A stretch of 35,096 bases of DNA from Fulvivirga sp. (lineage in GTDB: Bacteria > Bacteroidota > Bacteroidia > Cytophagales > Cyclobacteriaceae): assembly GCA_028280565.1 (NCBI GenBank), contig JANQLQ010000332.1, forward strand, positions 1 to 35,096. Reading direction: 5' to 3'. The notes under the pieces were generated by a model, which did not search any database, had not been told where the DNA came from, and worked only from the letters and a program-made list of their open reading frames with translations. The position numbers and the translations under genes were made by a program. Below, one piece after another: positions 1 to 35,096 of this stretch (within the stretch, counting starts at the first letter, position 1; the number at the start of each line of letters is the position of its first letter).

Positions 1-1692
1 ATTGGCGATGAGGTAGATTACTATTTTGTGTATGGCCCCGGGATGGACACGGTTATTGCAGGATACCGGGAGCTCACTGGGCAGGCACCTATGTTCGGAA
101 AATGGGCTTACGGGTTATGGCAATGCAAAGAACACTACCATACCCAGGAGGAACTGTTGGGAGTAGCCAGCGAATACCGAAAGCGTGGCATCCCGCTGGA
201 CAACATCGTCCAAGACTGGTTTTACTGGGATCCACATCCCTGGGGCTCACACGCGTTCGACTCCGCCCGGTATCCCGATCCCAAAGGAATGATTGACAAT
301 GTGCATAGCCTGGACCTCCATTTCATGATCTCCGTATGGCCCAAATTTGATGAAGGCAGTGAAAACTACCAGGCGCTCAACAAAAAAGGATACTTGTACG
401 ATACCTATGATGACGTTCCCGAATGGAACCCGCAGGCCTACTACGATGCTTTTGATCCGGGCGCAAGACAGGTGTATTGGGAGCAGCTCCGGGATAGCCT
501 TTTTGTTAAAGGAGTAGACGCCTGGTGGCTGGATGCTACGGAGCCGGAAATAAGTAAGCCCCATACCCCCGAAGCCATCAAACAACGGATGGATAACTAC
601 CTTGGGTCGGGTGCGCGCTATTTGAACGCCTATTCCCTGTTGACGACCCAAGGCGTGTACCACGGTCAAAGGCAAGAGACCGAAGATAAAAGGGTGTTTA
701 TCTTGACCCGCTCCGCTTTCGCCGGGCAGCAGCGTCATGCGGCTACGACCTGGTCAGGGGATATTTCTGCTTCTTGGAATGTTTTCCGTAAGCAGATCAG
801 TGCCGGGTTGAATTTTTCGATCTCAGGTATCCCTTATTGGACTACCGACATTGGTGGTTTTTTTGTCAACTATCCTGGCCCGCGCCAAAACACGGAATAT
901 GAAGAGCTTTTTACCCGTTGGTTCCAATACGGCGCCTTCTGTCCTATCTTCCGGGTGCATGGCACGCATCTGCCCCGGGAAATGTGGGAATTTGGTGACG
1001 AATCCTACAAGATACAACTCCTCTACGACAAACTTCGCTACCGATTGATGCCCTACATTTATTCCCTGGCCGGGAAAACAACCCATCAACACTACACCAT
1101 TATGCGGCCGCTGGTCATGGATTTTGGGGAGGATGAAAAGGTCTTGGATATTCCCGATCAGTATATGTTTGGTCCTGCTTTCCTGGTCAATCCTGTTACT
1201 ACTTACCAGGCCCGGCAAAGGGAGCTATACCTGCCCCGCTGGAAGGGCGGTTGGTACAACTTCTGGACTGGGGAACAATGGGAAGGAGGGGCGGTCATGG
1301 TCGCCGATGCCCCGCTGGAGACATTACCCCTTTTCGTAAAAGCAGGGTCTATCGTTCCTATGGGGCCCTTCCTGCAATACGCCCAGGAAAAACCGGCGGA
1401 TCCTATAGCGTTGAGGATCTACCCCGGCGCGGACGGATCTTTTACCCTTTATGAGGACGAAAACGATGGGTATGGCTATGAAAAAGGACAGTATGCCAAT
1501 GTCCCAATTGCATGGAATGATAAGGAACGATCCCTGGTGATCGGGACAAGGAAAGGAAACTTTCCGGGCATGTTGAAGGAGAGAACATTTAACCTGGTCA
1601 TAGTACAAAAAAGGCAGGGTATTGGTATCACTACGACAAGTGGCAAACAGGTGGTCTATAACGGGGAAGAAATAACAATAAATTTTGAGTAA
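1..1692 (+). CDS. GH31 family alpha-glycosidase (alpha-xylosidase/alpha-glucosidase type), 5' truncated
   Basis: The reading frame is open from base 1, so the true start lies upstream and 563 residues are visible. Family GH31 enzymes are retaining hydrolases that release alpha-linked xylose or glucose from the non-reducing end. The visible part begins with the FVYGPG segment that precedes the catalytic barrel. The nucleophile is the Asp of WWLDATEPE (codon at 532-534) and the acid/base is the Asp of TWSGD (codon at 760-762); GIPYWTTDIGGF and RVHGTHLPREMWEFG are typical of the bacterial alpha-xylosidase-like branch. The C-terminal beta-sandwich region follows (LPLFVKAGSIVPMG, then LYEDENDGYGYEKG). 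It is the first gene of a same-strand hydrolase cluster. The family is sure; xylose versus glucose specificity is an inference, since the N-terminal domain and any signal peptide are outside the window. Confidence 0.93.
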   Translation: MGDEVDYYFVYGPGMDTVIAGYRELTGQAPMFGKWAYGLWQCKEHYHTQEELLGVASEYRKRGIPLDNIVQDWFYWDPHPWGSHAFDSARYPDPKGMIDNVHSLDLHFMISVWPKFDEGSENYQALNKKGYLYDTYDDVPEWNPQAYYDAFDPGARQVYWEQLRDSLFVKGVDAWWLDATEPEISKPHTPEAIKQRMDNYLGSGARYLNAYSLLTTQGVYHGQRQETEDKRVFILTRSAFAGQQRHAATTWSGDISASWNVFRKQISAGLNFSISGIPYWTTDIGGFFVNYPGPRQNTEYEELFTRWFQYGAFCPIFRVHGTHLPREMWEFGDESYKIQLLYDKLRYRLMPYIYSLAGKTTHQHYTIMRPLVMDFGEDEKVLDIPDQYMFGPAFLVNPVTTYQARQRELYLPRWKGGWYNFWTGEQWEGGAVMVADAPLETLPLFVKAGSIVPMGPFLQYAQEKPADPIALRIYPGADGSFTLYEDENDGYGYEKGQYANVPIAWNDKERSLVIGTRKGNFPGMLKERTFNLVIVQKRQGIGITTTSGKQVVYNGEEITINFE

Positions 1693-1714
1693 GAGAACAA
1701 GAAACACATACGGC

Positions 1715-2986
1715 ATGGTTTCACGCAGGGACTTCATCGCCAAAACAGCCCTGGCAGGAGCAGGAATTACGTTAACGAGTTCCTTCAAAAAGCCAACGGC
1801 TCATCATACCACCCAACATATTTTACTGAGCTCTGGCTGGGCTACGCGTAATATTGGGGACATCGGTCATACGCCAGGTACCCTCCGTTATCTCACGCAA
1901 AACATCCCCGGGGCAAAGGTGACACTGCTGCTCAAAAGTTACAATGATGCCATTGTATCCATGATCAAAACCCGCTTTCCGCGGGTCGACATGATCAAGG
2001 AAGACGCTGATCACACAGGCCAGTTGGAGCAAGCTTTCGAGCAGGCGGATATATTCATCCAGAATTCCGGGATGAAGTTCAATCGCTTTTGGAAGCCCCC
2101 TGTGGAGATCATTAAGCGTAGCATAGCCGCCAACGTACCCTTCTGCCTGTATGGACAGTCTTTTGATGGATTTGAAAAGGGCAAGGAAGCCGAGATGAGT
2201 GCTTTATTGTCCCGGGCCAGCCAGGTGTACTGCCGCGAAAACGAATCCTATTTTTATTTGAGAAAGATAGGAGTTCAACCGGGTGTTTTAGAATTTGGCC
2301 CCGATGGTTGTTTTGGCATTGATGTCCTGGACGAGGAAAAAGCGGGAGCCTATCTCCAGGCAAACGGGCTTAGACCCAAGGGGTATATTACCGTAACCTT
2401 GCGAACCAATACACCTACTACCGGGTATTCCAATGTTTTAAATCCCGGGCAACCCACCAGCGAGGAAAAACTGCAGGATGAATTTTGGGCTGGCAAGCTA
2501 CGATCGCTGATTGAACACTGGGTCAAGGAAACCGGGCTTAAAGTTTTGCTGGCGCCGGAAGTAGATAAGGAGATCCTCCACGCCCGTCGCTTGCTGTTTG
2601 ACAAGCTGCCCCTGAAAATACAAAAGTACGTAGTGCATCGTGACACGTTTTGGAATGTGGACGAGGCAGCTTCCATCTATGCCCGGGCACATACCGTGGT
2701 CTCGATGGAACCTCATTCCTGCATTATCGCATTGGCCAATGGCACTCCCGCCCTGCACCTGTTCAGTCCCAAGCATGGGGTAAAGGCATGGATGTTTCGC
2801 GACATAGGTTTACCCGAATGGCTCCACAATATAGATACAGATCCGGTCAACCAATTTTCCCGGGCGCTTATGCAGATCTACGGGCATTATGCACAGGCTG
2901 AGAAGAAGGTAGATCGATCCATGAGTTTTGTGCATCACCGCTCCGTAGAGATGATGAATAGGATCAGCAAAACAATAACAGGATAG
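1715..2986 (+). CDS. Tat-exported polysaccharide pyruvyl transferase family protein
   Basis: A 423-residue protein. I chose the ATG at 1715 because it directly opens a twin-arginine signal (MVSRRDFIAKTALAGAGI); a TTG at 1685 in the same frame would overlap the GH31 gene and add ten residues before it. The mature part starts with GWATRNIGDIGHTPGTLRYL, which resembles the N-terminal phosphate-loop region of the polysaccharide pyruvyl transferase superfamily (PF04230), and has the late segments VVSMEPHSCIIALANGTPALHLF typical of the C-terminal half. Classical members move pyruvate from phosphoenolpyruvate to a sugar in the cytoplasm. A folded, exported version inside a degradation cluster more likely acts as a glycan-binding or modifying protein, which is inference. 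It follows GH31 by 22 bases and precedes GH97, so it is probably in the same transcript. Confidence 0.75.
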   Translation: MVSRRDFIAKTALAGAGITLTSSFKKPTAHHTTQHILLSSGWATRNIGDIGHTPGTLRYLTQNIPGAKVTLLLKSYNDAIVSMIKTRFPRVDMIKEDADHTGQLEQAFEQADIFIQNSGMKFNRFWKPPVEIIKRSIAANVPFCLYGQSFDGFEKGKEAEMSALLSRASQVYCRENESYFYLRKIGVQPGVLEFGPDGCFGIDVLDEEKAGAYLQANGLRPKGYITVTLRTNTPTTGYSNVLNPGQPTSEEKLQDEFWAGKLRSLIEHWVKETGLKVLLAPEVDKEILHARRLLFDKLPLKIQKYVVHRDTFWNVDEAASIYARAHTVVSMEPHSCIIALANGTPALHLFSPKHGVKAWMFRDIGLPEWLHNIDTDPVNQFSRALMQIYGHYAQAEKKVDRSMSFVHHRSVEMMNRISKTITG

Positions 2987-3023
2987 AAAATAATTGCCAA
3001 ACATGATAATTCGACTTTGAATA

Positions 3024-5084
3024 ATGAAAATGATAAATTATAAATCCTTAGTATACGTAATTCTCATCTGCTTTGTAGTTTTTGGATGCAAGCCTGGCGT
3101 TCATGAAGCCGGTATCTCTTCGCCGGACGGCACCCTCCGATTTGAGCTGACATTAGATGAAACCGGTGCTCCATTCTATGCGGCGAGTAAGTCGGGGGAC
3201 ACGCTGTTGGCGTCATCAGCCCTCGGGTTTAAATTAAAGGGTGCCGATGACCTGGAAGATGGCTTTGTTATCCGTTCCGTGGAAGAAAGCACTTTTGATG
3301 AGACCTGGGAGCCCGTTTGGGGGCAGTTTTCCAGTTACCGTAACCATTACAACCAACTCAAAATAACCCTCCGGGAGGACCAGGGTGAGGGAAGGATACT
3401 CATCGTCCATGCACGTGTGTTTGACGATGGGGTAGGGTTCCGTTATGAATTTCCCGATCAGCCTGGTTTGGACAGTGTTCTCATCGCAGATGAACTGACG
3501 GAATTCAGGTTTACGAAAGATCATAAGGCCTGGTACACTAAAGCTGATTTTGATACGTACGAGCTACCCTATCATGTCACTCCCTTAAGTGAAATGGGCA
3601 GTGCCAATACTCCATTCACCCTCAAAACTGCCGGGGGTCGCTATCTCAGTGTGCATGAAGCCGATCTTACCGATTATGCAGGGATGTCCGTCAAAGCAAA
3701 AGAAACCGGTCCTTTCACATATGAAGCCGACCTGGCCCCATGGCCCGATGGGGTGAAGGTGAAAAACAAGGTTCCCTTCAAAACCCCGTGGAGGACCTTG
3801 CAGGTCAGTGATACCCCGGGAGACTTGATCACTTCCGGCCTGGTCCTCAATCTTAATGCCCCCAACGCGCTGGAAGATGTGAGCTGGATAACGCCTATGA
3901 AATATGTAGGGATATGGTGGAGCCTGCACCAGGGAGTAGAGACCTGGACGATGGGGCCTACGCATGGAGCTACTACGGAAAACATGAAAAAGCATATTGA
4001 TTTCGCCGCAAAACACAACATTAAAGGAGTGCTTGCCGAAGGGTGGAACAAAGGCTGGGAGAACTGGGGAGCAGAAAACGTCTTTGATTTTACGACACCC
4101 TATGAAGACTATGACCTGCAAGAAGTAGTGGCCTATGCCGCCGAAAAGGATGTCGCTATTATCTCACATCATGAAACCGGTGGGAATGTCATTTCCTACG
4201 AACAGAACTTGCAGCGGGCCTTTGAAGACCTGGAAAAGAATGGCATCCATGCCGTAAAAACGGGTTATGCGGGCCCTATCCAACCCAAAGGCCATGTTCA
4301 CCATAACCAATTCATGGTAAGGCACTACAGGAAGGTGTTAGAGCTGGCCGCGAGGCACAAAGTCATGCTGAACGCCCATGAACCGATCAAACCCACCGGG
4401 ATAGAGAGGACATTTCCCCACATGATGACCCGCGAAGGAGCGCAGGGGATGGAATGGAATGGATGGTCGCACGATATTACCCCGGACCATACCCTCATAC
4501 TGCCTTTTACACGTATCCTGGCCGGCCCCATGGATTATACACCCGGGATATTTGATCTAAAATATGAAAGCTATGACGACAAAAGACGTAAATGGCACCC
4601 CAGCCGCGGGGACATCACTACGATGCGCGTAAAAACCACGCTAGCCAAGCAGTTGGCCTTAATGGTAATACTCTACAGCCCCATGCAAATGGCATCCGAG
4701 ATGATCTCGATTTACGAAGGGCATTCCGCCTTCAAATTCATAGAGGATCTGCAGGTAGACTATGACCACACGGTTATATTGGATGCTGAAATTGGGGATT
4801 ACATAGCCATGGCGAGACGTACCGGTCAGAATTGGTATATTGGAGCAGCTACCGATGGATCGGTCCGGGAAATGGACCTTAAAATGGATTTTCTACCGGC
4901 ACAGGAGAGATTCAAAGCCACCATTTATGAAGATGCCCCGGAGACAGACCTTGAAAATAACCCCGGGGCCTACCAGGTGCGTGAAATAGAAGTGGATGCC
5001 AATAGTGTGATCAAAGCGCAGCTAAAGGAAAGTGGGGGTATAGCGATAAGCCTGGTGCCGGTTGGGTCAAAAGATATGGAGTGA
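3024..5084 (+). CDS. GH97 family alpha-glucosidase, SusB-like lipoprotein
   Basis: A 686-residue protein with a lipoprotein signal ending in VVFGC (Cys22). GH97 enzymes consist of an N-terminal beta-sandwich, a TIM barrel and a C-terminal sheet. The GH97 barrel is clear: GPMDYTPGIFD, KTGYAGPIQPKG and NAHEPIKPTGIERTFP. The three glutamates of the inverting subgroup are all present: E384 in HHETGG, E453 in NAHE and E477 in GMEWN. Their spacing of 69 and 24 residues equals that of SusB (E439, E508, E532), so an inverting alpha-glucosidase is more likely than the retaining alpha-galactosidase subgroup, which uses an aspartate nucleophile. The start may be ATG 3024 or ATG 3030. It lies 37 bases after the previous gene. 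The anchored enzyme would cut alpha-linked oligosaccharides in the periplasm or on the cell surface. Confidence 0.92.
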   Translation: MKMINYKSLVYVILICFVVFGCKPGVHEAGISSPDGTLRFELTLDETGAPFYAASKSGDTLLASSALGFKLKGADDLEDGFVIRSVEESTFDETWEPVWGQFSSYRNHYNQLKITLREDQGEGRILIVHARVFDDGVGFRYEFPDQPGLDSVLIADELTEFRFTKDHKAWYTKADFDTYELPYHVTPLSEMGSANTPFTLKTAGGRYLSVHEADLTDYAGMSVKAKETGPFTYEADLAPWPDGVKVKNKVPFKTPWRTLQVSDTPGDLITSGLVLNLNAPNALEDVSWITPMKYVGIWWSLHQGVETWTMGPTHGATTENMKKHIDFAAKHNIKGVLAEGWNKGWENWGAENVFDFTTPYEDYDLQEVVAYAAEKDVAIISHHETGGNVISYEQNLQRAFEDLEKNGIHAVKTGYAGPIQPKGHVHHNQFMVRHYRKVLELAARHKVMLNAHEPIKPTGIERTFPHMMTREGAQGMEWNGWSHDITPDHTLILPFTRILAGPMDYTPGIFDLKYESYDDKRRKWHPSRGDITTMRVKTTLAKQLALMVILYSPMQMASEMISIYEGHSAFKFIEDLQVDYDHTVILDAEIGDYIAMARRTGQNWYIGAATDGSVREMDLKMDFLPAQERFKATIYEDAPETDLENNPGAYQVREIEVDANSVIKAQLKESGGIAISLVPVGSKDME

Positions 5085-5177
5085 AACAACTCACTAAACT
5101 TATTGTGCTCATTGGATTGTATTGACTTTAAGTATGTTACTTTCAGCTACACTGACCAAAAACGAAAAACTCCCCTT

Positions 5178-5345
5178 AACGTCATTCCTGGCGATCCGTG
5201 TGTTGGGCGAGGGCGCGACCAGGAATCTGCGAAGTCGTGGAACTAGGGGCCTTTGTACCCACCAAGAGAACGTTTTGCGATCAAAGACTAAGCAGATTCC
5301 GGCTCTCACACGGGCTTACACATATTCATCGGCCGGAATGACGTT
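5178..5345. repeat. Family A intergenic palindromic repeat, copy 1
   Basis: The 355-base gap between GH97 and the esterase holds a 168-bp element bounded by inverted ends: AACGTCATTCCTGGC at the left and GCCGGAATGACGTT at the right. The interior shares a core, AATCTGCGAAGTC, with copy 2 at 11722-11922, where it lies in the opposite orientation. It carries no convincing ORF. It is likely a non-autonomous MITE-like repeat that landed inside the hydrolase cluster; it may fold in RNA and separate the upstream three genes from the downstream three. Confidence 0.7.
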
Positions 5346-5439
5346 ACCCATGTTGGTTTTACAACAATTAGAATGTCTAAATAAATACATGGTTCATTTA
5401 ATTGGCTCAATTAGTCAACTCAACATTGATCAATAAAAC

Positions 5440-6270
5440 ATGCTAAGATCCCTCTATATAAAATTTACAGGCTGCTGCTGGATGATCCTCGCCTCTTTTA
5501 TTCTCAATGCAGCTACCATAGACACTGTTTCGGTAAAAAGCCTTGCCATGAACAAGTCGATCCAGTGTGTTGTCATTAAACCCAACGGTTACGATGAGAA
5601 CCCAACAGATCGCTACGTTACAGTATACCTGTTACACGGGTATAGCGGCAACTATTCTGACTGGGTGAAAAAGGCACCAAATGTAAAAGCGCTAGCTGAT
5701 CAATACGACATCCTGGTCATATGCCCTGATGGTGCTAAAAGTTGGTATTTCGATAGTCCGGTTGATAACAACATGCGCTATGAAACCCATATCATCCAAG
5801 AGTTGATCCCATTCATCGATAAAAAATACAGGACCCTTAACACAAGAGACAGCCGGGCGATAACGGGCCTGAGTATGGGCGGGCATGGCGCTTTATTCCT
5901 GGCGTTAAATCACCCCGAACTATTTGCCGCGGCAGGCAGTATGAGCGGTGGGGTGGACCTCACCCCCTTTCCGGGCAACTGGGAGATCGCGGATCGATTA
6001 GGAAAGTATGACGATCAACCTGCGGTTTGGGAGCAGCATTCCGTGATCAACAGGATGCATTTGGCAAGCGGGAAGCCCGTGGCTTTTATGATCGATTGCG
6101 GCGTGGATGACTTCTTCCTGCAAGTCAACCGGGCGCTGCATGAACGGATGCTGTATCTCAATATCCCCCATCATTACATCGAACGGCCCGGGGCGCATAA
6201 CTGGGAGTATTGGCAGGAAGCCGTAGCGTACCAGGTATTGTTTTTTCATCGTGTTTTCTCAAAAAAATGA
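5440..6270 (+). CDS. Exported esterase D/CE1-like alpha/beta hydrolase
   Basis: A 276-residue protein with an N-terminal hydrophobic export signal ending around LNAAT. It belongs to the esterase family PF00756, which includes acetyl-xylan, feruloyl and S-formylglutathione esterases. The nucleophile elbow is GLSMGG with Ser145, the acid is one of two aspartates in GVDDFF (D223/D224), and His253 in GAHNWEYW completes the triad. LLHGYSGNYSDW is the oxyanion loop. Given its place between alpha- and beta-glycan hydrolases, removal of acetyl or other acyl groups from the target polysaccharide is the natural reading. It is preceded by the family A repeat and followed after 73 bases by the GH39-like gene. 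Family confident; substrate unknown. Confidence 0.88.
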   Translation: MLRSLYIKFTGCCWMILASFILNAATIDTVSVKSLAMNKSIQCVVIKPNGYDENPTDRYVTVYLLHGYSGNYSDWVKKAPNVKALADQYDILVICPDGAKSWYFDSPVDNNMRYETHIIQELIPFIDKKYRTLNTRDSRAITGLSMGGHGALFLALNHPELFAAAGSMSGGVDLTPFPGNWEIADRLGKYDDQPAVWEQHSVINRMHLASGKPVAFMIDCGVDDFFLQVNRALHERMLYLNIPHHYIERPGAHNWEYWQEAVAYQVLFFHRVFSKK

Positions 6271-6343
6271 TGGAAAACCAACAAGTTGAGAGTAAAGGAT
6301 CATACACAAGGATGAGATTTCCAACGATTAACGCGATCAGGTG

Positions 6344-7783
6344 ATGAGTAAATACATTTTTTTAACCGGGCTGATCTTTTTCATAGTCATTCCCCTTGTT
6401 TCAGTCTTCGGGCAGGAAGACCCTGGCATTCCATTTCCCTACCTTGGCCAAATAGAAACCCGTGGTTCCAAAGAGATCACTTCATCTAACTGGTCCATTG
6501 GAGGCGAAACATTAGATCGTGATCTGACGGTTTTTGATAACTGGAAGGAATACGTGCCCCCCTTGGGCGCTAAGAAAATGAGGCTGCAGGCCGGTTGGGC
6601 CAAGTGCGAAAAACAAAAAGGCGTTTATGATTTCACATGGCTCGATAAGATCATCGACTACCTGGTCGCTCATGACATAGAACCTTGGCTGCAAACTTCC
6701 TACGGAAACCCCATTTATGAAGGGGGAGGGGATATCCACCTAAACGCTGGGTTTCCCAGCTCGGAAGAGGCATTGAAGGCGTGGGACAACTGGGTACTGG
6801 CATTGTCAGAACGTTACCGCGATAAGGTACGGATATGGGAAGTGTGGAATGAACCCGAAAAAAACAAGGTAGAAGATTACACGGATCTTTTCATACGTAC
6901 TGCCGAGATTATTCGCAGGAAGATCCCTTCTGCCAGGATTTACGCCTTATCGATGGCCAAAATAAAGGATACCGGTTATCTTGATCGTTTCCTGGCCCTG
7001 CTGGACCAACAAAATAAGCTCGTATTGGTAGACGAGGTAACGGTACATGGATACACCTACCGGCCGGAAGCCACCTACCCCCACTATCAAAAGCTATATG
7101 ATGTTATCGCGCGATACAGTGACCGAATAAGGCTCCACCAGGGCGAGTTGGGTTGCCCTTCTACCAACATTCCCTACTATGCCCTTAGGAACTATGACTG
7201 GACCGAAGTCTCCCAAAGCAAGTGGCTGCTAAGAAAGCTGCTTGGGGACCTGGGGCACGATATTCCTTCCTTGTATTTTACCATTGCCGATATCATCTAT
7301 ACCCATGACGGCACACGGCCTTTGGATGAGAATACACGGAATTCTAAAGGGCTACTTGAGGCCAAGTTCAATCGAGAAATCGTCAAAAGGAAGCAGGCAT
7401 ACTATGCCTATCAGCATATCACCGCTATTTTTGATCATACGCTGGAGCGTATTCCTCATTATGCTTACACTACGACTAGCGACAGCTCGCTGGCCATTTT
7501 CGGCTATCGAAAAAAACACTTTGATCACCATATCATAACGATCTGGCAGGATGGCGCTATTCCTAACAATTCTATGGACCTGGCCCCGGAGGATTTTCAA
7601 TTTGATCACGCAAATATGGAAGACCCGGTGTATGTTGAATTAAGAACAGGTAAGGTGTATGCCATTCCTTCCAGCCATTGGAAAAAGAATGGGAGTTCTT
7701 ATAGTTTTACCGGCATCCCAGTGTATGACTCTCCCATTTTGATAGCAGATCGCTCTTTAATAAGCTTTAAAAATGATGAATAG
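6344..7783 (+). CDS. Exported clan GH-A glycoside hydrolase, GH39-like
   Basis: A 479-residue protein from the ATG at 6344 (a GTG directly before it is an alternative start). A cleavable signal peptide ends near VSVFGQ. The clan A TIM-barrel pattern is present: WLQTSYGNPIY, then the acid/base Glu170 in VWNEPE at the end of strand 4, and a likely nucleophile Glu268 in HQGELGCPS at strand 7. The order and the WNEP motif match GH39 (beta-xylosidase, alpha-L-iduronidase) and nearby families such as GH5 and GH30; GH39 fits best by overall size and by the KMRLQAGWAKCE segment early in the barrel. It is a retaining exo-hydrolase by clan membership. No carbohydrate-binding module is visible. The next gene, a beta-mannosidase, starts 54 bases downstream, indicating one operon. 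Family number is uncertain. Confidence 0.72.
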   Translation: MSKYIFLTGLIFFIVIPLVSVFGQEDPGIPFPYLGQIETRGSKEITSSNWSIGGETLDRDLTVFDNWKEYVPPLGAKKMRLQAGWAKCEKQKGVYDFTWLDKIIDYLVAHDIEPWLQTSYGNPIYEGGGDIHLNAGFPSSEEALKAWDNWVLALSERYRDKVRIWEVWNEPEKNKVEDYTDLFIRTAEIIRRKIPSARIYALSMAKIKDTGYLDRFLALLDQQNKLVLVDEVTVHGYTYRPEATYPHYQKLYDVIARYSDRIRLHQGELGCPSTNIPYYALRNYDWTEVSQSKWLLRKLLGDLGHDIPSLYFTIADIIYTHDGTRPLDENTRNSKGLLEAKFNREIVKRKQAYYAYQHITAIFDHTLERIPHYAYTTTSDSSLAIFGYRKKHFDHHIITIWQDGAIPNNSMDLAPEDFQFDHANMEDPVYVELRTGKVYAIPSSHWKKNGSSYSFTGIPVYDSPILIADRSLISFKNDE

Positions 7784-7837
7784 GAATAACAACCGTGGTA
7801 CAAGTAATACGCTCTACATCCCTAAAATCAACGAGAT

Positions 7838-10399
7838 ATGTTAAACACAGTTAAAAACACCTGTATTGCGATTTTTTACCTCGTAATCGTGTCCTCCTGT
7901 ACAGAACAGGGCGCTGACATTATGAAATTCCAAATCGAAGATAACTGGCAGTTTGTGCAAGAAGGGAAGGAAGAGTGGCTAGCCGCACAGGTTCCCGGGA
8001 CCGTCCATACCGATCTATTGGCCAACGGCGAGATCGAGGATCCATTTTATGGGACAAATGAACACAACCTGCAATGGATAGAAGAAGAGGATTGGGTCTA
8101 CCGGACCACTTTCGAACCTGGGGGCCTGCTGGGATACTCGGAAGTAGAATTGGTCTTTGAGGGGTTAGATACCTATGCAGAGGTGTATCTCAACGATGAA
8201 CGGATCCTTAACGCCTATAATATGTTTAGGGAATGGCGCGTGCCTGTGAAGAAATGGCTTAAGGACAGTGAAAATGAATTGGTCATTAACTTTCGCTCGC
8301 CGATGAAGGAGGTAGCAGCAAGGTATGATACGATGACCGCCAAGTATTTTGCAAGTAATGACCGCCATGAGAAAAAGCTCAGCATTTTTACGCGTAAAGC
8401 ACCGTATCATTATGGATGGGATTGGGGTCCTAGGTTTGTCACCTCGGGGATATGGAAGCCCGTCTACCTGCAAGGCTGGAATACAGCAAAGCTTACCGAT
8501 GTGCACATTCAACAACGATCTTTAAGTGATGAGCAGGCCGATTTGGAGGTTGTATTCGAGGTAGAGGCTAACCAGGAAACTCCTGCGGTTTTGAGTGTTG
8601 AGCTAGATAACAACATTTACATCCAGGATATCATGTTAAAGCCGGGTAATAACCGGGAAACTTTAGCCGCTAATGTAGCAAGTCCCAAACGCTGGTGGCC
8701 TAATGGATTAGGAGAACCTTACTTGTACGAGGTTAAAGCAAAACTCACCATAGGCAGTAAGGAGGTGGACGCCCAGCAAATGAAAATAGGACTTCGTACA
8801 GTAGAAGTAAAGCAACTCCCCGATAGCGTGGGCAGAAGTTTCGAGATTTGGGTGAATGACGAGCCCGTATTTATGAAAGGAGGAAACTCTATCCCGATGG
8901 ACAGTTTCGTGCCTAGGGTCACGAGAGATGATTATAAGAGGCTCATAGAAGACTGCAAAAAGGCAAACATGAACATGATCCGTGTGTGGGGTGGCGGAAT
9001 TTACGAACAAGACGCTTTTTATGATCTGTGCGATGAAAACGGGATACTGGTATGGCAGGATTTTATGTTTGCTTGCAGCCTGTACCCGGGAGATACCGCT
9101 TTTTTGGAAAATGTGAAACACGAGGCGATCGATAACATCAAAAGACTGCGAAATCACCCCAGCCTGGCCCTGTGGTGTGGGAATAACGAGGTAGAGGAGG
9201 CGTGGCAGCATTGGGGTTGGAAAGAACAATCTCCAGCGTACTTTTGGGAAGAGTATAAGAAATTGTTCCACGAGCTTCTCCCCGAAGTTGTGGCCAACTA
9301 CGATCCGCAGCGCTATTATCACCGGAGCTCGCCTACTTCTAACGACAGTCTTAATATGCCCCGGGACAGCCGTTATGGCGATATCCACTACTGGGGCGTT
9401 TGGCATATGGAAGAGCCTTTCGACTCTTTTTTAGAAGATAAGAATACCGGCAGGTTTGTGAGCGAGTACGGCTTCCAGTCGTTCCCGTCGCTGGCCACGA
9501 TCAAAACCTTTGCTACTCCAGGGGATTTCGACATCACTTCGGAAGTGATGCAATCGCACCAAAAGAATGTAGGCGGGAACAGGAGGATCAAAAACTACAT
9601 GGAACGGTACTATGGTGTTCCTGGCGATTTTGAATCTTTCCTGTACGTAAGCCAACTCTTGCAGGCCGAAGCGATGAAAACAGCCGTAGAGCACCATCGC
9701 AGGATGATGCCCTATACCATGGGCAGCTTGTATTGGCAGATCAACGACTGCTGGCCCGTGGCAAGCTGGGCAGGATTGGATTATTACGGCAACTGGAAAG
9801 CCCTGCAGTACTACGCCCGTGACTTTTTCAACCCCGTGCTGGTCAGTATGAAACAAGAAAAAGACCGGGTGGATATTTACGCCATTTCAGACCATAGGAC
9901 CGCACAAAATGTGACCTTGGACTGGTTTCTCCTAACGTTCACGGGGGATACACTAAAGCAATCCACAAACAAGTATGAATTAGGAGCGAATAAAAGCGAT
10001 ATTTTGGAAAGCGTTTCCCTAAGCGAAATACCCAAACAAGACCGGGCTACCTATTTCTTGTATGCCGTTCTACGTGACCAGGCCGGGAACAAACTAAGCG
10101 ATAACCGGCTGTTTTTTGTTGAAAATAAAGAACTCGACCTACCACCGTCCGAAATAGAAATAGAGGTCCTAGAAAAGGCTAATGGCATTCATGTTTCCCT
10201 TTCCTCGTCGGCTTTTCTAAAAAATGTGTATCTCACCCTTGAAGAAGTAGAAGGCAAATTCGAAGACAATTTCTTTGACCTCAACGCCGGGGAAAGAAGA
10301 GAAGTAGTGTGCTCGACGGGTGAAAAAGTAGCGCTGGAAGAGCTCAAAAAGAACATCAAGGTATTGACGTTGAATGAAGTTAAATCAAAGATGAAGTAG
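7838..10399 (+). CDS. GH2 family beta-mannosidase lipoprotein
   Basis: An 853-residue lipoprotein (lipobox VSSC, Cys21). GH2 architecture is seen in order: a jelly-roll sugar-binding domain (QVPGTVHTDLLANGEI, GLDTYAEVYLN), an immunoglobulin-like domain, a TIM barrel starting near FMKGGNSIPMD, and C-terminal beta domains. The acid/base is Glu451 in WCGNNEVEEAW and the nucleophile is Glu543 in SEYGFQSFPS; both signatures, and YHYGWDWGPRF, are those of the beta-mannosidase branch and not of beta-galactosidases. It removes terminal beta-mannose from manno-oligosaccharides. It is the last gene of the hydrolase cluster, and the repeat-rich region begins right after its stop. Length agrees with the family. 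Confidence 0.94.
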   Translation: MLNTVKNTCIAIFYLVIVSSCTEQGADIMKFQIEDNWQFVQEGKEEWLAAQVPGTVHTDLLANGEIEDPFYGTNEHNLQWIEEEDWVYRTTFEPGGLLGYSEVELVFEGLDTYAEVYLNDERILNAYNMFREWRVPVKKWLKDSENELVINFRSPMKEVAARYDTMTAKYFASNDRHEKKLSIFTRKAPYHYGWDWGPRFVTSGIWKPVYLQGWNTAKLTDVHIQQRSLSDEQADLEVVFEVEANQETPAVLSVELDNNIYIQDIMLKPGNNRETLAANVASPKRWWPNGLGEPYLYEVKAKLTIGSKEVDAQQMKIGLRTVEVKQLPDSVGRSFEIWVNDEPVFMKGGNSIPMDSFVPRVTRDDYKRLIEDCKKANMNMIRVWGGGIYEQDAFYDLCDENGILVWQDFMFACSLYPGDTAFLENVKHEAIDNIKRLRNHPSLALWCGNNEVEEAWQHWGWKEQSPAYFWEEYKKLFHELLPEVVANYDPQRYYHRSSPTSNDSLNMPRDSRYGDIHYWGVWHMEEPFDSFLEDKNTGRFVSEYGFQSFPSLATIKTFATPGDFDITSEVMQSHQKNVGGNRRIKNYMERYYGVPGDFESFLYVSQLLQAEAMKTAVEHHRRMMPYTMGSLYWQINDCWPVASWAGLDYYGNWKALQYYARDFFNPVLVSMKQEKDRVDIYAISDHRTAQNVTLDWFLLTFTGDTLKQSTNKYELGANKSDILESVSLSEIPKQDRATYFLYAVLRDQAGNKLSDNRLFFVENKELDLPPSEIEIEVLEKANGIHVSLSSSAFLKNVYLTLEEVEGKFEDNFFDLNAGERREVVCSTGEKVALEELKKNIKVLTLNEVKSKMK

Positions 10400-10486
10400 G
10401 GAGCCTCCTATTATTTCAGCGAGCATTGGAATAAGAAAGGTTTAAAACGCCCTCAACGCAATCAAAACACGTTTTTGCGATGATTA

Positions 10487-10593
10487 CATTTTTGCGAAAA
10501 TGCTTGGAGTTGGGATGACAAAAACGGCAAAAATAATCGTCACAGCGAGTGGTACCATTTTCACGAAAATGCTTGGAGTTGAGATGACAAAAT
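10487..10593. repeat. Two-copy direct repeat with a truncated family B end between the copies
   Basis: A unit of about 38 bases containing CGAAAATGCTTGGAGTTG and ATGACAAAA occurs at 10487-10524 and again at 10556-10593 with few changes. Between them sits AATCGTCACAGCGAG, the left end of a family B repeat, after which family B similarity stops. The arrangement suggests repeated insertion or slippage of intergenic repeats downstream of the beta-mannosidase. No gene is present in this part. Confidence 0.7.
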
Positions 10594-10602
10594 AAAAAAC
10601 GG

Positions 10603-10751
10603 ATCGTCATGGCGAGGCTGGCGGTGCTAGTGCAGGGGCTACGAAGCCATCCCCTCCAAGAGATATACCGGATGGACTTTGTTACCGCTTCTCGAGCAGG
10701 GGATCGCTTCACGCCTTGCCGAAGCCAACACACTGGGTTCGCGATGACGAT
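10603..10751. repeat. Family B intergenic repeat, copy 1
   Basis: A 149-bp element with inverted ends (ATCGTCATGGCGAGGCTGGC at the left, GCGATGACGAT at the right) and internal GGGGATCGCTTCACGCCTTG. Copy 2 at 11487 has the same orientation; copies 3 and 4 near 20336-20644 are inverted. No ORF; MITE-like. It ends 22 bases from the stop of the decayed HTH gene on the other strand. Confidence 0.85.
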
Positions 10752-10773
10752 AATGTTTTTTTGTTTAGGAGTT

Positions 10774-10965
10774 TTATCCCGAATTCACGTTGTTAACCTC
10801 GGCAGGTTCGGAGAACCTGGCAATTTTTAAGTCACAGGTCCTGGGGGCCTGCGCCAGTGGCAATCGCCGCGCCACACGATACGTAAGGTCTGCTTTAGCT
10901 AAAAAAACGTATTTACGTTTGATCCCACGGGCCCGGCAGATCGTATCCAGGTTAAATGTTAGCAT
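10774..10965 (-). pseudogene. Decayed or short XRE/Cro-type helix-turn-helix regulator
   Basis: A 63-codon frame starting MLTFNLDTICRARGI and continuing FLAKADLTYRVARRL. This matches the pattern of small Bacteroidota HTH proteins of the YozG/HTH_26 type, which open with a FNLxxIxxARGI helix and have a KxGLTxxVARRL recognition region. The ending (DLKIARFSEPAEVNNVNSG) resembles the fifth helix of such proteins but stops before the usual NELxxW tail, and a family B repeat lies just beyond the stop. I therefore call it a truncated or decaying gene, though a functional short protein is possible. Its upstream side on this strand is the 21-bp repeat array (58 bases away), so if active it might bind and regulate that array; this is inference. 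Confidence 0.5.
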
Positions 10966-11022
10966 TTTAGTCTATAAAGATTAGTAATAAGTAAATCATA
11001 TTCTTAATGTAGTCAATTTTAA

Positions 11023-11253
11023 TGGCGATATATTCTTTATTAGTGGCATTCTTGAATATAAGTATGGCTATATGTCATAATTTGTTGCGTTTTTAGAATT
11101 TATAAATGTCATTTAGGAATTAATATATTGCATTTAAGAATGTATGTATGCGTTTTATGAATTAAAAGATGGCAATTAAGAATATAATTGTAACGTTATT
11201 GTTTATAAATACTGCATTATGGTAAATAATGTTTGCATTTTGGAAAACTATTA
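11023..11253. repeat. Array of eleven contiguous degenerate 21-bp repeats, AT-rich
   Basis: Eleven units of exactly 21 bases run without gaps, starting at 11023, 11044, 11065, 11086, 11107, 11128, 11149, 11170, 11191, 11212 and 11233. Units begin TGGC or a close variant (C or G at position 4 in all units), have T at position 7 in all eleven, G at position 11 in nine, and usually AAT at positions 12-14; the rest is AT-rich and free. No frame is open through it, and there are no variable spacers, so it is neither coding nor a CRISPR array. Twenty-one bases equals two helical turns, so the conserved TGGC and G positions face the same side of the DNA. Such phasing fits cooperative protein binding (iterons, partition sites, multi-operator arrays), but I do not recognise the sequence. 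Confidence 0.85.
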
Positions 11254-11263
11254 AACTGTCATA

Positions 11264-11410
11264 GGTTGGGTACCTCCCCGTTAGCGTCTAACGATTGGAG
11301 AGCTCCAATGATGAGCTGATCCCTGGCTCGTGCGAGGTGTTAACCCCCTGGTCTTAGATCAAGCGCAGCGGTCCTAAGACCGCAAATCACCAAGAGCGTC
11401 CGCTCGGTGA
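11264..11410. ncRNA. Candidate structured RNA or DNA element next to the 21-bp array (strand unknown)
   Basis: A GC-rich island directly abuts the AT-rich array and has dense pairing potential. GGTT (11264-11267) pairs with AACC (11342-11345) and ACCTC (11272-11276) with GAGGT (11334-11338), enclosing two adjacent hairpins: CGTTAG/CTAACG (11279-11284, 11288-11293) and ATTGGA/TCCAAT (11294-11299, 11304-11309). Downstream, GGTCTTAG (11350-11357) pairs perfectly with CTAAGACC (11374-11381); an exclusive alternative is GCGGTC/GACCGC (11368-11373, 11378-11383) with a CTAA loop. A last stem joins TCACC and GAGC (11387-11397) to GCTC and GGTGA (11402-11410) with an AA bulge. No U-tract follows on either strand. 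I recognise no known RNA family. Confidence 0.5.
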
Positions 11411-11486
11411 AGTAATATAAAACGTCATATTTCAACTATGCCTTTGGTGAAATAGGAACTTAGTCCAGCTTTTGGGTTAAAAAATA

Positions 11487-11635
11487 ATCGTCACAGCGAG
11501 GCTGGCGTAGGCCGCGGGTGGGTTACGAAGCTGCCCCCTTCTCGTGTGTGATCGAATAGACCCTGTTCTCGTTCCGCGAGTGGGGGATCGCTTCACGCCT
11601 TGCCTAAGCCAACACGCTGGGTTCGCGATGACGAT
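11487..11635. repeat. Family B intergenic repeat, copy 2
   Basis: A 149-bp element, same orientation as copy 1, with left end ATCGTCACAGCGAGGCTGGC and right end GGGTTCGCGATGACGAT. The internal GGGGGATCGCTTCACGCCTTG is shared with copy 1. Copies 1 and 2 flank the HTH remnant, the 21-bp array and the structured segment as direct repeats. Confidence 0.85.
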
Positions 11636-11721
11636 AAGAACAAGGTGTGTCATAAGTAGGCTGGCGTTATAAATCCATCCAAAACCTATACCTAAGAACA
11701 TCATTCTTTACTTTCGAACAT

Positions 11722-11922
11722 CGTCATTCCCTTGCAGCCCTGGTATTGGGATGCGCGTGACAAGCGCCACCGGGATCACTATGTGGAAATCTCCATTCTC
11801 GCTGGACGTAAGCCGAGGAAACTAGCTCGTTCCCGTCTCGTGACTTCGCAGATTCTTCCAAAGGAATCCCAATGGGGCTGATCTCCCTCCGTCCACCCAC
11901 ACCCACCGCCAGGAATGACGAT
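11722..11922. repeat. Family A intergenic palindromic repeat, copy 2
   Basis: A 201-bp element with inverted ends ATCGTCATTCC and GGAATGACGAT. It carries CGTGACTTCGCAGATTC, the inverse of the core in copy 1 at 5178-5345, but has extra sequence between. A frame on the minus strand inside it is a by-product of the repeat. The rest of 11923-12114 shows no gene. Confidence 0.75.
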
Positions 11923-12114
11923 GAAGAAGGTTTTTTTCGTTTTTGATGAGAGTGACCAACTAGTTATTTTGACTTTAAATCCCTGTTTATCGAATAATTG
12001 AAAATGAAAAAGTAACGCTAGTTAACAACGAGACCGATGACTGTTACCAGGTCGGTTGACTTCCCGGTATGATTTTCAGCTAGGATAAAGGGAATCACAT
12101 TGTGATGTATCGAC

Positions 12115-12708
12115 TCAATCACTTTTATTATGATCCATTAACTTCACTAGGGTCTTCCTTGCCAGTTTTTCATAGGCAGATCTGCAGGAACCTATGAAAT
12201 AGATTCCTTCTTCCTCATCTTCATCCGGGGCATCAATAAGCACCTCGTTTTCCAAACGCCAAGCCAGCTTGCCGGAATGCAGGTCATAGATGTCCACCCG
12301 GTGTTTAACGTATCCGTTTTGACCAATGCAGGCGTCCTCCCAACCTAAGATATATCCTACCAAGAAAAATCTTGACGATATAAATTGCCTTAGATCTGCT
12401 ATTAATGGTTTAGGCAGTTGGTTGGGTAAGGCATACACTCCATTAGCGTAAAGCAAAGAGTCTACCCTGCCTGGCCTTTCAACGTCAAGAAACAGGCCTT
12501 CGGGGATTGAGTTCAAGAATATCTCCGTAGAGAGCGGGCCTGCTAGTGTATCGGTGGAAACAAGGCTTGGGATGGCGACCGTTTCATGACCGGTGATTTT
12601 GAAATCGGGATCGGCGTAATAAGATCGTTCAAAATACACATTAGCGGAACAGCTTGTGAGGAATGTGATGATCACTAATTTTAATAGTACAAGTTGAAGG
12701 TTAGACAT
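12115..12708 (-). CDS. Putative lipoprotein of unknown function
   Basis: A 197-residue protein whose first 20 residues form a lipoprotein signal with lipobox LTSC (Cys20). The mature part is soluble, has an acidic run (DAPDEDEEEG) near residue 170 and ends with a basic helix. Segments such as VDIYDLHSGKLAWRLENEV resemble outer-membrane lipoproteins that report on an operand pair of strands, but I cannot assign a family. It stands alone between repeats and an intergenic region before the divergently transcribed desaturase. A real gene is supported by the signal, normal codon use and length. Confidence 0.75.
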   Translation of the reverse strand: MSNLQLVLLKLVIITFLTSCSANVYFERSYYADPDFKITGHETVAIPSLVSTDTLAGPLSTEIFLNSIPEGLFLDVERPGRVDSLLYANGVYALPNQLPKPLIADLRQFISSRFFLVGYILGWEDACIGQNGYVKHRVDIYDLHSGKLAWRLENEVLIDAPDEDEEEGIYFIGSCRSAYEKLARKTLVKLMDHNKSD

Positions 12709-13125
12709 AAGTTACACTGCTGTTTACTGGCATGTAAGAGAATATTAAAGTGTTAATAGTACCCTTAGAAAAGCAGCAATCACTATGCCATGGATGAACC
12801 CTGTACCGCTAAATCTTGATGAGATAGTATCATTTTACTTAGCAGGGTTTTAACTTACGGGCCTTTAGAATCTACAATATTTTCATTCTTTTAAGGTTTA
12901 AAAGATAGGCTAAGACGCTATATAAATTTTTGGCAGGCTGCTGTAAGGGCCTGGTAAAGAGAACAGTACTAGTGAAACTTGTAAAGTGTTTAATGTTTCA
13001 TTCGACGGGTGAAAAGAAATAAAAACAGAAAATAGTTGCGGTCTTTTGACCTATGAGTCTTATCTTACAACTTTTTAATTTGGTCTTGTCGCTGACAAAA
13101 ATTCAATGACAGTTAATCATTTTTT
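12709..13125. other. Divergent intergenic region between lipoprotein and desaturase
   Basis: This 417-base gap separates two divergent starts and should hold both promoters. A long imperfect hairpin can be drawn from AACCCTG (12797-12803) and CTAA (12809-12812) to TTAG (12839-12842) and CAGGGTT (12843-12849). I see no small gene and no strict TAnnTTTG match in a good position; TTAATTTG at 13075-13082 is the nearest to the desaturase. Confidence 0.4.
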
Positions 13126-14223
13126 ATGAAGGTAAAATTCAATGGTAAGAACCGTCCCGGGTTCTATGTGGAGGTGAAACGAGAGGTGGAGAATTATTTC
13201 AAGTCCAACAACATCAGCAAAAATGCCAATGGAGAGATGGTAGGGAAGACCCTGCTGTTCCTAGGTCTCCTGTTTTTGTTGTATTGGCTTATTGTTTTTG
13301 TGAATATAAACATTTGGCTTACGTTGGTCTTGGCTATAGCAATAGGCGCTGTGCAAGCTTTTATAGGTTTTAATATTTGTCATGATGCCATTCATGGAAG
13401 TTATTCTTCTAATGGTAATGTGAATAAGTGGTTGAGCTATGTCTTTAACTTAATAGGGGCAAATGCCTATGTCTGGAAGATCACACATAACACGGTACAT
13501 CACACTTATACGAATATCCCAGGACATGATGAAGACCTGGATGTGGCACCCGGATTGGTAAGGCTCTCCCGGTTAGAAAAAATAAAACCCATGATGAGGT
13601 ACCAGCATGTTTATGCCTTTTTTCTTTATGGGCTAGCCTCGCTTTCCTGGGTATTTCGAAAAGATTATTTGAAATTTTTTCAACCTAAGATCGGGCAGAC
13701 TGATAATACCAATCATCCTAAAGGAGAGTATTTTAACCTATTCTTTTTCAAAGCGATCTATTATACTCTTTTTATAGTCGTACCCCTCTTGTTGATGGAT
13801 CTTGCCTGGTGGCAATTCTTGATCGGTTTCCTTTGTATGCATCTTGCCGAGGGGCTAGTGCTAGGGCTGGTCTTCCAGCTGGCGCATACGGTAGAAGGTA
13901 TCGACTACCCGGAACCCGATTCAGAGGGGCATTTGGATGAATCTTGGGCGGTACATCAAATGCATACTACTGCTAACTTCGCCCGGAAAAGCCGGCTTGC
14001 AGGGTTTCTTTGTGGGGGACTGAACTTCCAGATAGAGCATCATTTATTCGCCAATATTTGTCATGTGCATTACCCCGCCATCTCCAGGATAGTAAAGTCA
14101 GTAGCTGAAAGACATGGTGTACCTTACCATGAAAATAAAACATTTCTCGGGGCGCTTATCTCGCATTACAAGACCTTGCGAAGGTTTGGCCGTGAGGACC
14201 TGGAACTTCAAGCGGTAGCTTAG
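13126..14223 (+). CDS. Membrane fatty acid desaturase (acyl-lipid/acyl-CoA type)
   Basis: A 365-residue integral membrane protein of the fatty acid desaturase family PF00487, which inserts double bonds using a di-iron centre and so tunes membrane fluidity. The three histidine boxes are intact: HDAIH at 86-90, HNTVHH at 121-126 and QIEHH with H305/H306. Hydrophobic segments lie around residues 45-85 and 205-255, giving the usual two hairpins. The QxxHH form of the third box is that of the front-end/linoleoyl-CoA-like branch, common in Bacteroidota, but no fused cytochrome b5 domain is present, so electrons must come from a separate donor. It is monocistronic, followed by strong hairpins at 14229-14282. 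Regiospecificity cannot be read from the sequence. Confidence 0.92.
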   Translation: MKVKFNGKNRPGFYVEVKREVENYFKSNNISKNANGEMVGKTLLFLGLLFLLYWLIVFVNINIWLTLVLAIAIGAVQAFIGFNICHDAIHGSYSSNGNVNKWLSYVFNLIGANAYVWKITHNTVHHTYTNIPGHDEDLDVAPGLVRLSRLEKIKPMMRYQHVYAFFLYGLASLSWVFRKDYLKFFQPKIGQTDNTNHPKGEYFNLFFFKAIYYTLFIVVPLLLMDLAWWQFLIGFLCMHLAEGLVLGLVFQLAHTVEGIDYPEPDSEGHLDESWAVHQMHTTANFARKSRLAGFLCGGLNFQIEHHLFANICHVHYPAISRIVKSVAERHGVPYHENKTFLGALISHYKTLRRFGREDLELQAVA

Positions 14224-14228
14224 CTAAT

Positions 14229-14282
14229 GGGAGTGTTTTACTCCCTTTGAAGAATCACCGGGTGACGTAAGTCGCCCGGTGA
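14229..14282 (+). terminator. Two consecutive hairpins after the desaturase, probable terminator
   Basis: GGGAGT/ACTCCC (14229-14245) with loop GTTTT is followed by TTTG. It is followed by a 12-bp stem, TCACCGGGTGAC (14255-14266) with GTCGCCCGGTGA (14271-14282), closed by a GTAA tetraloop and containing one T-G wobble. The second has no U-tract directly after it. Confidence 0.65.
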
Positions 14283-14343
14283 GCCCCAATACCTTATTTT
14301 AGCTTATAGTGATCAATGGCTGTGTGAAAACGTGGGTTTCATG

Positions 14344-14660
14344 GCGTCCTTGAAAATTAGCTATAATAGGAAAACGTCTAATTTTGGCAAGTTAGGCTTG
14401 TATTTTACAACATTACAGGTAATGCGAACCTGGCAATGAGCAGTTTAAGCGGGATTTTGAGGTTCTAAGCCCGGTTTTCATTTTCTTTTGTACGCTCAGA
14501 AGAAAACGAAGCAAAAGAAAAGGGCGCCAGCAACAAAGCCCATTTTCCGCACTAAACGCACTGCCAAGCCCTCACAGGCCGCTTACGCACAGGCCTCAAA
14601 TGTGCCGCCCCGTTCCTGGATGTCTCCCCTCTATACGCCACTTGAATTTTCAATGCTGCC
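14344..14660. repeat. Family C long intergenic repeat, copy 1
   Basis: About 317 bases matching 24273-24590 in the same orientation along its full length, with the best-kept block around GGGATTTTGAGGT, TTTTCATTTTCTTTTG and CAAAAGAAAAGGGC. The T-rich and A-rich blocks can pair into a hairpin. A 63-codon frame inside it (starting near 14488) is not kept in copy 2, so it is not a gene. It sits between the convergent desaturase and aspS. Confidence 0.85.
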
Positions 14661-14941
14661 TGGTTTCAAGTTTTTTTAAAAATATTCCACCTAGTTCTTT
14701 ACGATTCTTGGCGCCCTTAGCGGTTAGAAAAGTCAATTTGTGTTAGAATCGCAGCCTAGGTAATGAGAGATTAGTGCAGTCGTATTTTGGTCATTGGTCA
14801 TAAGTGAGAACGCCCGGATTACAAATCCTAATGCTACAATGAGTACGCATTGCGCTACGCTAAATGCGGACTAGTTACGTAATTATATAGTTATGCATCA
14901 ATTATCTTTTTCGACAACCGCCAGGGAGCAAAGTCCATAGA
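14661..14941. other. Intergenic remainder with a REP-like hairpin
   Basis: No gene is seen. At 14846-14868 CGCATT-GCG pairs with CGC-TA-AATGCG around a CTA loop, a nine-pair stem with a two-base bulge, of the kind left by REP-type palindromes. Confidence 0.45.
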
Positions 14942-16708
14942 CTAAACTAATTTGATCCCTAATTCACTTAATTGTTCCTGGCTTACCGCAGCAGGGCTGT
15001 CGATCATGACATCGCGCCCGGAATTATTTTTAGGAAAAGCAATGAAATCCCGGATAGAGTCCGATCCTCCGAAAAGTGCGCATAACCGGTCAAACCCATA
15101 GGCAATGCCACCATGGGGAGGAGCTCCATATTCGAAGGCTTCCATTAAAAAACCGAATTGGGCTTGGGCTTCTTCTTCTGAAAAGCCTAATTGTTTGAAC
15201 ATACGTTGCTGTACAGTTCGATCATGGATACGCAAAGAGCCGCCCCCGACTTCTACGCCATTGATGACCATATCGTAAGCGTTTGCTTTTACTGATCCGG
15301 GGTCGGATTCAAGTCGTTCAAGGTCAGCAGGTTTCGGTGCTGTAAAGGGATGGTGCATCGCGTGGTAGCGTTTTGACTCCTCATCCCATTCGAATAATGG
15401 GAAGTCCAGTACCCACAGCACCTTATATTCGTCTTTATTTCTTAGGCCAAGTTCATCGCCCATGTGCAGGCGTAGCTCATTTAAAGCTTTGCGAGTATGA
15501 TCCTTTTCACCGCTTAAGACCAGCAGGAGATCACCGGGTTCGGCATTCATTTTTTCTGCCCAGGCGCCCAAATCTTGTGGGCTGTAGAACTTGTCGACGG
15601 AAGACTTAAAAGATGCATTTTTACTCTCCCCTTCGCCGGCAGGCTGATACTTGACATACACTAGTCCCTTGGCGCCAATTTGGGGTCTTTTGACAAAATC
15701 CGTCAGCGCATCTAGCTGTTTACGGCTATACCCGGCACATCCCTTGGCACATATGCCAACAACAAGTTCTGCGGAATCAAAAACATTAAAGCCTTTGCCT
15801 TGGGCTACATCATTAAGTTCTACAAACTGCATGTCAAACCGGGTATCAGGCTTATCTGAGCCATACAGACGCATGGCGTCATCGTAGCTCATACGTTCTA
15901 TTTCGCCTATCTCAAGACCTTTTACCTCGCGGAACAGGTGTCGGACCAACCCTTCAAAGGTATGTAATACATCCTCTCGCTCTACGAAAGACATTTCACA
16001 GTCGATTTGCGTGAATTCAGGTTGACGGTCGGCCCTTAGGTCTTCGTCCCTAAAGCACTTGACGATTTGGAAATACCGGTCAAAGCCAGACACCATCAAA
16101 AGCTGTTTAAAAGTTTGCGGTGACTGTGGCAAGGCATAGAATTGCCCCTCGTTCATCCGTGAAGGTACTACAAAGTCACGCGCTCCCTCCGGGGTAGATT
16201 TAATGAGTACGGGGGTCTCCACCTCGGTAAAGTGTTGTCCGTCCAGGTAAGCCCGTGTTTCTTGCATCATTTTATGACGGAGCAAAAGATTATTGCGTAC
16301 CGTTCCCCTGCGCAAATCAAGGTAGCGATACTTCATTCTCAGGTCATCGCCACCATCGGTCTCATCTTCTATTGTAAAAGGAGGTACCTCGGAGCGGTTC
16401 AAAACCTCGAGTTCCGTAACCTTTATTTCGATATCACCCGTAGGGATCTTATCGTTTTTACTCAGCCTTTCCACTACTTTACCCGTAGCCTTTACTACGA
16501 ACTCACGTCCAAGTTTAGAGGCTTGCTCCATTAATTCGGCAGCAGTTTCAGCCTCTTCAAAGATCAGTTGAGTGATACCATAACGGTCACGAAGATCAAC
16601 CCATACCACGCTGCCCTTGTCCCGGATGCGTTGTACCCAACCGCAGAGTACGATCTCTTGGTTTACATCGTTTATTCTTAATTCACCGCAAGTATGTGTT
16701 CGTAGCAT
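14942..16708 (-). CDS. aspS: Aspartate--tRNA ligase
   Basis: A 588-residue class II synthetase that charges tRNA-Asp. I place the start at the ATG ending at 16708 ([16 protein letters not shown]), which matches the usual N-terminus; the frame continues 31 codons upstream without family similarity. The N-terminal OB-fold anticodon domain is followed by motif 2, with [16 protein letters not shown], the bacterial-type GAD insertion domain, and motif 3 with [10 protein letters not shown] near the end. Length equals that of bacterial AspRS (about 590). It is transcribed away from the exported unknown at 16867 and toward the desaturase. Confidence 0.97.
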
Positions 16709-16866
16709 TCTTATTTCTAATTTTGGAGGCGCTAAGTTAATGGTATTCCTTCTATGTTCCATAGCGAGTGCAAGAAGCTTTGGTGGAATTTTAAATTGCA
16801 TTTACCCCCCGGAGAAGTAACTTGCCAGGGTGTTAAAGAGATACCACCAGGAGCAAAAATATAAGG

Positions 16867-17427
16867 ATGAGTATGTTTAAAGTTTGTGCATTGAGTTTAC
16901 TGTTTTTTGGATTGCCCATGCAATACAAGATGGTAAAGACCAAGGTCAATGAATCGATCACATTGATGCTGCCGGAAGAATTCTACCCGATGACGCCGGA
17001 AGATATCGCCCGTCGGTACCCTTCGGTTCGTAGTCCTTTGGGGGCCTATACCATACCGTCTCTTATGGCAGATTTTAGCGTAAATATATCGGCTACGCGA
17101 TGGAGAGCGTCTGACATTGATATGGCCAAAAATTTCTTTAGGGCAGGAGTTTATAACCTTTTTGACAAAGTCACTATGATCCGGGAAGAAGTGCAAACGG
17201 TCAATGGTAAACAGTTCATCGTTTTTGAATTTGATTCACGGATCAATGGCGACCCTTCTTCGCTGGAGGCCAGGCAGCCGGTACGCCGATACAATTATGT
17301 ACAATACCTGTTGATCAATGGTAAAACGATCGTTTTCAGTTTCAACTGTCACGCTCGGATCAAAGAACAATGGCAGCAGGCAGTGGCCGAGATCATGACT
17401 TCTATCAAGGTAAAAAACAATATATAG
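16867..17427 (+). CDS. Exported protein of unknown function, PsbP/DcrB-like
   Basis: A 186-residue protein with a hydrophobic N-terminus (FKVCALSLLFFGLPMQ) acting as a signal or anchor. The remainder looks like one alpha/beta domain of the type seen in DcrB/PsbP-like proteins (LMLPEEFYPMTPEDIARRYPS, later QYLLINGKTIVFSFNC, then a final amphipathic helix QQAVAEIMTSIKV); this family guess rests on pattern only. Its stop codon shares one base with the GTG start of tadA, so the two are translationally coupled. Function unknown. Confidence 0.75.
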   Translation: MSMFKVCALSLLFFGLPMQYKMVKTKVNESITLMLPEEFYPMTPEDIARRYPSVRSPLGAYTIPSLMADFSVNISATRWRASDIDMAKNFFRAGVYNLFDKVTMIREEVQTVNGKQFIVFEFDSRINGDPSSLEARQPVRRYNYVQYLLINGKTIVFSFNCHARIKEQWQQAVAEIMTSIKVKNNI

Positions 17428-17879
17428 TGGAACTCTCTATCCATAGCGACGAGCACTACATGAGAGAAGCTTATAAGCAGGCCTTATTGGCTCGTGATGA
17501 AGGGGAGATCCCTGTGGGGGCCGTGGTGGTGGCTGATAAACGTATCATTGCCAGGGCTCATAATCAAACAGAACGGCTCAATGATCCTACCGCACACGCC
17601 GAAATGCTGGCAGTTACAGCGGCGTCGCACTATTTTGGGACCAAGTATTTGAACGAATGTGCCCTGTATGTTACCCTGGAGCCCTGTGGTATGTGTGCAG
17701 GAGCCTTGTATTGGGCCCAACTCGGGAAGCTCGTCTATGCCGCTGCGGATGAAAAGAGGGGATTTACCGCTATCAACCCCAAAATGATCCATCCTAAGAC
17801 CAAGGTTTTTCGTGGTCCTATGCAAAAAGAAGCATCGGCCCTAGTCTCCGATTTTTTTCGCCAGCTTCGTGACAAGTAG
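17427..17879 (+). CDS. tadA: tRNA-specific adenosine deaminase
   Basis: A 150-residue zinc deaminase converting A34 to inosine in tRNA-Arg(ACG). I choose the GTG at 17427, which overlaps the preceding stop by one base (TAGTG); from this start the zinc and catalytic residues fall at H57 and E59 (PTAHAEM) and C87 and C90 (PCGMC), the same numbers as in E. coli TadA. An upstream in-frame ATG lies inside the previous gene and an internal ATG at 17460 would remove the conserved DEHY lead-in. It is probably co-transcribed with the exported unknown. Confidence 0.95.
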   Translation: MELSIHSDEHYMREAYKQALLARDEGEIPVGAVVVADKRIIARAHNQTERLNDPTAHAEMLAVTAASHYFGTKYLNECALYVTLEPCGMCAGALYWAQLGKLVYAAADEKRGFTAINPKMIHPKTKVFRGPMQKEASALVSDFFRQLRDK

Positions 17880-18183
17880 AAGCCTGGCGTTAATGTTAAG
17901 CTCAAGATGATTGTTAAACCAATTTCAGGTCCTGTTCCTAAAGTCGGCAGTCGGCAATAAGTAATCTCATCAAACGGGGGAGGGCCGGTGTATCTCGATG
18001 CATTCATACCTTGATGGCCCAACGTTACTTTGTTACTAAATTGCTTAAGATCAAAGCGTCACCATGAGATCTCGACCCATTTTTGGTCCGGGCCTATTTT
18101 AAAATTAAGTTCGACTTAGAAAAAAGTGATGAGCTTATAGAAATAATCTAAGTCATTGCTTTCCGTGCCTTTGGAATGCTTCT
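17880..18183. other. Intergenic region between tadA and sodA
   Basis: About 300 bases with no gene, no clear terminator and no repeat family seen elsewhere in the window. A sodA promoter element follows at 18184. Confidence 0.5.
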
Positions 18184-18191
18184 TATATTTG
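18184..18191 (+). promoter_or_regulatory. Candidate Bacteroidota -7 promoter element for sodA
   Basis: TATATTTG matches the TAnnTTTG -7 element and ends 33 bases before the sodA ATG, a sensible leader. No good TTTG -33 box is at the expected spacing; a TTTG at 18170-18173 is too close. Confidence 0.4.
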
Positions 18192-18224
18192 GAATCATTG
18201 TTAAACATTAAAACCAAGAACACT

Positions 18225-18830
18225 ATGGCTTTTGAACTGCCCAACCTGCCTTATGCGCATGATGCGCTTGAGCCTCATATTGATACCAAGACAATGGAGA
18301 TCCACCACGGTAAGCACCATGCCGGGTATACCAATAACCTGAATAATGCCATTAAGGATACATCAATGGCAGATAGCTCTCTTGAAGACCTGCTGGCCAA
18401 TAACGTTGATAATAATGCCATAAGGAACAACGGGGGTGGCTATTACAATCATAATTTATTTTGGACGATCATGTCCCCTAATGGTGGCGGCGCACCTTCC
18501 GGGGAATTAGCAGATGCGATCAACGGATCTTTTGGGTCATTTGATTCCTTTAAAGAAGAATTTGCTAAGGCGGCTGCTACGCGGTTTGGCTCAGGCTGGG
18601 CTTGGTTATGTGTACAAAGCGGGGGGAAATTAGAAGTATGCTCCACCCCGAATCAAGATAACCCATTAATGCCAGGTACGGGCTGTGAGGGTACACCCAT
18701 CTTGGCCCTCGATGTTTGGGAGCATGCTTATTACCTAAACTATCAAAACAGGAGGCCTGATTACATCAGCGCATTCTGGAATGTGGTAAATTGGGAAGAA
18801 GTAGCCAAAAGATACAGCGCCGGAAAATAA
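18225..18830 (+). CDS. sodA: Superoxide dismutase, Mn/Fe family
   Basis: A 201-residue cytoplasmic enzyme that dismutates superoxide. The ATG at 18225 gives the canonical start [17 protein letters not shown]; an upstream frame extension of 23 codons lacks similarity. Metal ligands are H27 in MEIHHGKHH, a histidine in YYNHNLFW, and D163 and H167 in [11 protein letters not shown]. The glutamine in TPNQDNPLM is the Mn-type second-sphere residue, while GGGAPSG is closer to Fe-type, so metal use may be Mn or cambialistic. It is followed by a classical terminator. Confidence 0.95.
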
Positions 18831-18855
18831 GCGCCGTTTAAAAGATCAAAAATTC

Positions 18856-18885
18856 AAAGCTGTCCCAAAGGGATGGCTTTTTTTG
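18856..18885 (+). terminator. Rho-independent terminator of sodA
   Basis: AAAGCTGTCCC pairs with GGGATGGCTTT (two wobbles) around an AAA loop, followed by a run of T. It lies 26 bases after the sodA stop. Confidence 0.85.
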
Positions 18886-19229
18886 TTGTTCATGGCCGAT
18901 CGGTTGGGGTTAAACCTGCGTTGTCATCTCAAATGATGGTTAAAATCAGGAAGAGGAAATCAGGAATGAGAAATAAGAAGCTGGTGGAGCCTTGGGAAAT
19001 CCTCTTGCAGTAGGAAACCAAGGGTGGAGGAATATTAATTTTAACGATTTTGGCAATATTCATTGAAATCGTTTCAATTTCACAACCTCTCCTTTTCCTA
19101 TTTCAGATTTCCTTTTTCCTGATTTCCTATTTCAGATTTCCTCTTTCTAAATTCCCAGAACTATCGACAATCAAAGCTTGCCCGGGGCTCAAATACCACT
19201 TAATTTAGCGGCCTAAAAACCAAACACAT
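18886..19229. repeat. Intergenic region with a 29-bp-spaced direct repeat in a pyrimidine tract
   Basis: TTCCTATTTCAGATTTCCT occurs exactly at 19095-19113 and 19124-19142 inside a C/T-rich run. A purine-rich stretch at about 18940-18980 (TCAGGAAGAGGAAATCAGGA) is its near complement, so the two may pair. No gene is present; the fabD promoter should be at the end. Confidence 0.6.
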
Positions 19230-20102
19230 ATGAACGCTTACGTTTTCCCTGGCCAAGGAGCCCAATTTCCGGGTATGGGCAAAGATCTCTATGATAATCA
19301 TCCCAAAGCAAAAGAAATATTTGATTCCGCTAATGAAATATTGGGTTTTGATATAACCAACACCATGTTTGAGGGCACGGCCGATGAATTAAAACAGACC
19401 AAGGTCACGCAACCGGCCATTTTTTTGCATTCCGTAGCGTTGGCACTGACCTCCGGTGATTTCCATCCGGATATGGTGGCGGGACATTCCCTGGGGGAGT
19501 TCTCAGCCCTAGTAGCCAATAAGACCTTGGCATTTGAAGATGCTTTAAAGCTGGTATCTCAGCGGGCTCAAGCTATGCAAAAAGCGTGCGAGATCAACCC
19601 TTCGACTATGGCGGCTATTTTAGGATTGGATGATGCGGCTGTGGAAGAAATTTGTGCGGGTATTGATGAGGTGGTTGTGGCGGCCAACTATAACTGCCCC
19701 GGCCAATTAGTGATCTCGGGTTCAAATGCCGGTATCGAAAAAGCTTGTGAGCTATTAAAAGAAGCCGGCGCCAAACGCGCCATGCCGCTCCCGGTAGGGG
19801 GGGCATTCCACTCTCCACTTATGGAACCCGCCCGGGAGGAGCTAGCCGCTGCCATTGAATCCACACATTTCAGTGCCCCCGTTTGCCCAGTATACCAGAA
19901 TGTGACTGCTAAACCCTCTACTAATATTGACGAGATCAAACCTAACCTGATCGCCCAATTAACGGCCCCGGTAAAGTGGACCCAATCCGTACAACAGATG
20001 GTGGCGGATGGAGCTACGGTATTCATAGAATGTGGGCCGGGAAAAGTACTCCAAGGATTGGTAAGGAAGATCGCGCCCGGGGTTGAGGTAAGGAGTGTTT
20101 AG
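19230..20102 (+). CDS. fabD: Malonyl CoA-acyl carrier protein transacylase
   Basis: A 290-residue enzyme of fatty acid synthesis that moves malonyl from CoA to ACP. The N-terminal FPGQGAQFPGMG, the nucleophile Ser87 in GHSLGE, the arginine in VSQRAQAMQ and His194 in GAFHSPLM are all present and in the normal order; length is typical. It lacks the usual fab neighbours, which is common in Bacteroidota. Convergent with folK across a repeat-filled gap. Confidence 0.97.
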   Translation: MNAYVFPGQGAQFPGMGKDLYDNHPKAKEIFDSANEILGFDITNTMFEGTADELKQTKVTQPAIFLHSVALALTSGDFHPDMVAGHSLGEFSALVANKTLAFEDALKLVSQRAQAMQKACEINPSTMAAILGLDDAAVEEICAGIDEVVVAANYNCPGQLVISGSNAGIEKACELLKEAGAKRAMPLPVGGAFHSPLMEPAREELAAAIESTHFSAPVCPVYQNVTAKPSTNIDEIKPNLIAQLTAPVKWTQSVQQMVADGATVFIECGPGKVLQGLVRKIAPGVEVRSV

Positions 20103-20142
20103 TATTGTACTTGCGTCCCACATTTCCCAAGTTCCATCAGTT

Positions 20143-20167
20143 GGTCCTCGTTTAGCTAACGAGGACC
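20143..20167. repeat. REP-like hairpin downstream of fabD
   Basis: A perfect 10-bp stem, GGTCCTCGTT with AACGAGGACC, around a TAGCT loop. It is followed by a partly decayed second palindrome (GAACAGGCCGGCAT, then ATGTGGCTATGTT). Such paired hairpins resemble REP elements mobilised by REP-associated tyrosine transposases; no transposase is in the window. It could also serve as a fabD transcript end. Confidence 0.6.
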
Positions 20168-20335
20168 TAAGATTAAAAAGATACGAACAGGCCGGCATTT
20201 GTAATGTGGCTATGTTAGACAAGAGCCGCAAGAAGACGCCACATTTTCTAAATAAGTACATTGTCCCGGAATTTACCACGGCTCTCCAACGCTCAAATCA
20301 ACCCAGAAGCCTATTTACAGCATGCTTTTGTCTTT

Positions 20336-20485
20336 TCGTCATCACGCAAACCTAGCGGGGCGGCCATAGCGATGCGTAAATAGATCTCTCACTCGTAAAA
20401 CGGAAAATGGCGTGTACGCAGAACACGACTAGAGGGAGCAGTTTCGTAACCCGCCCACCGGCCACGCCAGCCTGTCTATGACATA
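20336..20485. repeat. Family B intergenic repeat, copy 3 (diverged, inverted)
   Basis: About 150 bases from TCGTCATCACGCAAACC to CACGCCAGCCTGTCTATGACA, recognisable against copy 4 by its ends and by TTCGTAACCCGCCCACCGGC, but strongly diverged inside. Confidence 0.65.
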
Positions 20486-20494
20486 TCCTGTTTT

Positions 20495-20644
20495 ATCGTC
20501 ATCGCGAACCCAGCGTGTTGGCTTCGACAAGGCGTGAAGCGATCCCCCCGGTCGCGAGACGCGAATAGACTACATACGACGGTGCTCGACAGTGGGGCAG
20601 CTTCGTAACCCACCCGCGGCCTATGCCAGCCTCGCTGTGACGAT
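20495..20644. repeat. Family B intergenic repeat, copy 4 (inverted)
   Basis: A 150-bp copy, inverse of copies 1 and 2: ATCGTCATCGCGAACCCAGC at the left, CAAGGCGTGAAGCGATCCCC inside and GCCAGCCTCGCTGTGACGAT at the right. Lies directly after copy 3. Confidence 0.85.
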
Positions 20645-20681
20645 TATTTTTCCTGTTTTGTCACCCAAGAGGATTTTTACG

Positions 20682-20708
20682 AAAATGCCCTTATCCACCA
20701 GGGCTTTT
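20682..20708 (-). terminator. Terminator-like hairpin downstream of folK
   Basis: AAAA-T-GCCCT pairs with AGGGC-TTTT, giving T-runs on both strands. It is 37 bases past the folK stop and may also stop fabD transcripts arriving from the other side. Confidence 0.6.
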
Positions 20709-20745
20709 GTTCGGATACATTTTGAACATATACCTAAACCCCAAT

Positions 20746-21231
20746 TCACGTTATTTTATTGACCGGCAGCGGGTCCAGGCATTCTTCTAATAAAACTTCA
20801 TTCGTTTTTTTCAGCAAGGGATGAATGAAGCCCGGGGCCAACTCTACTAAGGGGACTAGTGTGAACCTTCTTCCCGGGATTCCCGGGTGGGGAATGGTAA
20901 GATGCGAGGAAGAATACACGGTATCGTTGTAATATAATATGTCGAGGTCGATAAGTCGCTCCCCCCATTTTTCTACCCGCACCCTGCCCATGTCTTGTTC
21001 AATTTGCAGGGCAATGTTGAGCAGGGAACCTGGAGATAAAGAAGTAGATATTTCAATGACCTGGTTAAGGAATGAGGGTTGTTCGGTTTTGCCCCAGGCG
21101 GCAGTTTCATAAACCGAAGAAAACCGCTCAATACTGCCGATATGAGACTGGATCAGGGTTTTTGCCTGTTCTAAATTGGCGTTTTTATCACCTAAATTGG
21201 AGCCTGATAGCAGATATATTCCTTTTGTCAT
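20746..21231 (-). CDS. folK: 2-amino-4-hydroxy-6-hydroxymethyldihydropteridine pyrophosphokinase
   Basis: A 161-residue HPPK of folate synthesis that transfers pyrophosphate from ATP to the pterin alcohol. The start at 21231 (MTKGIYLLSGSNLGDK) gives the canonical N-terminus; the frame can be extended eight codons upstream. The signature EKWGERLIDLDILYY carries the two magnesium-binding aspartates, and IPHPGIPGRRFTLVPLVELAP is the expected C-terminal block. Divergent from sppA with only 70 bases between starts. Confidence 0.95.
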   Translation of the reverse strand: MTKGIYLLSGSNLGDKNANLEQAKTLIQSHIGSIERFSSVYETAAWGKTEQPSFLNQVIEISTSLSPGSLLNIALQIEQDMGRVRVEKWGERLIDLDILYYNDTVYSSSHLTIPHPGIPGRRFTLVPLVELAPGFIHPLLKKTNEVLLEECLDPLPVNKIT

Positions 21232-21240
21232 AATTCTGAT

Positions 21241-21248
21241 CAAACTTA
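21241..21248 (-). promoter_or_regulatory. Candidate -7 promoter element for folK
   Basis: On the minus strand TAAGTTTG matches TAnnTTTG and ends 9 bases before the folK start, implying a very short leader. No matching -33 box was found. Confidence 0.3.
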
Positions 21249-21301
21249 AGAACAATTGCCGTTGTACTTGTTAATTTTAGGTGTTATAACGCAATAATTA
21301 T

Positions 21302-23047
21302 ATGAACTTTTTGAAAAACATGCTGGCCGCGCTGGTCGCCCTCATCATTTTTAGCGTAGTCGGATTTTTTATAATACTAGGTGTATTTAGCGCTTTATCG
21401 GCGGAAAAGCCGGTGGAAGTAGAAGCCAATAGTGTGCTCCATCTAAAGCTGGACAGGCCTATTGACGAGGTTGAGCAGCAAAATCCACTGGAAGAGCTGT
21501 TCCCCGTAGCCCCGGAGATATTGGGGCTGGTCCAGGTCAAGGAAGCTATAGCAAAAGCTAAATCCGATGATAATATAAAAGGGATCTACTTAGATGCGCC
21601 CATCCTTATGGCAGGGATAGCCACCGTAGAGGAATTACGGCAAGCGCTGATCGATTTTAAAAGTGAAGGTAAGTTCGTTGTGTCCTATGGTGAGTTTTAC
21701 ACGGAAGGAGCGTACTACCTCGCATCTGTAGCAGATAAGATCTACCTGCATCCTGAAGGTAGCCTTGAGATTAATGGCCTCGCCGCAAACCTAGCCTTTT
21801 TTAAAGGTATGTTTGATAAACTTGAGATTGAACCCCAGGTGTTTCGTGTAGGAGATTTTAAAAGTGCGGTAGAGCCCTTCATACGAGAAGATATGAGCGA
21901 AGAAAACAGGACCCAATTAAGGTCACTGTTGAATTCTGTCAATGACCAGATGATGAGTAACATGGCTAAGAGCCGAAACATGTCCTTGGAGCAGGTGCAG
22001 GAGATTTCCAGTAAGATGCTGGTCCGCAATCCACAGGATGCAAAAGAATTGGCGATGGTAGATGACCTGCTATACTTGGACCAGGTAAAGGACCAGCTTA
22101 AGGAATTGGTAGGGACGGGTGAAGAAGATGAGCTGGAGATGATCAGTTATTCCAATTACCGGAAAAGTTATTCCTCCTACAAAAGCTCGAGAAATAAGGT
22201 GGCTGTGATCGTAGCCTCGGGCGATATCGTGCCTGGTAAAGGGGATATGGATAACGTAGGGTCAGATAAATTTGCCAAGGAGATCAGGAAAGCCCGCGAA
22301 AATGACGACATCAAAGCCATCGTCATGCGTATTAATTCCCCAGGCGGAAGTTTTATCGCCTCTGATGTGATGTGGCGGGAGCTGAAGCTGGCTTCAGAAG
22401 TAAAACCTGTCATTGCTTCCATGTCGGACGTAGCCGCCTCGGGCGGGTATTACCTGGCTATGGCTTGCGACACCATTATGGCCCAGCCCAATACGATCAC
22501 GGGATCTATCGGGATATTTTCTATCATTTTCAATGCCCAGGGCTTTTTGAATAACAAGCTTGGGGTCACTACTGACGAGGTGGCTACAGGAGAAATATCC
22601 ACCCTGTACACCATGAGCCGCCCACTTTCCGAAGAACAAAAAAGGATTATTCAAAAAGATACAGACGAAGGATACGAAACTTTTGTGACCAAAGCGGCGG
22701 AAGGCCGCGGTATGTCGGTGGATGACATTAAAGCTATAGCTTCCGGCCGGGTATGGTCCGGTTTGCAGGCCCTGGATAACGGCCTCATAGACCAGCTTGG
22801 AGGTATAGACGATGCCATAGCGCTAGCCGCTGAAAAGGCGGGGGTCGCCGATGACTACAAGGTGAGATACTACCCGGAAAAAAAGCCGTTTTTAGAACAA
22901 CTACTGAGTGACTTGGAAGGAGAAGCAAAAACCAAGTTTATGAAAGAAGAATTAAGTGATCTCTACCCTTACCTCCGGCAATATGAAAAGGTGAAGAACC
23001 TCCGCGGACTACAGGCCAGGCTGCCCTTTGAGTTGCGATTGGAGTAG
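21302..23047 (+). CDS. sppA: Signal peptide peptidase SppA, 67K type
   Basis: A 581-residue membrane-anchored serine protease that degrades cleaved signal peptides. An N-terminal anchor (MLAALVALIIFSVVGFFIILG) is followed by two tandem crotonase-like domains. The catalytic Lys146 is in ASVADKIYLHPEG of the first domain and Ser380 in VAASGGYYLAM of the second, matching the split Lys/Ser dyad of the double-domain type. Length is normal. A folK-sppA pairing is common in the phylum; here they are divergent. Confidence 0.95.
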   Translation: MNFLKNMLAALVALIIFSVVGFFIILGVFSALSAEKPVEVEANSVLHLKLDRPIDEVEQQNPLEELFPVAPEILGLVQVKEAIAKAKSDDNIKGIYLDAPILMAGIATVEELRQALIDFKSEGKFVVSYGEFYTEGAYYLASVADKIYLHPEGSLEINGLAANLAFFKGMFDKLEIEPQVFRVGDFKSAVEPFIREDMSEENRTQLRSLLNSVNDQMMSNMAKSRNMSLEQVQEISSKMLVRNPQDAKELAMVDDLLYLDQVKDQLKELVGTGEEDELEMISYSNYRKSYSSYKSSRNKVAVIVASGDIVPGKGDMDNVGSDKFAKEIRKARENDDIKAIVMRINSPGGSFIASDVMWRELKLASEVKPVIASMSDVAASGGYYLAMACDTIMAQPNTITGSIGIFSIIFNAQGFLNNKLGVTTDEVATGEISTLYTMSRPLSEEQKRIIQKDTDEGYETFVTKAAEGRGMSVDDIKAIASGRVWSGLQALDNGLIDQLGGIDDAIALAAEKAGVADDYKVRYYPEKKPFLEQLLSDLEGEAKTKFMKEELSDLYPYLRQYEKVKNLRGLQARLPFELRLE

Positions 23048-23199
23048 TGGAATGACTAAGAAAGCTGGGAATTTGGAAAGGATCAGGTCTTTAGGTTCCG
23101 GCTTTCCCACTACTGGTTTTAAATTACCTGATTTTTCTCATGTCAAATTTCTGACCTCTGGGCTTCTTATTTAAGTGAGAATGTAATTACTTTGGCTCT

Positions 23200-24192
23200 A
23201 TGAGCATAATTCGAAATAACTGGACCCGGGAGGAAGTGACCGAGATATTCAACACTCCTGTCCTAGACCTGATATACCAAGCTGCAACGGTACATCGTGA
23301 GCATAACGATGCACAAGAAGTACAAGTGTGTACGCTGCTTTCTGTTAAAACCGGCGGATGTCCCGAGGATTGTTCTTATTGCCCGCAGGCCGCTAGGTAC
23401 CAAACGGATGTGGAAGTGCATAAACTATTGCCTACTACCGAAGTGCTACAAAGAGCACTAGAGGCTAAAGAAGCAGGCAGCACTCGCTTTTGCATGGGCG
23501 CAGCATGGCGCGAAGTACGCGACAACCGTGATTTTGATCGTGTATTGGATATGGTGAAAGGAGTGAACTCACTGGGACTCGAAGTATGCTGTACCTTGGG
23601 TATGCTCACGGAAGAACAAGCGCAAAAGCTTAAAGATGCAGGGCTTTATGCCTACAATCACAACTTGGATACTAGCGAAGATCACTACGAGGAGATCATT
23701 AGTACGCGTACTTATGACGACAGGTTGAATACCTTGGAAAATGTTCGTAAAGCCGATATATCCGTGTGTTCCGGGGGTATTATAGGGTTGGGTGAGAAAG
23801 AGGAAGACCGTATTGGGATGCTTTTAACTTTAGCAAACCTGCCGGAGCATCCTGAATCCGTACCCGTCAATGCATTGGTGCCCGTGGAAGGTACACCTTT
23901 GGAAGAACAACCCCGTGTGAGCGTTTGGGAAATGGTACGTATGATCGCAACGGCCCGCATATTGATGCCGAAAGCAATGGTACGCCTCTCTGCGGGACGT
24001 GTTAGGATGAACATGGAAGAGCAAGCGCTTTGCTTCATGGCAGGAGCCAATTCTATCTTTGCGGGTGATAAGCTGCTCACAACACCTAACCCGGATGTGG
24101 TGGAAGATAAAGAAATGTTCCAGACATTGAATTTAAAGCCTCGTGAGGCGTTTAAAGGGGCCGCTGCTGAAAAGTACGAAGCGATTTCTTAG
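23200..24192 (+). CDS. bioB: Biotin synthase
   Basis: A 330-residue radical SAM enzyme inserting sulfur into dethiobiotin. The iron-sulfur motif CPEDCSYC places cysteines at 54, 58 and 61, one residue from E. coli numbering, and [15 protein letters not shown] and [10 protein letters not shown] are diagnostic. The start at 23200 gives the normal N-terminus ([20 protein letters not shown]). A near match to the -7 element (TTACTTTG, 23187-23194) is only five bases upstream, so the message may be almost leaderless. It is not linked with other bio genes here and ends convergent with typA. Confidence 0.97.
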
Positions 24193-24640
24193 CCTAGCCT
24201 GCTCAAGCGGACTTAAGAGGTATCGATTTATCGGTTAATGGTTGATGGCCGTTCTTGCCAGCCATGATTAGAGCGTCCTTGAGAATTAGCTTTGATGGTA
24301 ACGTTTAGTTTTGGCAAATTAGGCTGCATTTTCAAAATGTTTCAGGTGGTACCATCCTCGCAATGAGCAGTTTAGGCGGGATTTTGAGGTGCTAAGTCCA
24401 GTTTTCATTTTCTTTTGCACGCCTAAAAGAAAACGTAACAAAAGAAAAGGGCTCCGACAACAAAGCCCATTTTCCGTGTAAAACGCACTGCCCAGCCCTA
24501 TGGGACGCTTACCCACAGGCCTCAAATGGGCCGCGCTGTTCTTGGATATGTCTCCCCCTCCATACGCCACTTGAATTTTCAATGATGCCGCCTAATAAAC
24601 CGATAACGACTCATTTAGTCTCCAGCTTCCGGGTTTAAGC
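24193..24640. repeat. Family C long intergenic repeat, copy 2, filling the bioB-typA gap
   Basis: The repeat proper is 24273-24590 (about 318 bases), same orientation as copy 1 at 14344-14660. It keeps GCAATGAGCAGTTTA, GCGGGATTTTGAGGT, TTTTCATTTTCTTTTG, CAAAAGAAAAGGGC, AACAAAGCCCATTTTCCG and ATACGCCACTTGAATTTTCA. The reading frame seen in copy 1 is broken here. The remaining bases on both sides hold no gene. Confidence 0.85.
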
Positions 24641-26434
24641 TCAGCTATTCCTCTTTCTCTCATTTTCGTCTAAGAAAATCTTCCTCATACGGATAGATTT
24701 CGGGGTCACCTCCAAATATTCGTCTTTTTGGATGTACTCCATGGCTTCTTCTAATGAGAATTTACGTGGTGGAGCGATCTTAGTGTTCTGATCGGAACCA
24801 GCAGCTCGCATATTGGTGAGTTTCTTTCCTTTCTGAAGGTTCACCACTAAGTCATTATCGCGAGAGTGTTCCCCGACGACCTGCCCAGTGTAAAGGTCTT
24901 CTCCCGGGGCAATGAAAAATATACCCCGGTCTTGTAGCTTGTCGATCGTGTACGCAGTGGCTGCCCCCGATTCCATCGAAATGAGAGAGCCATTGATCCT
25001 GCCGGGAATGTCACCCTTATAAAGAGCGTATTCTTTGAACCTATGGGTCATAATGGCCTCGCCCCCGGTAGCGGTCAGCACATTATTCCTTAATCCGATC
25101 AAACCACGCGCCGGGATGTCGAATTCCAGGTGTTGGAGGTCACCTTTGGGTTCCATGATCGTCATTTCTCCTTTCTTAGCGCTTACCAGCTCGATCACTT
25201 TACCGGAAAACTCTTCCGGGACGTCTACGACAAGATGTTCGATGGGTTCATTTTTTGCGCCTTCAACTTCTTTTATGAGTACTTGGGGCTGGCCTACTTG
25301 TAATTCGTACCCCTCCCTTCTCATGGTTTCTATCAATACGGAAAGGTGAAGGATCCCCCGGCCAAATACGTTGAACTTGTCCTCAGAATCGGTTTCTTCT
25401 ACACGTAGAGCTAAATTTTTCTCGGTTTCCTTAAAGAGCCGGTCACGCAGATGTCGTGACGTTACATACTTCCCTTCCTTGCCGAAAAAAGGTGAATTGT
25501 TAATGGTGAAAAGCATACTCATAGTAGGTTCGTCTATGGCGATCCTTGGCATGGGCTCGGGATTTTCCAAATCGGTGATAGTATCACCCAATTCAAAATC
25601 TTCCACACCCACCAAGGCGCAGATCTCCCCCGAAGATGCTTCCGTCACTTTTGCTTTGCCAAGTCCTTCGAAAACATGGACTTCTTTTATTTTGACCCGG
25701 TGAATAGAACCATCTTTCTTACTTATACCGAGTGCTGCACTCTCTTTTATTGTGCCTTGTGTTATCCTGCCTATCGCTATCCGGCCAACATACGAGGAAA
25801 AATCTAGCGAGGTGATCTGCATTTGCGGTACACCCTCACGTTGTGGGGCTGCCGGGATGTATGCCAGGATGGCATCTAAAAGGGGAAAGATGTTGTCCGT
25901 AGGGGTTTTCCAGTCCTCGCTCATCCAGCCTTGCTTGGAGGAACCATAAAGCGTAGGGAAATCCAATTGTTCTTCCGTAGCGTCCAGGTTGAACATAAGG
26001 TCAAAGACTTGCTCATGCACTTCTTCGGGCCTGCAATTCTCTTTATCTACTTTATTGATCACTACGATGGGCTTTAAACCCAATGAAAGCGCTTTGCTTA
26101 AAACGAACCTGGTTTGAGGCATAGGGCCTTCAAAAGCATCTACGAGTAAGAGTACGCCGTCGGCCATTTTCAGTACTCGTTCCACCTCTCCTCCAAAATC
26201 GGCGTGCCCCGGGGTATCTATGATATTGATCTTTACCTCGTTGTAGCGCACCGAGACGTTTTTGGAAACAATGGTAATGCCTCGCTCTTTTTCCAAGTCT
26301 TCGTTATCCAAGATCAGGTCTTCCGTGACCTGGTTCTCTCGTAATACCTTAGAAGCATGGATGATCTTATCCACCAAGGTGGTTTTGCCGTGGTCTACGT
26401 GGGCGATGATGGCTACGTTCCTTATGTTCTGCAT
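24641..26434 (-). CDS. typA: Ribosome-binding GTPase TypA/BipA
   Basis: A 597-residue translational GTPase involved in 50S assembly and stress or low-temperature growth. G1 is AHVDHGKTT, switch [18 protein letters not shown]4 [10 protein letters not shown]; domains II-V follow with [21 protein letters not shown] and the lysine-rich C-terminal [17 protein letters not shown]. The start at 26434 ([16 protein letters not shown]) is the usual one. It converges with bioB. Confidence 0.97.
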
Positions 26435-26453
26435 AGTGAAAAAAAGTAAGGCG

Positions 26454-26461
26454 CAAAGCTA
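26454..26461 (-). promoter_or_regulatory. Candidate -7 promoter element for typA
   Basis: On the minus strand TAGCTTTG matches TAnnTTTG and ends 19 bases before the typA start. The octamer repeats begin just upstream of the expected -33 region. Confidence 0.4.
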
Positions 26462-26497
26462 CTAAAGTGTGGGGGAAAAGTTGATAGTGTGGGAGGG

Positions 26498-26545
26498 CTA
26501 AAGTGTTAAAGTACTAAAGTGCCCAAGTGTTAAAGTGCCGAAGTG
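26498..26545. repeat. Six tandem octamers upstream of typA
   Basis: CTAAAGTG, TTAAAGTA, CTAAAGTG, CCCAAGTG, TTAAAGTG and CCGAAGTG follow each other with an 8-bp period, and a further CTAAAGTG sits at 26462. A microsatellite-like tract in or near the typA promoter. Confidence 0.75.
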
Positions 26546-27308
26546 TTAAGGGGCGGAGGTGATGAACGATTGGTTTGTGCGGTGGGCTGGGGGTAAGAGG
26601 GATGAGTTTGGTAGGGTAGAGTAGGAGGATGTAGGTTAAAAATGCTGTTGGTAAGAGGTTGAATTAGAGGGGAGAAAGGGGGTATTTGAATATAATCCAC
26701 TGGGTATAAATTAGTCACCGAGGTGTTGAATTATAACGGAAAAACGCCCGAAAATGCATGTAAGTTTTTGGGTGGATATTGCATATTTTCGATCAAAATA
26801 TACGAGTTATGACCAAAACTTATGTCAAAAGAGATTTATAAGTTGGTTACTTTCAGGGAGATAAAAGGATATAGCTGAATTTTTACATTAATATCACTTT
26901 TCTTACATGGCTTCATGAGTAGGTTCATTCAAAGTTTAACTAAGATTAAGTGAGAGACAGGTATTACTTTCTCTTAAAACTCTATGCTTTTGGTCTTTAG
27001 CATCGCACGAGAAGGCCTTGAACGATGACTTGAACAAATTAGGGAAGGAGTATTCGATTTATACCCACCAGAATGAAAACAGTACTAGAGGTTATATTAT
27101 CAAGCATAACCGCTGGCTTTTTTTACGCCAAAAAAGAAACTTTTAGGTACTCTTTTAAGAGCCACTTATTCAAGATTAAAAGATATAGGCGAATATGCGG
27201 ATAGATCTTAACTGTGATCTTGTATAGGCAAGATCGTTTTCCCGTTTTTACTTTTTAACGGCAGGGTATTGAGATTACAAAGCATAGGGGGCGAAAACCA
27301 GTTTTTTC
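26546..27308. other. Long non-coding stretch
   Basis: Bases 26546-26690 are strongly purine-rich on the plus strand; a minus-strand frame there is low-complexity and not credible. From 26860 to 27240 codon-like text in shifting frames (for example a short run from 26952, then another from 27002) has no start or consistent frame and may be a gene relic. A hairpin GATCTTG/CAAGATC (27216-27235) followed by GTTTT lies just past the end of the small gene at 27309, on the plus strand. Confidence 0.4.
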
Positions 27309-27470
27309 TTAGAACTGGTTTTCATCTTCCAAAACAAAGCCAGATTGAGGTTCCGGGTGTTGGGCTACAGGGATATTTTCTGTTTTTCTTTCTTGTTTAT
27401 TGATCAGGGTGAAGGCGAAAGACATTGCAACGGTTACTGCGAACAATGCTACAAATATTTTGGATTTCAT
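27309..27470 (-). CDS. Small exported peptide, 53 aa
   Basis: A short frame starting MKSKIFVALFAVTVAMSFAF, a good signal peptide, followed by a polar tail with IPVAQHPEPQSGF and ending FVLEDENQF. Alternating charge and a clean signal argue for a real gene. The second small gene 200 bases upstream on the same strand also opens with a signal and ends in an acidic ENxF tail. Both lie divergent to a TPR histidine kinase. This size and layout recall the NVEAL-type and other secreted micro-peptides of Bacteroidota; I do not recognise a family. Role as a signal or bacteriocin-like peptide is speculation. Confidence 0.7.
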   Translation of the reverse strand: MKSKIFVALFAVTVAMSFAFTLINKQERKTENIPVAQHPEPQSGFVLEDENQF

Positions 27471-27673
27471 ATTTTTAATAGTTTAATTAATCATTCTTGT
27501 ATAAAAGGCCAGAACTTAGCTTCCATTATGACACTTTCAGTATTTACATGAGAGCTGAGTGACGTAATTTCTTCTCTTGAATGCTAAAAAGAAACAGTAA
27601 TAATTGTAATTATTATGATATTTAGTAATGTTAATTGCATATTGATTTTAAAAGATGAATTGATTCAATGACA

Positions 27674-27811
27674 TTAAAAGCCATTTTCCATTACTTGACC
27701 ATCAGTCTTAACTTCGTGGTTGTTTAAAGGCACCACTTCTTCTTCGGAACAAGCTGAGAATATACCACAAAGTGAAAGGGTTAAGAGAATAGTTAGTACT
27801 TTAGCTTTCAT
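27674..27811 (-). CDS. Small lipoprotein, 45 aa
   Basis: Starts MKAKVLTILLTLSLCGIFSAC, a lipoprotein signal with Cys21, then an acidic SEEEVVPLNNHEVKTDGQ and the end VMENGF. The mature peptide is only about 25 residues. It starts 118 bases from the ATG of the divergent TPR histidine kinase and precedes the 53-aa peptide gene. Real by signal, codon use and position; function unknown. Confidence 0.7.
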   Translation of the reverse strand: MKAKVLTILLTLSLCGIFSACSEEEVVPLNNHEVKTDGQVMENGF

Positions 27812-27928
27812 TGTTTTATTGGTTTTAGTATGACATTTAATTAATTTCAATTTCTTTCAAGTAATCCTATTTATCTTACATGTTAGACGTAGCCAGTTAA
27901 ACATGATTACGGTGTGTTTTTTTCTAAG

Positions 27929-30064
27929 ATGGATTCAAAGATGGGCTCTTTTTTGTTCAAGAACAGATTGATTTTTATAGTATACTTACCAGTGTTTGCT
28001 TATCTAAAGATTTTGTATTTCCGGAATTCATTTCATATAGCTTTTTTTTTGATTTTATCAATCAGTTCTACCACGGCACAAAGCCCTATTGACAGTCTAT
28101 CATATTCGAGCGTTCAGGAAAGAGCATTACTCAAACTTCGAGATTTTGTTGATGTTCGGTTTAGAGATTTAGATAGTGCACTTTTTTATGCGGAACAAGG
28201 GAAGAAATTGGCACTTTCTATTGGTGATAGTCTCACAGTCGTTCGATTAGAGAATGCCATAGCTTGGTCCTATCGTGAAAAGGGCCTGTTTGATAAATCA
28301 GTGGAGCATTACACAATCGCCATCGAAATGTCGAAGAGAAACGGTTTTGACGATAGAGAACAGTCTCTTTCAAATAGTCTAGGAATCCTATATTATAATT
28401 ATGGTGAATATGATAACGCACTTAAATATTACTTTCAATCGTTGAACTTAAGTGAGAACAGAAATAATCAATCGGGACAGGTGATTGCTTTAAACAATAT
28501 TGGATTGGTATACTTTGCTATCCGGGATTTTAATCAAGCGATTGACTATTTCGAAAAGACTTTAGAGTTAACAGGAGGCGAAACTGTAAATGGAATTGAA
28601 GCTATTGTTAATTTGGGGCTATGTTATTCCTCACTCGATCAGCATGAAGTTGCCCTTGAGTATTACAACAAGGTTATTTCTTTATGTAATAATTCATGTA
28701 ACATGTCTGTGCTTACTGAATCATATATAGGCGCTGCATCATCGCATTTGATAAGTAAGTCTTATGAGGAAGCTCAGATAAATTTTGAAAAGGCACTAAT
28801 GATTTCGTTATCAGAAGGTTTCGAGCGGAAGACCGTAATAATCTATCATAATTTGGCAGATTTAAAGCTTATAAATGGCTTGATTGATGAATCACTACAG
28901 ACTTTGGATAAAAGTCATGGGATTGCGATGAGACTTAATATCAGGGTTTGGGTTAATAAAAATTATAGACTATACAGTAAAATTTATTCTAAGCTGGATA
29001 ATTATCAACAAGCTTATAGTTTCCAAGAAAAATATGATTCTTTAAACAGTTTGATATTAAACGAAGAGATCATTCAAAATTTGGCCAAGGTTCAAATTGA
29101 GTTTCAAGAACGAGAAAACCTACAAACCATAGCCTCTCAAGATCAAGAAATCTCCAGAAGAACCACTCTACTGATCCTCTCCGTCATTATCATTTTTCTT
29201 ATCAGTGTGATCCTCTTTATCCTTTATCGCATCAACCAGTTAAGAAAGAAAGCCAACCAGCAACTCTCCGAAGCCAACGCGATCATTGAGCAACAAAACA
29301 AGGAACTTATGGATGTTAATAATGTCTTGGAAGAAAAGGTAAAGGAACGAACGAAGGAGCTCAAAGACACCAACGCAGCCCTGTTGAAATCGAATACCGA
29401 TCTGGACAACTTCATTTACAAAACCTCTCATGACATTCGCGGACCGCTGGCCACATTGCAAGGGATGTGCAATATCGCGCTCATGGATATTGAAGAGCCG
29501 AAGTCTGTAGATTATTTTGAAAAGATTGGGAGAACTGCCGACCGGCTGAACGAAATTTTGTCTAAGCTGCTCGTTATCAACCAGATCAACAACTCCCTGA
29601 TCACTTCTAACCCCATTGATGTGAAAAGGCTGATCAAGGATATTTTAATAGAATACCAGCAGTCTCCCGGGGCGAATAAGATCCGTGTGGACAATCAAGT
29701 TGAACGGATGGACAATTTTAAGTCGGACGAAGTATTGCTTAAGATCATCTTGAATAATTTGATCTCGAACGCTTACAAATTTTACAACAGCTCTAACCGG
29801 GTAGATTCCTGGATCCGGATCGATGCCTCCCAGTGTAATAATGGGCATGTAGAGTTTAATGTCATCGATAACGGCATCGGTATCGATGAAGCTGCGGCGG
29901 GTAAGATCTTCGAGATCTTTTCTAAGGCATCCGAGGTGTCGGACAGTGCCGGTTTGGGGCTCTACCTCGTCAAGTTAGCGGTAGAAAAATTAGACGGAAC
30001 CATTGCCCACAGTAAGACTAAGGAGGGCTATACACAATTTAAAGTAGAACTTCCCCACAGGTAA
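27929..30064 (+). CDS. TPR-sensor histidine kinase 1
   Basis: About 711 residues from ATG 27929 (GTG 27914 and ATG 27941 are alternatives; the signal sequence FHIAFFLILSISSTTAQ follows). Order of parts: signal, six or so tetratricopeptide repeats in the periplasm (NNIGLVYFAIRDFNQAIDYFEKTL is a clear one), one membrane span (LLILSVIIIFLISVILFILY), a coiled coil, then the kinase. The phospho-acceptor is His501 in KTSHDIRGPL; N box NNLISNAYKF, G1 DNGIGID and G2 GLGLYLV are intact. No DNA-binding or receiver domain is fused. It is followed after three bases by an unknown 130-aa gene and then a response regulator, suggesting one signalling operon. The periplasmic TPR half is visibly more AT-rich than the kinase half. 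Confidence 0.92.
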   Translation: MDSKMGSFLFKNRLIFIVYLPVFAYLKILYFRNSFHIAFFLILSISSTTAQSPIDSLSYSSVQERALLKLRDFVDVRFRDLDSALFYAEQGKKLALSIGDSLTVVRLENAIAWSYREKGLFDKSVEHYTIAIEMSKRNGFDDREQSLSNSLGILYYNYGEYDNALKYYFQSLNLSENRNNQSGQVIALNNIGLVYFAIRDFNQAIDYFEKTLELTGGETVNGIEAIVNLGLCYSSLDQHEVALEYYNKVISLCNNSCNMSVLTESYIGAASSHLISKSYEEAQINFEKALMISLSEGFERKTVIIYHNLADLKLINGLIDESLQTLDKSHGIAMRLNIRVWVNKNYRLYSKIYSKLDNYQQAYSFQEKYDSLNSLILNEEIIQNLAKVQIEFQERENLQTIASQDQEISRRTTLLILSVIIIFLISVILFILYRINQLRKKANQQLSEANAIIEQQNKELMDVNNVLEEKVKERTKELKDTNAALLKSNTDLDNFIYKTSHDIRGPLATLQGMCNIALMDIEEPKSVDYFEKIGRTADRLNEILSKLLVINQINNSLITSNPIDVKRLIKDILIEYQQSPGANKIRVDNQVERMDNFKSDEVLLKIILNNLISNAYKFYNSSNRVDSWIRIDASQCNNGHVEFNVIDNGIGIDEAAAGKIFEIFSKASEVSDSAGLGLYLVKLAVEKLDGTIAHSKTKEGYTQFKVELPHR

Positions 30065-30067
30065 CCT

Positions 30068-30460
30068 ATGGCAGACCGGCAAGAACTCCTGATCCCTTTT
30101 GATCGGCTGCTGCATTTGGCAGATATCATGGACCAGTACCGGTTGGCCATAATTAATGCCAAAGCGGGCATAGAGGTTAGCGCCACGCATGTCAACCTGA
30201 AAAAGAGGATCTTAAAAATTATCGATAAGAATGACAATCGCTCTACGGTTTCCTTAAAGGGGGTTAGACGGGAATGGGTGTACCTGCGCAATGTCATTTT
30301 CCAGTATTTTATCGGCCTATTAAAACTGGGTTTGGAAAACGAAGACCTAAGATATCGTGAGTTGTATAAAGAGTTAGGGGAATTAATTGGGGATGAGGCC
30401 GATGAGATAGAGAAGGTTTTGGCCATGATCCAGGATAATAAGCTAGGTTTTACTTCGTAA
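30068..30460 (+). CDS. 130-aa helical protein of unknown function between kinase and regulator
   Basis: Starts three bases after the kinase stop and ends 27 bases before the response regulator, so it belongs to the same operon. The sequence reads as nearly all helix (PFDRLLHLADIMDQYRLAIIN, later ELYKELGELIGDEADEIEKVLAMI), with no signal or membrane segment. It might be a phosphotransfer or adaptor protein linking the two, and histidines near the start (LLHLADI) and at TH-VNLKK exist, but no Hpt signature is convincing. Function unknown. Confidence 0.75.
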   Translation: MADRQELLIPFDRLLHLADIMDQYRLAIINAKAGIEVSATHVNLKKRILKIIDKNDNRSTVSLKGVRREWVYLRNVIFQYFIGLLKLGLENEDLRYRELYKELGELIGDEADEIEKVLAMIQDNKLGFTS

Positions 30461-30487
30461 ACTAATAGACCCCTAACTACAACACTT

Positions 30488-30898
30488 ATGTCATCAAAAA
30501 AAGTTATACTGATATTGGACGACGAGCCTGCCATTTTGGAGAGTGTCAAGTACCAGGTACAAAAAAGGTTTGGCGATGAATTCGATTATGAATTGGCCTT
30601 GAACGGGGAAGAAGGACTAATGATCGTAGATGAACTCATCAACGAGGGAGTGGACATACTGGTGACTATCTCCGATTGGCTGATGCCGGGGATGAAGGGC
30701 GATGATTTCCTGGTAGAGCTGCATAAAAAAATGCCGGATTGTGTCAAGATCATGTTGACGGGACAGGCCGATGAAGCTTCTATTGAGAGAGCATATAAGC
30801 AGGCGAATCTTTATAAAGTCATTTACAAGCCTTGGTCGAAAGAGCAAATGATCGAGGCTATTGAGAAAGGGATTGATAAACATTACCCAAAGGGATAA
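30488..30898 (+). CDS. Single-domain response regulator
   Basis: A 136-residue CheY-like receiver. The acidic pair is D11/D12 (LILDDEPA), the phospho-acceptor is D63 in ISDWLMPGMKG, the switch threonine is in MLTGQA and the lysine in YKPWSKEQM. YKPW is typical of receivers of the RpfG/cyclic-diguanylate-signalling branch. No output domain is attached, so it must act through a partner. It is the likely target of kinase 1 in the same operon. Confidence 0.93.
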   Translation: MSSKKVILILDDEPAILESVKYQVQKRFGDEFDYELALNGEEGLMIVDELINEGVDILVTISDWLMPGMKGDDFLVELHKKMPDCVKIMLTGQADEASIERAYKQANLYKVIYKPWSKEQMIEAIEKGIDKHYPKG

Positions 30899-31135
30899 TC
30901 TGTGACCACTGGGACCTTATTGTCTTAAAAACTAATCCCGCTTACTTACTATTTGCTGACTTGTTCATAGGACAATTGCTTGGTTAAGTGTGAAAAGGCC
31001 CATTTCAGCTGTTAAATGCTTTCTTTGATTCTTGCAGGAAATGTTAAATTTCTTCAAATCGTACGTTTATATTTACGGTTTGATTATTTTTAAATCGTCG
31101 TAAACAAAGAACATCTAAATTCATTTCTGGGAAGA

Positions 31136-33355
31136 ATGAAAGTAGGCCGCTCAAAAATTTACTTGACCATTATTCTTCAATTTGTGGGGTTGACCTACGC
31201 TCTAGGTCAGGATGTAAGTTCTTCGGAACGGCAATTCGAAGAACTTACAGCTAAGTTTTCTGAGTATGCACTTGGTAATGTTGACTCCGCGGATTACCTA
31301 GGTAAAAAAATTATGCGATATGCATGGGCAACACAAGACTCTACCATGCTGCTTCGTGCCTTCAATGCCAATGGGCTTGTCCAGAGAAGGTTAGGGAATT
31401 ACGATTACGCCTTGTACTATTATTTCGAAGCTATAGACTTTGCTCTTGGGTTAAACTCTCCTCGCCTTTCCCAAGTCTATAACTTTATAGGGATTTTGTA
31501 CCAGGAATATCGTGAATACGATTTAGCGCTTGAATTCTTTTTTAAGTCCTTGAACAAGAAAGACCCATCTGATATCGGGGGTGTTGCAATGGTCAATAAC
31601 AATATTGGCTTGGTTTACAGGAGTATCGGTAATTGTGATTTGGCTATTGAGCATTTTTTAGCGGCATTGCCGACAGAAAAGGCAGGACCGCTTGCCAATA
31701 TTGGGCATTGTTATTTGGATTTAGGTAAATATGACTCTGCCATTGTCACTTTTACTGCTGCAATTGATACTATCGGTTCCTTTACAAATGATCATGAGCG
31801 ATTAACATTAATAGAGTCTTATATAGGGTTAGGCTATGGTCATTTAAAAAAGACAAACCTCAAAAAATCAGGGAGTTTTTTTTATAGGGCAGAGCAAATT
31901 ATCCAGGAAGATGATTTTCTAAAACTTATTTCTTATTATCAAAACCTGTCTATGCTTAAAGAAAAGCAAGATTCCCTTGCCCAGGCTGCAATTTTATTCA
32001 TAAAAGCAGAGATACTTTCCAAAAAAATAGGCTCAAAATCTCGTTTGGCAGGCACCTATCGTCAAATGAGTGAATTATATGGAACTGCCGGTGACAGCGA
32101 GCTAGCATATTATTATTTAAAAAAATCAGATTCATTGGATAAGGATATAGCTTTAAATGATCGCATTAGAAAAATTGGTGACCTGGAGATCAAAGAGGCA
32201 AATAGGTCGAGCCAGGTGATTATTCAAAACCAAAGCCGCCAGATTGAAAAGCAGGCGTATTTCCTTGTTCTTTTGGCTGTCAGTCTCGGATCGGTATGTA
32301 TAATTATTGTGGTGGTCTATCGCAACAATCGTTTTCGAAAACGTGCGAATGACCAGTTGCAAGAAACCCTTAAAGAACTCCGCACCACCCAAGACCAACT
32401 GGTAGCCCAAGAAAAAATGGCTGCCTTGGGCCAATTAGTTTCTGGCATCGCCCATGAGATCAACACCCCCCTGGGCGCAATCCAAGGGCTGATCTCCCCG
32501 GTATCGGATCATTTTTCCTTTATAGTGTCCCAATTACGCCATGGATTAAAAGATATACCGGGCGATAAGTTTGGAATGGTGTTAGGTTGGGTCCAAAAAT
32601 ACACATCGAAAGATACTTTGATATCGACCTTAGCCCGCAGAAATCATAAGAAACGCTTAATAGCACATCTTTCCGAGCGCGGATTATCGCAACGTCGTGA
32701 CCTGGCCGATAAATTACTTGATATTGGGATTACCGACGAGGATGAAACCATAGAAAGCTTACTTTCCTTGCATGATCCCGTAAAAATGATCGACCTGCTA
32801 CACAGCATAGTGATGCATGAGCGTGGTACCGCACAAATGGAAACGGTAGTGAATAAGATCTCCAAAATGGTCAGTGCGTTGCAAACGTACTCCCAGCCTA
32901 ATAGGTCTGGCGATAGGAATACACCGATTGATTTGAGGGAGAATATAGATCAGGCATTGGTTCTACTGGGCAACGAATTCAAACACGGCATTCGCTTAGT
33001 CAAGCAGTATCCCGAAGAGCTTTCTATGATCAAAGGCAACCCGGATAGCCTCGGGCAAGTTTGGACCAATGTGTTGATGAATGCGATCCAAGCTGTTGAA
33101 GGCAAGGGGACAATTACCATAGTTATCAAGGAGCTGCCGGAAAATGTCCAAGTGAAGATCATGGATGACGGGTTTGGGATACCGGTAGACGCACGTGATA
33201 AGATCTTCGAGGCTTTTTACACCACCAAAAAGCGAGGGTACGGGACCGGGCTAGGGCTGAATATTTCTCGTAAAATTGTGCATCAGCATGATGGGATGAT
33301 CAATTTGAAAGATCAAGAAGTGCTGACCACATTTCTGGTCATATTGCCTAAGTGA
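31136..33355 (+). CDS. TPR-sensor histidine kinase 2
   Basis: A 739-residue protein: signal peptide ending around YALGQ, several periplasmic TPRs (MVNNNIGLVYRSIGNCDLAI), a membrane span (FLVLLAVSLGSVCIIIVVVY), coiled coil and kinase. The phospho-acceptor is His440 in GIAHEINTPLGAIQG. About 110 residues rich in charged helix (RRNHKKRLIAHLSERGLSQ) separate this helix from the second dimerisation helix (MVSALQTYSQ); similar insertions are known in other HAHEINTPLGAI-type kinases. N box NVLMNAIQA, G1 DDGFGIP and G2 GTGLGLNIS are present. The gene is followed after six bases by kinase 3, so the two are one operon. Output is not in view. Confidence 0.93.
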   Translation: MKVGRSKIYLTIILQFVGLTYALGQDVSSSERQFEELTAKFSEYALGNVDSADYLGKKIMRYAWATQDSTMLLRAFNANGLVQRRLGNYDYALYYYFEAIDFALGLNSPRLSQVYNFIGILYQEYREYDLALEFFFKSLNKKDPSDIGGVAMVNNNIGLVYRSIGNCDLAIEHFLAALPTEKAGPLANIGHCYLDLGKYDSAIVTFTAAIDTIGSFTNDHERLTLIESYIGLGYGHLKKTNLKKSGSFFYRAEQIIQEDDFLKLISYYQNLSMLKEKQDSLAQAAILFIKAEILSKKIGSKSRLAGTYRQMSELYGTAGDSELAYYYLKKSDSLDKDIALNDRIRKIGDLEIKEANRSSQVIIQNQSRQIEKQAYFLVLLAVSLGSVCIIIVVVYRNNRFRKRANDQLQETLKELRTTQDQLVAQEKMAALGQLVSGIAHEINTPLGAIQGLISPVSDHFSFIVSQLRHGLKDIPGDKFGMVLGWVQKYTSKDTLISTLARRNHKKRLIAHLSERGLSQRRDLADKLLDIGITDEDETIESLLSLHDPVKMIDLLHSIVMHERGTAQMETVVNKISKMVSALQTYSQPNRSGDRNTPIDLRENIDQALVLLGNEFKHGIRLVKQYPEELSMIKGNPDSLGQVWTNVLMNAIQAVEGKGTITIVIKELPENVQVKIMDDGFGIPVDARDKIFEAFYTTKKRGYGTGLGLNISRKIVHQHDGMINLKDQEVLTTFLVILPK

Positions 33356-33361
33356 AGGGTC

Positions 33362-35096
33362 ATGAAAAGTTTAGTCATTTTCCTGCTATTGTTTAATTTA
33401 TACTTTTTCTCCCATGCCCAGGTAAATGAGGACATTATGACGCCTGTAGATCAATTCGAACAAGTGGCCGAGAGATATACTCAATATGCACGTTCTTATA
33501 ATATAGACAGTCTTCAAAAGTACGGACAACACATGTGGAGCTTGGCTTATCGGTCAGGGGATTCACTCCAAATTGTAAGGGCTAATGCGGCTAAAGGACA
33601 TATTTTTAAAAGCCTGGGGGATTTTGATAGTGCATTATATTTTTATAAGCGGGGCTTGATCATCAGTGTTTCGAATGGCTTCAGGGAAAGAAGAAAATCC
33701 ATTTTGAATGAGTTAGGAATGCTTCATTACGATTATTCGATCTACAACAAGGCACTCAGCTACCACCTTGAATCTTTAAAAATGCGAGAGGAAGATCGAA
33801 ACGATAAGCAAATTGCTTTTAGTTGTAACAACATCGGGCTTGTTTACTATCACATCGGTGACCTAGATAAAGCCATTTTTTACTTGGAAAGATCACTGGA
33901 TATCAAAAAGTCACTGGGGCTGAATTTCACATCTACTTTAGGAAACCTAGGATTGTGCTACACAAATCTTGAAGACCACGATAAAGCCATAGAGTATTAT
34001 GAAAGGGTTATGGCGCTCTGCCCATCAAATTGTCCTGGAGCCCGGGCTGAAGCACTTATTGGACTAGGGTTTTCCTACATGGATCAAAAAAAGTATCAAG
34101 AGTCATTTGATTGTTTCGAAAAAAGCCTTCTTATATCTAAGGAACACCAACTTATCCATAAGCAGATAGTATCCTACCACTACTTATCAGTAATACAAAA
34201 AGAGAATGGTTTTTTTGATAAAGCCTTAGACTTGTGTAAAAAGAGTTTAGAGTTGGCCCAATCTAGAAATAAGATGATTTGGGTAAGCAAAAATTACCAG
34301 CGCATAGCAGATATCTACTCGAAACAAGGGGAGTATGAATTAGCTTACCAGTATTTAGTTAAGTATGATTCAATTAATTACGAATTTCTAAACAAAGGAG
34401 TGATCAAAGATATGGCCAATATTCAAGCCAATTATGAACAGTATGAAAATCAGAAGATCATTAAGGAGCAGGACAAAGAGTTAGCCACTAGGACGACCTA
34501 TCTTGTAGTAACTCTTATACTTTTTTTCTTGGTTTTGCTAATTGTGATCATCCTCCACAGGAGTAACCGTTTCCGTAAGCGGGCCAATAAGCGTATAAAT
34601 GACACTTTAGAAGAACTCCGCACCACCCAAGACCAACTGGTAGCCCAAGAAAAAATGGCAGCCTTAGGCCAATTAGTTTCTGGCATCGCCCATGAGATCA
34701 ACACCCCCCTGGGCGCAATCCAAGGGCTGATCTCCCCGGTATCGGATCATTTTTCGTTCGTAGTGTCCCAATTACACCATGGATTAAAAGATATACCGGG
34801 CGATAAGTTCGGAATGGTGTTAGGTTGGGTCCAAAAATACACATCGAAAGATACTCTGATATCGACCTTAGCCCGCAGAAATCATAAGAAACGCTTAATA
34901 GCACATCTTTCCGAACGCGGATTATCACAACGTCGTGACCTGGCCGATAAATTACTTGATATTGGGATTACCGACGAGGACGAAACCATAGAAAGCTTAC
35001 TTTCCTTGCATGATCCCGTAAAAATGATCGACCTGTTACACAGCATAGTGATGCACGAGCGTGGTACCGTTTCCATTCGTGCGGTACCACGCTCGT
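33362..35096 (+). CDS. TPR-sensor histidine kinase 3, 3' truncated
   Basis: Starts with ATG 33362 (MKSLVIFLLLFNLYFFSHAQ, a signal peptide) and stays open to the window end, so only 578 codons are visible and it can be overlooked by an ORF finder that needs a stop. Periplasmic TPRs (CNNIGLVYYHIGDLDKAIFY), membrane span (YLVVTLILFFLVLLIVIILH) and coiled coil precede His444 in GIAHEINTPLGAIQG. From 34613 the DNA is almost identical to kinase 2 (32375 onward), including its helical insertion. Bases 35070-35096 are likely an artefact, so true sequence ends at 35069. The ATP-binding half is missing. Confidence 0.88.
   Translation, partial: MKSLVIFLLLFNLYFFSHAQVNEDIMTPVDQFEQVAERYTQYARSYNIDSLQKYGQHMWSLAYRSGDSLQIVRANAAKGHIFKSLGDFDSALYFYKRGLIISVSNGFRERRKSILNELGMLHYDYSIYNKALSYHLESLKMREEDRNDKQIAFSCNNIGLVYYHIGDLDKAIFYLERSLDIKKSLGLNFTSTLGNLGLCYTNLEDHDKAIEYYERVMALCPSNCPGARAEALIGLGFSYMDQKKYQESFDCFEKSLLISKEHQLIHKQIVSYHYLSVIQKENGFFDKALDLCKKSLELAQSRNKMIWVSKNYQRIADIYSKQGEYELAYQYLVKYDSINYEFLNKGVIKDMANIQANYEQYENQKIIKEQDKELATRTTYLVVTLILFFLVLLIVIILHRSNRFRKRANKRINDTLEELRTTQDQLVAQEKMAALGQLVSGIAHEINTPLGAIQGLISPVSDHFSFVVSQLHHGLKDIPGDKFGMVLGWVQKYTSKDTLISTLARRNHKKRLIAHLSERGLSQRRDLADKLLDIGITDEDETIESLLSLHDPVKMIDLLHSIVMHERGTVSIRAVPRS
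35055..35096. other. Terminal inverted repeat, probable contig-end fold-back
   Basis: A 15-bp perfect inverted pair, ACGAGCGTGGTACCG (35055-35069) and its complement at 35082-35096, closes the window. The reverse complement of 35070-35096 matches what kinase 2 has at the corresponding place (GGTACCGCACAAATGGAAA), so the last 27 bases are the true next sequence folded back. Confidence 0.8.

Follow-up and report, generated by a model that had tools for sequence, protein, structure and literature searches.

A gapless array of eleven 21-bp direct repeats in a Fulvivirga sp. genome represents a pairing of gene and array that recurs across the phylum with 21-bp spacing and very different repeat sequences. 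Judged from its layout, the array resembles some twelve putative protein-docking sites lined up at even intervals before the gene of a small DNA-binding protein. We consider it probable that it is a multi-site operator of this adjoining Cro/C1-type (HTH_26) protein, which would bind it and control its own promoter. A literature search in PMC, which mostly does not reach papers in subscription journals, found no description of such loci.

The 21-bp array and its reading frames

The array occupies positions 11023-11253 of the window (the whole 35,096-nucleotide stretch of DNA that was analyzed) and is assigned to the minus strand, that of the gene it precedes. Its eleven units follow one another without gaps and have the plus-strand consensus TGGCATTTTAGAATATAATTA. 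Compared with itself, the array matches at 0.53 at a lag of 21 bp, 0.57 at 42 bp and 0.54 at 63 bp. In 2000 dinucleotide shuffles, no lag from 10 to 69 gave a value as high as 0.53. The eleven contiguous units described in an earlier note on this DNA are thus borne out, by the very autocorrelation check against shuffled sequence that it had proposed. Its reading of the columns was also correct: among the eleven units, position 4 is C in nine and G in two, position 7 is T in all, and position 11 is G in nine.

A profile built from the eleven units identified an additional in-phase unit, held out of the profile, that overlaps the HTH start codon (10960-10980, minus strand; 15.6 bits, with 0 of 20,000 shuffled units scoring equal or better). 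Two in-phase stretches that match the unit poorly (10981-11022, minus strand, starting at 10981 and 11002) lie between this unit and the array. The profile found no continuation of the array beyond 11253. Tandem Repeats Finder detects only part of it (11092-11145, period 21).

No ORF of at least 80 aa covers the window array, and 14 of 23 arrays from relatives lack a stop-free frame, in agreement with the claim that the array is non-coding. A heptapeptide-coding repeat (21 bp being seven codons) was considered and rejected, as the nine arrays that do have a stop-free frame carry it on one strand or the other and in varying frames. With such frames scattered in this way and present in only 9 of 23 arrays, a common repeat peptide is unsupported. 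Judged by its repeats, the array is also not a CRISPR, as had been stated: its units are contiguous and degenerate, whereas CRISPR repeats are near-identical and parted by unrelated spacers of constant size. A structured RNA was likewise set aside. The Rfam scan of the window returned no family at gathering score, and the fold z values are -1.2 for the left flank, -2.6 for the right flank and -3.2 for the whole region, both flanks consisting of repeated hairpin elements.

A second copy of the locus in the same genome

The HTH_26 gene of the window (Cro/C1-type) starts at 10965 on the minus strand, with the array upstream, and is cut after about 35 codons. What is left is a 5' remnant of 37 codons (10855-10965, minus strand) that is 86% identical to an intact copy and departs from it after about residue 35. 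A hairpin-rich repeat element lies where the gene is cut (10781-10856, no strand assigned); it has at least four other copies in the genome, counted from the 40 of 123 candidates that were scored, and some of these are a few hundred bases apart.

The array region is found once more in the 9.05-Mb genome, on contig C44, where the array is directly upstream of the intact HTH_26 gene (114 aa; L021:8354-8698). The encoded protein scores 42.2 bits against Pfam HTH_26 (PF13443), for which the gathering cut-off is 22. Between the two copies the array stretch is 84% identical (15.8% of positions differ) and each flank about 93%, and there is no indel within the 253-bp array stretch. The earlier note had described phase retention at low identity; the eleven window units, whose mean pairwise identity is 0.52, are in exact phase. 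In the C44 copy, a 1-bp deletion shifts the counterpart of the 10960 unit one base out of phase. Because the HTH gene is cut in the window, the window copy is an orphan array that could be served only in trans, by the intact copy.

The right flank (11254-11460, no strand assigned) is GC-rich, forms hairpins and is 93% identical to the C44 copy. Hairpin-rich parts of 11333-11420 recur at no fewer than 38 other places in the genome, some a few hundred bases apart. Integron-like attC sites were considered for this flank by eye only. A longer intergenic repeat (ending in GGGTTCGCGATGACG) is present on both sides of the locus, at 10610-10755 and 11490-11640, and again at the C44 copy. A mobile element carrying both array and gene was rejected: the two genome copies share about 0.8 kb, but no flanking gene is common to most loci of the family.

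Recurrence of the array beside HTH_26 family genes

Homologues of the gene were searched for in 38 genomes, the window's own included (3 with a match), and in the class, where 58 of 395 genomes have a match, many through the HTH domain alone. A profile search in the phylum matched 16 of 395 genomes at E 1e-8. The family set comprises 39 loci from 25 genomes; not all are independent, in that L082 and L083 are identical and several genomes contribute more than one locus. Outside this set are L024 (for which the upstream sequence ends after 99 bp), L032 and L036 (in both of which an array was seen), L080 (where tblastn did not re-find the gene; array score 12.3) and weak matches. Arrays were scored as lag-21 matches minus 0.47 per base, taking the best segment in the 600 bp upstream, with a threshold of >10.

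By this measure, 35 of the 39 family loci have an exact 21-bp array upstream. These arrays contain 6.7-18.8 copies and end 4-215 bp before the start codon, and in each of them the best period that is not a multiple of 21 scores lower. No clear upstream array was found in the remaining four loci (L089, L075, L079 and L097). As a control, 311 other ORFs of these loci were scored; 3 reach a score of 10, and two of these three are overlapping ORFs at a single array in L080, which was fetched for a weak family match. The array thus recurs near a conserved partner gene, the outcome that the earlier note had named beforehand as support. When periods of 9-89 were scanned in 33 loci around family matches (471.6 kb), the period was 21, 42 or 63 in each of the 28 arrays scoring at least 15, of which 27 are upstream of a family gene.

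Full-length members that were new from the profile search have the array in three of four cases (L093, L096 and L098; L097 is without). None of nine matches to the HTH part only has an array within about 600 bp upstream, L107 having a 58-bp stretch about 0.7 kb upstream. The eleven weak-match loci that were examined (L025, L045, L046, L047, L049-L052 and L054-L056) contain no 21-bp array. The proteins encoded at four loci (L075, L077, L078 and L079) are 217-226 aa long and contain the family domain twice in tandem; two of these loci, L077 and L078, have clear 21-bp arrays. Absence of the array from the same locus in close relatives had been named in the earlier note as refuting. A search for the gene found a match in none of 14 same-genus genomes; the locus is therefore patchy, which, as far as this gene search goes, counts against the note's reading.

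Pfam HTH_26 matches 24 of 25 aligned family members at E <=0.01. NCBIfam has no model for the family, a weak match of 1 of the 25 being to an unrelated model, and PHROG 24334, a group without a stated function, is hit by 16 of 25. At E <=1 there are five matching PDB sequences, of which the two best align over no more than the first 70 positions; the accessible part of their source paper deals with the SaPI2 repressor Stl2. In addition, 22 plasmid records and one phage record match the family protein in its HTH part, none over 80% of the protein, and two family members searched in viral contigs gave no match.

No gene occupies a fixed downstream place in common among 34 loci. A divergent gene encoding 312-326 aa lies across the array in nine of them (L063, L069, L070, L073, L076, L081, L084, L088 and L090). 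Pfam scans of three of these proteins gave no match for two and a C-terminal carboxypeptidase-regulatory-like domain for the third. Other neighbors within 6 kb include one kind of large protein, found in nine loci at positions that vary, and smaller common groups in five and three; no motor gene stood out among the neighbors.

Unit sequence, protein identity and the conserved core

Array units are unrelated between distant members, being AT-rich in some and balanced in others. Among close proteins the units are alike: the mean z of unit similarity is 6.6 for proteins at least 80% identical (7 pairs, one of them a pair of identical loci), 3.6 at 60-80% (12 pairs), 1.2 at 45-60% (14 pairs) and 0.1-0.5 in the three classes below 45% (562 pairs). 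Over all 595 pairs the correlation with protein identity is negligible (Spearman 0.06, p 0.14). No unit match on the opposite strand relative to the gene was found with z >3 in the 33 pairs with at least 45% protein identity.

Among the five loci of genome G123, at least three groups of units can be told apart (L060/L061, L059/L063 and L062). L059 and L063 have much of the recognition helix in common and also the unit (z about 5). L062, which is 66-67% identical to both, has a different helix and an unrelated unit; this is a single contrast. A partial Mantel test of the recognition helix against the rest of the protein does not formally separate the two (p 0.058).

In the degenerate arrays of L086, L087 and L072, a 10-bp core, (A/G)CAATTAA(C/T)A, recurs every 21 bp while the 11-bp spacers drift, and the core carries 71-82% of the information. 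Of all 35 arrays, 6 have a clustered core at p <=0.05; two of these 6 are identical loci. Only 1 of 20 HTH-gene arrays has a unit dyad at p <=0.05, and a dyad operator of a Cro/C1 dimer was rejected on this lack of twofold symmetry.

Differences between related arrays are of several kinds. Between L061 and L065 there is a difference of one whole 21-bp unit in the unit row and of another 21 bp in a leader repeat before the start codon, and L086 and L072 align over 383 bp with zero gaps. Indels that are not multiples of 21 were found between L060 and L065 (20, 2 and 2 bp) and between L087 and L072 (2, 3 and 6 bp); those between L086 and L087 (4, 2 and 13 bp) are all outside the unit row. On balance, the pattern of indels, core and spacers fits selected sites at fixed spacing better than plain duplication. 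The earlier note's suggestion of selection for the spacing and a small number of bases, comparable to helically phased arrays bound by proteins, is supported at the level of sequence by the recurrence beside the gene, by the indel-free array stretch of the two genome copies and by the core that is kept while spacers drift in L072, L086 and L087.

Other 21-bp arrays

Genome G308, which carries the gene, is rich in arrays. A 345-kb sample (L064 and L109-L128) contains 80 tandem arrays, 74 of them with a period of 21 or 42. The density is about one array per 4.7 kb and may be too high, because the sample consists mostly of contig starts, where assembly may break at arrays. Most of these arrays have their own unit; by eye, a few units at contig starts recur. 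Among those that could be placed, 53 are between genes and 6 inside ORFs. Dyads at p <=0.05 occur in 33 of 75 G308-type arrays, compared with the 1 of 20 at HTH genes; since the units of G308 are dyad-rich and those of the HTH arrays are not, the G308 arrays may be another thing.

Arrays of 21 bp away from the gene are also present in G765 and G766 (kin of G308), G095 and G123; none were found in G767. With G308 and its kin left out, nine gene-bearing genomes (206 kb) contain five arrays, four of 21 or 42 bp, and genomes without a gene match (481 kb) contain three, one of 42 bp. That genome-wide 21-bp arrays track the presence of the gene is suggestive only. The window's genome has a second family of 21-bp arrays, with units near GGTACAATGCGATTCCTAGGT, at about six intergenic places (L137:3843-4155, L130:1607-1789 and L150-L153). 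The ends of these arrays are alike, so that each resembles a short mobile element with a minisatellite inside.

Comparison with known systems

Known Cro/C1-type (XRE) repressors bind one or a few dyad operators. The DNA-binding domain is alike here (HTH_26), but the sites would be many non-dyad direct repeats in exact phase. Plasmid iterons are in-phase direct repeats of ~17-22 bp that are read by the protein of the adjacent gene, and they bind winged-helix Rep initiators at replication origins. The in-phase period is shared with the arrays reported here, whereas the adjoining gene encodes an HTH_26 protein of about 105-125 aa and not a Rep.

The closest putative functional analogue is StbA with the stbDRs of plasmid R388. 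The available part of its description reports that StbA binds 9-bp direct repeats with 2-bp spacers at the promoter of its own operon, that these repeats occur every 11 bp, or one helical turn, in two sets of five, that the plasmid operon also includes stbB and stbC, and that further copies of the stbDR motif are found in other promoters (PMC3098194). As far as that part goes, the two systems are alike in having a small DNA-binding protein and direct (not inverted) repeats near its own promoter, the array being upstream in 35 of 39 loci here and its binding putative. Motif copies elsewhere are a further likeness. They differ in protein family, in period, 11 bp versus 21 bp or multiples with about ten sites at two turns, and in setting, a plasmid stbABC operon versus a lone HTH_26 gene on long contigs.

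The BrickBuilt minisatellite of Porphyromonas gingivalis, in the part of its description available, consists of gapless 23-nt units in a MITE with leader and tail (PMC4596501). Gapless tandem short units are common to both, but the window array belongs to a gene locus. From the same partial description, the GGTACA family of the window's genome resembles BrickBuilt more than the window array does.

A probable multi-site operator and alternative explanations

If the array is a multi-site operator, each 21-bp unit would consist of one asymmetric ~10-bp site and then ~11 bp of spacer that is free to vary. A site at every second helical turn would place all sites on one face of the DNA, so that the proteins would bind in a head-to-tail row, touch and help each other. 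Such binding would most probably switch the protein's own transcription steeply, and control of its own expression would be the likeliest effect because the array reaches close to the start codon. What the sequences show is the array, its exact period and its place, the likeness of units among close proteins, and a core with spacers in three members; from these we infer binding, cooperativity and repression. A full match to a promoter consensus is present in only four upstream regions out of 35, and two of the four are identical; with so few matches, overlap of the arrays with promoters is putative.

In some genomes, a second array may bring another gene under the same control. Using the unit as a search pattern in four genomes, we found a second array of the genome's own unit in two, G313 and G191; in G160 and for one G123 locus, the search found the own array only. 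The second array of G313 has no family gene among the ORFs listed in the 1.4 kb downstream. That of G191 precedes, by some 70 bp, a putative start codon of a different ORF; the frame of this ORF is also open across the array, and the side on which a family gene would lie runs off the contig.

Around ten sites exceed the need of a simple operator, and the array is at the gene of its presumed binder in 35 of 39 loci. Both facts would also suit a structural or centromere-like locus, in which a coat of HTH protein on the array anchors or positions DNA, as StbA does with stbDRs, autoregulation being a by-product; the available part of the StbA paper places that system, similar in layout, in plasmid stability (PMC3098194). 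However, members are on long contigs, one of them (in G709) on a single-contig 3.9-Mb genome, and G123 has five. Moreover, neighbors within 6 kb of 34 loci belong to varied groups (9, 9, 5 and 3 loci), the matches in plasmid and phage records all cover less than 80% of the protein, and the two members searched in viral contigs had no match, so we regard a locus of this kind as rather unlikely. A slippage minisatellite, without function at the HTH gene and with a 21-bp period set mechanically by replication or by a bound protein, would account for arrays with near-identical units or 42-bp higher-order units, for the abundance of 21/42-bp arrays in G308 (74 of 80) and for the whole-unit difference between L061 and L065. 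It does not lead one to expect arrays beside one gene family (35/39 versus 3/311), a core that is kept while spacers drift, or window units that are 52% identical yet in exact phase, and we give it a small probability.

The proximity of the arrays to the gene, of which 8 among the 35 end within 4-30 bp of the start codon, together with the one window unit that overlaps the start codon, raises the question of whether they act as RNA in the 5' leader of the HTH mRNA. This is very improbable: no Rfam family reached gathering score in the window, dyads that would make hairpins are present in only 1 of 20 arrays, and a constant period of two DNA turns has no obvious meaning for RNA. Finally, a different DNA-binding protein might read the arrays in place of the adjoining one, and a single protein could serve arrays genome-wide, for example in G308. 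The units, however, are alike when the adjoining proteins are close, and the five G123 loci have at least three unit groups, which makes another reader the least credible of these accounts.

The multi-site operator remains our preferred reading. A broader picture can be offered tentatively, with odds that we put well below even. The family may constitute self-addressed nucleoprotein loci, phylum-wide, each an HTH protein with ~10 asymmetric sites exactly two helical turns apart that turn over with the protein, the one-faced row serving as a counting switch or an anchor point. In G308 and its kin, the spread of 21-bp arrays would then have reached a density near one in 4-5 kb, perhaps forming a system that spans the chromosome and shares this geometry.

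About three dozen protein-array pairs, alike in spacing and diverse in unit sequence, provide material for following how a regulator and its sites change together. The series bears on why exactly two helical turns stay while the bases are free to change. For the HTH_26 proteins of such loci, the array would provide a testable candidate target next to their own gene.
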